A stretch of DNA of 64,000 nucleotides from Nostocales cyanobacterium (GTDB lineage: Bacteria > Cyanobacteriota > Cyanobacteriia > Cyanobacteriales > Nostocaceae). The position numbers and the translations under genes are program-made. Position 1 is the first letter of the stretch; each line of letters starts with the position of its first letter. Location: positions 1 through 64,000 of the forward strand of contig RDXV01000005.1 in the NCBI GenBank assembly GCA_004292695.1, given 5' to 3'. Under the pieces are notes generated by a model. It made no database searches. It saw only the letters and a list, made by a program, of their open reading frames with translations, and had not been told where the DNA came from. This document shows positions 1-64,000 of this stretch, piece after piece.

Positions 1-199
1 TGACAGTTGACAGTTGACAGTTGACAGTTGACAGTTGACAGGTGACAGTTGACAGGTGACAGGTGACAGGTGACAGTTGACAGTTGACAGTTGACAGTTG
101 ACAGTTGACAGTTGACAGTTGACAGGTGACAGTTGACAGTTGACAGTAAAGAGTTCATCTATTCCCTATTCCCTATTCCCTATTCCCTATTCCCCATCT
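1..199. repeat. Heptamer tandem array TGACAGT/TGACAGG followed by TTCCCTA array
   Basis: Positions 1-147 are 21 uninterrupted copies of a 7-mer, mostly TGACAGT with some TGACAGG. A 15-base non-repeat linker (147-161, TAAAGAGTTCATCTA) follows, then about five copies of TTCCCTA. The array begins at the window edge and may be longer. Such short tandemly repeated sequences are well known in heterocystous cyanobacteria. The same linker recurs elsewhere in the window (6285-6299, 14056-14070), so the two arrays form one composite unit. Confidence 0.95.
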
Positions 200-379
200 A
201 GGAGAATTACCACAAAACAACCAGAAATTCACGCTTTCTTTAATAGATTAATGATCCAACTATGTCAGAGTAATAGGATAACTAATAATTATTGATATAT
301 TTTTTGCTAATTGACTGCTTTAGACAGTTCATAATCTTAATCAGCCAGATATGTCAGGGATAAAAAATCAACAATCACA

Positions 380-1048
380 ATGGCAAGAAATGAATCTATA
401 GCGCGGATGGTCATGTTCCTTTGTTTTGGCACAGCCATTTTGTCTCTGGCTGTCCAATGGCACACCATGAAAACCGCAGATCAATTAAACCCGACTATAT
501 CCACGAATTATGGGCAAAATTCCCAAAATAACCGTGATTATGATAACAATTTTCCAAAAAATGCCCAGAATACAGAAATTCAGAACACAAACAACAAACC
601 CAGAGGTTTTTTCTTTTCTGATGTGGCTGAAGCTAAGTCAGTTCAGAATTTTGATGTCACAAAAACACAGGTATTAGTAGATTTAAGTGATCGCCGTGTT
701 TATGTTTATCAGTATGACGAAGTAATCGCCAGCTATCCCATTGCCATAGGCAAAAAAGGCTGGGAAACACCTACAGGCAATTTTCAAGTCATCCACAAAG
801 AACATCATCCTATTTGGAAACACCCAATTACTGGTGAAATATTTGAAGCTGGTACTGATAGTCCATTGGGTGATAGATGGATTGGTTTTTGGTCAGATGG
901 TAAAAATGAAATTGGTTTTCATGGTACACCCAACACTGACCTAATCGGAGCGGCTGTTTCTCATGGTTGTTTAAGAATGCGAAATGCCGATGTCCGAATG
1001 TTGTATGAACAAGTTAGTTTAGATACACCTGTCGTAGTACGTGATTAG
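380..1048 (+). CDS. L,D-transpeptidase (YkuD family), membrane-anchored
   Basis: 222 aa. YkuD-type L,D-transpeptidases cross-link peptidoglycan stem peptides, or attach proteins to them, in the periplasm. The N-terminus has one hydrophobic segment (about residues 10-26) that would act as anchor or signal. A low-complexity Asn/Gln-rich linker follows to about residue 75. The catalytic domain fills the C-terminal two thirds. The signature is present: His181 in HGTPN and the SHGCLRM motif at 194-200, with Cys197 as the expected nucleophile. The ATG at 380 follows a 180-base gap after the repeat array, and no strong ribosome site is visible. The next gene is convergent. The family call is firm; the exact cell-wall substrate is not known. 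Confidence 0.9.
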   Translation: MARNESIARMVMFLCFGTAILSLAVQWHTMKTADQLNPTISTNYGQNSQNNRDYDNNFPKNAQNTEIQNTNNKPRGFFFSDVAEAKSVQNFDVTKTQVLVDLSDRRVYVYQYDEVIASYPIAIGKKGWETPTGNFQVIHKEHHPIWKHPITGEIFEAGTDSPLGDRWIGFWSDGKNEIGFHGTPNTDLIGAAVSHGCLRMRNADVRMLYEQVSLDTPVVVRD

Positions 1049-1082
1049 TTATTGGGCATGGGGCATTGGTAAAAATCTTTTC

Positions 1083-1130
1083 CTCCCCTGCTCCCCCTGC
1101 CTCCCCTGCCTCCCCTGCCTCCCCATCTCC
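1083..1130. repeat. Tandem CTCCCCTGC nonamer-like repeat
   Basis: About five imperfect copies of a C-rich 9-mer (TCCCCTGCC) lie between the convergent L,D-transpeptidase and kinase genes. The composition contrasts sharply with the AT-rich surroundings. No function is evident. Confidence 0.8.
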
Positions 1131-1134
1131 CTAA

Positions 1135-2640
1135 CTAAGCTGAATGATGATGTGATTCTAGATGCGCTAATATCTGAGCTTGAATTTGCTTGTATTTTTG
1201 TTTTAACAACTCCTTACTGGCATGAGCTTGAGATGAATATGGTAACTGCTGACTTTGTTGAACCCAGGTTTTGAGCTTTTGCTTTTGTGTATCTGAAATA
1301 CCATTACCAAGAATCTTAATACACTTGTGGGGAGGTTCTAGAGTAAAAAAAATTAATGGGTAAGATTCAGTAGTGGTTAAAGCTGACACTAAATGAAGAT
1401 TTTGGGACTTTTGCATATCTAAGTAACAGGGTAGCCATCTGGGTCCTAATTTATGATGATAAAGCACTGTGAGCCATAACAACATAGGATGAGGAGTAGC
1501 TATAAATGTAAATTGATTATATATTTTGGTTTGCGATCGCTGTTTGATTTCCTGTGCTGATAACATTAACCACAGAGATGTTGTAGAAGTATTACCAATA
1601 TCTATTAATTGAGGAAAAACAATTTCTTGAATAGGTTTATTTTTCGGCCAAACCAGTTTTTCATAGCTTTTACTAATATGTTCTGAATTTTCCGAAACCA
1701 CAGAATCATTATTTTTTGGTTGTTGCTGTGTGCTAGAAACTGGAATTACAGCGGTAGAAATATCTATGTTTGATAATGCTTTAATAATCTCACCCATATT
1801 CTGAGGGCGATTTTCGGGTTTTTTCTCCAAACAAGCCATAATTAGCTGATTAGTTGCTTCTGGTACTGTCACATAAGGATTTACTTCTGTGATTGATCTG
1901 GGTGTTTGAAACTGATGTATTTTGTACCAAGCACCAAAGTAATTATTTTCTGTTTGCCAGGGTTTTTGCCCTGCTAACATTTCAAACATCATCACACCAA
2001 AGCTATAGATATCAGAGCGACTGTCTAATTCCGCTCCTTCTAATTGTTCGGGAGAACAATATGGTAATGTGCCATGAAATCCTTTGGTGTTTAAACTTCC
2101 AGTTGAGTTTAAAAATTTCGCAATTCCAAAATCAAGAATTTTTACCAATTGTCCCAACATGGGATCAGGAATAACGATAATATTAGCAGGTTTAATATCT
2201 CTATGGACTAACTGATAAACTTTGCCTTCCATAGTCACACCTTGATGGGCGCAATGTAAACCCAGAGAAATTTGTTTTGACAAATTCAAAAAAATAGGTA
2301 AAGGAGTAGGAATTAAATCTTTTAATACTTTTCCTGATAAATATTCCATTACATAGTAGGCTTTACCACTTGGACTAATGCCATAATCATAAGCTCTGAC
2401 AATATGTATACTTTTTTGACTTAGTGCAGCACTTAGTAAAGCTTCTCGATTAAATTTAGCTTCAATTTTGGGGTTGACTGTTTGGGATAAAAATTTGATT
2501 GCAACTGGTGTACCTCCTAGTAAAACATCAGTTGCTAAAAAAACTTCACCCATACCACCTTTACCTATTAATTTCTGAAGTTGATAACGGTTGGCCAGCA
2601 ACTCCCGATTTTCTGGAGACGCATGAGGGCTGTTGTTCAC
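1135..2640 (-). CDS. Serine/threonine protein kinase with uncharacterised C-terminal domain
   Basis: 501 aa, predicted cytosolic. A Hanks-type kinase domain spans about residues 18-290. It has the glycine loop GKGGMGEVF (26-34), the AIK lysine (Lys49), HRDIKPAN, DFGIAK and the SPEQ/SDIYSFG segments, so all catalytic residues are in place. After a Gln/Ser-rich linker comes an approximately 170-residue domain I do not recognise, with the features LWLTVLY, RWLPCYLD and PHKC. The downstream kinase gene at 3217-4806 has the same architecture and these same motifs, so the two are paralogs. No transmembrane segment is visible. The substrate is unknown. The convergent L,D-transpeptidase is probably coincidental. 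Confidence 0.92.
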   Translation of the reverse strand: MNNSPHASPENRELLANRYQLQKLIGKGGMGEVFLATDVLLGGTPVAIKFLSQTVNPKIEAKFNREALLSAALSQKSIHIVRAYDYGISPSGKAYYVMEYLSGKVLKDLIPTPLPIFLNLSKQISLGLHCAHQGVTMEGKVYQLVHRDIKPANIIVIPDPMLGQLVKILDFGIAKFLNSTGSLNTKGFHGTLPYCSPEQLEGAELDSRSDIYSFGVMMFEMLAGQKPWQTENNYFGAWYKIHQFQTPRSITEVNPYVTVPEATNQLIMACLEKKPENRPQNMGEIIKALSNIDISTAVIPVSSTQQQPKNNDSVVSENSEHISKSYEKLVWPKNKPIQEIVFPQLIDIGNTSTTSLWLMLSAQEIKQRSQTKIYNQFTFIATPHPMLLWLTVLYHHKLGPRWLPCYLDMQKSQNLHLVSALTTTESYPLIFFTLEPPHKCIKILGNGISDTQKQKLKTWVQQSQQLPYSSQAHASKELLKQKYKQIQAQILAHLESHHHSA

Positions 2641-3216
2641 TGTAATAACCTCTGTGAGAAAATTTAATTAACTAAATTCAGTCAAAGGTAAGGAGAAAGC
2701 AAAATTATCTAACTCATTACCTATTACACTGTCACTATGGCAATTTTTGACGCTTACCTACTTTTCTCGCTGTTATTTGATATATGTAAATCCGATTTAA
2801 TTTGTTTATCCATAACGTAAAACACAGCTATATTTTCGTTGAGAAAGGTAAGAGAATGACAAGGTTATTGTCTATATATTTTTTACCAAAATTAAATAGG
2901 ATTTCTATATAATTCACTATAGCATTTACCAATAAGATGTTAAAAATCATACTCTAATTATTTAATACCAGCATAAATTCAAGTAATTTTACTTAAATAT
3001 CATGGTGGATTTCCAATCAACAATATAAAAATATAAAAAATATAAAAAAATATAAATTGTGTAGGCAGGCAAAAAGCAAGAGGCAAAAGGGTTTTATAGA
3101 ATTTATGTGTACTGAGTTTTGTATGGCTACGCCACGCAAGCTATCAGAAATCAAATGGTAGTTCCATATCAGAAATATCAGAAATATAAGTGAAATTGAA
3201 TAATTGGAATGTTGTA
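2641..3216. other. Intergenic region between the two kinase genes
   Basis: 576 AT-rich bases with no convincing ORF. It contains an AAATATAA-type tandem run (about 3024-3056), a short AGGCAAAA repeat (about 3065-3090), and at 3122-3142 a GGCTACGCCACGC palindromic motif of the sort dispersed through cyanobacterial genomes. The promoter of the kinase ending at 1135 should lie at its left end. Confidence 0.6.
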
Positions 3217-4806
3217 TTATGATGGTATTTTCCAGAAATTTATTAATTTCATTAACAAAGCCTTTACAGAAAATGTAGAATTAGTTGAGTTTTGTCTAAG
3301 TTTTTCATTTACTTCTGTTTTAAACTTTTCATATTCTAGTTTGAGCATAGCTTTAGCTTGATTTGCTAAAATAGGGCGTTCAATTTTTTGACCAGAATTG
3401 ATGATATCTGAAATATACTGACGCTGTTGTGCTGTCAGAATAAAATTTAAAACATGAGTACATTTATGGGGATATTCATGAGCAAATAAGAGTAAATGAT
3501 AGTAACCAATTGCTGCCAAGTTACGTAATATTTTTTCTTCCCTATTGTCTTTAATATCTAAGTAACAAGACAACCATCTCATCAGATTAGTATTTTCATC
3601 GCATAACATTGTCAACCATAAAATCATGGGATAGTCGTCACACTTACCAATGAATTTATTGCTATGTTGTTTGTCTTTAAATTTTTGAATCTCTGTAGCG
3701 GGTAACATTGCCCAAAAGGTGGGGATATTACCTTTGGGTGTGTGTAAGAGATGAGGGAAACAAATTAATGCAACAGGTTTATTTTTAGGCCAGTGTTTTT
3801 GCCAACATATAGTTTCAGAAATTGATGTTAATGGTACTAGCTTTAAACTTGTGTCTGACTCAGATTGTTGATTATCAGTTTCGGAACTATAACTATTATT
3901 TTCTAAATGTTCAGTAATTGTCATTAAATCCTCTAACAGTTCCCGAACATTTTTAGGTCTATCATGAATATATTTAGCTAAACACCTCATTACTAATCTT
4001 TGTAGTTCTTCGGGAACATTAACACTAGGATTAACTTCTTCAAATGTTGGTGGTGCTTCAATACAGTGGAGTTTACACCATGTACTAAAAGAATGACTGG
4101 TTGTATAAAAAGGATGTCTACCAGTGAGCATTTCAAACATTAATAAACCCAAGCTGTAAATATCAGACCTGACATCTAATATTTTCTGGCCTTGCATATG
4201 TTCTGGTGATGAATAAGGTAAACTACCAATAAAAGATTCGGTCATTGTCATTCCAGAATTTTCTGTCAGGAATTTGGCAATACCAAAGTCTAATATCTTG
4301 ACTGTTTCTGTGGGTTTACCATTGTTGGCAATAAATATATTTTCTGGTTTAATATCTCTATGAAGAATTGGATATATTTGACCTTTTAACTCTACTCCTT
4401 GATGGGCGCAATCTAAACCTAAACAAATTTGTTGGCAGATTTTTAGAACTCTGGATACTGTTATAGTCTCCATTTTTAAAATTTGTTTGATGTTTCTGCC
4501 ATGCAGATATTCCATTACATAAAATGGGGTTTTATCACTGGTGATGCCATAGGTTAAGACGCGAGTAATATGTGGACTCTTTTTACCTAATTGAGCGCCA
4601 ATAAAAATTTCTCTCCCAAAACGTTCCGCCAATTGTTTATTTCTTAGATTCATAGATAGCATTTTGACGGCTACAAGGTTACAGTTTTTAGCTACGTCTT
4701 CTGCTAGGTAAACTCTACCCATACCTCCTGAACCTAATACATCCCTAATTAAATAACGGCTATTTAATAATTGTCCTATGTAAATGTCTGATTTGCTTTC
4801 ATTCAT
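3217..4806 (-). CDS. Serine/threonine protein kinase, paralog of the 1135-2640 gene
   Basis: 529 aa. The Hanks-type kinase domain covers about residues 18-295, with glycine loop GSGGMGRVY (25-33), AVK lysine (Lys48), HRDIKPEN, DFGIAKFL and SDIYSLG, all intact and consistent with activity. The C-terminal about 170 residues match the neighbouring kinase in order and motif (LWLTML, RWLSCYLD, PHKC) and belong to no family I recognise. The N-terminal start MNESKSDIY is the only early ATG. It is transcribed in the same direction as the second kinase but 576 bases away, so they are probably separate transcripts. Tandem duplication is the simplest origin. Confidence 0.92.
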   Translation of the reverse strand: MNESKSDIYIGQLLNSRYLIRDVLGSGGMGRVYLAEDVAKNCNLVAVKMLSMNLRNKQLAERFGREIFIGAQLGKKSPHITRVLTYGITSDKTPFYVMEYLHGRNIKQILKMETITVSRVLKICQQICLGLDCAHQGVELKGQIYPILHRDIKPENIFIANNGKPTETVKILDFGIAKFLTENSGMTMTESFIGSLPYSSPEHMQGQKILDVRSDIYSLGLLMFEMLTGRHPFYTTSHSFSTWCKLHCIEAPPTFEEVNPSVNVPEELQRLVMRCLAKYIHDRPKNVRELLEDLMTITEHLENNSYSSETDNQQSESDTSLKLVPLTSISETICWQKHWPKNKPVALICFPHLLHTPKGNIPTFWAMLPATEIQKFKDKQHSNKFIGKCDDYPMILWLTMLCDENTNLMRWLSCYLDIKDNREEKILRNLAAIGYYHLLLFAHEYPHKCTHVLNFILTAQQRQYISDIINSGQKIERPILANQAKAMLKLEYEKFKTEVNEKLRQNSTNSTFSVKALLMKLINFWKIPS

Positions 4807-5044
4807 ATCCTGGTGGTGATAATGGGTTAAAGTCTCAGCAATGATAAATAAATATTGGTTACAGGATATTTTAACAGACTTATAATAAACGCGATTGATT
4901 ATAAAAATGCTGTTACTACATTAGTTTTTCCGGTATAACTTACATGATATTATGTAACATATTTTCTGAATTGTTGTGTAACTGTAATAATACTTAAATT
5001 ATGATCTTTAGTTATACCTTAAATAAATACAAATGTGTAAGATG

Positions 5045-6235
5045 TTAGGGTTGAGACAACCTAAGTAAACGTAATAATCTCATTAGAGGTGTTGTGGGTA
5101 ATTCAAGTTTAAGACTGAAAGCTAGGAATTGGGTACTTTGTAGTTGGTTAAAGTTATTATCACTGACTAGAATTAATGAGTTTTTGCCATTAGGTAATGG
5201 TGGTCCGATGGTAAAACCTTCGATGTTGTCTATTGCTAAATCTAAAGTTTGTAAATCTATTAATTTTTGTTTGGTGACTGGTTTAATTTTTTGAATTTCA
5301 ACAGTTGCTAAACTGTCAATATTTTGAATGTTATCGGCATTTTCTAAGGAAATCTGAAATACAGAAACTGCAAATCCTAATCCGGTAAAAGTTCTTTCTA
5401 AACTGAGTAAATTTCCATAGTTGTCTAGGGCGATTAATTCAGGTAATCCACTATTAAATCTGCCTGTAAAATTGAATAGAGGTGTTACGGGTTCTGTGGG
5501 ATATAAAAATTCTTTTTCTGGTTTTTGAGTAGTTAAATTATACTGTAATATTCGGCATGGTGTACCATAACCTGGTGTTGCTGGTTTTCCATCTTGAATT
5601 AGTGCGTTTTCTGTGGCTGTAAATAGTAATTTATGATTGGGTGAAATTGTCAGACTTTCAAACCCTAAGTTGTTACGAATCCCTTGTGGTGTTTTTGAAG
5701 ATGGTAAAAATTTTTCAGGTATAGGTAAACTGTTAATAGTTTTTCCAGATGCTAAAGCAAATTCTTGAATGAAGGGGTTGATAGATTTTTGTCTGTCTCC
5801 TTCTGAGGAAATAAATACTGTTGATTTCTGAGTTAAAGCGATTCCTTCTGTATCACTTTCTCCAGGTTTGATTGTTTGATTATTTTGATCTAACAGGTTG
5901 GTAACTGCTATTGGAGTGATCCCATTTTTAGTTAATTTGCCTTGGCTGAGGTTAATTTTTAAAGTATAAAATCGTGGTGGTGCTTTGTCACCTCTGTCAT
6001 CAGAAATAGCGTAATAAACATCATTTTTGGCATCGTAGGTAATTCCTGATATTCCTCCTAATTCGGCATTTTTAAATATAAATCCTGTGGGTAAATTAGC
6101 ATTACCAATAAATTCTATGTCGCTAATTTTTACTGTTGCAGATGCTAAGTTGCTAACAAAAAAACTACCAAGAATGATGGTAATTGTTAAGGCAATAATG
6201 ATTTTAAATTTTTGTTTTTTTTTAATTATGTTCAT
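5045..6235 (-). CDS. Secreted esterase-like/phytase-like beta-propeller protein
   Basis: 396 aa from the ATG at 6235. The reading frame stays open to 6313, but those extra 26 codons translate tandem repeats and come before a clean signal peptide. Lys-rich residues 2-9 are followed by a hydrophobic stretch ending in ASA near residue 33, so 6235 is the better start. The mature part carries motifs of the esterase-like-activity-of-phytase family: GISGITYD, AISDDRGD, DTEGIAL and, near the end, DNIEGFTIG. These are usual for secreted propellers that act on phosphate esters or related substrates. Export is well supported; the reaction is family-level inference. The stop is followed by about 240 bases of AT-rich DNA before the kinase. 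Confidence 0.8.
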   Translation of the reverse strand: MNIIKKKQKFKIIIALTITIILGSFFVSNLASATVKISDIEFIGNANLPTGFIFKNAELGGISGITYDAKNDVYYAISDDRGDKAPPRFYTLKINLSQGKLTKNGITPIAVTNLLDQNNQTIKPGESDTEGIALTQKSTVFISSEGDRQKSINPFIQEFALASGKTINSLPIPEKFLPSSKTPQGIRNNLGFESLTISPNHKLLFTATENALIQDGKPATPGYGTPCRILQYNLTTQKPEKEFLYPTEPVTPLFNFTGRFNSGLPELIALDNYGNLLSLERTFTGLGFAVSVFQISLENADNIQNIDSLATVEIQKIKPVTKQKLIDLQTLDLAIDNIEGFTIGPPLPNGKNSLILVSDNNFNQLQSTQFLAFSLKLELPTTPLMRLLRLLRLSQP

Positions 6236-6240
6236 AGATT

Positions 6241-6329
6241 TAGTTATCAGTTGAAGAAGGGAATAGGGAATAGGGAATAGGGAATAGGTGAACTCTTTAC
6301 TGTCACCTGTCACCTGTCACCTGTCACCT
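6241..6329. repeat. Composite heptamer element (reverse orientation) with both conserved linkers
   Basis: Read on the minus strand, this is a short TGACAGG array, the linker TAAAGAGTTCACCTA (complement of 6285-6299), a TTCCCTA array, and then TTCCCTTCTTCAACTGA (complement of 6247-6263). It has the same modular order as 1-199. It occupies the whole space between the TM0106-type nuclease and the downstream phytase-like gene. Its outermost heptamer contains the stop codon of the nuclease gene. Confidence 0.9.
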
Positions 6330-7778
6330 GTTTATTAATTCAGTTTTTAAGAAGTTAAATAACCAGTCTTTAACTTTAAGAGTAGCACGACAATCATCTT
6401 CGTTATAACGTTGAATGAGTTCTAGAAATTGGCGATCGCCTGTTTCTAACCATTGATCATACCAGTAAATACACTTAGCACCATTGGCTTCTGAATCACG
6501 CCATGCAAATCCTAACCATTTGGCGATCGCCTTGAGTGCATAACTTTCAATTGGTAAAGCTACATTTTGGATGAGTTGCTCATAAATATCTACACATCTA
6601 GTGAGGATGGGATGGATAGCAGTGTAAGGAGTATTATAAAGATTTCCTAGTTTTTTAATAGTCTCTACTTCGTAATTACAAAAATGATAAATTGGAGCGT
6701 GGGGATATTGATTTACTAAGTCTAAAAACTGCTGCCAAATCAATCCTTCTTGTTCGGGATTCTCAGCCAATAATGAATGAAAATTTTCTGTGTTTGTTTG
6801 TCTATCAACTACCAATACTCCCAATAAATAATTTAAGTTTAAATCTGGTTGGGCTTCAATATCAAAATACAACTCAATAGATGCTGTATTTATAATACTT
6901 GTTGTTGGTTCTACATAGGGTAATATTAAAGGAGTTTTTGTTAATGTTGATTGGGCTTGAACTATTAATTTAGAAGCAATTTCTGGATCAAAACCTATTA
7001 AATTTTCTAAGGTACTGGGATGGGTTTGAGCAAGTGTTTGTAAACTGGTTTTAGATAATTCTTGTAATTGTGTATAGCGAATTGGTGTTACACCTGGTAA
7101 TAGTGATAAATGTTGCTGAGATTGGGCGCTTTTATAACAATAATTATACCAATGACAAAGACTACATTTTTGCCTAGCAATAAACAATTCTGGTGGTTCT
7201 GGTGACTCTAACACCTGAATATACTCCGCCAGAATATTCAACATTTGTGGTGTCCACTTATCCAAATCTACTGGATAGGTTGTATCTCGATTTCGCAATA
7301 TTAACCCAGCTTCAGCCACCAGTGACTCCTGAACTGCGGACAAAATTTCCCCATGAAAAGCCGCTGCTACCTGATATTCTTGTTTGGGGCGTTTACCGAG
7401 TTGAATATCTACTGGCATATACAACCAATCACCAAAACAGGATTTTCCCGGCTGTTTTACCAATAAATCAGGGCGACTTAATAAAGTATATTCCTCGGCA
7501 TAGGTAGCTAATAACACCCCTCTATAAATGTATTCTACACCCTGGTGCATTAGCTCTAAAGTGGCTGTAAATGCCTGTCTCCAGTCACCTTGAGGAAAAT
7601 CAGGTTGAAGGTAAGGTAAGTTATATATTATACTTTTTTGATAAGCGATTTTATCCTGTTGCACTTTTACCAGTAACTCATGGGGATCATCTCGTTGGCT
7701 ATCATCGCCATGAGTATCTAAAAAAGGTCGTCGCTTACAGCGTTGATATTGAAGTAGGAGTTCAGCATTAATGATCAT
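6324..7778 (-). CDS. TM0106-family RecB-like putative nuclease with RNase H-like domain
   Basis: 484 aa. The N-terminal half resembles the RecB-like nuclease module of the TM0106 family, including KRRPFLD near the start and a Cys cluster around residues 200-215 (CSLCHWYNYCY) that may bind metal. The C-terminal half, from about residue 300, looks like a YprB/DEDD-type RNase H-like fold. It starts with FDIEAQPD and ends with YNEDDCRAT, which carry acidic residues typical of metal-dependent 3'-5' nucleases. A role in nucleic-acid processing is inferred; the substrate is unknown. The TGA stop (6324-6326) lies inside a TGACAGG heptamer, so the repeat array now defines the C-terminus. The gene is probably monocistronic. 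Confidence 0.8.
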   Translation of the reverse strand: MIINAELLLQYQRCKRRPFLDTHGDDSQRDDPHELLVKVQQDKIAYQKSIIYNLPYLQPDFPQGDWRQAFTATLELMHQGVEYIYRGVLLATYAEEYTLLSRPDLLVKQPGKSCFGDWLYMPVDIQLGKRPKQEYQVAAAFHGEILSAVQESLVAEAGLILRNRDTTYPVDLDKWTPQMLNILAEYIQVLESPEPPELFIARQKCSLCHWYNYCYKSAQSQQHLSLLPGVTPIRYTQLQELSKTSLQTLAQTHPSTLENLIGFDPEIASKLIVQAQSTLTKTPLILPYVEPTTSIINTASIELYFDIEAQPDLNLNYLLGVLVVDRQTNTENFHSLLAENPEQEGLIWQQFLDLVNQYPHAPIYHFCNYEVETIKKLGNLYNTPYTAIHPILTRCVDIYEQLIQNVALPIESYALKAIAKWLGFAWRDSEANGAKCIYWYDQWLETGDRQFLELIQRYNEDDCRATLKVKDWLFNFLKTELINR

Positions 7779-8053
7779 GCCTTTAAGCTAACAATAATTA
7801 GGACATTTTGGGGCTAGGTCAGGAAAATTTTCGATTTTTGGTTTAGATTTTGGATTGAGCAATCTAAAATTAAAAATGTTCCTGTACTGCATCTGCTTTA
7901 CTTAACTCAAATTAAAAACAGAATTGATCATCAGTAAAGAGTAAAAAAGAGTAGACACAGGGAATATCAATAATATGGATTTACTTACTGAATGGTAGAT
8001 TTCATATTTTCATTTTCCAAAACTAAATCGAAAATCTCAACTTTCAGGTAAAT

Positions 8054-9211
8054 ATGTTGCATCAACACCGCCAGCAGTTTCCAGCTTTAACCAACAAAAT
8101 TTATTTTAATTATGGTGGACAGGGACCAATGCCACAAGCGGCAATGGATACTGTTAATCAAACACAAGCCAGTATTCAGGAATTAGGTCCTTTTGGTGGT
8201 GAGGCTTACGGTTGGATTTCTCCCCAAATTAAGACAGTGAGGGAGGCGATCGCATCTACAGTAAATGTACCAAAAGACACGATTACTCTCACAGGTAATG
8301 TCACCATTGGTTGTAACATTGGAATGTGGGGAATTGATTGGCAACCGGGTGATCACTTACTACTTTCTGACTGTGAACATCCGGGAGTGGTGGCCACCGC
8401 CCAAGAAATTAGCCGTAGATTCTCCGTAGAAGTTTCTCAGTGTCCACTGATGGCAACTTTGAATCAAGGTGATCCTGTATCTGTAATTGCCCAGTATTTA
8501 CGCCCCAATACTAGACTTGTGGCGATTAGTCATATTTTATGGAATACTGGACAAGTTTTACCTATCAGTGAAATTTCTGAACTTTGCAGAAATAATAACT
8601 CTTTACTGTTGGTAGATGCGGCTCAATCTGTGGGGGTTCTACCCCTTAATTTAACAGAGTTGGGAGTAGATTTCTATGCTTTTACTGGGCATAAATGGTT
8701 ATGTGGTCCTGCTGGTGTCGGTGGTTTGTATGTACGCCCAGAAGTTAGGGAATTATTAAATCCTACATTTATCGGTTTAGATGGGGTAGTTGTCAATGAA
8801 CAGGGAAAACCAGTCAAGTGGCAACCCGACGGTAGAAGATATGAAGTTTCCACCTTATCAACACCACTGTATATGGGTTTAAAGTCAGCGATCGCCATTC
8901 ATGAACAATGGGGAACAGCAACAGTTAGATATCAACAAATATGTCAAAAAAGCGCCTATCTTTGGCAAAGGTTAACAGAAATACCAGATATTAAATGTTT
9001 AAAAAACTCACCTCCAGAAAGTGGTTTAGTTTCCTTTCAATTAACCAATCATCAAACTCATGTAAAATTAGTTAAATTTTTGGAATCACAGAAAATTTTA
9101 ACTCGGACTTTGGCTAATCCTAATTGTATTCGGGTGAGTGTTCATTATTTAACTTTAGAATCAGAAATTGACCAATTAATAGCTACGATTCAGAAATTTA
9201 TGCAGATGTAA
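8054..9211 (+). CDS. Class V aminotransferase-fold PLP enzyme (cysteine desulfurase/C-S lyase-like)
   Basis: 385 aa, fold-type I PLP enzyme. The N-terminus has the NYGGQGPMP pattern of the class V group. The PLP lysine is in FTGHKWLCGPAG (about residues 212-223), preceded by the cofactor Asp in LLVDAAQSVG. The C-terminus IRVSVHYLT fits the family. I see no catalytic-cysteine loop of true IscS/SufS enzymes. A cysteine/cystine C-S lyase (cyanobacterial C-DES type) or another PLP activity is therefore more likely than a desulfurase for Fe-S assembly. The stop is 58 bases before the glycosyltransferase, separated by a TTCCCAA/TTCCCTA array, so co-transcription is possible. Confidence 0.8.
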   Translation: MLHQHRQQFPALTNKIYFNYGGQGPMPQAAMDTVNQTQASIQELGPFGGEAYGWISPQIKTVREAIASTVNVPKDTITLTGNVTIGCNIGMWGIDWQPGDHLLLSDCEHPGVVATAQEISRRFSVEVSQCPLMATLNQGDPVSVIAQYLRPNTRLVAISHILWNTGQVLPISEISELCRNNNSLLLVDAAQSVGVLPLNLTELGVDFYAFTGHKWLCGPAGVGGLYVRPEVRELLNPTFIGLDGVVVNEQGKPVKWQPDGRRYEVSTLSTPLYMGLKSAIAIHEQWGTATVRYQQICQKSAYLWQRLTEIPDIKCLKNSPPESGLVSFQLTNHQTHVKLVKFLESQKILTRTLANPNCIRVSVHYLTLESEIDQLIATIQKFMQM

Positions 9212-9217
9212 ATTAAG

Positions 9218-9265
9218 TACCAATTCCCAATTCCCAATTCCCAATTCCCTATTCCCTATTCCCCA
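9218..9265. repeat. TTCCCAA/TTCCCTA heptamer array ahead of a start codon
   Basis: About six heptamers fill the gap between the PLP enzyme and the glycosyltransferase and end four bases before its ATG at 9270. No purine-rich ribosome-binding sequence is left in that space, so translation of the next gene must start without a classical one. Confidence 0.85.
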
Positions 9266-9269
9266 TATT

Positions 9270-10352
9270 ATGAACCGTCCCATTTTATATGTAGCCATTA
9301 CTAATCACGGATTTGGTCACACTACCCGCACAGCCTCAATATTAGCAACAATTCAAAAATTATATCCAGAAGTGCTGTTAATTATCGTCACCACAGCACC
9401 ACGATGGTTATTAGAATCTTATATACCTGGAGATTTTATTTTGCGTCAACGTTCCTTTGATTTAGGAGTAGTGCAAACTGATAGTTTGACAATGGATAAA
9501 CCAGCCACTTTACAAAAATTAAAAGAAATTAAGAAAAATCAAAATTCATTAATTGCGTCAGAAGTTAATTTTATTCGCCAAAATCGTGTTAACCTCATCT
9601 TAGCAGATGTTCCTTTTCTGGCAACAGGTTTTGCCCAGTCCGCAAAAATTCCCTGTTGGATGATCAGTAACTTCAGTTGGGATTTTATTTATCGAGATTG
9701 GGGAGGAGAATTTATTGAAATAGCTGATTGGATCAGTGATTGGTATAGTAAGGGTGATCGCTTATTTCGTCTACCTTTTCATGCACCCATGTCAGCATTC
9801 TCCAATATAATAGATGTGGGTTTAATCGGTGGTTCTCCTAAATTCTCACTAGATGAAATTCGCACAAATTGGGGAATAACTGCACCACAAGAAAAAACTA
9901 TCTTACTTAGCTTTGGAGGTTTAGGTTTACAAGCAATTCCTTATGAAAATGTGAGGAAATTTTCTGATTGGCAATTTATCACTTTTGATGGTTATGCACC
10001 AGAGTTACCCAACTTAATTAAAATCCAAGATCGTCAATATCGTCCTGTGGATTTCATGCCTATTTGTGGAAAAGTCATATCTAAACCAGGGTATAGTACC
10101 TTTGCAGAAGCCACACTTTTAGGATTACCCATTATCACCATACCCCGTGATGATTTTGCTGAATCTGCTTTATTATTAGCAGGGATTCAAAAATATAACT
10201 ACCATCAAATTATTCAACCCCAAGATTTTTTTAATGGTAACTGGGATTTTATTAATCATCAACCCCAAGCACCAAACCAACCCCAACCAATAGATAAAAG
10301 TGGTAACGAAACCATAGCCAAAGCTGTGATAAATTACTTTGAGTCAATATAA
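9270..10352 (+). CDS. GT-B fold glycosyltransferase (MurG/GT28-like)
   Basis: 360 aa, no obvious membrane segment. The N-terminal Rossmann half starts with ILYVAITNHGFGHTTR, a GxGHxxR-type loop found in MurG-like and UDP-glucuronosyl-type GT-B enzymes. The C-terminal half contains LLSFGGLG and ISKPGYSTFAEATLLGLP, the usual nucleotide-sugar binding region with a conserved Glu. Similar sequences also form the N-terminal half of some sugar kinases, but here the protein stops after the GT module. Donor and acceptor are unknown. It lies 17 bases before the yjbQ-like gene, suggesting a two-gene transcript. Confidence 0.75.
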   Translation: MNRPILYVAITNHGFGHTTRTASILATIQKLYPEVLLIIVTTAPRWLLESYIPGDFILRQRSFDLGVVQTDSLTMDKPATLQKLKEIKKNQNSLIASEVNFIRQNRVNLILADVPFLATGFAQSAKIPCWMISNFSWDFIYRDWGGEFIEIADWISDWYSKGDRLFRLPFHAPMSAFSNIIDVGLIGGSPKFSLDEIRTNWGITAPQEKTILLSFGGLGLQAIPYENVRKFSDWQFITFDGYAPELPNLIKIQDRQYRPVDFMPICGKVISKPGYSTFAEATLLGLPIITIPRDDFAESALLLAGIQKYNYHQIIQPQDFFNGNWDFINHQPQAPNQPQPIDKSGNETIAKAVINYFESI

Positions 10353-10369
10353 ATAACAACAAAATTAAT

Positions 10370-10783
10370 ATGGCACATTATCAAAAACTATTGAGAATTT
10401 CTACCACAGGTAAATCATTCCAGAATATCACCTCTAAAGTTGCTGCTATAGTCGCAGAATCTGGTGTAAAAACAGGACTGTGTACCTTATTTTTACGCCA
10501 TACTTCCGCCAGTTTAGTCATCCAAGAAAATGCCGATCCTGATGTTCTTAAAGATTTAGCTAACTTTATGGCGAAATTAGTACCAGAAGGTAATTATTAT
10601 ATTCATGATGCCGAAGGTGCTGATGATATGCCAGGACATATTCGCACAGTTTTAACCCACACTTCCGAAAGCATCCCTATTAACAATGGTTACTTAGTTT
10701 TAGGAACATGGCAAGGTATTTATATTTGGGAACATCGCCAACATAATCATACAAGGGAATTAGTAGTACATATTTCTAGTTAA
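10370..10783 (+). CDS. YjbQ/UPF0047 family protein (secondary thiamine-phosphate synthase)
   Basis: 137 aa, the normal length for this compact family. Diagnostic segments are FLRHTSASLVIQEN near residue 45, HTSESIPI near residue 102, and a C-terminal GTWQGIYIWEHR with the His/Glu residues that line the family's active site. YjbQ homologs have been reported to have weak thiamine-phosphate synthase activity, but their main physiological role is unsettled. It follows the glycosyltransferase by 17 bases and has no purine-rich site, so coupled translation is plausible. Confidence 0.9.
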   Translation: MAHYQKLLRISTTGKSFQNITSKVAAIVAESGVKTGLCTLFLRHTSASLVIQENADPDVLKDLANFMAKLVPEGNYYIHDAEGADDMPGHIRTVLTHTSESIPINNGYLVLGTWQGIYIWEHRQHNHTRELVVHISS

Positions 10784-10894
10784 ACCACTAAAAATAATTA
10801 ATAAAACGATAAGTAAATTGTTTTCAATTATAGAAAATAACTCTTATATATTCATAGTTTCACTTAATAATTTCACTGAATTGTTGAAAGTACC

Positions 10895-12238
10895 ATGTCA
10901 TCAAAAATTACTCTCACAGTCACTCAAGGCAAATTAGCTGGTAAACAATATAGTTTCGACTCCCGTAGTACCTGCATTATTGGTAGAAATCATGATTGTA
11001 ATTTGCAATTAGCCAATGAAGTAGATATGACTATTTCTCGTTACCACTGTTTATTAGATATCAACCCCCCAGATATTCGGGTACGAGATTTAGGTAGTCT
11101 CAACGGTACATTTGTAAATGGTAAGAAAATCGGTCAAAGGAAACGCAACCAAACAGCACAAGAAGGTTTAAAATCCAACTTTCCTGAATATGATTTACAA
11201 GATGGTGACGAAATTAAATTAGGAGATATTTATTTTAAAATTGGTATAGAGTCTGAAGAATTACAACCAGAAGTGATAGATAAACCTATTCTGGAAATAG
11301 AAAGCCCAAATTATGCAACCATTATTAATGATTTACTTGGATTAGCTAATGATGGTGATCAAAATCTGCAAATAATTTCCTGTTATAAACTTGTTAGATC
11401 CTTGGGTAAGGGTAATATAGGCGAAGTATTTTTAGCTGAAAACAACAAACTCAGAAAACTTGTTGCTATTAAACTTATGTCGCCGGCAGTTGCGAATAAG
11501 GAACAGGGAATCAATCAATTTTTGGCAGAAGCAAATAATACCAAATTCTTATCTCATACAAATATCGTGGATTTGTTAGATTATGGTTTTGCTTTAAAAA
11601 CCTTCTTTTTTGTGATGGAATATTGTGAAGGGGGTAACGTTTGGGATTTAATGCAGCGTTCAGGATGGCGCTTACCCCTGAATGTAGCTGTTGATATTAT
11701 TATTCAGGTTTTAGATGGTTTAAATTATGCCCATAAACTAGAAATTCCTGATATCAAATCAGCTGATGGTAAAGTATCTAAGGGTTTTGTTCACAGGAAT
11801 TTGAATCCTTATAATATTTTGATTACCTATTCTAATGATCGAATCATCGCTAAAATAGGTGATTATGGTTTAGCAAAGGCTTTTGATTTAGCAGGTTTAA
11901 GTGGACAAACTTTAACAGGTAATCAAAATCAAATTAGTATACCTGCTTTTATCCCTCGTCAACAGATATTAGACTTTCAAAATTCACTCCCTGAAGTTGA
12001 TGTGTGGGCAACTGCGGCCTGTTTATACAATATGTTGACGGGATATTTCCCCCGCAATTTTACTGGTGATCCTTGGTCAGCAGTTTTACAAAATGATCCT
12101 GTACCGATTTTGAAACGTAACCAAACTATTCCTAAAAAGTTAGCAGCGGTAATAGATTCTGCTTTGGTGGAAAAACCAAAAATTACTTTTCAAACAGCGG
12201 AGGAATTTAAACAAGCTTTGATCAACAGTATGCCATAA
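10895..12238 (+). CDS. FHA-domain protein with degenerate Ser/Thr kinase domain (probable pseudokinase)
   Basis: 447 aa. The N-terminal FHA domain (about 5-110) has the phosphothreonine-binding set IIGRNHDCN, SRYHC and SLNGTFVNG. A kinase-like domain runs from about 165 to 440 with a usable glycine loop (LGKGNIGEVF) and an AIK lysine. The catalytic loop, however, reads HRNLNPYN instead of HRDxKPxN, so the catalytic Asp and the following Lys are both Asn. DFG is DYG, and the APE motif is replaced by IPR. ATP binding may persist but phosphotransfer is unlikely. It may act as a phospho-dependent scaffold, perhaps for active kinases such as those at 1.1-4.8 kb; that link is inference. Confidence 0.85.
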   Translation: MSSKITLTVTQGKLAGKQYSFDSRSTCIIGRNHDCNLQLANEVDMTISRYHCLLDINPPDIRVRDLGSLNGTFVNGKKIGQRKRNQTAQEGLKSNFPEYDLQDGDEIKLGDIYFKIGIESEELQPEVIDKPILEIESPNYATIINDLLGLANDGDQNLQIISCYKLVRSLGKGNIGEVFLAENNKLRKLVAIKLMSPAVANKEQGINQFLAEANNTKFLSHTNIVDLLDYGFALKTFFFVMEYCEGGNVWDLMQRSGWRLPLNVAVDIIIQVLDGLNYAHKLEIPDIKSADGKVSKGFVHRNLNPYNILITYSNDRIIAKIGDYGLAKAFDLAGLSGQTLTGNQNQISIPAFIPRQQILDFQNSLPEVDVWATAACLYNMLTGYFPRNFTGDPWSAVLQNDPVPILKRNQTIPKKLAAVIDSALVEKPKITFQTAEEFKQALINSMP

Positions 12239-12365
12239 TTCAACGTTGAACAAAAACTTAACATGAGTAATTATTATTAAGTGTACACAGTGCCACCATT
12301 TACGTTAAAATTTGTTCTGAGTTATGTAACTGTATAATTACTGAAAATAACGCCAAAAACATCTC

Positions 12366-13160
12366 ATGAAAATTGCTGATTTAATCACCTGGTTTGAAAA
12401 ATGGGCTAATCCGGCTTGGTGTGAAAGTTGGGATAATTGCGGTTGGCAAGTTGAACCTGGTGTGTTGCAGGAACAAGCACGGGTTTTAGTTTGTTTAACT
12501 CCTACTTTAGCAGTGATGAAAGAGGCGATCGCCGTGAATGCAAATCTGATTTTTGCCCACCACCCCCTGATTTTCAACCCTCCTAAATCTATCTGTACAG
12601 GAAATGCTATTGGGGATATGGTGAAGTTAGCTTTTACTAACAATATTGGTATTTACAGCGCCCATACTAATTTTGATCAGGTAAATGATGGAACAGCGGA
12701 TGTTTTGGCACAAATATTAAATTTACAAGATGTATCTCCCATAGTTCCTACTCAACTGGGTTTAGGATATGGCAGAGTAGGCAATTTACAACATTCTTTA
12801 CCATTAAAATCATTACTAACCACCATTCATTCCCAACTACAACCACCAAACCTAATTTTTTCACCAGCGGCCGATTTAGAACAACCAGTTTCACGGGTAG
12901 CGGTTTTAGGTGGTTCAGGGGCGGGTTTTATTTCCGCAGTGGTGAAAACTAAAGCCCAAGTTTACCTCACCGCAGACTGTAAATTTCATCAATTCCAAGA
13001 AAGTCGAGATCAAGGATTGATTTTAGTTGATGCTGGACATTATGCCACTGAACGGCCAGCTTGCGATCGCCTAGTCCAAAAATTTCAAGCACTAAAATTA
13101 AACTGGGTAGGTTTAAGCCAAAAAGATGAAGATTTTCGTCAGTTTTACCAACTGTGCTAA
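12366..13160 (+). CDS. Nif3-like dinuclear metal-centre protein
   Basis: 264 aa, the short form of the Nif3/YbgI family (GTP cyclohydrolase I type 2 homolog) that forms hexameric rings around two metal ions. Metal-ligand motifs are visible: HHPLIF near residue 60, SAHTNFD near residue 98, and near the C-terminus DAGHYATER with its His and Glu. WDNCGWQVE near the start is also typical. The biochemical role of the family is not established. The start codon is preceded by about 130 bases with no gene, and transcription is likely independent. Confidence 0.9.
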   Translation: MKIADLITWFEKWANPAWCESWDNCGWQVEPGVLQEQARVLVCLTPTLAVMKEAIAVNANLIFAHHPLIFNPPKSICTGNAIGDMVKLAFTNNIGIYSAHTNFDQVNDGTADVLAQILNLQDVSPIVPTQLGLGYGRVGNLQHSLPLKSLLTTIHSQLQPPNLIFSPAADLEQPVSRVAVLGGSGAGFISAVVKTKAQVYLTADCKFHQFQESRDQGLILVDAGHYATERPACDRLVQKFQALKLNWVGLSQKDEDFRQFYQLC

Positions 13161-13684
13161 ATTAGCATTCAGCAAACTGAAATATATTACTAGATAAGCC
13201 GATTTACTGTGAAAATTAGCCAGACTGAAATCAGTAATTAAAATTTGACTATCATCTCTTTTATATATTCTGCTGTTAGGGTAGGAAATAGGAAAGAGTA
13301 TATTTTGGTAATAATTCAATAGTAGCTATCATATTTGAGATGTATTTAATACTTAATTTAACATTTATTTAATGTTTATTGAATTTTTATCAAATTTTTA
13401 TTGAATTTTTATCAAATTTTTCCTAAACCCGAAAACAATATTATTTATAACTTGAAAAGATCACCGCCATTTTTGATTAAGTGGTAATTTTTGTATTTGT
13501 AAATTTACACTGTCAACAGCTATACCTTTGTTGACGCAAGGCTTTTATTTAATTTTCGTGATAGAGATCACAAATTTATTGTAATTGTAATCACCCATTT
13601 TTTATGTTTAATATCAATGTATTTAGAGTGAAAGTGTTGCACACTAGGAGTAATAAATACTCACCCTATTGGAAGTTAATTATC
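13161..13684. other. AT-rich intergenic region with a 22-bp perfect direct repeat
   Basis: No convincing ORF apart from an optional 27-codon N-terminal extension of the following gene. Two perfect 22-base copies (13375-13396 and 13397-13418, starting TTTATTGAATTTTTATC) sit side by side, and a related partial unit precedes them. Confidence 0.6.
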
Positions 13685-13915
13685 ATGATTCGCACACTCA
13701 TAGCATCTGCCTTTCAAACAGGATATCTTAGTGTTGAATCAGAAGGACTACTCCATCAAGTGCTAACAACCAAGTGCTACCAATCAGAAGATATAAAAGC
13801 TCTTGATCATCTATATGAAGCAATACGAACGGGTCAAATTAAAAGAGAAGCTTGTTCACAAAAATTGATGGAATTGCCAAAATTCAATAAATCTACACTA
13901 AGAGTTAATAAATAA
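13685..13915 (+). CDS. Small conserved-looking hypothetical protein
   Basis: 76 aa from the ATG at 13685. The frame is open from an ATG at 13604, but those 27 codons (Lys/Arg/Tyr-rich) do not look like part of the domain. The body is helical and begins MIRTLIASAFQTGYL. It contains EGLLHQVL, YQSEDIKALDHLYEAI and a basic tail, like short cyanobacterial proteins of unknown function that often sit alone. No membrane segment or Cys pair is present. A perfect 9-bp hairpin lies 68 bases after the stop. Function unknown; coding status is supported mainly by composition and regularity. Confidence 0.6.
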   Translation: MIRTLIASAFQTGYLSVESEGLLHQVLTTKCYQSEDIKALDHLYEAIRTGQIKREACSQKLMELPKFNKSTLRVNK

Positions 13916-13983
13916 AACAGAACATGAAACCTCTGTATTGCCGTCAACGAACTTACATAAATAGAATTAAACAAACATATACT

Positions 13984-14004
13984 GGGTAGGTGCTACACCT
14001 ACCC
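13984..14004. terminator. Perfect 9-bp hairpin, possible terminator or dispersed repeat
   Basis: GGGTAGGTG (13984-13992), loop CTA, CACCTACCC (13996-14004). It lies downstream of the small gene ending at 13915 and is followed by TATTAATTTATTA rather than a clean T run. It is either a weak terminator or a dispersed palindrome. Confidence 0.5.
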
Positions 14005-14016
14005 TATTAATTTATT

Positions 14017-14216
14017 ATCAGTTGAAGAAGGGAACAGGGAACAGGGAATAGGAAATAGATGAACTCTTTACTGTCACCTGTCACCTATCAACAGTTATCA
14101 GTTATCAGTTATCAGTTATCAGTTATCAGTTATCAGTTATCAGTTATCAGTTATCAGTTATCACTATTTACTGTTTACTGTTTACTGTTTACTGTTTACT
14201 GTCACCTGTCACCTGT
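14017..14216. repeat. Composite heptamer element, three repeat families in series
   Basis: In order: linker TCAGTTGAAGAAGGGAA (14018-14034), GGGAACA/GGGAATA units, linker TAGATGAACTCTTTA (14056-14070), CTGTCAC units, about ten copies of AGTTATC, a TTTACTG array, then CTGTCACCTGTCA. An apparent 74-codon ORF through this array is only the repeat read in frame. Confidence 0.9.
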
Positions 14217-14751
14217 CAAAAAACCAGCTTTGTACCTGATGTCAAGGGGGAAAAATAGAAAGTCGTTGATGATTGTTGTTTAAAACTATGAAGGTAAGCT
14301 AGAGAATGAGTTAAGATCAAATACATTAGGGTTAACAGTATAGCCAAGTCCCTAGACTTCCCAGAAATGCCAATGAATACAAGTAGGCAAATAAAACAAC
14401 CGCAATCATCGCTTGCTTCGGAGTATTATTTATTACAGGATGGCAATAAGGAATCACCAAAAATTATTAACTTTATGAGGGTAACTCCAGGAATGTATGA
14501 CTTCCACGAAGTCAGCATAATCTGAAATATCAGCCCAAAATAGGTTAACTTCAAATAATACAGTAACTATGGGTTTATAGCCTCTGTTTCCCGATATTTG
14601 ACCAATAACACCGAGTCATTATGAAATGGGGTTACTGAACGCAATCAGTTTACAAATCGTGAAATTGACCTGTGAAGGGAATTTCTAATTGGGGTAAGAC
14701 CCAAATTTTTCTCTAGTTTAACTACGTTGTTTAAAAAGGCAGAATCAGTAC
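14217..14751. other. Leader region of the DUF6679-like gene; one possible tiny ORF
   Basis: 535 bases without a clear gene. The best candidate is a 52-codon ORF at 14367-14525 (ATG CCA ATG start, TGA stop) with varied composition and no recognisable family. No riboswitch class was recognised. The promoter and leader of the gene at 14752 must lie here. Confidence 0.4.
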
Positions 14752-15063
14752 ATGCTACACCGCAAGATTTATCAACTGTGTTGCGACGGGCGGGAGGTAT
14801 GTGTTTTTTTGCGGGATCAGCAGCGCTGGATAGAACAAGCCCGCATAATTGATATAGAAGGTGACTTAGTGACCTTGCGCTATGAAACCGACGAAGAAGA
14901 CGAAGTTTCTTCTTGGGAAGAGATGGTGCGCTTAGAGAGCATCGGATCTATCACTCAAAAACTAGCTTCCGTCCCCAGAGGTAATGTCGAACCTCTCATG
15001 ACTGAAGACTGTCCTGAGTCGGAGCGTATCCGCAACCGTTTCACTGACTCAAACCCGGATTAA
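14752..15063 (+). CDS. Conserved cyanobacterial protein, DUF6679-like
   Basis: 103 aa, soluble. The N-terminal 70 residues have a small beta-barrel pattern: DGREVCVFLRDQQRW, then ARIIDIEGDLVTLRYET, followed by an acidic turn EEDEVSSWEEMV. The C-terminal tail is Pro/Glu-rich and probably disordered. I believe this is the cyanobacterial family named DUF6679, recalled from memory. It looks well conserved, with higher GC and more regular codon use than nearby DNA. Function unknown. It is convergent with the metallo-hydrolase, with 49 bases between stops. Confidence 0.7.
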   Translation: MLHRKIYQLCCDGREVCVFLRDQQRWIEQARIIDIEGDLVTLRYETDEEDEVSSWEEMVRLESIGSITQKLASVPRGNVEPLMTEDCPESERIRNRFTDSNPD

Positions 15064-15112
15064 TAGATGATGAATCCAGAATTATTACCAACCAAATCAA
15101 ACATCGGGTAAT

Positions 15113-16777
15113 TCAGGATTCATGATCGGATAAGCGTTCAAAACCGGGACAATAACCTTCAAGGGTAACTTTAAAGTTGTACAATGGGGCGGCGGCATTC
15201 CAGCACCGTTGCCCCCTCTGGTATTTGCACGTACCACAACATTCTAAGTCTGACCAATTGTAAGGATGTCGTTGACGGGTTATATCTAAACTGTTTTGAT
15301 TAAGAAGTTCTCGTTGAGATAAACTTCTTAACACCAGTTCTTCCCCTTGCCAACGGGCTTCTATTAAACCTGTGTCTGCGAAACTTTGCCACCGGGGATC
15401 ATCTGCGATCGCCTCTGGTAGCGTAATTGTAATCACGGTTTCTAGTTCCGTCAACTCCCCTTCATAGTTTATTTCTGGTGCAGATGGTTGTACAAAGGTG
15501 TCACCGATGGGCAAATCTACCAGAATTCCTGCGGCTGGGGAATGAAGATGATAACGGTTTTGTAGCTCATCTAAACCAGTTAAATCAGCTAAGTAAGCAG
15601 GAGAACCATGTACAAAAATAACGTGTTGGGGGCGGAGGTTGTGAATTAATTGGGTTGTTCCTGGACCATCACTATGTTGAGCTAACAGGTAACTATCAAC
15701 GGTTGTCGGTGCTGAATATTCTGAATTAATGTGAATATCAGTTTTGTCAGGGAGGAGAATTAACCACGATCCTGTGTGGGGTTGGCAATATTTCCCTAAG
15801 TCCGCTGTGGTGTCGGTAAGAACTATACAGGGGGATTTGCCCAAGGTGGCTATATCTTCAAATTTTAACCTTCGGACATGAGGACGTACTTTTTCATCCC
15901 AAAAGAGAGATTGATGACGCGCAAAATTTTGCACAGAGGCGGGAAGATAGGGTAATAGTTCTAAATAGGCATCACAACCAGTAGCGACATCACCATCTAC
16001 CCAAATATCTATACCTCGACCTGTAAAATTATGATGAGAACGTAACAACATCAACAATTCTTGACCCAAACCTAAAGCTGGTGTGGGTAAAATTACAGAA
16101 GAATGAGAGGCGATCGCGCGGTTAATTTTTTCTGCTAGTTGATTTTCCTGATGACGACGGTGAGGATGGCGGGATGTACCATAACTGCCTTCAATTAAAA
16201 GTACATCTAAGTGTAAACCTCGTAATTCTTCTAAGCGTAATCCTTCTACCAAACGAGAGTTAGACAGGAAAAAATCACCGGTGTAAAGTAACTTATAATC
16301 ACGGTTTTTACTGTGGTAAGTCAGGAGAACAGCCACCGCACCCGGAAGATGACCGGCGGGAAATAGTTCTACTACCAGATTTTCTTGAATTTCGATAGGC
16401 GATCGCAAGGGCAAGGCCTGACAAAAGGAAGGTATTTCCTCTGGTATTTGTTCTAGCCAATTTAAAGGTAATAATTTAGTCGTTACCTCACTAGCATAAA
16501 CAGGTAATTGGGGAAAGCGTTGGTTTAAAGTCAGCAAACCCGCAGCATGATCTGGGTGAGCATGACTAACCAAAACAAAATCCGCTGGTAACTGTCCATC
16601 CTTGACTAAGGGTGAAATATCCTGTAAACCGCAATCTAACAAAATGCGGTGTGGACCCATCCGTACCAGTATACAAACACCTTCATCATCATGCTGAACA
16701 CTATAGGGCAAACATTCCAATTCACTGTTTACTTGCCCACCATCAGCAAGAGAGGATATTGATATATCATCCCTCAT
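15113..16777 (-). CDS. MBL-fold metallo-hydrolase of the beta-CASP (RNA-processing) type
   Basis: 554 aa. The metallo-beta-lactamase core has the zinc motif SHAHPDHAAG near residue 75, DCGLQDIS before it and YTGDF near residue 175. A beta-CASP-like segment follows, ending with HVIFVHGSPAYLADL, as in RNase J/CPSF-like nucleases. The last 100 residues include a four-Cys cluster (CCGTCKYQRGQRC, then CPGF) that could bind another metal. RNA cleavage is inferred from the family. A GAGGAG-type ribosome site stands just before the ATG. The start lies 20 bases after the stop of the tiny membrane gene at 16798-16920, so the two are probably co-transcribed. Confidence 0.82.
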   Translation of the reverse strand: MRDDISISSLADGGQVNSELECLPYSVQHDDEGVCILVRMGPHRILLDCGLQDISPLVKDGQLPADFVLVSHAHPDHAAGLLTLNQRFPQLPVYASEVTTKLLPLNWLEQIPEEIPSFCQALPLRSPIEIQENLVVELFPAGHLPGAVAVLLTYHSKNRDYKLLYTGDFFLSNSRLVEGLRLEELRGLHLDVLLIEGSYGTSRHPHRRHQENQLAEKINRAIASHSSVILPTPALGLGQELLMLLRSHHNFTGRGIDIWVDGDVATGCDAYLELLPYLPASVQNFARHQSLFWDEKVRPHVRRLKFEDIATLGKSPCIVLTDTTADLGKYCQPHTGSWLILLPDKTDIHINSEYSAPTTVDSYLLAQHSDGPGTTQLIHNLRPQHVIFVHGSPAYLADLTGLDELQNRYHLHSPAAGILVDLPIGDTFVQPSAPEINYEGELTELETVITITLPEAIADDPRWQSFADTGLIEARWQGEELVLRSLSQRELLNQNSLDITRQRHPYNWSDLECCGTCKYQRGQRCWNAAAPLYNFKVTLEGYCPGFERLSDHES

Positions 16778-16797
16778 GCTCTCCTCTCTAACTGTTC

Positions 16798-16920
16798 CTA
16801 GTGTGCAGAACCGTTACCGTGGTAATTGTCTGAATCATAAAAGCCATTTTTTGTACCGAAGAACAAGCACGCAAAAGTAAATATAAAGGTAAATACCACT
16901 AAAATCAGCTTAACATCCAT
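16798..16920 (-). CDS. 40-aa single-span membrane protein, possibly Psb35 (Ssl2148)-like
   Basis: The ATG at 16920 is preceded by a strong AGGAGAG ribosome site. It gives MDVKLILVVFTFIFTFA, a clear transmembrane helix, then FFGTKNGFYDSDNYHGNGSA, His, stop. The Gly/Asp/His-rich tail does not look like chance translation. Psb35 of Synechocystis is a small one-helix protein associated with the CP47 assembly module of photosystem II, and my recollection of its tail is similar, but I cannot confirm identity. It is in line with, and 20 bases before, the beta-CASP hydrolase. Coding status is quite sure; the name is tentative. Confidence 0.7.
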   Translation of the reverse strand: MDVKLILVVFTFIFTFACLFFGTKNGFYDSDNYHGNGSAH

Positions 16921-17010
16921 TTGTTTACTCTCCTGGATTCAACACATTTTTATAGTAATCGTCTAATTTTGGATTTGGGCTAAATTGCTAGAAAATCTTT
17001 ACTTGTTGTT

Positions 17011-17041
17011 AGTCATTAGTCATTAGTCATTAGTCATTAGT
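17011..17041. repeat. AGTCATT heptamer array
   Basis: Four tandem copies of AGTCATT between the small membrane gene and the GerMN-like lipoprotein gene. Confidence 0.85.
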
Positions 17042-17085
17042 AGTGTATGATTCTCCTGACTCCTCGATCTTCTTGATCTCCTTAC

Positions 17086-17685
17086 TTAAAACACGATTTC
17101 CTTACCTTGTTCTGTAAAACGGACTTCTTTAATATTCCAACTGGTGTTACTGGTGAGGGTTTTACGGAGACTGCCAAATAATGCCGTTTGTTCACAATTG
17201 GATAAAGACGCAACTTGTCGCTTAGATTCCGGTGCAACTCGTAAATCTACGGTAGCTACACCATTACTGACTGTACTCCGATATCCTGCTACACTGAAAT
17301 CTCCCGTGCCTTGTGCTTCCAGGATCTTACCTATAGCTGCATTCATCGGTTCATCTGCTGAGACATCAGTTTGTTGAGGAATAAAATCTTGACATTGGTC
17401 ATCAATTGTGTATAGGGTGACTTTTGTTGTTTTATCTGATGTAGTTTGAGAACTTGAAGAAATTGGTGTTTGTGTACGAGAGGGTTGGTTAGTAGAAGAA
17501 TTATTTTCTGTAGAAGAATTATTTTCTGCGGTAGAATTTTCTGGTTGAGAAGACAAAGAATTGTTTTGTTGTGGTTCTGAAACTGTATTATCAGAAATAT
17601 CACCAGCACCACAGCTACTGATGATTGTAGAAAATGCCAAGACAATCACAGGTAGAATATATTTAATTTTAGTGTTCATAATCAT
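17086..17685 (-). CDS. Lipoprotein with GerMN-like domain
   Basis: 199 aa (197 if the second ATG at 17679 is used). The N-terminus is a lipoprotein signal: basic MNTKIKY, hydrophobic core, then ISSCGAG with the lipobox Cys. A Ser/Asn/Gln-rich disordered spacer runs to about residue 90 and includes a repeated NNSSTE unit. The C-terminal about 110 residues resemble the GerMN (sporulation/germination) domain: VTLYTIDDQC, GVATVDLRVAP, NCEQTALFGSLRKTL and a final VRFTEQGKEIVF. In cyanobacteria such domains occur in envelope proteins. The partner is unknown. The promoter faces the divergent rsmA gene across about 120 bases. Confidence 0.75.
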   Translation of the reverse strand: MIMNTKIKYILPVIVLAFSTIISSCGAGDISDNTVSEPQQNNSLSSQPENSTAENNSSTENNSSTNQPSRTQTPISSSSQTTSDKTTKVTLYTIDDQCQDFIPQQTDVSADEPMNAAIGKILEAQGTGDFSVAGYRSTVSNGVATVDLRVAPESKRQVASLSNCEQTALFGSLRKTLTSNTSWNIKEVRFTEQGKEIVF

Positions 17686-17808
17686 ATTTTGGCACGAATT
17701 TAACTATACAAACGAGACTGTGTGATTAATACATATACTTTAAAACAAAATCTGGGGATATAGGAGAAAACTTTGTTTTTTATTCATTATATGGAGAAAT
17801 CAGTATAA

Positions 17809-18654
17809 ATGGTGCAACCACGCAAACAGTTTGCTCAACATTGGTTGAAAAGTGAAAAAGCCCTGAACGCAATCGTCAAAGCCGCAGACTGTCAACAAGA
17901 TGATAGAATCTTAGAAATTGGTCCAGGTACGGGAATTTTAACTAAGCGTTTATTACCTTTAGTGGATTCTTTATTAGCGGTAGAAATTGACCGTGATTTG
18001 TGTAAATTATTGGTAAAACAACTAGGGGAAAGAGATAATTTTTTACTTTTGCAAGGAGATTTTCTCACCCTTGATGTAGCATCTCAATTAATAGATTTTC
18101 CTAAATTTCAAGATCAAAATAAAGTAGTTGCTAACATTCCCTATAATATAACTGGTCCAATTATTGAAAAGTTGCTGGGAACTATTGCGAAACCGAATCC
18201 AAAGCCTTATGATTCTATTGTGTTACTAATTCAAAAAGAAGTAGCACAAAGATTATATGCTAACCCTGGTTCAAAAACCTTTGGAGCGTTGTCAGTTAGG
18301 GTACAATACTTAGCAGATTGTGAATTAATTTGTACAGTTCCTGCTGGTGCATTTTATCCACCACCAAAGGTTGATTCTGCGGTAGTGAGGTTATCACCTA
18401 AACAGATAGAAATTCCAGCAAATGATCCTAAAAAGTTAGAAAGTTTGGTTAAATTAGGATTTGGGGCAAAGAGAAAGATGTTAAGAAATAACTTACAATC
18501 AGTAATTGATCGGGATCAATTAACTCAATTATTAGAAAAGTTAGATATTAACCCCCAAGTTCGTGCCGAAGATGTAAGTGTACCACAATGGGTATCATTA
18601 ACAAACGAGATGACGGTGAACAGTGGACAGTGGACAGTGAACAGTGAACAGTGA
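17809..18654 (+). CDS. rsmA: 16S rRNA dimethyladenosine transferase RsmA (KsgA)
   Basis: 281 aa. It dimethylates two adjacent adenosines in the 3'-terminal loop of 16S rRNA during 30S maturation. Seen: KQFAQHWL at the start, SAM-binding ILEIGPGTGILT (about 41-52), the catalytic NIPYNITGPI motif (about 107-116), and AFYPPPKVDSAVVRL. The final about 13 residues (TVNSGQWTVNSEQ) are encoded by GTGAACAGTGGACAG-type heptamers and are not expected in the family, so the repeat array has altered the C-terminus. The rsmA-ispE order is common in cyanobacteria. The two genes are separated only by a heptamer array. Confidence 0.95.
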   Translation: MVQPRKQFAQHWLKSEKALNAIVKAADCQQDDRILEIGPGTGILTKRLLPLVDSLLAVEIDRDLCKLLVKQLGERDNFLLLQGDFLTLDVASQLIDFPKFQDQNKVVANIPYNITGPIIEKLLGTIAKPNPKPYDSIVLLIQKEVAQRLYANPGSKTFGALSVRVQYLADCELICTVPAGAFYPPPKVDSAVVRLSPKQIEIPANDPKKLESLVKLGFGAKRKMLRNNLQSVIDRDQLTQLLEKLDINPQVRAEDVSVPQWVSLTNEMTVNSGQWTVNSEQ

Positions 18655-18741
18655 TAACTGATAACTGATAACTGATAACTGATAACTGATAACTGATAAC
18701 TGATAACTGATAACTGATAACTGATAACTGATAACTGATAA
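18613..18741. repeat. GTGAACA/GTGGACA then TGATAAC heptamer array spanning the rsmA-ispE junction
   Basis: Five GTGAACA/GTGGACA-type units encode the end of rsmA and supply its TGA, then about 12 copies of TGATAAC run to within two bases of the ispE ATG. The usual ribosome-binding region of ispE is therefore made entirely of repeat. Confidence 0.95.
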
Positions 18742-18742
18742 T

Positions 18743-19693
18743 ATGCGTTCTTATAGTTTAATTGCACCGGCAAAAATCAATTTATATTTAGAGATTTTAG
18801 GGGATCGCCCTGACGGATATCATGAATTAGCTATGATATTGCAAAGTATTGATTTAGCTGATCAAGTAGATATTCACGCCAACAGTACAGAAGCTATTTC
18901 TATCCATTGTGATCATCCCCAAGTACCCACAGATAAAAGTAACTTAGCATATCGAGCCGCTGCATTAATGGCGCGGGAATTTCCTGAAGTATTTAATAAT
19001 TTTGGCGGTGTTGATATTAGGATTAAAAAACGTATTCCTGTAGCTGCGGGTTTAGCTGGAGGTTCAACAAATGCAGCAGCGGTATTAGTAGGAATAGATT
19101 TACTTTGGGATTTAGGTTTAACAAAATCAGAATTAGAAGAATTAGCAGCAGAATTAGGTTCAGATGTGCCATTTTGTATTTCTGGGGGAACAGTTATTGC
19201 TACCGGTAGAGGTGAAAAACTGTCTCCTTTACAGAGTTTAGATAATATTCATTTAGTGTTAGCAAAATATACAAGTTTAGAAGTTTCTACACCTTGGGCT
19301 TATAAAACCTATCGTCAAGTTTTTGGTAGTAGTTATATTAGAGATACAGAGGATTTATTAGCGCGGGCAAATGCAGTTCATTCTGAAGATGTTGTGAAAG
19401 CTGTATTAAATAAAAGTGCAGTAGAAATTAGTCAAAAGATGCACAATGATTTAGAAAAAGTGGTGTTACCAGCGTATTCTAAAGTATCAGAATTAAGAGA
19501 GTTATTTGCCAGTCAACCGGAAGTTTTAGGAACGATGATGTCAGGTTCTGGACCTTCTGTTTTTGGTATTGTTGAGTCAAAAGCACAAGGAGAAATAGTG
19601 AAGCAAAAAATTAGGGAAGCTATACCCGATAATGATTTAGAATTGTTTGTAACTCAGACTATCACAAGTGGAATTCAAATTGCCCAAAAGTGA
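18743..19693 (+). CDS. ispE: 4-diphosphocytidyl-2-C-methyl-D-erythritol kinase
   Basis: 316 aa GHMP kinase. It phosphorylates CDP-methylerythritol, a step of the MEP isoprenoid pathway that feeds carotenoids, chlorophyll phytyl chains and quinones. Seen: SLIAPAKINLYLEILG at the N-terminus with the substrate Lys, the GHMP phosphate loop PVAAGLAGGSTNAAA (about 97-111), SDVPFCISGG, and GTMMSGSGPSVFG near the C-terminus. Length is normal. The start has no Shine-Dalgarno sequence because TGATAAC repeats fill the space after rsmA. Translation may depend on coupling or leader-independent initiation. Confidence 0.96.
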   Translation: MRSYSLIAPAKINLYLEILGDRPDGYHELAMILQSIDLADQVDIHANSTEAISIHCDHPQVPTDKSNLAYRAAALMAREFPEVFNNFGGVDIRIKKRIPVAAGLAGGSTNAAAVLVGIDLLWDLGLTKSELEELAAELGSDVPFCISGGTVIATGRGEKLSPLQSLDNIHLVLAKYTSLEVSTPWAYKTYRQVFGSSYIRDTEDLLARANAVHSEDVVKAVLNKSAVEISQKMHNDLEKVVLPAYSKVSELRELFASQPEVLGTMMSGSGPSVFGIVESKAQGEIVKQKIREAIPDNDLELFVTQTITSGIQIAQK

Positions 19694-19698
19694 AGATA

Positions 19699-19788
19699 CA
19701 GTTATCAGTTAACAGTTAACAGTTAACAGTTATCAGTTAAAAGTTAACAGTTGAAGAAGGGAATAGGGAATAGGGAATAGGAAAGAAT
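19699..19788. repeat. AGTTAAC/AGTTATC heptamers with CAGTTGAAGAAGGGAA linker and GGGAATA array
   Basis: Mixed AGTTATC and AGTTAAC units lead into the linker CAGTTGAAGAAGGGAA (19748-19763), then GGGAATA units. It has the same module order as parts of the elements at 6.2, 14.0 and 53.6 kb. Confidence 0.85.
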
Positions 19789-19822
19789 TAACCAACTATC
19801 AACTATCAATTACCAATTAATT

Positions 19823-20146
19823 ATGAACAAACCAGAAGTGAAACAAACACAAGAAACTCCTGAACAAGTACCACCAACACCTTTAAGATGTATAACTGGG
19901 GCGGTGATGTCAGGAGGGTTTGCATTTGCAATGTATTCTTTAATGATCGCAATTGCTACTACTTTCGCTAATAAACCCATTCATTCTGATAACCAAATAG
20001 TTCTAAATATTGCTTCTGCGGTGAGAACTTTAGTTGTGGGTGTAGTCGCTCTAGGAACAGGAATATTTGGGATAGTAGCTTTGGGTTTATCAGCGTTAGC
20101 AATACAATTGTTAATCCAACAGTTAACTACTCCTAAGAGTAACTAA
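19823..20146 (+). CDS. DUF3082 family membrane protein
   Basis: 107 aa. After a soluble Pro/Glu/Thr-rich N-terminus there are two hydrophobic helices: GAVMSGGFAFAMYSLMIAIA and the longer Gly/Ala/Val-rich stretch from about 68 to 95. The pattern CITGAVMSGGFAFAMY matches the DUF3082 family found across cyanobacteria, commonly just downstream of ispE as here. Function unknown. It overlaps the convergent response-regulator gene by four bases at the 3' ends. Confidence 0.85.
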   Translation: MNKPEVKQTQETPEQVPPTPLRCITGAVMSGGFAFAMYSLMIAIATTFANKPIHSDNQIVLNIASAVRTLVVGVVALGTGIFGIVALGLSALAIQLLIQQLTTPKSN

Positions 20147-21009
20147 CAAGAAATAGGATAACTTAACTGAGTTTGAGATTTCATAAATTTTCGATTTTTA
20201 CTAGCTGCAAGATGGGGTAGTTGGTTTTTTTGTCTCCACATTTTTGGGGATAATTTCTTGTGGTGTTGACTAAACTGACGGGAAAAATGACAAGTATTTT
20301 GATAGCCTATTTTATGAGCTATTTCTTCAATGCTCAGGTTAGTATTTTTTAGTAAAAAACAAGCAGCAGCTAGACGACGTTTGACTATCCAAGAGTTAAT
20401 ACTTATCCCTGTTTGTAGAGATACTTGATGGGTTAAATAAGCGGGAGAATAACCCATAGCTTCAGCAACATCAGATAGGGTAATTCCTTCCTGGTAGTGA
20501 GTTTCAATGTAGTCAAAAACTTGCTTGAGGTGAGGAATGTTGGGAAAAATTGAATCTGATGTTTTTGGATCTGATAAAGTCAGAGAAACTAAATCAGAGT
20601 TATGAGTGTACCAGTGTCTAAATAGAGACTGTTTTTCTAAGCGAATTTTGATTACTCTGAGTAACTCATTGATAGATATAGGTTTAGTTAAATAATCATC
20701 TGCTCCTAATTCCATTGCTTTTCTCATAGATGCAGTGGTGTTATTTGCAGTAAGAAAAATAAAGGGAATAATTGCGGTAAGGTTTTCTCTACGTAAGTTG
20801 GTTAAAACATCATAACCATCCACATCTGGCATCATTAAATCACAAATAACCAAATCTGGTAAATATTTTTTGGCTTGTAGGATACCAACCTTACCATTTT
20901 CTGCACCTATGACGGTAAAACCTTCTGCTTCTAGTGCTTGTAAAAATAGATGACGACTGAGATCATCATCTTCAATGATCAGGATTTTTTTTGAGAATTG
21001 GTAATTCAT
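20143..21009 (-). CDS. Response regulator with receiver and AraC-type DNA-binding domains
   Basis: 288 aa. The receiver domain (about 6-125) has the acidic pair EDDD, phospho-acceptor Asp in LVICDLMMPDVDGY, a switch Thr in FLTAN, and the conserved Lys in LTKPI. The C-terminus (about 175-275) is an AraC/XylS double helix-turn-helix: GITLSDVAEAMGYSPAYL and LSIEEIAHKIGYQNTCHFSRQF. It should act as a phosphorylation-controlled transcription factor. The gene sits 64 bases downstream of the histidine kinase at 21074-21856 on the same strand, which is its likely partner. Confidence 0.9.
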   Translation of the reverse strand: MNYQFSKKILIIEDDDLSRHLFLQALEAEGFTVIGAENGKVGILQAKKYLPDLVICDLMMPDVDGYDVLTNLRRENLTAIIPFIFLTANNTTASMRKAMELGADDYLTKPISINELLRVIKIRLEKQSLFRHWYTHNSDLVSLTLSDPKTSDSIFPNIPHLKQVFDYIETHYQEGITLSDVAEAMGYSPAYLTHQVSLQTGISINSWIVKRRLAAACFLLKNTNLSIEEIAHKIGYQNTCHFSRQFSQHHKKLSPKMWRQKNQLPHLAASKNRKFMKSQTQLSYPISC

Positions 21010-21073
21010 CTTGTAACCAGTAAAAGTTGTAAAAGATCATTGTTAATAACTGATATTTTTTTATGTTTTAATT

Positions 21074-21856
21074 TTAAGATGTGTTAGATTCTGGATCATT
21101 AATTGATGGAATAACTAAGGTAACTGTTGTTCCTAAACATTCTTTACTCACTAAGTAAATTTTTCCTTGATATAAGTCAACTAAATTTTTAACAATTGAT
21201 AATCCTAGCCCTGAACCAGAGAAATTATTGGTATTTTCACCTCTATAAAAAGGTTGAAATAGTTGTTTTTGATCATTTGCTAAAATTCCAATTCCTTTAT
21301 CTTTGATAGTAAAGGTGATTTGTTGATGTTTACAAGTAATTATTAAATTAACTGTACTATTACTAGGCGAATATTTCAAAGCATTATCTATTAAATTATC
21401 TAATATAGGTTCTAGAATAGGTTGATAAATATGAACCTGTGAATAATTACCTTTGACAGTAATGTTAATCTTTCTATTACCATGAATAATTTGTGTTTTT
21501 TTTATAATATCTTGACAAAATTTTAATAGGTTAACTCTGCTAATTGTTAAGTTAACTTTTCCAGCTTCTATTTGTAGCAATAAGTAAATATTATCTAGGG
21601 TTTTAGTAATTTCTTGTGTGGCTATTTGAATATTTTCTGCACAACTGATAATTATTTCTTGGTTTGATTTATCCAAATTTCTCTGAATCAAACTATTAGA
21701 AAAATAAATAACATTGAGTTGGTTACGCAACTGGTGGCAGATGGTAGCTAAAATTTGTGATGAAACTGTATTTTGTGGTTGTGATAACTCTAAGTTTTTG
21801 GATAACTTGAGTGATGAACAGTTAAGCTGTTTCAACATTATGTTGTCAAAGCTCAT
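21074..21856 (-). CDS. Sensor histidine kinase lacking an N-terminal sensor domain
   Basis: 260 aa. The H-box is ICHQLRNQLNVIYFS with the phospho-acceptor His near residue 40. The ATPase domain has the N-box (NLIDNALKYSP), G1 (IKDKGIGI) and G2 (GSGLGLSIVKNL). Only about 35 residues precede the H-box and no membrane helix is present. The protein is cytosolic and must receive its signal through a partner or its short N-terminus. It lies upstream of the AraC-type response regulator and should be co-transcribed with it. 700 bases of non-coding DNA precede it. Confidence 0.9.
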   Translation of the reverse strand: MSFDNIMLKQLNCSSLKLSKNLELSQPQNTVSSQILATICHQLRNQLNVIYFSNSLIQRNLDKSNQEIIISCAENIQIATQEITKTLDNIYLLLQIEAGKVNLTISRVNLLKFCQDIIKKTQIIHGNRKINITVKGNYSQVHIYQPILEPILDNLIDNALKYSPSNSTVNLIITCKHQQITFTIKDKGIGILANDQKQLFQPFYRGENTNNFSGSGLGLSIVKNLVDLYQGKIYLVSKECLGTTVTLVIPSINDPESNTS

Positions 21857-22573
21857 TTTTATATTAGCCCCTGATAGATTAAAAATAATTGATCCTTAGT
21901 GTGATTTTAAAATTGCAAAAGTTTAGTGTGTTAAATTTGTTAATTTTAATGGTTGATTTGAAAATTTTTCAACAGTTGTAGTGATTCACAAAGTTATGGT
22001 TAAGATCAGTTCCATTTCCTTAGCTAACCAACATATATGGTACATGACGAATTTACTTACAGTCTATATGATTATCTATTGATAATATTTTATAATTTTG
22101 CATTGATCTATCATAGGATGGATTAAACAATATCTAAATGTATCATACATCTTTCCAAAGACATAGTTTGTTAACAATTTTTTGTTAAATATATGCAATC
22201 TTCCTCAAGATAGATAAAGTGTAAATAATTATTGTTTTGATGTATACATAAAATCTCTTAACAATTAATTTTCAAAGGTTATGTTAAGAAATAAAGTATT
22301 GGAAAACTCCAACAGCTAAATAATAGACATATAAATCTAAAAATAAATCATTTATTCTCTAGCTGCCTTTAAGTAAGCTGGATAGTAGAAGTAGGTTATT
22401 AAGTATAGTTACTGCTATATAAACTTAGCTTCTGGCAAAATAAAATCACTATTTCCTCAGCTAGATATTAATTTCAGCATGATTGACTTTGATTAAAATT
22501 GTGCTGATAAATTGATATGTAAAAATTCTGAATTGTGTGGAATTCAGATCATCCATGAATAGGAGTGCATACC
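21857..22573. other. 717-base intergenic region between the two-component pair and the hetP-like gene
   Basis: Very AT-rich, no ORF above noise, and no tandem heptamer array, which sets it apart from most other gaps here. It must carry divergent promoters. A clear AGGAG (22561-22565) at its right end serves the hetP-like gene. Confidence 0.55.
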
Positions 22574-22852
22574 ATGAGTCAAAATATCACTGATGTTAAA
22601 CCTAAGATTAACAAGAAAATTAATACCGAGCAGATAGAACAAATTATTAAGGCGATTATTGCTGGAAAATATTCTTGGGCTTGTGTTTTGTTATTACGTT
22701 TTTCTGGACTAAATCCTATTGATTACATACCCTATCGTACTTATATCAGATTGCTTAAAAATAACTGTTTAGGTGGAAATTATCAGGAAAAAGAAGATAG
22801 TAAAAAAGAAGAAATAAGTTTTAATTTGAAATCTAGATGGGTAAGATTTTGA
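22574..22852 (+). CDS. HetP-family protein
   Basis: 92 aa from the ATG at 22574, eight bases after AGGAG; a GTG at 22565 lies inside that site and is not the start. The core resembles HetP and its paralogs in Anabaena, which influence commitment to heterocyst differentiation: [40 protein letters not shown] and TYIRLLKNN. The C-terminus is Lys/Glu-rich and differs from the core family. It may be the main HetP or one of the paralogs; the sequence alone does not decide. It has its own leader and stands 174 bases before the TrpC-like gene. Confidence 0.85.
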
Positions 22853-23026
22853 ATATCTAGTGAAAAATTAATTCTAGGATATTGGGCATTTATTTTTTAA
22901 GATTAAAATGCCCCTTTAAGCGGTAAATTATCAATATATACAGGGATTTACAGGGATATTTTTACCGCTAAATTTAAGGAAGATGGGAATTTCTGAGAAC
23001 TTAATTATTAGCTATTCAATGGGAAT

Positions 23027-23902
23027 ATGATGTATTCAATGCTTATGTCTAATAGCTCTTCACAATCAATTCTGAAAGAGATTGTCTGGCAGAAAAAAAT
23101 TGAAGTTGCTCAAATTCAACAGGAAATGTCTATTGCATCTTTGCAACGTCAATTAACTGCTGCTCCTACTGTGAGGGATTTTTTTACTGCTATACAGCAG
23201 AGTTTTTATAAACCAGGTGTAATTGCAGAAGTGAAGAAAGTCATTTCTCCTCATGATGGGGTGATATTAAATTATGATTTTGATCCTTTGGCGATCGCAA
23301 AATCATATCAGCTTGGTGGAGCGACTTGTATATCTGTGGTGACTGATCAAAAGTTTTTTCAAGGTGGTTTTGATCATTTGCGTATAATTCGTCATCGTAT
23401 TAGCGTACCACTTTTATGTAAAGACTTTATTATTGATCCTTGCCAAGTTTACTTAGCAAGATCCGCCGGTGCAGATGCTGTTTTATTAATAGCTGCAATT
23501 TTGACAGATGCAGAAATAAGCAATTTATTGAAAGTAATTCACTATTTAGGAATGAATGCTGTAATTGAAGTGCATAATTTAAGTGAATTAGATCGGGTAC
23601 TCAAATTAGAAGATGTCAGGATTATATCTATTAATAACCACAGTTTAGTAGATTTTACAGTTAATCTGAGTACCACTCAGCAATTAATAGCAGCTAGGAG
23701 ATTACAGTTACAAAATTTAGGTATTTTAGTCATTAGTGAATCAGGAATTGAAACCCCTGCGGATATTTCTAGAATGGATGAAGCGGGTGTTGCGGCTGTT
23801 TTAATGTCAGAGGTTTTATTACAAGATCAAAATTTAGAACTGGCTGTAAAAAACGCACTCAAGCATAAAATTTATAGCTACAGGGATGTCATGAAAAAAT
23901 AA
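23027..23902 (+). CDS. Indole-3-glycerol-phosphate synthase paralog (TrpC-like)
   Basis: 291 aa TIM-barrel. Catalytic residues of the family can be placed: Glu/Lys in VIAEVKK, Lys in LLCKDFI, Glu in AVIEVHN, Asn in SINNHS and Ser in VISESGI. Two usual phosphate or substrate contacts are changed: the SPSxG loop after AEVKK reads VISPHDG, and the Arg after INN is His. No other tryptophan genes are near. It could be a second TrpC with altered substrate or reduced activity. Several ATGs (23027, 23030, 23039, 23045) are possible starts. A gene named trpC elsewhere in the genome is expected. Confidence 0.75.
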   Translation: MMYSMLMSNSSSQSILKEIVWQKKIEVAQIQQEMSIASLQRQLTAAPTVRDFFTAIQQSFYKPGVIAEVKKVISPHDGVILNYDFDPLAIAKSYQLGGATCISVVTDQKFFQGGFDHLRIIRHRISVPLLCKDFIIDPCQVYLARSAGADAVLLIAAILTDAEISNLLKVIHYLGMNAVIEVHNLSELDRVLKLEDVRIISINNHSLVDFTVNLSTTQQLIAARRLQLQNLGILVISESGIETPADISRMDEAGVAAVLMSEVLLQDQNLELAVKNALKHKIYSYRDVMKK

Positions 23903-24183
23903 TTGTAGATTGTTAATGTTCAGATATAAACTGTACATTAAAAGTAGTCAGCTATCTAAATAAAACTTCATCATTTATGGCGTGCTAATTATCTAATTTT
24001 TTATTTTTTGATAGAGAATTTACGCGCTATTTTCAGAAGTTAAAATTCTGGCTGACTACATCTAATACTACTCACAATTTAGCTCAGTTTATTGTTGTAC
24101 AATCTCCTACTTTTGATGTTTATTTCCTGCTCAGATAGGAGTTGTATAATATTCACTACATTGGCAAAATTAGGGATGTAAAA

Positions 24184-24687
24184 TTAGGGAAGTTCACCGC
24201 GAGATTTTAATTTTTCTATAGCTCTTTCGGCTGCTTCTTTGCCATATTTAATGCCAATTTGTGTAGAATCTTTTGTAAGTTGTGGCAGTACATTGAGAGT
24301 TTTCTTACCCAGAGGAGTTTGATAAAAAGCAATCATACCTTTAATCTCCTCATCGGTAAAATACTTGTCATATAAAGGGATATATTCATTAAATATATCA
24401 TCCGGTTTAATTTCCGCTATAAAGGCTTTCCAGAAATTTGCAGGTAAATTCGGGTATTGAGATTTCATGGTGCTGAACATATCATTCAACATCTGTTGAG
24501 TCATAGCTTTTGCACCTGTAATTTCTAGTAATTTTTTGATATTGTTAATTTTCTCAGTTTTGTTAGCATTAGCGATAAGTTCCTGTTTATGAATAGAAGT
24601 TTGCGGTGATGTTTGAGCAAAAGCCGGTGGGTTGATATTTGCTGTCAGTGAAATTAGCACCGCTGAAATTAAGAATTGTGTTTTCAT
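24184..24687 (-). CDS. Secreted DUF2059 family protein
   Basis: 167 aa from the ATG at 24687; an upstream ATG at 24705 would spoil the signal peptide. The start MKTQFLISAVLISL leads to PAFAQ, a typical signal peptidase site. The mature part is helical and matches DUF2059: KLLEITGAKAMTQQML, an amphipathic middle, then YTFDEEIKGMI-like text (YFTDEEIKGMIAFYQTPLG) near residue 125. DUF2059 proteins are periplasmic in proteobacteria and cyanobacteria, role unknown. No operon partner is visible. Confidence 0.85.
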   Translation of the reverse strand: MKTQFLISAVLISLTANINPPAFAQTSPQTSIHKQELIANANKTEKINNIKKLLEITGAKAMTQQMLNDMFSTMKSQYPNLPANFWKAFIAEIKPDDIFNEYIPLYDKYFTDEEIKGMIAFYQTPLGKKTLNVLPQLTKDSTQIGIKYGKEAAERAIEKLKSRGELP

Positions 24688-24810
24688 AACTGTTGATTTC
24701 CACAAGTGTTAGATTTTCAAACCTGTACTCATGATAACCTACATTTATGTAAAAATCACTAAGTCCATACTTTCAGAAGTATAAAATACGTTACTTATAG
24801 TTACTGATAA

Positions 24811-26325
24811 TTACTTATAGTTTTGTATCCACACAGATTTTACCGCTGACTGTTGAAGTTGACTATAATCTTTAATCACCTTTAAACTGCCCAAACTAGA
24901 ATCAACACAACCACTAATTACACCCCCTAATAAGGGAATTTGTTGTAAATATTCTAAAGCTGGTTTTGTGATTAATTCACCAGCCATTAAAATGGGAATA
25001 CCGGGGGGATAAGGACAGACATTTTCTGCACAAATTCTATTTAATGTTTTTTCTAGGGGAAGAGTTTCCGTATCAGCAAAAAAAGCCTCACGGGGCGAAA
25101 GGCATAAAGTATTTCTAATCATAGCAATATTGCCATATTTATATATATCATGCTGATTGGTCAATTTGGGACTTTGAGATAAATTCTGTAAGCCTGTAAT
25201 CAATGATTCTATATCCGATTTATTGTTACCCAAGCTAATAATAAAAATCAGATTTTGCAAAGATGAAAATTCTGGTGTTAACCCATTTTCATTAATAAAA
25301 TCCTCTGCCGCAAAACCTGTAATTCCCAACTGAGAGACATTCACAGTTAACCTAGTTTTATCCAAATCAAAAAAGCTACTATCTTTATTTTCAGGAATAT
25401 CTAAAACCGATAAACCAGGAATTTTATTAATTTTCCGGCGTGCTGCACTTGCTAAATATAAAGTTTCCAACATTAAACTTTCCCCATTCATCGCCATTTG
25501 GTGTCGTGCAGCATCAAGGGAAGCTAAAAGTACAAAACTCGGACTTGTAGATTGAACTAATTGTAATGCTTTATTTAATCTATCAATATTAATTCTTTCC
25601 CCTTGTAAATGTAACATAGAGGATTGAGTCATTGATCCCAATGTTTTATGAATAGATTGTATGGTAATATCAGCACCTGCGGCTAAAGCTGAGGTAGGTA
25701 AATGGGGATGAAAATGAAAATGTGCGCCATGTGCTTCATCTACAATTAGAGGAATATTATATTGATGAGTAACTTGGGCAATACTTTTTAAATCGCCGCA
25801 CACACCGTAATAAGTAGGATGAACCATTAACACAGCTTTAGCATCAGGATGTTGAGATAAAGTTAACTGTAAATCCTCTAATTTGATACTGTGGGCAATA
25901 TCTAAATTATCATCATATTCAGGATAAATAAAAATAGGAATTGCCCCAGAAAGCACTAAACCAGAAATTACAGAACTATGAATATTGCGTGGTAAAATAA
26001 TTTTATCCCCCATGCTACAAGTAGCCATAATTGCGGCTTCAATACCACAGGTAGAACCATTAATTAAAAAATAAGTTTTTTCTGCTCCAAAAGCATCGGC
26101 GGCTAATTCCTGTGCCTGTAAAATTGCACTTTCTGGTGTGAATAAATTATCTAATTCTGCTAATTCTGTTAAATCAGCTTTAAAGACATTTTCACCCAGC
26201 AAATCAGTTAAAATTGGGGAAATTCCCGCACCGCGTTTATGTCCAGGGGTGTAAAATGGGGTGTGGGTCCGAGAAATGGAAGTTTTGAGAGCATCAATGA
26301 GGGGGGTTTGATTTTGGTAGAGCAT
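24811..26325 (-). CDS. Orn/Lys/Arg decarboxylase family PLP enzyme
   Basis: 504 aa, the short Gram-positive/cyanobacterial form without the N-terminal wing domain. Seen: the substrate-loop motif TPGHKRG (about 23-29), STCGIEAAIMA, the cofactor Asp in VDEAHGAHF, the PLP lysine in SIHKTLGSMTQSSMLH (about 225), and a C-terminal domain with CPYPPGIP. It would decarboxylate arginine, lysine or ornithine to start polyamine synthesis; arginine is the usual cyanobacterial substrate, but the sequence does not prove it. It is transcribed away from the DUF262 gene. Confidence 0.88.
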   Translation of the reverse strand: MLYQNQTPLIDALKTSISRTHTPFYTPGHKRGAGISPILTDLLGENVFKADLTELAELDNLFTPESAILQAQELAADAFGAEKTYFLINGSTCGIEAAIMATCSMGDKIILPRNIHSSVISGLVLSGAIPIFIYPEYDDNLDIAHSIKLEDLQLTLSQHPDAKAVLMVHPTYYGVCGDLKSIAQVTHQYNIPLIVDEAHGAHFHFHPHLPTSALAAGADITIQSIHKTLGSMTQSSMLHLQGERINIDRLNKALQLVQSTSPSFVLLASLDAARHQMAMNGESLMLETLYLASAARRKINKIPGLSVLDIPENKDSSFFDLDKTRLTVNVSQLGITGFAAEDFINENGLTPEFSSLQNLIFIISLGNNKSDIESLITGLQNLSQSPKLTNQHDIYKYGNIAMIRNTLCLSPREAFFADTETLPLEKTLNRICAENVCPYPPGIPILMAGELITKPALEYLQQIPLLGGVISGCVDSSLGSLKVIKDYSQLQQSAVKSVWIQNYK

Positions 26326-26421
26326 TTTTGGTTTAATTTAGAGGTTAGAGCTTGATGTAAAAATTGATAAATTATCGCATATAATTAACTAATAAGCTAT
26401 ATTATGTTCTGATTAAACTCT

Positions 26422-27654
26422 ATGCCGACTAAATTTACGACAGAAGAAGAAGTAACTTTTTTTGAAGAAGAGGAAGATCAAGAAATTGAGCCTCAATCTC
26501 GTAATAAGTTAATTCCTGTATTAGAGGAAATATCGAAAATCGTTGTTTCTAGTAGTGATTGGACAACGGAAACAATCCTTAATCAACTTGTGCGGGATAA
26601 TATACAGCTAAATCCACAATTTCAAAGACGAGATGCCTGGAATATAACTCGCAAAAGTAGGTTCATAGAATCACTTATAGTTGGATTTCCAGTCCCCCAA
26701 ATAGTATTAGCTGTGAATCGTCAAGAAAAAGGTAAATTTATAGTTCTTGATGGCAAGCAAAGATTGTTAACTATCCTGCAATTTTATGGTAGGAGTGAAA
26801 AAACTAAAAACAATGCTTTTGCTTTAAAAGATTTAGAGTTTAGACGTGATTTAATTGGTAAGAACTATGATGATTTTCAGAATGATGTAATCTTGAGTGA
26901 TGATCTTAATGCTTTAGACAACCAAACTATTCGGACTATATTAATTCGGAATTGGTATAGTGAAGATTTGCTATATAAAATGTTCCTGCGCTTGAATGTA
27001 GAAAGCACTCCATTATCTCCTCAAGAACTCAGACAAGCATTACATCCAGGCGATTTTATCAATTTCTTAGATGATAAATCAGTTGAAAGTAAGGCTTTAC
27101 GGAAAATCTTAAAATCACCCAATCCTGATTTTCGGATGAGAGATATGGAGTTACTATTACGTTATATAGGATTTCATTATTTTTTATCTGAATATAGAGG
27201 AAATCTTAAAAAATTTCTTGATATTACTTGTGAAAATCTTAATAGAGATTGGGAAAAAATACATGATGATGTTGAAAATGCAGTTAATCAATTCGAGGAA
27301 GCAGTAGAAACAACTATTAATATATTTGGAGGTAGTTTCTCTCGTATGTGGTTGGGTAATAAATATCGCAGCCAGTTTAATCGAGCAATTTTAGATGTAA
27401 TGGTTTTCTACTTTAAAGATGAGACTATAAGGGAATCTGCTCAAAGAAATAAGGAAAAAGTTGAAGAAGCTTTCAAAAGCTTATGTTCATCCAACAGTAA
27501 CTTTAAAGAAGCTATTGAAGGAACAACCAAGAACATTCGAGAAACTTACAATCGTTTGAGATTGTGGGGTGAAAGTCTATTAGAAGTTTTAGATGTAGAG
27601 TTTAACCTACCTGAACTCGTTGATAATCGGATTATTTTTAACGGGTTGAGATAA
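26422..27654 (+). CDS. DUF262 (ParB/GmrSD N-terminal-like) protein
   Basis: 410 aa. An acidic N-terminal tail (runs of Glu/Asp to about residue 25) precedes a DUF262 domain. The hallmarks are LNPQFQRRDAWN, SLIVGFPVPQIVLA and FIVLDGKQRLLTILQFY, the ParB-like DGxQR nucleotide-binding or hydrolysing motif. Family members are nucleotide-dependent subunits of modification-dependent restriction (GmrSD, BrxU, SspE), but here no HNH/DUF1524 half is fused. The remaining 250 residues are helical. The stop is 17 bases before a HEPN gene on the same strand, suggesting a two-gene conflict module. Confidence 0.85.
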   Translation: MPTKFTTEEEVTFFEEEEDQEIEPQSRNKLIPVLEEISKIVVSSSDWTTETILNQLVRDNIQLNPQFQRRDAWNITRKSRFIESLIVGFPVPQIVLAVNRQEKGKFIVLDGKQRLLTILQFYGRSEKTKNNAFALKDLEFRRDLIGKNYDDFQNDVILSDDLNALDNQTIRTILIRNWYSEDLLYKMFLRLNVESTPLSPQELRQALHPGDFINFLDDKSVESKALRKILKSPNPDFRMRDMELLLRYIGFHYFLSEYRGNLKKFLDITCENLNRDWEKIHDDVENAVNQFEEAVETTINIFGGSFSRMWLGNKYRSQFNRAILDVMVFYFKDETIRESAQRNKEKVEEAFKSLCSSNSNFKEAIEGTTKNIRETYNRLRLWGESLLEVLDVEFNLPELVDNRIIFNGLR

Positions 27655-27671
27655 GGTATCTTGCTATAACT

Positions 27672-28316
27672 ATGCCAAAATCAGTTAGATTCCGCATTTT
27701 AACCAGGGAGTTAAATAGGGTAAAAAAGCAATTTCTACCTAAAATTAGTCCTACCGGTTTATATTCTGATAGACAGTTAATGAGAACTCTTGCATATAGA
27801 GTTTTAGCTCATGCTGAAATTGAATCTTACTTGGAAGATAGAGCTTGGGAAGTAGTTTTAAATGCGAAAACAGCTTGGGATAGTACGGGTAAGACATCTC
27901 GAACTCTGATATGTCTACTTGGTTTCTCTGGTTTAACTATGGATAAACCATCAGACACACTTAACAGAGGTCGTAACATAAATCAAGATAATCACGATAG
28001 ACGACTGAAAATAAGCAAGAAAATAGATTTAGCTATTAATAATTTTCGGTGGGTTAAGGATAATAATCATGGAGTAAAAGAAGCTAATATTTTGGCATTA
28101 CTATTACCAATAGGTATAGATAGTAATGATTTAGATCCTGCTTGGCTGGCTACCATGAATACATTTGGAGAAAAACGAGGTCTTGTTGCACATACTTCAG
28201 CTACATTGTACATGACTATTCAACCACCAGATCCCGCAACTGAACTAAATACGGTAAAGCAAATTACTCAGGAGCTTTTAAGAATTGATGGATTAATTAA
28301 TACTTTAATGATATAA
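27672..28316 (+). CDS. HEPN-domain protein (RiboL-PSP or MAE_28990-like)
   Basis: 214 aa, mostly helical. The first half contains RVLAHAEIESYLEDRAWEVV, a helix pattern used by HEPN proteins of the RiboL-PSP/MAE_28990 groups. Near residue 178 it has KRGLVAHTS, that is Arg-x4-His, the canonical metal-independent RNase motif of active HEPN toxins. It follows the DUF262 gene by 17 bases, so the likely arrangement is DUF262 sensor or regulator plus HEPN RNase effector. Function in defence is inference; the individual family calls are by motif. Confidence 0.75.
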   Translation: MPKSVRFRILTRELNRVKKQFLPKISPTGLYSDRQLMRTLAYRVLAHAEIESYLEDRAWEVVLNAKTAWDSTGKTSRTLICLLGFSGLTMDKPSDTLNRGRNINQDNHDRRLKISKKIDLAINNFRWVKDNNHGVKEANILALLLPIGIDSNDLDPAWLATMNTFGEKRGLVAHTSATLYMTIQPPDPATELNTVKQITQELLRIDGLINTLMI

Positions 28317-28347
28317 AGTTGACAGTGTAATTAAGTAGACAAAATCA

Positions 28348-28671
28348 ATGACAATGAACTTCCAAGACATCAAATCTATTAAACAAAAACTATTCACAAT
28401 CATCAAATTTATTTCCATACCCTTGATTACTTTGGGAATGGGATTAGAAATATGGAACATCCAAACATTAACAAATAATACTCAACTACCAAACTTACTC
28501 AACCCCATTTTAATCCTAGTTCATATTGCCCTATCAGCACATTTGATAGAAGGAATCATAGCTCTATTTTACGCACATAAAAAAAATCAACACCCCATCA
28601 AATACGCAATTTATACATTTTTTGTGGGTACAGTGGGTTTATTAGAATTGTGGGAAAATAATGATACCTAA
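28348..28671 (+). CDS. Small membrane protein of unknown function
   Basis: 107 aa with three hydrophobic segments: about 18-35, 50-70 with HIALSAHLIEGIIALFYAHK, and 82-100 with FFVGTVGLLELW. The His-rich second helix and HPIKYAIYTFF recur in a family of small membrane proteins that I cannot name with certainty. The ATG at 28354 is an equally possible start. It is 31 bases after the HEPN gene, so it may be a third member of that unit or the start of the ychF region. Its composition is similar to housekeeping neighbours. Confidence 0.6.
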   Translation: MTMNFQDIKSIKQKLFTIIKFISIPLITLGMGLEIWNIQTLTNNTQLPNLLNPILILVHIALSAHLIEGIIALFYAHKKNQHPIKYAIYTFFVGTVGLLELWENNDT

Positions 28672-28750
28672 AAGATTTTTCCCAGGTTCTATTAATTCTC
28701 AACCCATTTGAATTATCCTTATAAATGCAACCAAAATCTAGAAATCGAAA

Positions 28751-29842
28751 ATGTTAAGAGCCGGAATAGTCGGACTTCCCAACGTCGGAAAATCAACCTT
28801 ATTTAACGCTGTAGTCGCTAACTCCAAAGCTGAAGCGGCTAACTTCCCTTTTTGTACCATTGAACCCAATGTTGGCATTGTCTCAGTACCAGATGACCGG
28901 TTAAATGTTCTAGCAAAGATCGCTAGTTCTGAACAAATTATACCCGCTCGCGTTGAATTTGTTGATATTGCCGGTTTGGTAAAAGGTGCAAGTCAAGGTG
29001 AAGGTTTAGGTAATCAATTTTTATCCCACATCCGCGAAGTTGACGCAATAGTTCATGTAGTGCGTTGTTTTGAAAATGATGATATTATCCACGTTGCTGG
29101 TTCAGTTGATCCAGTGCGAGATATTGAAATCATTAATTTAGAATTGGGTTTATCAGACTTAGCGCAAATTGAAAGACGTATTGAACGTACCCGCAAACAA
29201 GCACGTACCAGTAAAGATGCACAATTTGAAATTACAGTTTTAGAGAAATTAGTAGCAGCTTTAAATGAAGGTAAATCAGTCCGTCAAGTCACTTTAAATG
29301 AAGAAGAAGCTACCATTATTAAAGGCTTAGGACTACTTACAAATAAACCCATTATTTATGCGGCTAATGTTTCCGAAGATGACTTAGCAACGGGTAATGA
29401 TTTTGTAGAAAAAGTGCGAGAAGTTGCAGCACAAGAAAACGCTCAAGTGGTGATAGTTTCTGCTCAGGTAGAAGCAGAATTAGTAGAATTAGCCGAAGAA
29501 GATAAAGCCGATTTTCTGGAATCTTTAGGAGTAAAAGAAGGCGGTTTAAAATCCTTAATTCGTGCTACTTATTCCTTATTAGGTTTGCGGACATATTTTA
29601 CTTCTGGACCGAAAGAAACCCGCGCTTGGACTATTCATGCGGGAATGTCTGCACCTCAAGCAGCAGGTGTAATTCACTCTGATTTTGAACGTGGTTTTAT
29701 TCGTGCAGAAACCGTTGCTTATAATGACTTAGTAACTCATGGTTCAATGAATGGTGCTAAGGAAAAAGGGTTAGTAAGAAGTGAAGGAAAGGAATATATT
29801 GTACAGGAAGGAGATGTGATGTTATTCCGATTTAATGTTTAG
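28751..29842 (+). CDS. ychF: Redox-regulated ATPase YchF
   Basis: 363 aa, normal length. An Obg-class P-loop protein that prefers ATP and binds ribosomes. Seen: GLPNVGKSTLFN (about 8-19), the switch-region FVDIAGLVKGASQGEGLGN, the altered base-recognition motif NVSED, a coiled-coil insert around 140-190, and the C-terminal TGS domain with TYFTSGPKETRAWTI and HSDFERGFIRAE. It acts in translation or stress control in the cytosol. A short TGACAGG array and a palindromic repeat element follow the stop. Confidence 0.97.
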   Translation: MLRAGIVGLPNVGKSTLFNAVVANSKAEAANFPFCTIEPNVGIVSVPDDRLNVLAKIASSEQIIPARVEFVDIAGLVKGASQGEGLGNQFLSHIREVDAIVHVVRCFENDDIIHVAGSVDPVRDIEIINLELGLSDLAQIERRIERTRKQARTSKDAQFEITVLEKLVAALNEGKSVRQVTLNEEEATIIKGLGLLTNKPIIYAANVSEDDLATGNDFVEKVREVAAQENAQVVIVSAQVEAELVELAEEDKADFLESLGVKEGGLKSLIRATYSLLGLRTYFTSGPKETRAWTIHAGMSAPQAAGVIHSDFERGFIRAETVAYNDLVTHGSMNGAKEKGLVRSEGKEYIVQEGDVMLFRFNV

Positions 29843-29849
29843 GTAAAGA

Positions 29850-29873
29850 GGTGACAGGTGACAGGTGACAGGT
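29850..29873. repeat. GTGACAG heptamers after ychF
   Basis: Three to four tandem copies of AGGTGAC directly after the ychF stop codon. Confidence 0.85.
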
Positions 29874-29879
29874 GAAATT

Positions 29880-29988
29880 TCTCGTTCCTATACTCTGTAT
29901 GGGAATGAATTGTAGAAGGCTCTGCCTTAATTGTAAAATAGAGGTAGAATCTCTTGATGGCATTTCCAGTCTGAGACTGGGAACGAGA
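29880..29988. repeat. 109-bp palindromic element with 9-bp terminal inverted repeats
   Basis: Left end TCTCGTTCC (29880-29888), right end GGAACGAGA (29980-29988), perfect inverted repeats. Inside are the palindromes AGGCTCTGCCT-type (about 29918-29929) and CCAGTCTGAGACTGG (29966-29980). It codes for nothing. It looks like a miniature, non-autonomous dispersed repeat of cyanobacterial type. Confidence 0.75.
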
Positions 29989-30030
29989 TAAAATAGAATA
30001 ATAAAAGAAGTTAGGGATCTTTGTCTATCT

Positions 30031-30945
30031 TTATTCACCTATCATATAAACAGAAGCACCCATATTTTCATCATCTGTTCCTACTATTATTCCACCTTCC
30101 GCACCAGGAATAATTTCTAAACCTTCGATTTTATGATAATTATTTCTGTAAATAGGAAACAGTTGTTGATTTTGTCGCCATTCTATTTTTTTATTATCAT
30201 TAAAACCTAAATAACCCGCTACATAAACCGCAGATGCAAATGGTCCATTATCACCATTATCATTAGCTGTACTAATATAAACAATTCCGGCATTATCTAT
30301 TTTTAAATCGGAAATATGTCGGACTTTACCATCAGGAAATGGTACAGTAAAAGTAGCTGAGTTAATGTTATTGATTTGATATTTATTGATGTCGAATTTT
30401 CCCCAATAAATCTTTGCTGGTTCTTTTCCTGCTCCACGATGCGCCCAAACTACAATTAATTGATTATCTATTTTTTGTAATGCAAAAGATTCAAAGTTAT
30501 CATTTTTATCAATTTCAGGTAATTTGAATTCTTTAATTATAGAAGCAGTTTGATTTTTAAATTCTAATTTTATATGATACCCTTTACCATCACTGGATAA
30601 GGCGATAAATTCATTATTATTTCTGTTAGGAATAGTTGTTAATGCTTCTAAATCGTTAGGTAATTTAATCTTATCAAATAGCAAAATTAAAGGCAAATAT
30701 TCAGGTTGTTTTTCACCTTGAATACTAATAATTGCTAATCTTCCTTGATTTGATTTTTTGTTATCATGAACTATTAAAAAGTTTGATTTTTCCCTATTTT
30801 GTTCTATTAAAGCTATCCCGCTAATACCATATTCAATACCACCACGTACAGGTATAAAATTTTGGTTTTGGGCTAATACGGGTGGAGATGTTAATAATTC
30901 ACCTACATATAAAACAGTAATTAATGATATAAAAAAATTCAACAT
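30031..30945 (-). CDS. Secreted propeller-like protein of unknown function
   Basis: 304 aa from the ATG at 30945; the frame extends two codons to a TTG. The start MLNFFISLITVLYV leads to PPVLAQ, giving a signal peptide. The mature part has repeating short beta segments: YGISGIALIE, FLIVHDNKKS, NDLEALTTIP, FIALSSDGKGYHI, FESFALQ, GIVYISTANDNGD and IEGLEIIPG. This resembles distantly the phytase/esterase-like propeller at 5045-6235. Ligand and reaction are unknown. The stop is close to the palindromic repeat element. Confidence 0.65.
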   Translation of the reverse strand: MLNFFISLITVLYVGELLTSPPVLAQNQNFIPVRGGIEYGISGIALIEQNREKSNFLIVHDNKKSNQGRLAIISIQGEKQPEYLPLILLFDKIKLPNDLEALTTIPNRNNNEFIALSSDGKGYHIKLEFKNQTASIIKEFKLPEIDKNDNFESFALQKIDNQLIVVWAHRGAGKEPAKIYWGKFDINKYQINNINSATFTVPFPDGKVRHISDLKIDNAGIVYISTANDNGDNGPFASAVYVAGYLGFNDNKKIEWRQNQQLFPIYRNNYHKIEGLEIIPGAEGGIIVGTDDENMGASVYMIGE

Positions 30946-30961
30946 GATCAATTTGTGAAAG

Positions 30962-31001
30962 TAAATGACTAACGACTAATAACTAACGACTAATAACTAA
31001 T
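30962..31001. repeat. TAACGAC/TAATAAC heptamer array
   Basis: About five units of ACTAACG/ACTAATA ending exactly at the stop codon of the NurA-type gene. Confidence 0.8.
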
Positions 31002-32177
31002 TTAAGCAATACTTCCCCGTTTTCTTGCTTCCTTGTAAGAAGTTCCAATATTTTTAATACCCGCTTTAATCATTTCCCTTTCTAACATGGCAAAAAAGTG
31101 ATTTTTGTCACCACTTCTTACCACAGCTTGATTATGTGCCTCCGCAATTGCCACAGGATAACCGTATCCTTTTTGTACTTGGGCTAACATTAATCCTAGT
31201 GCTTGATCTAGCATTTGAGAATTATTTGCTACCCAGGCAGGAAACTCTATCCGGGCAATTTCTGTACCCACATGAACATAACAAAAATAGATGGTTTGGT
31301 GTTCATAATGTTGTAAAATCCGGTTATTACTGCGCCATATCGCTCCCCTTTGTCCCGGTTTTAGTTGGGTTGTCCATAAAGTGGTATCTCTTAAAGCATC
31401 AAATTTTTTACAAGGTACATAGTCTAGTTGATCCGGGCAATATGTTATACAATCAGGGTGAGAGTGGGGACAGGCTAACAATCGGAGAAAGTTCGTAGAT
31501 TCAATGTTACGAGCAGCACTAAGATAACCAATGATGGGTATTTCGGCTTTGTGTAATTGTTCCCATGCTTCTAAAATTGGTGGTAAGATGCGATCGCGTG
31601 CATCCATCGGTAATTGATCTAAAAACCAGTATATTAACGAACCATCCACCATTGCTAAAGCGGGAATTTCGGTTTTTACACTACAAGCTAGTTCAGCTAA
31701 TACCGTAATTTCCGAAGCTGTACGGCGGTGACTCATCCATTCTTCTGTTCTTAAACCCCACTGACGAGCGATATACAAATCTTCCGGTTGATAAAATACT
31801 TCCGGTAAACTATCTAAAAGTGGGTGTTTATTTTGACCATAGTGTAAAACAACCCTACCAATATTTAATAAGTAACAATAGGCAATTTCATGATGGTTAG
31901 GGGCAATTTGTGAACCATCTGTAGAGATGACAGTGTGAATTTTTGGAGGTACAGGAATCTCTATACAAGTTTCTAAAGGTTCGGTGGGTGTAGCATTAGC
32001 AAAAAGTAGGCGATCGCGCCATTTTTCCTGAGTTGCTATCAATTCATCTTGACATTCAACCGCTTTTTGTAAATACTCTTTTGCTAACTCTAAACGACGG
32101 TTACTTTCAGCAACTTCTGAAGAAAGATGCTGACTTAAACCTTGCATTTGTCCCGCTAATTTTGTTAAATCTAGCAT
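31002..32177 (-). CDS. NurA-domain nuclease-like protein
   Basis: 391 aa. NurA is an RNase H-like 5'-3' nuclease that resects DNA ends with the HerA helicase in archaea; cyanobacterial members are less studied. Seen: the first acidic motif ISTDGSQIAPN (about 84-94), a central MVDGSLIYWFL (about 187-197), and a late YGYPVAIAEAH region supplying further ligands. The N-terminus has a helical coiled-coil stretch (about 10-50). No HerA gene is close. DNA-repair nuclease activity is inferred from the family. Confidence 0.85.
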   Translation of the reverse strand: MLDLTKLAGQMQGLSQHLSSEVAESNRRLELAKEYLQKAVECQDELIATQEKWRDRLLFANATPTEPLETCIEIPVPPKIHTVISTDGSQIAPNHHEIAYCYLLNIGRVVLHYGQNKHPLLDSLPEVFYQPEDLYIARQWGLRTEEWMSHRRTASEITVLAELACSVKTEIPALAMVDGSLIYWFLDQLPMDARDRILPPILEAWEQLHKAEIPIIGYLSAARNIESTNFLRLLACPHSHPDCITYCPDQLDYVPCKKFDALRDTTLWTTQLKPGQRGAIWRSNNRILQHYEHQTIYFCYVHVGTEIARIEFPAWVANNSQMLDQALGLMLAQVQKGYGYPVAIAEAHNQAVVRSGDKNHFFAMLEREMIKAGIKNIGTSYKEARKRGSIA

Positions 32178-32276
32178 AATTAGTTATTAGTTATTAGTCA
32201 TTAGTTATTAGTTATTAGTTATTAGTTATTGGGAAAATAATCTTACCTAGTCACCAGTCCCCAGTCCCCAGTCACC
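32178..32276. repeat. TTAGTTA array and CCAGTCC array
   Basis: About seven TTAGTTA/TTAGTCA heptamers (32180-32230), then a GTCACCAGTCCCCAGTCCCC array (32248-32276). They fill the gap between the HAD and NurA genes and touch the HAD stop codon. Confidence 0.85.
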
Positions 32277-33085
32277 TATAACCACATAGAAAAATCTTGA
32301 GAAAATTGATCTAGCGAAATTAACTGAATGCGATCATCATCTTTTCCTGCTTCCCGTTCTGATTGAGTATTATAACCCCAATCTGCTAAAAATAGTTTAA
32401 CATCTCCTAAATCTGATTGTTTTTTTACCAATTCTAAAGTTTTAATTCTATCTTCTATAAACCATAAATTTTCATCTTTAATTTTTTCCTGTGCAATTAA
32501 CCCTCGCAAAGTTTCATATTTTGGGCGTTTTACTTCCTTCCCAAAAATCGCTGTATCAGCTAATTCTAAACCTTCTCGCTGTAATAACTGTTTCACAAAC
32601 CGACTTTCTTTAGTGGTGACAATAAATATTTTTACTTCACTTTCAATAGTCTTTTTTAATCTTTCTATTACTCCTGGATAAAATTTATGTAAACTTAACC
32701 AACTATCTAAATCTTTCTCGATCCATTCATCCCGCAAACCGTCTAATTTTTTCATAATTACTGATGATTCTAGCTGATTTGCTGCTAAAATCTGTGGTGT
32801 AATATTTGCCCAATTCTGTAGAATCTCTTCATCTGTAAAACCATCAATTAATGCTTTAATTAAAACCGGCATTTCCCACCCAGTTTCAATTACAGGACGT
32901 AAATTATAAAATCTTTGAGCTAAATTTGCTGATGGTGTATTATTACTAGGTTTCCAAATTTGACAATAGGTACGCCAAGCTACTTCAAAATATTCAATTA
33001 GTCCATCACAAACTACACCATCAAAATCTAAAGCTAAAATTTTAGGACTAATTGTAGGATTAATTTTGGTATTGTTTACTGTCAT
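32276..33085 (-). CDS. HAD-family hydrolase
   Basis: 269 aa. Motif I is LALDFDGVVCDG (nucleophile and acid/base Asp near residues 19 and 21), motif II is FIVTTKES, the motif III Lys lies in the KEVKRPKYE region, and motif IV is WFIEDRIKT. The inserted helical cap between motifs I and II indicates subfamily I (phosphoglycolate phosphatase-like). The substrate is not predictable. It is transcribed in line with the NurA gene, separated by repeat arrays. Confidence 0.85.
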   Translation of the reverse strand: MTVNNTKINPTISPKILALDFDGVVCDGLIEYFEVAWRTYCQIWKPSNNTPSANLAQRFYNLRPVIETGWEMPVLIKALIDGFTDEEILQNWANITPQILAANQLESSVIMKKLDGLRDEWIEKDLDSWLSLHKFYPGVIERLKKTIESEVKIFIVTTKESRFVKQLLQREGLELADTAIFGKEVKRPKYETLRGLIAQEKIKDENLWFIEDRIKTLELVKKQSDLGDVKLFLADWGYNTQSEREAGKDDDRIQLISLDQFSQDFSMWL

Positions 33086-33240
33086 GGTTTTGAGGTGAAA
33101 AACTGCTGTTTTTAGCTTACCTGAACTGGAACTAATTTTTTGTATCAGTTATCAATAGGGAACAGCTATCCGTCAGCTTTTTACATTCAAACTTTCTACC
33201 TCCTGTCAACTAGACCTAACGCAAACTTAACAAATCCTAA

Positions 33241-33489
33241 TTAATCAAACTGAATTTGTTTTCTGTTACGTTGTAATTGCTTTCAAAGCAAATGTATCTG
33301 CTTGTAAGATTCCTCAGCAGAAATTTTACCACCGGTTTGTAAATTACAAATGTAGTTTACTCGTTGAGAAAACTCTTGCAGATGTTCATTAAATACTAAA
33401 TATTCTTCCTTTAACTGACCATGATAGGGATGATGAGAATACAAAAAATCACATAATTCACACAGGAAAGCGGGAGCATCCCAAATGTG
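33241..33489 (-). pseudogene. Decayed DUF7219-like small gene
   Basis: Minus-strand translation from about 33486 gives WDAPAFLCELCDFLYSHHPY and then a helical segment VFNEHLQEFSQRVNYIC and SAEESYKQIHLL. The frame meets TGA at 33283-33285 but continues with KQLQRNRKQIQFD to TAA at 33241-33243. In relatives the consensus at that point is LW(K/R)QLK, so the TGA most simply replaces a TGG Trp codon. No start codon exists upstream, where a stop lies immediately before the segment. This pattern indicates a dead gene. The DUF7219 assignment is from memory. Confidence 0.65.
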
Positions 33490-33714
33490 TCAGTTTATTT
33501 TTTGTCTGAGTTCAAAACTTGAAATTAACGAACCACAAAGGACGCAAAGAACACAAAGGTAAGAAATGTCCACATTCAAATGCTAGATATATAGTAGTTT
33601 TTGCTACCACGAATATTTATACCAGTTGAGAAACTGGCATTTAGTGTAATTATATCACTGGGTGTGATTAGTTATATTTTGGGAGACAGTAAAAAAATCT
33701 ACTCAATAAATATT

Positions 33715-34674
33715 ATGAAGATCAAGTTCACTTTAGCTGTAGGAACTATGTTAGTTTGTGCTTTGGGATTTTTTAACGCAAGAGCTATTGGGACACCGGA
33801 GAAAACACCAAAAACTTTTACAAAATGGTGTCAACAAAAATCAACTTTACCTCCACAAACAAAACGCACAGTTGACGTATTATTAGAAATTGCTGAAACT
33901 AAAGATTGCAATCAAGCGAATCAAACCCTTACTCAACGCCAGGAACTAAACTTGAGAGAAAAACGAATCAGTGATATTAGACCTTTATCAAGTCTCACTA
34001 ATTTGATTTCTCTTAACCTTACTACCAATAAAATTAGTGATATCCAACCTTTATCCAATCTGACTAATTTAACTTCTCTTTCTTTAAATGGCAATAAAAT
34101 CAGAGATATTAAACATTTATCAAATCTAACTAAATTAAATTCTCTTTTTCTCGATGCCAATGAAATTAATGACATCAAAAGCTTGTCAAATTTGCATAAT
34201 TTAACTAATCTCACGCTGAGAGGAAATCAAATCACGAATCTCAAGCCTTTATCTAATTTGAAAAACCTAACTCATCTTGATATTGGTCATAATAAAATCA
34301 GTGATATTCAGCCTTTATCTAATTTAAAAAACTTGATTTACCTCAACCTTTTCACTAATAAAGTTAGTAATATCCAGCCTTTATCTAATCTTACAGAATT
34401 AAATGATCTCCGACTTGACTTAAATCAAATCAGTGATGTTACACCTTTATCTAAACTGAGGAAATTAATAACTCTCAGCTTAGAATCAAATAAAATCAAT
34501 AATGTTAAACCTTTATCTAATCTGCTGAATTTGGAGTTTCTGTTACTCTCCAAAAATAAAATCAGCAATATCCAAGACTTATCTACTTTGAAAAGATTGC
34601 AGTTTCTACGTGTTCAGAATAACCCACTTATTTCTAAAAAATGTCCTATTGAACCCAATAATTGTAGCTTTTAG
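33715..34674 (+). CDS. Secreted leucine-rich-repeat protein
   Basis: 319 aa from the ATG at 33715, chosen because it begins a clean signal peptide (MKIKFTLAVGTMLVC to ARAIG). The open frame reaches back to 33601 but includes a second hydrophobic segment and lacks an early ATG. After a Cys-containing capping region (KWCQQK, KDCNQA) come about ten 22-residue repeats of the form LSNLTNLxxLxLxxNxIxDI. This is the SDS22/internalin type, ending with a Cys pair (KKCPIEPNNC). Such proteins mediate protein binding; the ligand is unknown. The repeats are nearly identical in places, so copy number may vary between strains. Confidence 0.85.
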   Translation: MKIKFTLAVGTMLVCALGFFNARAIGTPEKTPKTFTKWCQQKSTLPPQTKRTVDVLLEIAETKDCNQANQTLTQRQELNLREKRISDIRPLSSLTNLISLNLTTNKISDIQPLSNLTNLTSLSLNGNKIRDIKHLSNLTKLNSLFLDANEINDIKSLSNLHNLTNLTLRGNQITNLKPLSNLKNLTHLDIGHNKISDIQPLSNLKNLIYLNLFTNKVSNIQPLSNLTELNDLRLDLNQISDVTPLSKLRKLITLSLESNKINNVKPLSNLLNLEFLLLSKNKISNIQDLSTLKRLQFLRVQNNPLISKKCPIEPNNCSF

Positions 34675-34840
34675 TAATCCTGTCAGGCAGGGAGCAGAGG
34701 GAAGAAAAGTCGTTTTGATTCCAAAATATTGAATAATTTATTTTTTGGAGTTCCCTAAATGTACAACAGATGAAAGCGGAAAATATCCGACTTCTTATTT
34801 GGGGCTTACTGAAAAAATTCAAGACTCCTGACTCCTGACT

Positions 34841-34865
34841 AAAAAGAGCAACCACAGGGGGTTGC
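34841..34865 (-). terminator. Rho-independent terminator of aroB
   Basis: On the minus strand, GCAACC, a six-base loop and GGTTGC (34865 to 34848) are followed by TCTTTTT. It starts nine bases after the aroB stop. Confidence 0.8.
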
Positions 34866-34873
34866 CCCTACGA

Positions 34874-35968
34874 CTATTGCATTTCCTCTAATACCTGTTT
34901 AATCACATCCGTAGGTACTTCATCTGTTAGCTTGACTTCACCTATTTGGGTAGGTAAAACAAACCGCACTTTCCCAGATTTGACTTTTTTATCTAACTGC
35001 AAAGCATCAATAAGTTCACCAATATCTAAACCTGCTGGTAATTTTGTGGGTAAACCTGCTTTTTTAATCAATGCGTTTTGACGTTCTGTATCTTCTTTTT
35101 GCCAAAGTCCTAACTTCACAGCAATTTCACCAGCCGCTATCATACCAATACCCACAGCTTCACCATGTTTAAACATTCGATAATTGGTTAAACTTTCCAC
35201 AGCATGGCCGATAGTATGACCATAATTCAAAATTGCCCTTAGTCCAGATTCTTTTTCATCTTTGCTAACAACTTCTGCCTTCGCTTGACAAGAATGAGTT
35301 AATATGTAATTTATCAGGTCGGATTTTACATAGCGGAGTTGGTCAAGGTGCTTACTCGCTTCCAATTGAGTAAACAATTCAGCGTCCCAAATTACGCCAT
35401 ACTTGATCACTTCCGCCATTCCCGCCCTAAATTCCGCTGCTGGCAAGGTTTTTAAGACTTCAGGATCTATTAATACTAAGCTGGGTTGGTGAAATGCACC
35501 AATTAAGTTCTTACCGTGAGGATGGTTAACACCGGTTTTTCCGCCTACAGATGAATCTACCATTGCTAATAAGCTGGTAGGTACTTGGATAACGTTAATT
35601 CCTCTTAACCAGGTAGCAGCGGCAAACCCAGTCATATCACCAACCACACCACCACCCAAAGCAACCATTGTAGAAGAACGTTCTAACCGATGTTCTAAAG
35701 CAACATCATATATTTTTTGGATAGAGTTAAGGGTTTTGTAGCGTTCCCCTGGTGGGAGGTTGTAGTGAACCACATCAAAACCAGCATTTTTCAATGAGGC
35801 GATCGCCCTTTCCCCATAATGTTTAAATATCATCGGGTTAGAAACCAGCAACACCTTTTTACCCAGTTTTAAACCCGTCATCTGTTCACCCAGTTGATCT
35901 AAACTTCCCGGTGCAACAGTGATTTCATAAGAATTTTCTGGTATATCTACTTTAATTACAGAACTCAT
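34874..35968 (-). CDS. aroB: 3-dehydroquinate synthase
   Basis: 364 aa, normal length. It converts DAHP to 3-dehydroquinate, step two of the shikimate pathway, using NAD and a divalent metal. Seen: NAD-binding [19 protein letters not shown] (about 104-122), [20 protein letters not shown] with the catalytic Lys, metal ligands in [12 protein letters not shown] (about 245-256) and the further His in [11 protein letters not shown] hairpin terminator follows. It is not linked to other aro genes, as is common in cyanobacteria. Confidence 0.97.
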
Positions 35969-36015
35969 CTAAAAACCCTGATATAATTAAACGTTTGCGT
36001 ATTTTACCCCAGTTT

Positions 36016-36052
36016 GGTTACTGGTGACTGGTGGTTAGTGACTGGTGACTGG
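36016..36052. repeat. ACTGGTG heptamer-like array
   Basis: About five imperfect ACTGGTG/GTTAGTG units between divergently transcribed aroB and petL. Confidence 0.75.
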
Positions 36053-36127
36053 GTAAACAGTAATGCAGCTAAAAAATCCAATCTTTCTCATATTTTCCAT
36101 ATTTCTCATATTTTTAATTCTTGTGGT

Positions 36128-36144
36128 GCGGGCATCTTGCCCGC
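36128..36144. repeat. GCGGGC-ATCTT-GCCCGC dispersed hairpin
   Basis: A perfect 6-bp stem with a 5-base loop, GC-rich in AT-rich surroundings, 40 bases ahead of petL. This motif is of a dispersed cyanobacterial type. It could form a structure in the petL leader. Confidence 0.75.
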
Positions 36145-36184
36145 TAGACTTATATTTAGTGAACTAATTTCTGGAGTAATACAA

Positions 36185-36277
36185 ATGGCTGTAGTTGAAT
36201 ACATTGTATTTTTAGGCGCGTTTTTGGGTATTGCCGTTGGTTTAATGTTTGGTCTACGTTCTGCAAAGATCATCTAA
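36185..36277 (+). CDS. petL: Cytochrome b6-f complex subunit PetL
   Basis: 30 aa. The ATG at 36185 follows GGAG (36173-36176) at a good distance. The protein is one transmembrane helix with the pattern YIVFLGAFLGIAVGLMFGLR followed by SAKII. This matches, as I recall, the nearly invariant C-terminus FGLRSAKI of Nostoc-type PetL. PetL is a small peripheral helix of the b6-f dimer in thylakoids and helps stabilise it. The longer open frame back to 36014 is only repeat and leader sequence. Confidence 0.85.
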   Translation: MAVVEYIVFLGAFLGIAVGLMFGLRSAKII

Positions 36278-36355
36278 TTCCCAACTAATTAAACTAAATC
36301 CCTAAAAAGCCGATTCTAAAGAGAATTGAGGAAACATAACCTCATTCTATCGTAC

Positions 36356-36379
36356 AAAAGCCCCCCTTTTTAAGGGGGG
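36356..36379. terminator. C6/G6 hairpin between petL and bioB
   Basis: CCCCCC (36361-36366), TTTTTAA, GGGGGG (36374-36379). On the minus strand the stem is followed by CTTTT, which suits termination of bioB. A second G6 run follows (36382-36387). The module is also a dispersed repeat type in cyanobacteria. Confidence 0.7.
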
Positions 36380-36389
36380 TTGGGGGGAT

Positions 36390-37391
36390 CTAAACATTTA
36401 ACAACTTATCTGTTAACCCCCGCTTCTCAAACGGTGGACGCATTTCCAAACCCAACAGATTCAACATATCCCGATCTGCATCATAATCAGGACAGGGAGT
36501 AGTCACCGTCAACATTTTGTTATCATCACTGGAAAAAATCGAATTTGCACCCGCCATAAAACATAAAGCTTGTTCTACTTGGGAAAGTTTCGCCCTACCT
36601 GCACTTAAACGCACATCAGAAGTGGGCATAATAATTCTAGCAGTAGCAATCATCCGCACCACCTCCCAAATCGGGACATCTGGCTGATTTTCCAACGGTG
36701 TACCCTCAACCTGTGAGAGAATGTTAATCGGTACAGATTCGGGATGGGGTTGTAAATTAGAAAGGGTGTATAACATTCCTACCCGATCCTCAATACTTTC
36801 ACCTAAACCCAAAATACCACCAGAACACACAGTTACATTGGTAGTGCGGACATTTTCAATGGTATTGAGGCGATCGCCATAGGTCCGAGTTGTAATAATA
36901 GTGCTGTAATATTCTGCGGAAGTATCCAAGTTGTGATTATAAGCATATAATCCCGCATCTTCCAACCGTTGAGCCTGACTAGCAGTTAACATCCCTAAAG
37001 TACAACACACCTCCAAACCCATAGAGGTAACATCTTTTACCATATCCAGGACTTCCTCAAACTGGGAATTATCCCGAACTTCCCGCCAAGCAGCACCCAT
37101 ACACACCCGACTAACACCGGTTTCCTTTGCTTTCTTAGCAATATTTAACACCGTATCCTTTTCTAACAGTGCTTCCGGTTTCACCTCCGTTTTATAGCGT
37201 GCCGACTGAGCGCAGTAACCACAATCTTCCGGGCAACCACCAGTTTTAATAGATATCAACTTACAAACTTGTATTTGCTTAGGATTATGGAATTGACGAT
37301 GTACACTAGCAGCTTGATAAACAAGCTCTAGAAATGGTGTATTATAGATATCCAAAATCTCATTTTTTTGCCAATCGTAGCGTATTCCCAC
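36390..37391 (-). CDS. bioB: Biotin synthase
   Basis: 333 aa radical-SAM enzyme that inserts sulfur into dethiobiotin. The 4Fe-4S motif is [16 protein letters not shown] (CxxxCxxC, near residues 52-59). Further family markers are [34 protein letters not shown] and the late [10 protein letters not shown], which includes the Arg near the 2Fe-2S cluster. The first codon is GTG at 37391; AAAGGA lies about ten bases upstream and no in-frame ATG precedes it before a stop. No other bio genes are adjacent. Confidence 0.96.
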
Positions 37392-37540
37392 CGTGACTAT
37401 CCTTTACTAAAATGTTACTAAAATACACAGAATTACAAGAAAATAATAATCTTAGTATATATATGACTCCTATTTTATTTTTGATAACCTAGCTCGGCGT
37501 AAGCCATAAAAAACACCTTACATCCATATTCTTTAAAACC

Positions 37541-37572
37541 CTATTCCCTATTCCCTATTCCCTATTCCCTGC
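37541..37572. repeat. TTCCCTA heptamer array ahead of GNAT gene
   Basis: Four to five TTCCCTA units ending seven bases before the ATG at 37579. The normal ribosome-binding region is replaced by repeat. Confidence 0.85.
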
Positions 37573-37578
37573 TTATAT

Positions 37579-38148
37579 ATGAAATCAGAACTGCCACTAA
37601 TTAAAACTGATCGTCTCATATTAAGGGTGGCCACTTCCGACGATATACCCCAAATTATCCGCTATTTTACAGTAAATAAAGATCATCTTACCCCATTTTC
37701 CCCAACTTGGGCAGAGGGTTTTTTTACACCAGAATATTGGCAATATCAAATTGAACAATATCACCTAGAAATCATACATGGTTGTGGTTTAAGATTCTTT
37801 ATTTATCAGCAAAAGCAACCCCAAGAAATTATAGGTGTACTCAACTTTAGTAGTTTTGTACGTGGAGCAGCTAATTACTGTAATGTTGGATATAGTTTAG
37901 CAGCAACAGCCCAAGGTTATGGTTACATGACAGAAGCATTAAAAGCGGGTACAGAATATATATTTTATGACTTAAATTTTCATAGAATCATGGCTAATTA
38001 TATGCCCCATAATCGCCGTAGTGGAAACGTGTTAAAAAGAGTAGGTTTTATCATCGAAGGATACGCAAGAGACTATTTATTAATTAACGGTAAATGGGAA
38101 GATCATATACTCACCAGTTTAACTAATTATGATTGGAAACCGTATTGA
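37579..38148 (+). CDS. GNAT-family N-acetyltransferase (RimJ-type)
   Basis: 189 aa. It starts with the RimJ/RimL-like LIKTDRLILRVATSDD. The acetyl-CoA region contains VGYSLAATAQGYGYMTEALKA (about 111-131), and the C-terminus has NRRSGNVLKRVGFIIEGYARDYL, typical of ribosomal-protein alanine acetyltransferase homologs. It would transfer an acetyl group from acetyl-CoA to an N-terminal amine of a protein or to a small molecule; the target is unknown. A TTCCCTA array stands directly before it and a TGACAGG array directly after the stop. Confidence 0.88.
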   Translation: MKSELPLIKTDRLILRVATSDDIPQIIRYFTVNKDHLTPFSPTWAEGFFTPEYWQYQIEQYHLEIIHGCGLRFFIYQQKQPQEIIGVLNFSSFVRGAANYCNVGYSLAATAQGYGYMTEALKAGTEYIFYDLNFHRIMANYMPHNRRSGNVLKRVGFIIEGYARDYLLINGKWEDHILTSLTNYDWKPY

Positions 38149-38149
38149 G

Positions 38150-38277
38150 AAGGTGACAGGTGACAGGTGACAGTGAACAGTAATAACTGATAACTGGGGA
38201 TAATATTAACTCTGGCATCTTGCCTTTTGCCTTTTGCCTTTCCCTATTCCCTATTCCCTATTCCCTATTCCCCATAA
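38150..38277. repeat. Mixed repeat cluster (TGACAGG, TAACTGA, TTTGCCT, TTCCCTA)
   Basis: Three TGACAGG-type units, GTGAACAGTAATAACTGATAACTG, then three TTGCCTT units (about 38220-38240) and five TTCCCTA units (38241-38274). It separates the GNAT and selO genes. Confidence 0.85.
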
Positions 38278-38315
38278 TGTAAGATCAAAATAACAACAAT
38301 TAAAAACTACTAAAA

Positions 38316-39764
38316 ATGACACTGGCTGAAATCTCACATCACACAAATTCTAGCAATCCTTTACTCACTCTCAACTATGAAAAATCCTTAGAATCATTAG
38401 GTAATGATTACTATGATGAAGTGACAGCAGAAGAATTTCCTCAACTTATGTTGCGTTGGCGTAATGATGCACTACTACCACGTTTAGGAGTAGATCCACA
38501 AATCGTAAAAGATGAAGACTTTATTAACGCTTTTGGAAAATTCCAAGGTAGAAAACCATTTTTAGCACTACGTTATCACGGTTATCAATTTGGGGAATAT
38601 AACCCACATTTAGGAGATGGTAGAGGTTTTCTTTATGGACAAATACGGGGAATAGATAACGAATTATACGACTTTGGTACAAAAGGTTCAGGAAGAACAC
38701 CATACTCCCGTGGTGGGGATGGAATGTTAACTCTCAAAGGAGGAGTCAGAGAAGTTTTAGCCGCAGAAGCACTACATCGTTTAGGGGTGAAAACTTCCCG
38801 TTGTTTAAGTATGATTGAAACTGGGTTAGGTTTATGGCGTGGAGATGAACCATCACCCACAAGATCATCAGTAATGATTAGAATGAGTAAATCTCATATT
38901 CGGTTTGGAACTTTTGAGAGATTAAATTATTTAAAACGTCCTGATTTAACTCAAAAATTGTTAGATCATGTGATCGCTGAATACTATCAAAATATTAAAA
39001 ATGAAGCTGATAAATATGCTTTATTTTATGCCGAATTAGTGAAAAGAGTAGCAGAATTAGTAGCCCAATGGATGGCGGCTGGTTTTTGTCATGGTGTATT
39101 AAACACTGATAATATGTCTATTACTGGGGAAAGTTTTGATTATGGACCCTATGCTTTTATTCCCCACTATGATCTTTATTTTACCGCTGCATATTTTGAC
39201 TATTATCGCCGCTATTGTTACGGTCAACAACCGAGTATTTGTCATTTGAATTTAGAACTCTTGCAAGAACCATTAAAGGCAATCATTGATATTCGTGATT
39301 TACAGAATGGGTTAAGTAAATTTGCAGAATATTATCGCTTAGAATATCGTCATTTAATGTTGAAAAAATTGGGTTTTGCGGATTTATCATTTCCCCAAGC
39401 TGATGATTTATTAGAATTAACAATTACTTTTTTACAAGAAAGTAAGGTGAATTATCATCAGTTTTTTGCTGATATGGCGCGGACATTTTCAAAACAATGG
39501 CGTGATGAACCAGGTTTAGTAATGAATGGTTCGGAAATTGTACCCGCTGTTGGTTCATTAGCTGTTTTTGACAATTGGTGTTTACTTTATCATCAAATTC
39601 TTAACAGTTTTGAACCAGAAAAAATAGAAATAATTGCTGAAAATTTAGCCAAATATAATCCTCAAGCTAATTTATTAAGACCTGTAATTGAGGAAATTTG
39701 GCAACCAATTGTAGAAGAGGATAATTGGCAACCTTTTTATGATTTAGTCCAGCAATTTCAGTAG
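38316..39764 (+). CDS. selO: Protein adenylyltransferase SelO (YdiU/UPF0061)
   Basis: 482 aa. SelO is a pseudokinase-fold enzyme that transfers AMP from ATP to Ser/Thr/Tyr residues of proteins, linked to redox stress. Family landmarks: [18 protein letters not shown] (about 87-104), [40 protein letters not shown], and the active-site [21 protein letters not shown] (about 259-279). No C-terminal Sec/Cys is visible, as in many bacterial members. It has its own leader after a repeat cluster. Confidence 0.93.
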
Positions 39765-39830
39765 CTAAATATATCAGCTATCAGTGGTAAATTTTTATAG
39801 TTTTGACTGATAGCTAGAGGCTTTTATATC

Positions 39831-40826
39831 TCAGCTTTTCCCCGACGCTTTAGCTTTACGAATAGCTTGTTCTACAAGTTCAATTAAACTTTGTGGAGTC
39901 ATTTTTTCACTGGGAACGATAGTAGCAACTCCAATATTTAAGTTAAAATTTTTATCCCCTTGCAATTGAGGATAATTTATCTTGACTTTTTCTACTTGTT
40001 CCCTAATTAGTTTTCCTAAATAAACCGCACCTTTAGAGTCGGTACTGGGCAAAATGACAGCCAACTTATTGTTATCATAACGAGCAAATAAATCAGTTGA
40101 CCTTTTTACTACTGATTTAATATTTTGAGCTAGTTCTTTGAGAATTTGATCCTTTAATGAATTATCTATTTTTTCATAAAAATCAAAGTTACATAATAAT
40201 AAAGATAGAGGTATCTGTTTTTTTTCCAGTTTTTTCCACTGAGAATTCAAATATTCATTAAATGTTTTGCGGTTAGCTACCTTAGTCACAGGATCAAAAG
40301 TGATGACTGTTTGTAAATTCTGATTTGCGGAAACTAAAGTATTTGTGAATTTTATGTGTTCATCCATTTCTTTTGTCAGTGGTTGATTATGCTTATTTAA
40401 TGGCTGATTATTATTGTTAATAACTAATTTACTTCTCACTTGTGTTAATACTTGATCTTCCTGAAATGGTTTAGTAATACAGTCGGTGATTGTCAGTTCA
40501 AAACTTCTGACTTTTTCTGCTATTTCCTGTTCAGTTCCCATAAATATAATCGGCACATTCACAGTTTTTGTATCACATTTTAGGTGTTGATAAACTGGAT
40601 AACCATTAATTTCCGGGATATTGATATCTAAAATAATTAGATCAGGAGTTCGCTTTTTTGCAATATCTATTGCTTTTTTGCCATTGATAGCTTTTTTAAC
40701 TTTAAATCCTTGTTTTTCTAAGAAATTAGCAAGTAAATGTAAATTCTCTAAACTCCTGTCAACTAACAAGATTAAAGTATTATTTTTATCTAATCGAGGT
40801 TTATATTTAGATATTGACAAAAGCAT
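39831..40826 (-). CDS. Response regulator with degenerate GGDEF domain retaining the I-site
   Basis: 331 aa. The receiver (about 18-135) has the phospho-acceptor Asp in LIILDINIPEINGY and the Lys in CITKPF; the first acidic pair is weakened (VDRS). After a short helical linker, a GGDEF-like domain (about 165-330) begins with FDPVTKVANRKTFNEYL. At the active site GG(D/E)EF is replaced by YDNNKL, so diguanylate cyclase activity is very unlikely. Just upstream is RSTD, fitting the RxxD inhibitory c-di-GMP-binding site. It may therefore be a c-di-GMP receptor. A paralog with an intact active site lies 574 bases upstream. Confidence 0.87.
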   Translation of the reverse strand: MLLSISKYKPRLDKNNTLILLVDRSLENLHLLANFLEKQGFKVKKAINGKKAIDIAKKRTPDLIILDINIPEINGYPVYQHLKCDTKTVNVPIIFMGTEQEIAEKVRSFELTITDCITKPFQEDQVLTQVRSKLVINNNNQPLNKHNQPLTKEMDEHIKFTNTLVSANQNLQTVITFDPVTKVANRKTFNEYLNSQWKKLEKKQIPLSLLLCNFDFYEKIDNSLKDQILKELAQNIKSVVKRSTDLFARYDNNKLAVILPSTDSKGAVYLGKLIREQVEKVKINYPQLQGDKNFNLNIGVATIVPSEKMTPQSLIELVEQAIRKAKASGKS

Positions 40827-41400
40827 AGCTAATTTTACCTAGTTTAAGAGAGAAGTTATTTACCAATTTACTGTTTGAACTCGGTTGAAAGATATCCTAA
40901 TTATTGATTAATAGGAGAACCTAACCAGAATAAATCCGTAGTTAAACCTAAAAATACTGATATCATTTGATTGCCTACATAAGTAGATACGTATTGTTTC
41001 ATTTTGTATCACGTTACATAAACCAACATAGTTACAGTTCAATCCCATTAGATACTTACACTGACTTTTTTGGGAAAATCAGGATTATTAAGTCTTAAAT
41101 GTGACATTGTATGTTAAATTAATTTTGCTTGGGTACTTATGTAGCTTTTGTCACCCATTCTGTAATACTGAATGATAGATTTTTCCCCGTCAGTCAATTC
41201 ACTAGAATGTCTGTACTCAAATATACTATTAAATTGATAGTCTAAAAATGTACATTATTATCAGTATTTATCAAGTATAAATGTAATTTTTATTACTAGC
41301 AATAGTTAACCCCATAATTTCATTAATTATTATAAAAGTACCAGTTTTTATGAGGCTGTTGTAAAGAAAAACTTCAATCATCTAAAAAGTTTTTGATTTA
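40827..41400. other. Intergenic region between the two receiver-GGDEF genes
   Basis: 574 AT-rich bases with no ORF above noise, no heptamer array and no recognised structure. It should contain the promoter of the downstream degenerate GGDEF gene. Confidence 0.55.
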
Positions 41401-42420
41401 TTAAATCATATTGTCTGCAACAATTTTATTTCTACCTTGTGATTTAGCTGTATAAAGAGCTTGATCTCCTCTCTGAATTATCGTGTTGGGAAAAGTTTGT
41501 AAATTCGGGATAATTGTTGCTACTCCTATACTCAAAGTTACACAATTATCTACCTGAGACTGTTGATGGGGAATTTTCAGGTTATGTACTTTTTGGCGAA
41601 TTTCTTCAGCTAAAATTACTGCGATGGAATTATCCTTATTAGGAAGAATAATAGCAAATTCTTCACCCCCATAACGAGCTAATAAATCTTCTGAATGATT
41701 AACAGACGTTTGAATTGTTTGAGCCACTTTTTTTAAACAATCATCTCCTGCTAAATGTCCATAGGTATCATTATATTTCTTAAAAAAATCTACATCACAT
41801 AATAGTAAAGATAAAGGTAAATTTACTTGAGATAATATTTGCCATTGTAACTGTAAATATTCATCAAATCTTCTTCTGTTAGCTACTCCTGTTAATCCAT
41901 CTAACATTGCAAACATTTGTAGTTGTTGATTCGCTGCTCGCAAAGCAGCTTCAACTTTTTGACGTTCCTCTATTTCTTGTTGTAAAATTTGATTTTGCTC
42001 AATTAGTTGTTGTTTTTGTTGATAAATTATTAACTGGTTTTTTACTCTTGCTAATACTTCTAATTCTTGGAAAGGTTTTGTTATATAGTCAACTCCACCA
42101 ATTTCAAAAGCCATAATTTTATCTCTAGTTTGATCTAAAGCACTGATAAAAATGATCGGTATCTGAGCAGTTTGGGCTTGAGATTTTAACTGCTGACAAA
42201 TTTCATATCCATTCATATCTGGCATATTAATATCTAGTAATATCAAGTCTGGTGGTTCTATTTGTGCTGCTTGAATGGCAATTTTACCATTGAGTGTTTT
42301 TTTTACTTTGAAACCTTGAGACTCTAAGATTTTAGACAGTAATCGTAAATTGTCTGGGTTATCGTCAATAATTAAAATTTGACATAAATTTTGTTTTTTA
42401 TGGTATTCAGAGTTAGACAT
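41401..42420 (-). CDS. Response regulator diguanylate cyclase (receiver-GGDEF)
   Basis: 339 aa. The receiver (about 13-130) has acidic IIDDN, phospho-acceptor LILLDINMPDMNGY, switch FISA and Lys in YITKPF. A coiled coil (about 135-170, Gln/Glu-rich) leads into a GGDEF domain with LDGLTGVANRRRFDEYL and an intact active site ARYGGEEFAIILP. It should make c-di-GMP from two GTP when its receiver is phosphorylated. The inhibitory-site position reads HSED rather than RxxD, so product inhibition may be lost. It is the paralog of the degenerate gene downstream. Confidence 0.92.
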   Translation of the reverse strand: MSNSEYHKKQNLCQILIIDDNPDNLRLLSKILESQGFKVKKTLNGKIAIQAAQIEPPDLILLDINMPDMNGYEICQQLKSQAQTAQIPIIFISALDQTRDKIMAFEIGGVDYITKPFQELEVLARVKNQLIIYQQKQQLIEQNQILQQEIEERQKVEAALRAANQQLQMFAMLDGLTGVANRRRFDEYLQLQWQILSQVNLPLSLLLCDVDFFKKYNDTYGHLAGDDCLKKVAQTIQTSVNHSEDLLARYGGEEFAIILPNKDNSIAVILAEEIRQKVHNLKIPHQQSQVDNCVTLSIGVATIIPNLQTFPNTIIQRGDQALYTAKSQGRNKIVADNMI

Positions 42421-42586
42421 ATTTTTATTAATTATTGTTATTTTTATAGTTGATGAGTTAATATCATTTAATTTAATAATTGGTTTCTAATTGCAAATTA
42501 TCCACCAAATTATTTAGATGATCAGCTATTTGTTGATGTTTTTGAGAAACTTGTGAAAATAACTCATACAATTTTTTTGTGAAATA

Positions 42587-43633
42587 TTAATAAGTATTGC
42601 TATATATTGTACTAAAAGAGTGATCAGTATTAACTTTGATGACTAAATCAACTTTGGGAGATTTAAGCAAAGGTTTAATAAATAGTTCTGGATGTAGCGA
42701 TCGCCAAAAATAGTTGACAAATTCTTCAATTTGTGGATCATTCATTCCTGACTTACCAGTAGCAATCATTTTTTGTTCGGCTTGTTTACGCCATGTTAAG
42801 GAGCAACGATAATCATGGGGATCAAGGACTAGCAAGCTATCCAACCTTTCCCATACGGGTAAATAAGCTTTTAGCTGCTCATTCATATCACAAGCAAACA
42901 CCCGATCTGCTTCTGTAATAATTGGTGGTGGTGCAGTAATGAAGACTTGGGGATCAATGGGTAGTACACCCACAAACCAACCTTCAAACAGAACTATATC
43001 AATGTTGGTAACAATTTCTGGGGTAGTGCGATCGCCAGCACCAGCATAGGCCGATTTATCAAAACGAGGAACTAGCACCGAACTCTTGCCTTGACGGATT
43101 TGATCAAGTAAACTTAAACCTAAGTTGATATCATGAGTTCCTGGGGGACCGCGCCAAATTAAGCGGGAATCTTGTTGCTGTAAAGCCAAACGCTCACTAT
43201 AGGTTTTATATAAATCATCCAACGATAAACACAAGGTACTGTATCCCAACTGCTGAAGAATTAAACTCAGTCCTTGGCACATTGTGGTTTTACCAGTTCC
43301 TTGGCCACCTAAAATTCCCTGAACAAAAGCCCGATCAAGATTTTGACGACTCCCGGCGATTTTCATAGCCAAAGGTAGCCATAAATCCCACAGCACTTGT
43401 AGCATAGCCAGTGTGGGCATTTGTAGGTGAGTTTCGCAAAATTGCTGAAAAGTAGGAAAAACTAACTTGAGTAACTGCGATCGCTCCAGAACCACTTGAG
43501 AAACATTATCTTCAGTAATGTTAAAAACTTTAGCTCTCAGTGAATCTGCTAGTGCTGCTGTTTGTGCGGAAATTTGCCAAGCGGTATCCGTCTCACCTGT
43601 GAGCAAAAACTCATTCAATAAATCCTTGAGCAT
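42587..43633 (-). CDS. glyK: D-glycerate 3-kinase (plant/cyanobacterial GLYK type)
   Basis: 348 aa. It phosphorylates D-glycerate to 3-phosphoglycerate, the last step of the photorespiratory cycle. The P-loop is GGQGTGKTTMCQG (about 108-120), followed by LSLDDLYKTY, the RGPPGTHDINLG segment and the Walker B-like IVLFEGWFVG, all typical of the PRK-like plant-type glycerate kinase. GGAG lies before the ATG. It is 48 bases after the DUF565 gene on the same strand, so the two may share a transcript. Confidence 0.9.
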   Translation of the reverse strand: MLKDLLNEFLLTGETDTAWQISAQTAALADSLRAKVFNITEDNVSQVVLERSQLLKLVFPTFQQFCETHLQMPTLAMLQVLWDLWLPLAMKIAGSRQNLDRAFVQGILGGQGTGKTTMCQGLSLILQQLGYSTLCLSLDDLYKTYSERLALQQQDSRLIWRGPPGTHDINLGLSLLDQIRQGKSSVLVPRFDKSAYAGAGDRTTPEIVTNIDIVLFEGWFVGVLPIDPQVFITAPPPIITEADRVFACDMNEQLKAYLPVWERLDSLLVLDPHDYRCSLTWRKQAEQKMIATGKSGMNDPQIEEFVNYFWRSLHPELFIKPLLKSPKVDLVIKVNTDHSFSTIYSNTY

Positions 43634-43681
43634 AAAGTTTACTCCTGATCAACAAGAACTCAACAAATCAAGAACCCAAAA

Positions 43682-44014
43682 TCAAGAACCTAACTTAAAG
43701 GCTTCCAAAAATAGACTATAGATGAAACCCACTTTCAGAAAATTCAATGTTTCTACCCATAATGCTTGTTTAGCTAAAAAACCGCGACTATAAAATATCC
43801 TACTGGTAACTTCCGTCAGAATTACCAAAACAGCAGCAATGACAATATCTAAAGTTGCCTCCTGTCCAGCGGTGGTAGATACTGCTGATCCCAGAAAAAA
43901 ACCAAACAGCCAACTAATTAACAGTAACGATAATCGTCGCCAAGGGTTAATAAACCATTGTCCCACTGTTTTGGCTGTGGCATCAAATAATTTGTTCAAA
44001 CGGGTGTTTTGCAT
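43682..44014 (-). CDS. Ycf20-like (DUF565) membrane protein
   Basis: 110 aa. After the N-terminal TRLNKLFDATAKTVGQWF motif come two to three hydrophobic segments (about 28-46, 56-72 and 85-105), with WRRLSLLLISWLFGFFLG and EVTSRIFYS between. This is the DUF565 family, found in cyanobacteria and as Ycf20 in algal plastids, linked to photoprotection in algae but not biochemically defined. It is located 48 bases upstream of the glycerate kinase, same strand. Confidence 0.85.
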   Translation of the reverse strand: MQNTRLNKLFDATAKTVGQWFINPWRRLSLLLISWLFGFFLGSAVSTTAGQEATLDIVIAAVLVILTEVTSRIFYSRGFLAKQALWVETLNFLKVGFIYSLFLEAFKLGS

Positions 44015-44038
44015 AAACGTGATCAGTAAAAGGAGAAA

Positions 44039-44080
44039 TCAAACATCAAAAATCAACAATCAAACATCAAAAATCAACAA
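44039..44080. repeat. Two perfect 21-bp tandem copies
   Basis: The unit begins TCAAACATCAAAAATC; copies lie at 44039-44059 and 44060-44080, upstream of the ycf20-like start and between divergent genes. Confidence 0.85.
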
Positions 44081-44160
44081 TTAAAAATTGGTAAATTCTG
44101 GTCTGTATCTGAAGAAGTAAACAAGAACTAAGCAAAATTTTATCTCTAAAAACTAACACT

Positions 44161-44763
44161 ATGAAACCTTATATGTATCGTAACCTAGCAGTAATTTCTT
44201 GTACATTAGGACTACTAGGACTCGTCGTAGGATGTTTAGGTGTAAGTGTTTCCTTTGAACCTGATCAACCAGAGATCATGTCATCATTAGTAGATGAAAC
44301 ACCCAAGGTAAATGAAACTGACTCAAGTCAAAAAATAACTCCATCCACTACTTCAAAAGCAGAAATTACTATTGATCCCACTCCCAGCAAAAACACAACT
44401 AACGAACCTGTAAAAAACCCAATTCCTGGCAGTTTAAGAATTAGTAATCAAACAGATCAACCTATACGCCTAGCCATATTAACGCAACAGTCCAAAAACC
44501 AGAAATCGTTAAAAAGCGCATCTCCTCGTAAAGATCAGTATAATTCCCCAGCCCATTGGGATTTTTACCCCCAAGAAGGTAGCCAACAGGGTTTAATTTT
44601 ATCATTGCCAGAGGGTAACTTAAAACTAGAAAAAGGGGATATTTTAGTAGCCTTTGCCCAAGATGGTTCTCGCAACTATTGGGGACCATACATTATTGGG
44701 CAAACTCCCTTACCAAAATGGAATTCTCAAACCCAAGAATGGCAACTGGAAATAACTCCATAG
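44161..44763 (+). CDS. Hypothetical lipoprotein/envelope protein
   Basis: 200 aa. The N-terminus MYRNLAVISCTLGLLGLVVGC resembles a lipoprotein signal with LVVGC as lipobox. A Pro/Ser/Thr-rich spacer to about residue 90 is followed by a compact domain with GSLRISNQTDQPIRLAIL, HWDFYPQEGSQQGLIL, LKLEKGDILVAFAQDGS and YWGPYIIGQTPLPKW. No family is recognised; the pattern suggests an all-beta extracytoplasmic domain. A strong terminator follows. It is convergent with the large ATPase gene. Confidence 0.75.
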   Translation: MKPYMYRNLAVISCTLGLLGLVVGCLGVSVSFEPDQPEIMSSLVDETPKVNETDSSQKITPSTTSKAEITIDPTPSKNTTNEPVKNPIPGSLRISNQTDQPIRLAILTQQSKNQKSLKSASPRKDQYNSPAHWDFYPQEGSQQGLILSLPEGNLKLEKGDILVAFAQDGSRNYWGPYIIGQTPLPKWNSQTQEWQLEITP

Positions 44764-44774
44764 TTCAGAAATTA

Positions 44775-44804
44775 GGGACGTTTTCATAACGTCTCTTTTA
44801 TTTA
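44775..44804 (+). terminator. Rho-independent terminator
   Basis: GGGACGTT (44775-44782), loop TTCAT, AACGTCTC (44788-44795), then TTTTATTT. It ends the lipoprotein-like gene 11 bases after its stop. Confidence 0.85.
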
Positions 44805-44871
44805 AAAATAGTATTATTCCTATCATTAATCAATCGGGGATCAAGGTATATTGAACTAAATCAAAATATTT

Positions 44872-47541
44872 CTATACAGCACCTTTTTTGATCATTTCAA
44901 ATCCATAAACATAGATATCAGCAACTTTATATCTTTTTTCTCTTTCTCGCCATGCAATCACACCAATTTCATTTAAAAAAGAAGCAAATTCTTCAAATTC
45001 TGCTATGTTTTGTGCTGATTTTTCCCATAGAGTAGATAATTCTTCTTTAGCTAAAAAAGCTGATTGTTGTTTGAGAGAATCAAAAAATCGAGTAAGATGA
45101 GGATATTCTTCTTTAATTTCATCACATCGTTGTTTTGAGGCTTTCTGCAATCCAATTTCTAAAGATTTACTGCGTAATAAACGATCTGTTGGTGTTTGAA
45201 TTGATGATTTACCTTGATAACCTAATTCTTGTTCCTTTGCACCTGCTAGTAAAATGCTTAAACTTCGAGGAAAGGTAGTACCACTAGAATCGGTTAATCT
45301 TGCATGAACCCATCGAGATACATATTTAGCTTTGTCTCCTTTTCTCCGACGACTTCCCCAAAGTAATTCTAAGGCTTTATCAATTATTTCTTCACTAGCT
45401 TGATCTATACTTTCCACAGCAATAGGAGAAAACCTATCTACCAAATTCTTAAAATCTGGTGATTGTATTACTTGACGCAAAGCTAGTCTTAAAAAATCAA
45501 CCCTATTCCATTGTAAAATCAGATCACGTCCAGTAAAATGACTTTTATTATCAAAAATTAACCGATTCCATATATCCTCTCTCAAGAAAATTTTAAATCT
45601 AATTTCTGTTAATCTGTTAGCATCACAAGATTGAACTAACTGGAATAATCCTGATAATGCAGATTGTCTTACTTCTCCCGCTTCAGAAAAATCTTCATCT
45701 AAATCATCATAAAGAAACCAAATTTTTTGACCTTTAGTTTTTAATTCTTCATGAATAATCATATTAATAGCATCTTTCACTATTAAACGTAGTTCAGATG
45801 TAGATAATTCTAACAAAGCATTAGTATTTTCAGCTTGCCATAGTTCTGGATGTAGATTATTAAAAAGTGATTTGATAGGAGTAAATTTTTCGCCTTTCTT
45901 TCCTTTTGGAAAAGTAAATAAATTTTCTTGATAACATCTGAGTAATAAATAAGCTCGCCAAAATGCTTCCCAAGTGCCAATATTTTCCTGTAACCGCTGA
46001 TGAATAATCTGAAAGTCATCACGAGATGGACGACTTTCTTTAAATCTACCATGTGCTGATATAAATATAGTGTTATCTAATCTACCACGAGCTAGTTTTT
46101 TAGCAAAATTTTCATGTTTAAGAAATAGCCAGTATAATGCAGTTTTACCTGTTCCTTTTCTGCCTCTAATTAAACAAGTTGCATTATCCAAAAATTTATC
46201 AAAATCATTTGTACGCTGAAATAGTAAGCTTAAATCCTGTCTTTGATCCGCAGCATTTACTTCAGGAAAGTGTAAGCTTTCAATAATTTTCCAGCGTGTC
46301 TCTGAATTGGTTAAAATATTTGTTCTTTCAATTTCGTCGGTTTCTTCATCAATCAAATTTACAATTTTATTATAGTAATCCAGCAAAGCTTTTACAGGGT
46401 AATTATCAGCTAAGGCAATAGGTTGAAGATAGGGAATTACTAAAGGTTCTAATATTTCTGTTTGTTCATTATCTTCTATTTCAGATTCTTCATCTATGGC
46501 TATTTTTATTCCATTTACAAACGATTGATAAATTTCATTTACTTTATCAAGTTTTGTAACGTCGGGAACAGGAGAGAACACAAAGTTGATGGATAGATTT
46601 TCTAAGGTATTTAGTGAATTTAATAGTAATTTTATACCTTGTTGATTTTGTTCATTAGGGAAAAGAAATATAATTGCTTCGTCAGCAGCTTGAATTAATG
46701 ATAAAGCACCCCATTGATTAATTCCAGTGCGAGAATCAATTAATATAACATCAGGTTTTAACTGTTCATAAATTTCTCGTTTGAAAACAGACCATAAATT
46801 TTCATTACCATCAATAACAGTGGTAGCATGAAGATCATCTACTTTAGAGATATAGTCAAGACTCAAACAACCAGCAGGAACAACAAATAATCTTCCCGTA
46901 GCATTTGGTATTCTAACTTCACCAAATATGTGAGTAATTAAAATACTTGGTTCTACTTCTTCTGGTAAATAGGAACGCTCATAAAAATAGTCAACAATCC
47001 CATATTTTGGCTGTGGGTTGAGGTTAAATGCTGTACTTAAACCCGGTGCTTCTAAATCTAAATCTACAGCTACAACTTTACGTCCTCTTAATGCTAAAAT
47101 CCAAGCCACATGAGTTAATGCTGTAGTGCGTCCTACTCCACCTTTAAAGGAATAAAATGTAACTGTTCTAGGTAAACTAGGTTGACGTTGAGGTAAGGTT
47201 AATTGATTCTGTGGATTTGCTGCTTGGATAGCTAAATCTTGCCAGGTTTGTATTAAATTTATATCAGAAATTACTGTAGGTGAAATATTAAGTGAATCTG
47301 CTTCTTGAGGTGTATATAGAGATATAAAACCAGGCGATAAACTATAATTTTGTGATTTCAGTAAATCAAAAATTTGTTCTTTGCGTTGAGGAATAGATAA
47401 ACCTAAAAAATTATTACTAACAATAGTTAAATTTAATAAACCTGATGTAGAAATATTGATATCAACCCATTCCTGGGAGTTATTATGTACATATTGATTT
47501 CTGATTTCCTGCTTTAGTAATAACTTCCAATTTTCTTGCAT
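44872..47541 (-). CDS. Large double P-loop ATPase: BolA-like N-terminus, KGGVGR ParA-like domain, second AAA/STAND-like ATPase
   Basis: 889 aa. Residues about 37-82 (LNLTIVSNNFLGLSI, PQRKEQIFDLL, GFISLYTPQEA) resemble the core of BolA. A ParA/MinD-like ATPase follows with the variant Walker A FKGGVGRTT (132-140), VVAVDLDLEAPGLS and DVILIDSRTGIN. From about 440 a second P-loop module has RGRKGTGKTALYW (about 460) and Walker B IWFLYDDLDEDF, then about 250 helical residues without a recognised domain. Such chimeric ATPases occur in predicted conflict or signalling systems. GAGGTGAT precedes the ATG. The stop of the HEPN-like gene lies 12 bases upstream, so the two form an operon. Confidence 0.82.
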   Translation of the reverse strand: MQENWKLLLKQEIRNQYVHNNSQEWVDINISTSGLLNLTIVSNNFLGLSIPQRKEQIFDLLKSQNYSLSPGFISLYTPQEADSLNISPTVISDINLIQTWQDLAIQAANPQNQLTLPQRQPSLPRTVTFYSFKGGVGRTTALTHVAWILALRGRKVVAVDLDLEAPGLSTAFNLNPQPKYGIVDYFYERSYLPEEVEPSILITHIFGEVRIPNATGRLFVVPAGCLSLDYISKVDDLHATTVIDGNENLWSVFKREIYEQLKPDVILIDSRTGINQWGALSLIQAADEAIIFLFPNEQNQQGIKLLLNSLNTLENLSINFVFSPVPDVTKLDKVNEIYQSFVNGIKIAIDEESEIEDNEQTEILEPLVIPYLQPIALADNYPVKALLDYYNKIVNLIDEETDEIERTNILTNSETRWKIIESLHFPEVNAADQRQDLSLLFQRTNDFDKFLDNATCLIRGRKGTGKTALYWLFLKHENFAKKLARGRLDNTIFISAHGRFKESRPSRDDFQIIHQRLQENIGTWEAFWRAYLLLRCYQENLFTFPKGKKGEKFTPIKSLFNNLHPELWQAENTNALLELSTSELRLIVKDAINMIIHEELKTKGQKIWFLYDDLDEDFSEAGEVRQSALSGLFQLVQSCDANRLTEIRFKIFLREDIWNRLIFDNKSHFTGRDLILQWNRVDFLRLALRQVIQSPDFKNLVDRFSPIAVESIDQASEEIIDKALELLWGSRRRKGDKAKYVSRWVHARLTDSSGTTFPRSLSILLAGAKEQELGYQGKSSIQTPTDRLLRSKSLEIGLQKASKQRCDEIKEEYPHLTRFFDSLKQQSAFLAKEELSTLWEKSAQNIAEFEEFASFLNEIGVIAWREREKRYKVADIYVYGFEMIKKGAV

Positions 47542-47553
47542 TTTATCACCTCT

Positions 47554-47946
47554 TTACAGTTGAGTAGCTTGCTTGATTAACCAACTCTGAATATTTTTGT
47601 ATGCGTATAACCAGAGTTTATAATTTGATTCATCAGGCTCAACACCAGAATAACGCAAATCTATAAAATGTTGACCCATTGGATTTTCAACTTGATCAAG
47701 CCATTTTCTAGCTTCTGCAAAATTATCAATTCTGTATTTAAGTTTATTATGTTGTTTCAAAATTTCCATGTAACTATGTGTTCTTAATTGTTCAGTGTTA
47801 ACGCCAGAGACAGTATTACAAATAATTGATTTTAATAGACACTCAATGGTAATTCCACCAAAGTGCATAGCTCCTATTTTTCGCAAAGGCTTTAGTGTTT
47901 CAGTATCAGTATGGCGTTCAAAAAAAGCTGCCTGGTAATCTTCCAT
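47554..47946 (-). CDS. HEPN-like small protein paired with the large ATPase
   Basis: 130 aa, all-helical. Helix one contains HFGGITIECLLKSIICNT and a later RTHSYMEILKQHNKL. This is the arrangement in HEPN proteins where a helix with a conserved residue pair is followed by a His-containing turn, and RYSGVEPDESNY resembles the conserved (R/L)RY...D(S/N)Y end of nucleotidyltransferase-type HEPN partners. The classical Arg-x4-6-His RNase motif is not clear, so it may be a structural or regulatory subunit rather than a nuclease. It is the first gene of a two-gene unit with the ATPase, 12 bases apart. Confidence 0.65.
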   Translation of the reverse strand: MEDYQAAFFERHTDTETLKPLRKIGAMHFGGITIECLLKSIICNTVSGVNTEQLRTHSYMEILKQHNKLKYRIDNFAEARKWLDQVENPMGQHFIDLRYSGVEPDESNYKLWLYAYKNIQSWLIKQATQL

Positions 47947-48004
47947 ACTTAATAATTCAAATCAATCAAAATTTAAGCTTAATCAGTATATTACAAGATC
48001 AAAA

Positions 48005-48457
48005 TTGTCTGATAAATTGATTTGTTTATTTTTATTCTCCTCCCCCTCTGTATCAGTTGCTTTAAGTCGGGAAACCCGCCCACAGCGCTGTCTCCCCAAC
48101 GCACTGGGTTCTCTGTACCTGTGTAGTGAGATAATAAACATACCTCCATACACAACTGTACACAATTGTAAAAAACTTAACGCCGTAATTCCTGATGAAA
48201 CCTGGCAAGCATTAGAGGAGATTGCCAAAAAAGAACAAAGAACCAAAAGCCAAATGGCCGCCATTTTACTAGGGGAAGCACTGATGCTGAAAATGGATCG
48301 AAACTATGAAGCGCAACAATCACAATTGCAAGAATTTCAAAGACAAACCCAGGAATTCCAAAGACAAAACCAAGAATTTCAACGCACAACAGGCGCTGCT
48401 CTAGAACGTATAGATAGAGTCTTAGACTACCTCCTCAGACAAAGCGGACAGAATTAA
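48005..48457 (+). CDS. Ribbon-helix-helix protein with coiled-coil tail; N-terminus disrupted by repeat
   Basis: The recognisable protein begins near 48163: CKKLNAVIPDETWQALEEIA, then EQRTKSQMAAILLGEA, a CopG/Arc-type ribbon-helix-helix. A heptad repeat LQEFQRQ/TQEFQRQ/NQEFQR (three 21-base DNA units) and a final helix follow, about 95 residues in all. No in-frame ATG exists upstream; the frame reaches a TTG at 48005 only by translating a palindromic repeat. The true start is unclear: the repeat may have replaced it, or the gene may be dead. It is divergent from the HEPN/ATPase pair, so autoregulation of that unit is possible but unproven. Confidence 0.6.
   Translation: MSDKLICLFLFSSPSVSVALSRETRPQRCLPNALGSLYLCSEIINIPPYTTVHNCKKLNAVIPDETWQALEEIAKKEQRTKSQMAAILLGEALMLKMDRNYEAQQSQLQEFQRQTQEFQRQNQEFQRTTGAALERIDRVLDYLLRQSGQN
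48040..48150. repeat. Dispersed palindromic repeat (CGGGAAACCCG / CAGCGCTG type)
   Basis: GC-rich stretch with the palindromes CGGGAAACCCG (about 48068-48078) and CAGCGCTG (about 48083-48090), followed by CCCCAACGCACTGGG. This type of element is scattered through Nostocales genomes. It occupies the position where the start of the ribbon-helix-helix gene would be expected. Confidence 0.7.
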
Positions 48458-48459
48458 CC

Positions 48460-48489
48460 TCTCTCTGCGTCCTCTGCGTCCTCTGCGGT
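48460..48489. repeat. CTCTGCGTC nonamer repeat
   Basis: Three tandem CTCTGCGTC/CTCTGCGGT units between the ribbon-helix-helix stop and the groEL terminator. Confidence 0.85.
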
Positions 48490-48493
48490 TCGA

Positions 48494-48525
48494 TAAAAAA
48501 ATAGCCGCCCCCCAACGGAAGCGGC
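48494..48525 (-). terminator. Terminator of the groES-groEL operon
   Basis: Minus strand: GCCGC (48525-48521), 12-base loop, GCGGC (48508-48504), then TATTTTTTTATC. It is placed 25 bases after the groEL stop. Confidence 0.8.
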
Positions 48526-48549
48526 CATCATTCAAACTAAAAAGCGATA

Positions 48550-50220
<1,671 letters not shown>

Positions 50221-50287
50221 TCAATTTTCTGTTGTCTACTGTTTAAGGGGTGTCGCTTAGTACCAATTCAAAATCCAAAATCCAACT

Positions 50288-50326
50288 CTTGACTTTTGAC
50301 TTTTGACTTTTGACTTTTGACTTGTT
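50288..50326. repeat. TTGACTT heptamer array between groES and groEL
   Basis: Five tandem TTGACTT units within the groES-groEL intercistronic gap. The first base pattern TTGACT resembles a -35 box, but no paired -10 was identified. Confidence 0.85.
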
Positions 50327-50344
50327 AGACCCCTCATCACTAAA

Positions 50345-50656
50345 CTAGGCTACGACTGCTAAAATATCTTTTTCAGAGAGCAGTACATATTCTTCAGTAC
50401 CCAGTTTGATGTCAGTACCGGCATACTTGGAATAAAGCACTTTATCGCCAATTTTGATTTCCATTTCTTGACGGCTACCGTCATCATTCCGCTTACCAGG
50501 TCCAAGGGCTACAACTTCGCCTACTTGGGGTTTTTCCTTAGCGGTTTCGGGCAAATACAAACCACCTGCGGTTTTTTCTTCAGCGGCGGTCACTTTCACA
50601 AATACGCGATCGCCTAAAGGTTTTACTGTAGATACGCTTAGAGATACAGCTGCCAT
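50345..50656 (-). CDS. groES: Co-chaperonin GroES
   Basis: 103 aa. A heptameric lid for GroEL. Seen: [34 protein letters not shown]-type start (mobile loop around residues 28-40), [13 protein letters not shown], and [21 protein letters not shown]. It is the first gene of the operon, and its ATG is 20 bases from the CIRCE inverted repeat. Heat and possibly light induction is expected from that site. Confidence 0.98.
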
Positions 50657-50675
50657 AATTTTTATTTCTCGCTTG

Positions 50676-50702
50676 TTAGCACTCTCAACTCCTGAGTGCT
50701 AA
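50676..50702. promoter_or_regulatory. CIRCE operator (HrcA binding site) upstream of groES
   Basis: A perfect TTAGCACTC (50676-50684), nine-base spacer, GAGTGCTAA (50694-50702). This is the consensus inverted repeat bound by the heat-shock repressor HrcA. It lies just upstream of the groES start, so HrcA binding would block transcription or its early elongation. Confidence 0.97.
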
Positions 50703-52213
50703 TTTACCGAAAATCATCTACAAATGGCAATCATCCATTCAGTACGGGTTTCCGAACTCGAGGCAGGTGACAGGTGACAGTTGAGGGTGCGGAATGTGGG
50801 TTCAATCCCCAATGACTAATGACTAATGACTAATGACTAATGACTAATGACTAATTTATTGCCAATAACCAAAGTGTAAATGCTGAATTGTAGTAGTTGT
50901 CTGGTTCTGTTGCGTAGGTAGTGAATATTTTTATATGGACAACTTTATTTCCAAAGTAGGGAAATTGTTATAGAACTGTAATCAGGGACTTTCTTAATGA
51001 GTAACAACACAGTGAGTCACAACCACCATCTCATCCTCAAAACTACTAGAGCTTTCTATCTGAAAGCACTGAGTAAATTTCTGGATTTTCCAAAACCAGC
51101 TAATTTTGGTCTAGGGGCTTTACCTCTCGCCAAAAGCCACTCTCAACCTTGTTAGCAGCAAAATTGAGCTAGTTTTAAATCCTGGAAATGCCAAAAATAA
51201 TGACTCAAACAACAACATCTCTATCAAAGTCCTCACAGTTCAGCCTTATGAGTCTTGACAACTAAGGTAAACTACTTGCGTATTTTTTGTGATGGACAGA
51301 TAATAGTGGTTTACTCAAATGTCTTTGGTATAGCTAAACAAAAGGTCAGTCATTAAGCTAGTCCTAGTCTGACAATTTCCTAGACAAAACCGTACTTATG
51401 TTGACAAACATTGACATAAGTGAGTTAAGAAAATCGCCCACTTGATATATATTTCTACGATATCAAGTATTGAATGAAGACTATTGCTGACGCGAAAACT
51501 AAGCAATGATAGCGGTCGTCTTTCTTGTAAATCTTAACTTTAGAAAGATCGCGTCTGGCTAAGGCGTGAAAGTCTACTGAGGGATAACTGCTCCCATGCT
51601 CCCGTTGAAGTAGAAAGTAAAGTCTAGCTTTGTCTAGGTTTTATATAGCAGGTGCTTGATTGAAACAACAACCGTTTTAACCTATCCTTTGCCAGTAAAT
51701 TTCCTAGTTGCTATGAATCTCTGACAGAGGCTCAACACTCTCAGGATGCTAGTAGAGCAGCAGTAAAATGAAAGTGCGGTTTAGTTGTAATTTAGGGTGA
51801 TTTGCAACTAAATTAATAAACTTGCCCAGCAGACAAATTATGATTGGATCAGGTTTTTATTCCGCTACTTTCAAAAAAATATATAATAGCGCATTATAAA
51901 TACTATTGCTCTACGTATCCTTACTAGACTTTCTCAAGTTACTATTATGTTAAGGGTGTTGAACACTTTCACAACAACAAGGGATCAAGGCAAGTTAGGT
52001 GGAATAGTACGTGCAGCCAGCGCGGAATTTACGCCTGTGGACAATACCCGCCTTCGGGATTGGTGGAAGCAGGAAGCAAACAGGCAAATGTTCTTAATTT
52101 TTGCTCACCAGCTAATTTAATGTGAACAGTTTGTTTAACTGTTTGTTTTGCCAAAAATCTCACTGATTTCACCATCATAGAGAATAAATATTCAATAAAT
52201 ATTCAAAATCTTG
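50703..52213. other. 1.5-kb region between groES and rre1 without a convincing gene
   Basis: Holds a TGACAGG pair (50765-50779), six to seven TGACTAA heptamers (50812-50853), and two small ORFs that may or may not be real: 50997-51155 (52 codons) and 51947-52120 (57 codons, higher GC, containing TRLRDWWKQEA). An imperfect operator-like inverted repeat CTTATGT...ACATAAG lies at 51395-51420 and contains two TTGACA copies. The stretch 51500-51720 is comparatively GC-rich and could encode a structured RNA or long leader. I see no tmRNA, RNase P or 6S signature. Confidence 0.5.
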
Positions 52214-52891
52214 ATGGCTAGAAACGCAAAAATTGCCAATGATATGAAAGAGTCCAGTATGAAAGATCACAAAAGACTTCTATTAATTGATGACGACCCT
52301 AACCTCATTTTGTTGGTGAAGGACTACTTGGAATTCCGGGGCTACGAAGTTATTACCGCTGAAAACGGAAGAGCAGCTTTGGATATTTTAGAACATGATG
52401 TTCCAGATATGATTATCTGTGACGTGATGATGCCAGAAATGGACGGTTACACTTTCGTAGAACAAGTCCGCCAAAGTGAACGTACTAGCTGGATACCGGT
52501 TCTTTTCTTGTCAGCTAAGGGACAAAGTGCAGACAGGGTTAAAGGTCTTAATAAAGGCGCTGATGTTTACATGGTTAAGCCCTTTGAACCTGAAGAACTC
52601 GTAGCCCAAGTAGAATCTTCCCTCAAACAAACCATCCGTTGGAAAGAACATCAAACCAAGGGAGGAGAAAACGGCTCTCGCATTCAAGTTCCTTTTGATG
52701 TGCAGTTAACCCCTACTGAACTGAAAGTAGTACAGTTTGTTGCCAGAGGTTTAGCTAACCGGGAAATCGCTGAGGAGTTAAATGTTAGTCAGCGTACAGT
52801 TGAGAGCCACGTTTCCAATATGTTAGGTAAAACCAATCTCCACAACCGAACCGAATTAGCACGGTGGGCGATTGAAAATCAAATGGCTTAA
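52214..52891 (+). CDS. rre1: NarL/LuxR-type response regulator, Rre1 (Ycf29-like) ortholog
   Basis: 225 aa from the ATG at 52214; later ATGs at 52244 and 52259 are possible starts, the last giving MKDHKRLLLIDDDPN directly. The receiver is complete: IDDD, phospho-acceptor in MIICDVMMPEMDGY, switch in FLSAKG, Lys in YMVKPFEPEE. The C-terminal LuxR helix-turn-helix reads LTPTELKVVQFVARGLANRE and VSQRTVESHVSNML. The receiver sequence closely matches, from memory, the cyanobacterial Rre1 regulator. Rre1 works with kinase Hik34 in heat and light stress and activates chaperone genes. Here it lies next to groESL, divergently oriented, with a 1.5-kb gap. Confidence 0.8.
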   Translation: MARNAKIANDMKESSMKDHKRLLLIDDDPNLILLVKDYLEFRGYEVITAENGRAALDILEHDVPDMIICDVMMPEMDGYTFVEQVRQSERTSWIPVLFLSAKGQSADRVKGLNKGADVYMVKPFEPEELVAQVESSLKQTIRWKEHQTKGGENGSRIQVPFDVQLTPTELKVVQFVARGLANREIAEELNVSQRTVESHVSNMLGKTNLHNRTELARWAIENQMA

Positions 52892-53182
52892 AAACTATAC
52901 TGATGTCTAAATGTTGCTAGAGTTTTGATTGCAAATTGGATAAATCAAAGCTCTACTACATTATTCTCAGTTTGATCTAGTTCAGGAAATTAGAAAATCA
53001 CGAAACCAGAAAATTTGAATTGTGAAGTTGACGGATATTTGTTTATCCCACCTTCATAATTCATTTTTTTATGATACATTCCACAATTCCTATCTTCCAA
53101 CCCAGATATCACCTAAAATTATTTATACATAAAACTACGGGCTGGGTAATGGGTAATTGGTAATGGGTAATTGGGCAATTAG

Positions 53183-53365
53183 TTAATTAGTTAATTCTTC
53201 CCTGTTCCCTATTCCCTGTTCCCTTCTTACACTAATAACTAATAAATAATCAACTTGTTGTATGGGAAGTTCTATGATAAATTCTGTACCATGACCAGGA
53301 TGAGAATAAACATAGATATTGCCTTGATGTTTTTCCACGATTTGATAGGTAATTGTTAATCCTTT
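53183..53365 (-). pseudogene. C-terminal fragment of a sensor histidine kinase
   Basis: Minus strand: GLTITYQIVEKHQGNIYVYS, then HPGHGTEFIIELPIQQ, the end of a histidine-kinase ATPase domain (G2-box remnant and last strands). A TGA stands four residues upstream of the GLTI segment and all upstream domains are missing. The frame then runs through TTCCCTA-type heptamers to TAA at 53183-53185. A dead remnant. Confidence 0.75.
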
Positions 53366-53369
53366 TCAA

Positions 53370-53579
53370 ATTATCTCTGTCAATACTTTATTATCCTCTG
53401 CATTAGAAATTGGCTTAATTCATCAATTAGCAATTTATGATTCTCTATATATTTCTTTAGCATTACAGTTAAATTATCCTTTGATCACTCTTGAACAACG
53501 TCAATCTCAAACAGCGATTAATTGTGGAGTTAAAATAATTCCTATTACTAATTTTACAGAAGATATCTCCCTTGGATAA
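53370..53579 (+). pseudogene. C-terminal fragment of a VapC-type PIN-domain toxin
   Basis: Plus strand: TLLSSALEIGLIHQLAIYDS, LYISLALQLNYPLITLEQRQ, then AINCGVKIIPITNF and TAA at 53577-53579. The order helix, (I/L)YDSLYxxLA, LxxPLIT and VxxIPI matches the C-terminal half of VapC PIN toxins, with the conserved Asp in YDS. The N-terminal half and any VapB antitoxin are missing. It abuts the histidine-kinase fragment almost base to base. Confidence 0.75.
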
Positions 53580-53645
53580 TGTGACTAATGTGAGGAAAAT
53601 AATAACCATTATCACGCTTCCCCAATCACATCAATGACAGCTTTT

Positions 53646-53700
53646 AATAAAATAATCAGTTATCAGTTGAAGAAGGGAATAGGGAATAATTAACCAACTA
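53646..53700. repeat. Heptamer fragment with TCAGTTGAAGAAGGGAA linker
   Basis: AGTTATC units, the linker at 53663-53679, then two GGGAATA units. It is the fourth occurrence of this linker in the window and lies directly after the 3' end of the coiled-coil gene. Confidence 0.85.
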
Positions 53701-53716
53701 ACTTTTTCAGAAAACC

Positions 53717-54121
53717 CTAATTGTTTTGTAAATAATCCATCGCTGCGGCTAATTTTGATGGATATGATTTCGCAAAACTTTCAAACCATAACCCTTCACT
53801 AGATAAAGGATCTAATTTTGATAACCAAGATTGGGCTTGATTTTTTATAGCTTCTTGTTTTTGTGCTTCAATTTGTGCTAAACGGATTTTTTCTTGTTCT
53901 GCTTCCTGTTGTTTTCTCAACTCCTCTGCGGCATCTTGGGCAGAAAAATCAGCTTTAACATCTGCTAATAAACTATCTATTAAAGGATCAGATTGAGAAG
54001 TAAAAATTGTAAAACTTTGATTGTTGGTAGGTTGAGGTAATGGTTGTTTAGGTTTCTTTTCTCCTGTATATTCAGTTTTGATTTCCTCTAATAATTTATC
54101 AATGGCATCCATGATTTTCAT
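53717..54121 (-). CDS. Coiled-coil protein linked to the VWA gene
   Basis: 134 aa (131 if the ATG at 54112, better placed after AGGA, is used). The N-terminus MDAIDKLLEEIKTEY is repeated in idea at about residue 48 as DPLIDSLLADVKADF. An alanine/Glu/Gln-rich coiled coil covers about 60-100, and the C-terminus SWLSKLDPLSSEGLWFESFA is well ordered with aromatic residues. No known family is recognised. It follows the third VWA gene by 11 bases on the same strand, so they are almost certainly co-transcribed and may form a complex. Confidence 0.7.
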   Translation of the reverse strand: MKIMDAIDKLLEEIKTEYTGEKKPKQPLPQPTNNQSFTIFTSQSDPLIDSLLADVKADFSAQDAAEELRKQQEAEQEKIRLAQIEAQKQEAIKNQAQSWLSKLDPLSSEGLWFESFAKSYPSKLAAAMDYLQNN

Positions 54122-54132
54122 TCCTAACTCAT

Positions 54133-54738
54133 CTAATCATTAATTGCATTTAATAACACTTCTGATAAACTCATATCTTCCATATCATCCATTGTGACTG
54201 TATCACAGATGTCAAATTTTGCTCCTGCATTTTGTAGTTCATCATCAAGGATTTTTAAAAAGCGTTTAGCTTGAGGATCATTACCTACTTGAATAAAAGA
54301 AATACCTAATTCTTCATCTTTATCCATGCGACGAGAAGCTTCAATGATAACTTTCATGACTGCTTTTCTATCATCAGGTTCACCATCGGTTACTACTAAT
54401 ATTATGTCTCCATTTTCTTTAGTCTGTCCAGCGGCTTTCCGCTGAAAATAATCATCTGTAGCGTGTTTTAGTACCCCTGCTAAATCGGTAGTTCCCGCAG
54501 GATCATTTTCCTGAAAAATTTGTAATACCTTACTGGCAGTGACATTTTCAAATCTTTTAAATTTACCAGAAAATAAATAAATGGTAATACCATCTGGATC
54601 TAATTGTTCACATTTACTTGCTAAAGCTAATGTAGATTCTTGGGCGATAAACCATCTAGTTTTTCCACCTTTTTGATCTGGGGTAGCCATGCTACCACTT
54701 TTATCAATAATTAAGGTATAATCTCGATTTTGCAACAT
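54133..54738 (-). CDS. VWA-domain protein (copy 3 of 3)
   Basis: 201 aa, a single von Willebrand factor A domain. The MIDAS metal site is complete: DKSGSM (about 12-17), Thr in AGTTDLAGVL (about 80) and Asp in VVTDGEPDD (about 114). Paralogous to the genes at 54918-55523 and 55712-56317; it is closest to the latter (shared TPDQ, EPDDRKAV, ISFIQVG/ISMIQVG). GGAG lies before the ATG. The coiled-coil gene follows 11 bases after the stop. Cytosolic VWA proteins usually bind partners through the metal; the partner here is unknown. Confidence 0.88.
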   Translation of the reverse strand: MLQNRDYTLIIDKSGSMATPDQKGGKTRWFIAQESTLALASKCEQLDPDGITIYLFSGKFKRFENVTASKVLQIFQENDPAGTTDLAGVLKHATDDYFQRKAAGQTKENGDIILVVTDGEPDDRKAVMKVIIEASRRMDKDEELGISFIQVGNDPQAKRFLKILDDELQNAGAKFDICDTVTMDDMEDMSLSEVLLNAIND

Positions 54739-54917
54739 TTTTTATGCTCCATTTATAAGTAAATTCAGTAAATTAAATTTCAAAATTGAAGAACTTTAAT
54801 AAAATTCAAGAAAGTGAAGTTTATCAATTTATAAAGCAGGAAATATCAAAATTTGTATTATTTAGATAATATGAATATCCCTGTTATGTACTGATCATTG
54901 GATAATGACTATTTTTG

Positions 54918-55523
54918 TTAGTCACAAATTGCGTTTATCAAAACTTCTGTAAGGCTCATTTCTTCTATGTCTGTTAACTTGATTGTATCACAGATATCAA
55001 ATTTTGCTCCTATGGTTTGCAATTTATTATCTAAGGATGCAAAGAATTTACCTGTTTCTGATTCATCACCTACTTGAATAAAGGAAATTCCTAATTCATG
55101 GGGGTGATCCATTTTATGGGTTGCGTTAATAATGATATCAGCAACTGCTTGTTTATTGTCTTTTGTGCCATCGGTAATAACTAATATTATTTCCCCGTTT
55201 GGTTTAGCTTTACCAGTGGCTTTACGAGCAAAATAATTATCAACAGCATCCTGTAATACACCGACTAAATTAGTTGAATCTGCGGGTGTTTCTTCGGCAA
55301 AAATTTGAGCGACTTTGGCAGATGTGACATGATCAAATCTTTCAAATTTCCGAGAAAATATATAAACAGTGATACCATCTGGATCAAATTCTTCACATTT
55401 ACGCGCTAAGGCTAAAGTTGATTCTTGTAAAGCTAACCATCTGCTTGTATCACCTGTGGACGATAATTTAGCCATGCTTGCACTATTGTCAATGATCAGT
55501 GTGTAATCTCTGTTTTCTAACAT
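54918..55523 (-). CDS. VWA-domain protein (copy 2 of 3, most divergent)
   Basis: 201 aa. MIDAS residues are kept but the loop differs from its sisters: DNSASM instead of DKSGSM, DSTNLVG in the Thr position, and ITDGTKDN instead of VTDGEPDD. The C-terminal half (LGISFIQVGDESETGKFFAS, FDICDTIKLTDIEEMSLTEV) stays close. GGAGA precedes the ATG. About 180-190 bases separate it from each flanking copy, which suggests separate promoters. The changed metal-site loops suggest a different binding partner. Confidence 0.88.
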   Translation of the reverse strand: MLENRDYTLIIDNSASMAKLSSTGDTSRWLALQESTLALARKCEEFDPDGITVYIFSRKFERFDHVTSAKVAQIFAEETPADSTNLVGVLQDAVDNYFARKATGKAKPNGEIILVITDGTKDNKQAVADIIINATHKMDHPHELGISFIQVGDESETGKFFASLDNKLQTIGAKFDICDTIKLTDIEEMSLTEVLINAICD

Positions 55524-55711
55524 TTATAATTCTCCACAGTTCATAAAATTTTGGTTGTTACTGTTAGTAATTATTCAGAAGTGAATAGAGTAGTGAATCC
55601 GCTGATTATGCAGATTTTCTATACTTAGCTTCTGAATAATCACTGATTTGTAAATTCTAAAAAATTAGATTATTTAAAATCAGTCAGTTGGTAAATATTG
55701 ACATACAAGAT

Positions 55712-56317
55712 TTAATCTGTAATCGCATTCATGAGAACATCAGCCAGACTCATTTCTTCTAGATCATCTAAAGTGACGGTATCACAGATATCAAATTTTG
55801 CACCAACACTTTGGAGTTGATCATCTAATGCTTTCAGAAATTTTGTAGCTTGCTGATCTGAACCAACTTGAATCATAGAAATACCTAATTCTTCATCTCT
55901 TTCCATTTGTCTGGTAGCCTGAATTATGACTTCAAATACGGCTTTTCTATCATCTGGTTCACCATCAGTTACTACTAAAATTGTTTCCCCATTAGGTTTT
56001 GTTTGCCCTGATGCTTTACGCTGAAAATAATTATTTAAAGCATCTTGTAGTACGCTGGCTAGATTAGTTGTACCCGCTGGATCATTTTCTAGAAATATTT
56101 GAGCGACTTTGGCAGAAGTAACATTTTCATAACGTTTAAAACGCCCAGAAAATGTATAAACTGTAATCCCATCAGGATCAAATTGTTCTGCTTTTCTGGC
56201 TAATGCTAGGGTAGATTCTTGGGCTATATCCCATCTACTCCTACCACCTATTTGATCTGGGGTGGACATACTACCGCTTTTGTCTATGATTAATGTATAG
56301 TCACGATCACTCATCAT
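55712..56317 (-). CDS. VWA-domain protein (copy 1 of 3)
   Basis: 201 aa, with MM at the start (the second ATG is three bases in). Intact MIDAS: DKSGSM, GTTNLASVL and VVTDGEPDD. It is the first of three tandem paralogs, all in the same direction. GAGGAAT precedes the start. Like its sisters it ends with the motif FDICDTVTLDDLEEMSLADV, a segment I do not know from other VWA families and which may define this subgroup. Confidence 0.88.
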   Translation of the reverse strand: MMSDRDYTLIIDKSGSMSTPDQIGGRSRWDIAQESTLALARKAEQFDPDGITVYTFSGRFKRYENVTSAKVAQIFLENDPAGTTNLASVLQDALNNYFQRKASGQTKPNGETILVVTDGEPDDRKAVFEVIIQATRQMERDEELGISMIQVGSDQQATKFLKALDDQLQSVGAKFDICDTVTLDDLEEMSLADVLMNAITD

Positions 56318-56641
56318 GATTATTCCTCACTACTATGCTGTCATTATTTTAACTCCTAATTTTCAAGAGTATATCTAGATGTAGAGGTATTGTAATAATG
56401 ATTTAAACTCTTTCCAGATAAAAACTATTATTTTCTGAGGTAGAATTCCTAAATAAGTACATACTGAATCCGTTAATTATTCAATTCTCTTTCTAGCTTG
56501 TAAGCATTGCTCAGAATCTACTCTCAAATTGTGATATGAGGATTACTAGCTGGAAGTTTGGGAAAAACTTCAAAACACCCAACCTTTTCAGGGTGGGCAA
56601 CAGTTGTCATTAAATTCTTACATCCAATCAGGAGAATATCC
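56318..56641. other. Divergent promoter region between the VWA cluster and trxA
   Basis: 324 bases, no ORF of its own. An open frame upstream of trxA runs to 56558 but begins without a suitable ribosome site. AGGAG at 56630-56634 serves the trxA start. Confidence 0.6.
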
Positions 56642-56968
56642 ATGACTGTTACTAATGTTACAGAAGCTACCTTTAAACAAGAAGTATTAGAAAATGATAC
56701 CCCAGTATTAGTAGACTTTTGGGCCCCTTGGTGTGGACCTTGCCGAATGTTATCCCCTGTGGTTGATGAAGTTGCCACTGAGTACGAAGGACAGGTAAAG
56801 GTAGTAAAGGTAAATACTGATCAAAACCCCACCATTGCTAGTCATTATGGTATTCGTAGTATTCCAACTTTAATGATTTTTAAGGGTGGTAGACAAATTA
56901 ACACTGTTGTAGGTGCAGTTCCTAAAGCTACTTTAGCTAAAACTTTATCACAGTATATCTCTGTATAA
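56642..56968 (+). CDS. trxA: Thioredoxin
   Basis: 108 aa from the ATG at 56642, which follows CAGGAGAATATCC. The frame is open upstream but the usual thioredoxin length supports this start. Redox-active site [11 protein letters not shown] (about 28-38); conserved cis-Pro in RSIPTLMIF and Gly-rich VVGAVPK. A cytosolic disulfide reductase fed by ferredoxin- or NADPH-thioredoxin reductase. It is of the m/x-type length rather than a fused form. It is divergent from the VWA cluster. Confidence 0.96.
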
Positions 56969-57395
56969 TTTACCTGTTGGTCATGGGTTTTAAATAGGGT
57001 TGGGTTTTATGCTTAAATCCAACCTACACCTCTCATCTTATCTCCGTTTGTTCCCTTAGTATCTAGTTAAAAGTTAAACTTTTCAAATTATATCCTAAGT
57101 ACGTAATTTATATAAAATTTAAAAATTTATACATATAAACATAAATAGATGCACAGTTTTTTAGTTATTATTTAACACGTAATAATAATAAATTTACTGA
57201 TTAACACTGAGATAAATACTTGTAGCGGCTTATTTTTTTAACTGCAATCTGATGATAATCATGTTCAACAGTCGGTTTTAACTTCAGTTTTTAGACAGGG
57301 AATTTATTCCCTGGCTAAGATATCAATTTACATATCTTAACAACAGCATTTATTTAGCAGTAAGCTATTGAAATGTGTTTGTTGAAAAATCTCCA
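56969..57395. other. Intergenic region between trxA and dapL
   Basis: 427 AT-rich bases. An imperfect hairpin GGGTTGG...CCAACCT (56997-57025), of a dispersed type, could end trxA transcription. The rest holds no ORF or repeat array. Confidence 0.55.
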
Positions 57396-58631
57396 ATGGC
57401 TACTGTAAACGACAACTATCTAAAACTAAAAGCTGGTTATTTATTCCCCGAAATTGCTAGACGGGTAAATGCTTTCGCCCAAGCTAACCCCGATGCGAAA
57501 ATCATCCGTTTGGGTATTGGTGATGTCACCGAACCCTTGCCAGAAGCCTGTCGGACTGCCATGATTAAAGCAGTTGAAGATATGGGCGATCGCTCTTCTT
57601 TCAAAGGTTATGGTCCAGAACAAGGTTATGCTTGGTTACGGGAAAAAATCGCTGTCCATGATTTCCAAGCCAGAGGCGCGAATGTAGAAGCCGATGAAAT
57701 CTTTATCTCTGATGGTTCTAAATGCGATACAGGCAACATTTTAGAGATTTTTGGCAAAAATAACAAAATTGCGGTTACTGACCCTGTATATCCCGTTTAC
57801 GTAGATACCAACGTCATGGCGGGTAACACTGGAGATGCTAACGAAAAAGGCGAATATGGAGGTTTAGTTTATCTCCCAGTCACTGCTGAAAACAACTTCA
57901 CCGCAGAAATACCCACAGAAAAAGTTGACTTAATTTATCTCTGCTTTCCCAACAACCCCACTGGTGCAACCGCAACCAAAGAACATTTACAAGAGTGGGT
58001 AAACTACGCAAAAGCTAACGGATCAATTATTTTCTTTGACGCTGCTTACGAAGCATTTATTACAGATCCTAGCTTACCTCGTTCTATCTATGAAATTGAA
58101 GGTGCTAGAGACTGTGCGATCGAATTTCGTTCCTTCTCCAAAAATGCGGGTTTCACTGGTACACGTTGCGCGTTAACCGTCGTTCCCAAAACTCTCACCG
58201 CAAAAGCCGCAGATGGTTCTGATGTAGAATTGTGGAAATTATGGAACCGTCGTCAGTCTACCAAATTTAACGGTGTTTCTTACATTGTCCAAAAAGGTGC
58301 AGAAGCGGTTTATTCTGAGGAAGGACAAGCGCAAACCAAAGCTTTGGTAAGTTTCTATTTAGAAAACGCGAAAATTATCCGTGAACAACTCACCAATGCA
58401 GGTTTATCAGTTTATGGTGGAGTGAATGCACCTTACGTATGGGTGAAAACTCCAAATGGTTTAACCAGTTGGGAATTTTTCGATAAATTATTGCAAACTG
58501 TGAATGTGGTGGGAACTCCTGGTTCTGGTTTTGGTGCTGCGGGTGAAGGTTATTTCCGCATTTCTGCGTTTAACAGTCGGGAAAATGTGGAAGAAGCAAT
58601 GAAGCGGATCACTGAGAAGTTTAAGGTTTAG
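57396..58631 (+). CDS. dapL: LL-diaminopimelate aminotransferase
   Basis: 411 aa from the ATG at 57396; the frame opens at 57375 with seven unneeded codons. A fold-type I PLP enzyme that converts tetrahydrodipicolinate directly to LL-diaminopimelate for lysine and peptidoglycan, the route used by cyanobacteria and plants. Seen: [36 protein letters not shown], the cofactor Asp/Tyr in FFDAAYEAF, and the PLP lysine in [14 protein letters not shown] (about 270). A hairpin terminator follows. Confidence 0.96.
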
Positions 58632-58639
58632 TCTGTTGT

Positions 58640-58665
58640 GGTGGGCAATGCCCACCTGACTTTTT
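58640..58665 (+). terminator. Rho-independent terminator of dapL
   Basis: GGTGGGC (58640-58646), loop AAT, GCCCACC (58650-58656), then TGACTTTTT. It starts nine bases after the dapL stop. Confidence 0.85.
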
Positions 58666-58709
58666 GGTAGACTTGAGTTATGAGTATGTTAGTTTAGAGG
58701 TAAATTTAT

Positions 58710-60200
58710 ATGAAATTGATCATCAAAAATTTGGGACCTATTAAAAATAATACTCAAGCTATTGATTTAGATAAGGATTTTTTTGTATTTGTTGGTAGAA
58801 ATAACAGTGGTAAAAGTTATGTCGCTCAGTTATTATGGGCGATTTTTAATCAAGATATAATCCATAAATTTGCAGATCAAAATTTAGAGATTATTGATAA
58901 TGAAATAGTGGAAAATGTGAACAATGTTGAAGTTACTTCTGAGTTAATAGGAAAAATATTAAGTAGATATAGCGAATTTTTACAAGAAGAGGCAAAAAAA
59001 GAAATATTTAACACTGGTAAAGAATCAACATTTTTTAATAAAATTAACATCAATTTTGATTATCAAATATCTGAATTACAAGAACAAAAAATTGAAGCTG
59101 TTATTTACATAAAACATGAGGAAGAAAATTCATTAGAATACATAGAAATCAAAAAAGAAAAAGGTGAGTTGATATATAATTTTGAAGAGAAAGATTTACC
59201 GGAAAGCTTTCAAGAAATATTTCCTAAGAGATTTTTGGACAGAAATTTACTCAAGCAGAAAAAATCTATTCTAATTGCCACAATAATTAGAACTATGTTA
59301 AAGCATAAACATGAGACTTTTTTCTTACCTGCAAGCAGAATTTTCTTTCCTAACTTCTATCTCTATATTATTGACTTTGAAAGAAAAAAACGTGAACAAG
59401 ATATCAAAAAACTTGTAGATTTATTAGAACGTCCTCGATCTCGTACTAAAGAGAAGATTAAATTAGCTGAATTAGAAGAATTAGATGTTTTTCAAAGACC
59501 ATATACAAAACCTATTAATCAAGTCATTCAAAAACTGTTAGAAATGTATGATGCAAATATTGAGGATCATTATTTACATCTTTCTGAACAGCTACAAGAA
59601 ATTCTTGGAGGTGAAATAAAAATTATTCGTCGAGAAGGAATTGGAGCAGCAGAATTTTATTTTCAAATAAGTTCTGTTGACGAACTTTTGCCAATGTATT
59701 TAGCTTCTTCTTCTGTCAACCAGTTAACACTTTTGGATACATATTTTAAATATTGGGCAGAAGAAAAAAATAATTTCTTAATGATAGATGAACCAGAAGT
59801 AAATTTACATCCTGAAAATCAGATTAAATTATTAAATATATTGATACAGTTCATCCAAAACGAAACCAGAAATAAAGTATTAATCACAACCCATAGTTCA
59901 ATTTTAGCTAATGCTATTAATAACTATATATATTTGGATGTACTGAAAAATCAACATGGTTTGAATGTACAAAAAATTATTGAAGATAATAAATTGTACT
60001 ATGTTGATTCATCTGTATCTATAGCAAAGGAAAAAGTTGGTGTTTATTTCTTCACAGGTGATAAAATCATAGACTATGAAAGTCGTAACTCTGGTATTTA
60101 TTTTAGGAACTTTAGAGAAGTTGAAAATAACTTAGATAAGTCACTTCGTATTCTAACTGATTATATTTATATTCAGGAAGAAGAGGTTGAAGATGAGTAA
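58710..60200 (+). CDS. AAA/ABC-type ATPase of the OLD/RecF-like group
   Basis: 496 aa. The N-terminus KLIIKNLGPIKNNTQAIDLD followed by FVGRNNSGKSYVAQLLWAIF (Walker A) is typical of AAA_15/AAA_21 ATPases. Signature and Walker B come late: ASSSVNQLTLLDTYF, FLMIDEPEVNLHPENQ and the switch His in LITTHSS. A long coiled-coil insert (about 90-290, Glu/Lys-rich) sits between them, as in SMC-like proteins. No TOPRIM domain follows, unlike OLD nucleases. The partner gene overlaps its end by eight bases. This two-gene pattern of ATPase plus effector is usual for defence systems; AT-rich, Lys-rich content also suggests acquisition. Confidence 0.85.
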   Translation: MKLIIKNLGPIKNNTQAIDLDKDFFVFVGRNNSGKSYVAQLLWAIFNQDIIHKFADQNLEIIDNEIVENVNNVEVTSELIGKILSRYSEFLQEEAKKEIFNTGKESTFFNKININFDYQISELQEQKIEAVIYIKHEEENSLEYIEIKKEKGELIYNFEEKDLPESFQEIFPKRFLDRNLLKQKKSILIATIIRTMLKHKHETFFLPASRIFFPNFYLYIIDFERKKREQDIKKLVDLLERPRSRTKEKIKLAELEELDVFQRPYTKPINQVIQKLLEMYDANIEDHYLHLSEQLQEILGGEIKIIRREGIGAAEFYFQISSVDELLPMYLASSSVNQLTLLDTYFKYWAEEKNNFLMIDEPEVNLHPENQIKLLNILIQFIQNETRNKVLITTHSSILANAINNYIYLDVLKNQHGLNVQKIIEDNKLYYVDSSVSIAKEKVGVYFFTGDKIIDYESRNSGIYFRNFREVENNLDKSLRILTDYIYIQEEEVEDE

Positions 60201-60915
60201 AAGTAATAAGAGTAAATATTTTTTAAATAACCCTCATAAAAGAGATTTACTTAATCTGAGATATGAAGTTCATAAAGCTTTATCAGACAAGGAACTTATT
60301 GAAGAAAAAGCTGTAGCTGAAGATGAAATCATTGAAATTGAAGAGAACGGTCAAGGTGCAAAATTTAAGAAGTTATGTATTCAAGGATTAAATTATGCTG
60401 ATAATAAGTCGAAAGTAGAAAGAATCTGGAAAATTAACTTAGAAAAAGAAATAGGTGGTATTTCAACTAGAGATAGCACGCCTGAATGTGCTATTTTAGT
60501 TTTACAAAAGTATGATAGTAGTTATAAATTAAATATTCTGTTAATTGAGCTAAAGTCTAGTATAGACAATGAGGGATTAGCGAATATTGAAAAAAAGTTT
60601 AGTTGTGCAATGTCTAGAGTATATATGTTACTGGTTCTGAATAATCACTTAAATCCCACACAAGGTTATAATGAGAAAGAAATATATATAGATTTTAAAG
60701 GAATTTTATTTTATAGAACATTTTCTGCTAGGAAGAAATTAGAAGAGAATAATGATAGTCAATTGTTAGAAATTATCAAAAATGATAACAAATCAGGTAT
60801 CTTAACTTGCGAAACGATTTTAAATAAGGAAGATAAAATCAAAATTAAGTGTTTTTGTTACCCAGATGTTGATAAGGAAACAGAAATTAGAATAAATTTA
60901 AAAGATTTGTTATAA
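60193..60915 (+). CDS. Nuclease-like partner protein, possible PD-(D/E)XK fold
   Basis: 240 aa from the ATG at 60193, which overlaps the ATPase stop (ATGAGTAA) by eight bases; AGAGG lies just before. A charged helical N-terminus is followed by a possible nuclease core: RDSTPECAILVL, then a strand LNILLIELKSS containing ExK, about 15 residues later. The spacing matches a PD-(D/E)XK motif in which Glu replaces the first Asp. The rest is Lys/Asn/Glu-rich with no known domain. Translational coupling to the ATPase argues for a stoichiometric complex. Family unknown; nuclease activity is an inference. Confidence 0.65.
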   Translation: MSKSNKSKYFLNNPHKRDLLNLRYEVHKALSDKELIEEKAVAEDEIIEIEENGQGAKFKKLCIQGLNYADNKSKVERIWKINLEKEIGGISTRDSTPECAILVLQKYDSSYKLNILLIELKSSIDNEGLANIEKKFSCAMSRVYMLLVLNNHLNPTQGYNEKEIYIDFKGILFYRTFSARKKLEENNDSQLLEIIKNDNKSGILTCETILNKEDKIKIKCFCYPDVDKETEIRINLKDLL

Positions 60916-60962
60916 TAAGTAATTAATAATTAGTCTTAAATTCCTACTAACCCTATTATGCT

Positions 60963-61601
60963 ATGAGTTTAGCTATTCCCGTTTTCAAACCCGTTAGTCA
61001 AATACAACTAACACCCGGTAGTAAAGTTACTATTCCCGATGTTACCTGGGATGAATTTGAATGTATTTTACAAGAACTGGGAGAAAAAAGAAATTCACGA
61101 ATTGCTTATTATCAAGGTATTTTAGAAATTCAAGTTGTGTCACCTGAACATGAAATTCCCAAAGATTTAATTTCAGATATCGTGAAAATATTATTGAAAG
61201 CAAAAGGAATTAAATATCAACCTTTTGGATCAACAACCTATAAAAAACAAGGTGTAGCAGGAGTAGAACCTGATGCTTGTTTTTATATTCAAAATTATCA
61301 ACAAATGATAGGTAAACGACGTTTACAACCAGATGATCCACCACCAGATTTAGCAATAGAAACTGATGTGACATCAAAAACAACTCTTGATGCTTATGAA
61401 GCAATTGGTGTTCCTGAATTATGGATTTTTGATAGTGGTAATTTAGCTATTTATTTGTTGCAAGATGGGAAATATTTCAAATCTGATAAAAGTCCCTATT
61501 TTGAGGATATACATATTATTCAGATTATACCTGATACTGTTGAGCGTAGTTGGCAAGTGGGGAGTTTTCAGGCTTTAGAAGAATTTACTGAGATGATTTA
61601 A
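60963..61601 (+). CDS. Uma2-family (DUF820) endonuclease-like protein
   Basis: 212 aa, a family very abundant in cyanobacteria with a restriction-endonuclease-like fold. Seen: TIPDVTWDEFECILQELG, RIAYYQGILEIQVVSPEHE, the active-site VEPDACFYI (Asp) and LAIETDVTSKTT (Glu-x-x-x-x-x-Lys), then YEAIGVPELWIFD. It sits 47 bases after the ATPase/partner pair in the same direction. Uma2 genes occur almost everywhere in these genomes, so the link may be chance. Role in the cell is unknown. Confidence 0.88.
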   Translation: MSLAIPVFKPVSQIQLTPGSKVTIPDVTWDEFECILQELGEKRNSRIAYYQGILEIQVVSPEHEIPKDLISDIVKILLKAKGIKYQPFGSTTYKKQGVAGVEPDACFYIQNYQQMIGKRRLQPDDPPPDLAIETDVTSKTTLDAYEAIGVPELWIFDSGNLAIYLLQDGKYFKSDKSPYFEDIHIIQIIPDTVERSWQVGSFQALEEFTEMI

Positions 61602-61656
61602 AAGATAGATAATCAATATTTCACACCACCTCCCCACCTCTCCCCATTACCCTATC

Positions 61657-62280
61657 TCACTTACTTCCCCTCAATACCTGCAAACTACCACCAGCATATA
61701 AACTGGGTGTATCCACTACAAAACCATACTCCCTCAACAAACCCGGTAAATCAGTTTTCAACAACTCCCAAGCAGTTTCCGTTTCAAACAACCAGAAAAA
61801 CACCGCTATTCCCGGCCAAAAAATGGGATTTGTGGGAGGATGGAAGTCTACCAACGTAAATACACCACCAGGTTTCAACACCCTATAAACCTCTGCAATA
61901 ATTTTTCGTAGCTGTTGCGGCTGCATTTCATGTAAAGCTGCGCTAGTATGGACTAAATCAAAAAAGTTATCTGCAAACGGCATATTTTCCGCAAATGCTT
62001 CTACATATTTAGCACTAGGTACATTATTTTTCGCTCTTTTTAAAGATAAAGGAGAAGCATCTAAACCTGTAACATTTGGTGATAACTTAACTAAAAACTC
62101 TGTAGTTTGACCACTACCACAGCATAAATCTAGAATTTGACTATCTGAGTTTAGTGTTAAACCTTGTAAAGCAAGTTGGCGAAAACGTTGTTCACCACCG
62201 ACGCTTAAAGCTGCTACACGGGAAATACCATCATATAACCACTGGTAGCGGTAACTCAAATCTCTAAAAATTGTTGCCAT
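61657..62280 (-). CDS. Class I SAM-dependent methyltransferase
   Basis: 207 aa. SAM-binding motif I is ILDLCCGSGQTTEFL (about 49-63), then VTGLDASPLSLKRA, FDLVHTSAALHEM and YRVLKPGGVFTLVDFH, the UbiE/Methyltransf_11 layout. The substrate is not predictable, though relatives in cyanobacteria methylate quinones or lipids. A hydrophobic patch IFWPGIAVFFWLF near residue 153 suggests peripheral membrane contact. It is divergent from hemH across about 95 bases. Confidence 0.88.
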   Translation of the reverse strand: MATIFRDLSYRYQWLYDGISRVAALSVGGEQRFRQLALQGLTLNSDSQILDLCCGSGQTTEFLVKLSPNVTGLDASPLSLKRAKNNVPSAKYVEAFAENMPFADNFFDLVHTSAALHEMQPQQLRKIIAEVYRVLKPGGVFTLVDFHPPTNPIFWPGIAVFFWLFETETAWELLKTDLPGLLREYGFVVDTPSLYAGGSLQVLRGSK

Positions 62281-62375
62281 AGCTTCTTTACCTGGACATT
62301 AACCTTTATATTTAATTAAGGATATATTGTTAACATTAGTAAAAAAATTGTAAGGATTGGGGGAAAGTAACTGCT

Positions 62376-63539
62376 ATGGGTCGTGTAGGCGTATTATTAC
62401 TCAATCTTGGTGGACCGGATAAATTAGAAGATGTAGGTCCATTCTTATATAACCTGTTTTCTGATCCCGAAATTATCCGCCTACCATTTCGTTGGATGCA
62501 AAAGCCGTTAGCTTGGTTAATTGCCACAAGGCGCGAGAAAACATCACAGGAGAATTATAAATATATTGGGGGCGGTTCACCACTCAGACGTATTACTGAG
62601 GAACAGGGGGAAGCGTTAAAAGCCAAATTGCAAGAAATGGGGAAAGATGCAAATATCTATGTGGGAATGCGTTATTGGCATCCTTACACAGAAGAGGCGA
62701 TCGCCCAACTCACACAAGATGATATTGAAAAGTTGGTAATATTGCCACTGTACCCTCAGTTTTCCATCAGTACCAGTGGTTCTAGTTTCCGGTTATTAGA
62801 ACAACTTTGGCAAGAAGATCCAAAACTGCAATCACTAGCATACACAGTCATTCCTTCTTGGTATAAACAACCAGCCTATCTGCAATCAATGGCAGAATTG
62901 ATCAGAGAACAACTGAATAAATGTTCTGATCCGGATCAAGCACACATCTTTTTTAGCGCTCACGGTGTACCAAAAAGTTATGTAGAAGAAGCTGGAGATC
63001 CTTATCAGCAAGAAATTGAGGAATGTACTAAATTAATTATGCAAACCCTCAACCGTCCCAATGACTACACCCTAGCTTATCAGAGTCGGGTAGGTCCAGT
63101 GGAATGGTTGCAACCTTACACAGAGGATGCTTTAAAAGAACTAGGTGCAAAAGGTATCAAAACCCTAGTAGTTGTACCCATCAGCTTTGTTTCCGAACAC
63201 ATCGAAACCCTACAGGAAATTGACATTGAATATCGGGAAATAGCCGAAGAAGCAGGAATTGAAAACTTTCTGCGTGCTGCTGCACCAAACACCCACCCAG
63301 TATTCATTCAAGCATTAGCAGACTTGGTAGTAGAGTCCTTAGAAAAACCGGATCTCAAACTTGCCCAAGTTACCCAGATGAAGAAAAAAGTAAAAATGTA
63401 TCCCCAAGAACGTTGGGAATGGGGAATAACAACTAGCGCGGAAGTCTGGAATGGCCGCATAGCCATGTTAGGTTTTATCGCTTTAGTTATTGAAATGGTT
63501 ACTGGCAGAGGCTTACTTCATGCCATAGGACTATTATAG
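62376..63539 (+). CDS. hemH: Ferrochelatase with C-terminal chlorophyll-binding (HLIP-like) helix
   Basis: 387 aa. It inserts Fe2+ into protoporphyrin IX to make protoheme. Seen: [20 protein letters not shown], the catalytic His in [12 protein letters not shown] (about 190-201), [15 protein letters not shown], and the conserved Glu in [20 protein letters not shown]. After about residue 330 a linker leads to [19 protein letters not shown], the ExxNxRxAM chlorophyll-binding motif typical of cyanobacterial and plastid type II ferrochelatase. That tail anchors the enzyme in the membrane near chlorophyll synthesis. Confidence 0.97.
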
Positions 63540-63584
63540 TGGCAGGTGATAGGTGAGAGATGACATTTACCATCTCTCCACATC

Positions 63585-64000
63585 TTACTTCCGCTGCTTT
63601 CTGTTTTCCCAATACCATTGATACCACTGTGTCGCGCTGTGGATAGCAAACCAAAGTAAGACTAAAGCAATTAACCCACCTTGTTGGGGAGCATCAACAG
63701 CAAAAAGCACTAAAATAATACATAAACTATCTTGGAGAAAAACCGCCCACATCGGTAAACCCCGCAAACGGTAAAACCATCCCAGTTGCACAAGTTGTAA
63801 TACTAAAGCCAATAAACCACCAATACAAGCAATTATCCAACTAGGTAATTCTGCTGCTGATGCTACAGCTAACCCCAATATTGCCCCAACTATGGGAGAT
63901 AAAAATAACTGTATCAATTGTATGATTCTTTGCCCTCGTAGTCTTTTAGAAGCAAAGAGTTCAAAAAGTGACCAACTGGTGAATATACTAATTAAAACGT
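63585..64000 (-). CDS. Membrane protein, 5' end beyond the window
   Basis: Partial: the frame stays open to the window edge on the minus strand, so the true start lies past 64000. The visible about 138 residues include RLRGQRIIQLFLSPIVGAIL, a hydrophobic helix through AELPSWIIACIGGLLALVLQ, a third with FLQDSLCIILVLFAVDAP, and a last helix with ALVLLWFAI ending in a basic tail. Four transmembrane segments are likely. No family is recognised. It is convergent with hemH. Confidence 0.7.
   Translation of the reverse strand, partial: VLISIFTSWSLFELFASKRLRGQRIIQLIQLFLSPIVGAILGLAVASAAELPSWIIACIGGLLALVLQLVQLGWFYRLRGLPMWAVFLQDSLCIILVLFAVDAPQQGGLIALVLLWFAIHSATQWYQWYWENRKQRK

Follow-up and report, generated by a model that had tools for sequence, protein, structure and literature searches.

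The closest described relatives of the gene pair reported here are found among the phage-defence candidates (PDCs) of PADLOC, which were identified by guilt-by-embedding and are mostly unvalidated (PMC12988326). One of them, PDC-M28, specifies a HEPN-like protein (A), a KGGVGR ATPase (B) and a Sll1717-family ATPase (C) by separate genes, and a literature search for PDC-M28 or its family names found no mention of either. Another likeness is to the MAE_18760 dyads, in which a HEPN gene is paired with a ParA/Soj gene and which have been proposed to be toxin‒antitoxin pairs (PMC3710099). The third comparison is with AbiV and the HEPN proteins of the AF0298 type, where the arginine of the Rx4-6H motif is kept, its histidine is lost, a conserved histidine occurs between helices 2 and 3, and helix 2 carries Ex3K. 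This pattern has been proposed to form an alternative active site (PMC3710099).

The window, a 64,000 nt stretch of a Nostocales cyanobacterium genome, carries an ORF for a 130-aa HEPN-fold protein (nt 47554–47946, minus strand), followed by an ORF for an 889-aa ATPase (nt 44872–47541, minus strand). The HEPN gene is the first of the operon and, as stated in the preliminary description, the two ORFs share a strand and lie 12 bp apart. All three PDC-M28 component models of PADLOC match within this one operon (A, E 2.9e-5; B, E 2e-41; C, E 3.3e-28). The components and the gene order are those of PDC-M28, but B and C are joined in one 889-aa ORF, and the match to PDC-M28B begins at residue 119, so that the first 120 or so residues of the fusion, which include a BolA-like domain, are not covered. 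The combination had been called undescribed and without a named counterpart; the component matches show instead that PADLOC already lists it among its unvalidated candidates for phage defence and, judged by these profiles, the window pair is a fused-subunit variant of candidate PDC-M28. The operon (nt 44872–47946) is probably a phage-defence or toxin‒antitoxin-like system. The reading preferred here, with a probability of roughly 0.55, is that of a two-gene anti-phage system of the abortive-infection or toxin‒antitoxin-like kind, a fused variant of PDC-M28 in which the ATPase controls a HEPN effector. New in the present analysis are the BolA-like domain, the alternative active-site pattern of the HEPN protein, the minimal core, the history of fusion and the embedding of relatives in BREX and restriction operons.

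Conservation and surroundings of the gene pair

An alignment of the ATPase alone retrieved 80 loci from public genomes of cyanobacteria, Bacillus, Paenibacillus, gammaproteobacteria, Chloroflexota, Spirochaetales, Lachnospiraceae, Verrucomicrobia and others. A HEPN-type gene lies directly upstream in 74 of them, the weakest being that of locus L125 (E 0.12), and the HEPN ORF frequently overlaps the start of the ATPase ORF by 4 bp. Chance is far from explaining so regular a pairing, and the check set in the preliminary description, whether the two genes are conserved as neighbours, has a positive outcome, the ATPase being usually accompanied by the HEPN gene. Six loci are without an upstream HEPN gene: three are at contig ends (L080, L087, L104), one lies behind a transposase-like ORF (L114) and two have none (L120, L136). 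HEPN remnants persist at L087 and L114. Conversely, 25 HEPN places were detected in 24 genomes among the 243 of the order, and all of them adjoin an ATPase match. The HEPN gene is shortened or interrupted at L007 (genome G154), L017, L119 and L123; the ATPase frame is broken at L119 and intact at the other three.

The HEPN profile is present in 29 of 292 cyanobacterial genomes, and plasmid copies of the system exist. In several Nostocaceae groEL is found close to the operon, with unrelated genes there in other members of the family (nt 48550–50184 of the window; L162–L164, L235, L240), and the position beside groEL is a variable site. Such a site and the patchy distribution fit a mobile defence gene. 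Phage records gave no match. Viral contigs contain 19 partial relatives, and two such contigs (L138, L139) carry fragments 56–57% identical to the Sll1717 half of the ATPase.

Over the ATPase, the window and genome G058 (L004) share a DNA identity of 88–100%, compared with 74–77% over the HEPN gene, and over HEPN the window is 96–99% identical to Sphaerospermopsis kisseleviana. This mosaic of identities suggests that the HEPN gene has been exchanged by recombination. Divergent to the operon is an ORF (nt 48005–48457) specifying a ribbon-helix-helix (RHH) protein with a glutamine-rich coiled-coil tail. The gene noted in the preliminary description is thus real, but a part in the system could not be upheld: a homologue was found at just one other locus, that of S. 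kisseleviana, and is split in two there, and for this reason the gene was dropped as a regulator and is placed outside the system.

The HEPN protein

The 130-aa protein is all-helical in a confident AlphaFold2 model (pLDDT 95.4). When the model was compared by VIA-align over residues 1–130, the top 18 rows were all HEPN-type proteins (Z 11.7–6.8), including 1ufb, the HEPN domain of sacsin, AF0298 (2hsb, match 3, Z 10.8) and ST0689. Foldseek returned no E below 0.001, yet HEPN proteins were in its top rows. Z values of this size are also possible for helical bundles, and the fold assignment therefore leans in addition on Pfam HEPN (PF05168), which matches 16 of the 57 family members (best 7.1e-7); MAE_18760 was rejected as the family because Pfam gives PF05168 instead. 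A sequence search of the PDB with the protein gave no match. By its model, the protein has the four-helix HEPN fold, as had been proposed from the sequence. The PADLOC match to PDC-M28A, weak for this protein, is borne out by matches across the family.

In an alignment of 57 divergent HEPN sequences, E35, K39, H57, R98 and Y99 are invariant, and the canonical RNase motif Rx4-6H, expected at the junction of helices 3 and 4 after R98, is present in none (0/57). H57 is located between the helices 23–45 and 67–87 of the AlphaFold2 model. Judged by alignment and helix positions, R98, H57 and E35/K39 fit the residue pattern of the alternative active site suggested for AbiV and AF0298. Shared with these proteins are the retained arginine, the lost histidine of Rx4-6H, the Ex3K of helix 2 and a histidine between this helix and helix 3. 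Given this residue pattern, RNase activity of the HEPN protein is possible. Pfam AbiV matches only one of the 57 members, at E 0.008, and AbiV is not described with such an ATPase in PMC3710099. The MAE_18760 dyad resembles the window pair in that a HEPN gene adjoins a ParA-type ATPase, but its HEPN protein retains Rx4-6H while that of the window does not, and the window ATPase has BolA-like and Sll1717 parts as well.

Since the canonical catalytic histidine is missing, the HEPN protein may be inactive. The same defence system would then contain a HEPN subunit that is catalytically dead and that, as an adaptor or by binding a ligand, loads the ATPase, and the effect would be produced by the ATPase itself, for example through nucleic-acid binding or ATP depletion. 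The lack of Rx4-6H in 57 of 57 sequences speaks for this arrangement, as does the presence, among the closest structural matches, of HEPN domains, that of sacsin among them, for which an RNase role has not been reported, and HEPN domains that have lost the motif are thought to serve as binding domains (PMC3710099). On the other hand, the invariance of E35, K39, H57, R98 and Y99 in the 57 sequences exceeds the needs of a scaffold, and it is the Sll1717 half of the ATPase that is repeatedly lost while HEPN stays. A dead adaptor is considered the less likely of the two, and a HEPN effector under control of the ATPase is preferred.

Domains of the ATPase

The preliminary description correctly recognised two P-loop modules in the ATPase but missed a further domain at the N-terminus (residues about 1–85, nt 47287–47541, minus strand). 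Comparison of the family profile (A8) with the PDB gave 20 matches, nearly all of them to BolA proteins and the best at E 1.3e-4; in Pfam, the BolA model matches 20 of 40 family members (best 6.7e-4). The window domain lies below the Pfam BolA cut-off (18.2 vs 25.7 bits) even though the family profile is clear against the PDB, and for this reason it is labelled only as BolA-like. Its secondary structure follows the order a-b-b-a-b-a. The histidine of the BolA RH motif is absent in alignment A8, where R53 is followed by K, E, L or R, which makes an iron-sulfur role unlikely. BolA similarity was not found at the N-terminus of the split B subunits, and no conflict system with a BolA-like domain was found in the literature searched.

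The next domain (residues 122–406, nt 46324–47178, minus strand) has the MinD/ParA fold, with VIA-align scores up to Z 22.7, reached with MinD over residues 124–400. The NCBIfam model for KGGVGR-motif variant AAA ATPases (NF047398) matches residues 124–310 well above its cut-off (E 3.4e-51, 174.3 bits vs 90), confirming the variant ParA-type domain that had been read from the sequence. The signature lysine, DxD and D-x3-G are shared with MinD/ParA; the window protein differs in the KGGVGRT motif (K133–R138), where the P-loop lysine is replaced by an arginine (R138) that is invariant in the family, and in its fusion to BolA-like and ORC/STAND-like modules. The family alignment shows R138, D160, D162, D269, R271 and G273 to be invariant. 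As a side observation, of the 28 invariant residues R271 (DSRTG) alone is altered in both independently truncated lineages (L086 and Microcystis; R271Q and R271C). Its possible role as a contact to the Sll1717 half was set aside, because the two-gene subtype retains arginine at residue 271 (as DARTG) and because a simple transition in a CGN codon could account for either change by chance, an argument for which the codon of the window (CGC) alone was used.

The second P-loop ATPase module (residues 427–871, nt 44929–46263, minus strand) is matched by the NCBIfam model of the Sll1717 family (NF047389, E 1.2e-38, 133.4 bits vs a cut-off of 75). It carries GRKGTGKT at G460–K466 and DDLDEDF with D612 and D615, and in the family alignment G460, K462, G463, G465, K466, D612 and D615 are invariant. 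Pfam ORC-CDC6-like matches 20 of 46 members (best 2.9e-9), a Cdc6 chain of the PDB matches this half at E 0.003, and weak matches to ORC-CDC6, NACHT, nSTAND3 and AAA_16 were obtained. These comparisons liken the Sll1717 half to AAA proteins of the ORC/CDC6 and STAND types. A C-terminal repeat array was not seen in it, and a winged helix is predicted at the C-terminal end from secondary structure.

A ParA/MinD fold joined to a BolA-like domain, at a chromosomal place that in several Nostocaceae is beside groEL, could also suggest a housekeeping complex with no role in conflict, in which a BolA-ParA protein would serve subcellular positioning or iron-sulfur handling, for example. This is very improbable: the ParA domain has one cysteine only and no CxxC, the BolA RH histidine is absent, the HEPN profile is confined to 29 of the 292 cyanobacterial genomes, the locus has undergone repeated loss and domain swapping, and relatives are contained in operons of defence systems.

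Constant core, defence context and proposed working

The genome of the window carries, on another contig, a second PDC-M28-type locus that is a split trio (L290, G000:C187:3259-6599) of HEPN (143 aa), KGGVGR ATPase (465 aa) and Sll1717 ATPase (499 aa). Four loci (L282, L283, L285, L286) consist of HEPN and a BolA-ParA protein of 412–427 aa only, without the Sll1717 half, and in Microcystis and Calothrix NIES-4105 the ATPase ends just past the ParA domain while HEPN is intact. In a tree of the KGGVGR domain all split forms fall into one clade (100/97), and the two-gene and truncated forms are inside the fused side, a placement that implies three or more independent losses of the Sll1717 half. 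As HEPN was kept through these repeated losses, HEPN and the BolA-ParA protein are the constant core of the system. Our reading of the Microcystis sequences (L092:9568-13096, L095, L178) is that the Sll1717 half has been replaced by a DUF262-like gene and a second small HEPN-like gene. The truncated Microcystis locus lies between ileS-like and RidA-like genes, and another Microcystis strain has a full-length ATPase there.

Some relatives are found within known defence operons. L122 (contig C33 by coordinates) follows brxA and brxC in a BREX cluster whose genes share one strand (BrxC E 2.1e-148, over the cut-off; BrxA E 4.1e-25). L105 (contig C100 by coordinates) is placed between a PglX-type gene (E 9.3e-140) and a BrxHI-type helicase gene (E 4.4e-203), with overlaps of a few bases throughout, and L130 is between HsdS (E 8.4e-39) and HsdR (E 0) in a type I restriction operon. 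L136, which is without HEPN, is beside IetS. The three embedded cases were selected from about 30 non-cyanobacterial and plasmid loci without a matched control, and embedding is therefore claimed for these cases and not as a rate. The enrichment in defence genes that had been envisaged did not appear around 20 cyanobacterial copies, where 139 flanking genes gave 25 PADLOC families, compared with 71 for 138 control genes taken from comparable genomes. The conflict or defence role first proposed for the pair nevertheless gains support from the BREX, PglX/BrxHI and type I restriction operons and from the listing of its components in PADLOC.

A selfish or stress-response addiction module, with HEPN as toxin, the ParA-type ATPase as antitoxin and no real anti-phage role, would share much with what is observed, namely a two-gene core with the small protein upstream, 4-bp overlaps, patchy presence and plasmid copies; moreover, HEPN is broken and the ATPase intact in some strains (L007, L123), and the cyanobacterial copies are without enrichment near defence genes. 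A double ATPase of 890 aa would be very large for an antitoxin, however, and embedding in BREX and type I restriction operons points to defence. Such a module is considered improbable.

For the preferred anti-phage system, we infer the acting part, the sensing part and the RNase activity as follows; the preliminary description likewise inferred a sensing ATPase and a HEPN effector or adaptor. The co-expressed HEPN protein would be an RNase of the HEPN-T/AbiV type and act as effector, with E35, H57 and R98 as alternative active site. The BolA-ParA half would bind HEPN and restrain it through the nucleotide switch of the ParA domain, and the Sll1717 half, an ORC/STAND-like ATPase, would add an infection-sensing or amplifying input. 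Strains in which the HEPN gene is intact but half of the ATPase is missing are alive; should HEPN be toxic, restraint by the BolA-ParA half would have to suffice. A broader proposal, offered tentatively, is that a BolA-like domain joined to a Lys-to-Arg ParA switch forms a hitherto undescribed regulator, which restrains and fires AbiV-type HEPN RNases with an alternative active site, and that the second, ORC/STAND-like ATPase is an exchangeable sensor. Such systems would make up a new class of HEPN immunity under ATPase control, present in several phyla.

If the preferred reading is right, a catalogued candidate would become a testable mechanism with a named likely effector and named residues of its active site, and its minimal two-part core would be identified, with natural strains lacking the second ATPase available for study. 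It would also place a domain of the BolA-like type in a conflict system, and allow a direct test of the proposed alternative HEPN active site that is common to AbiV.
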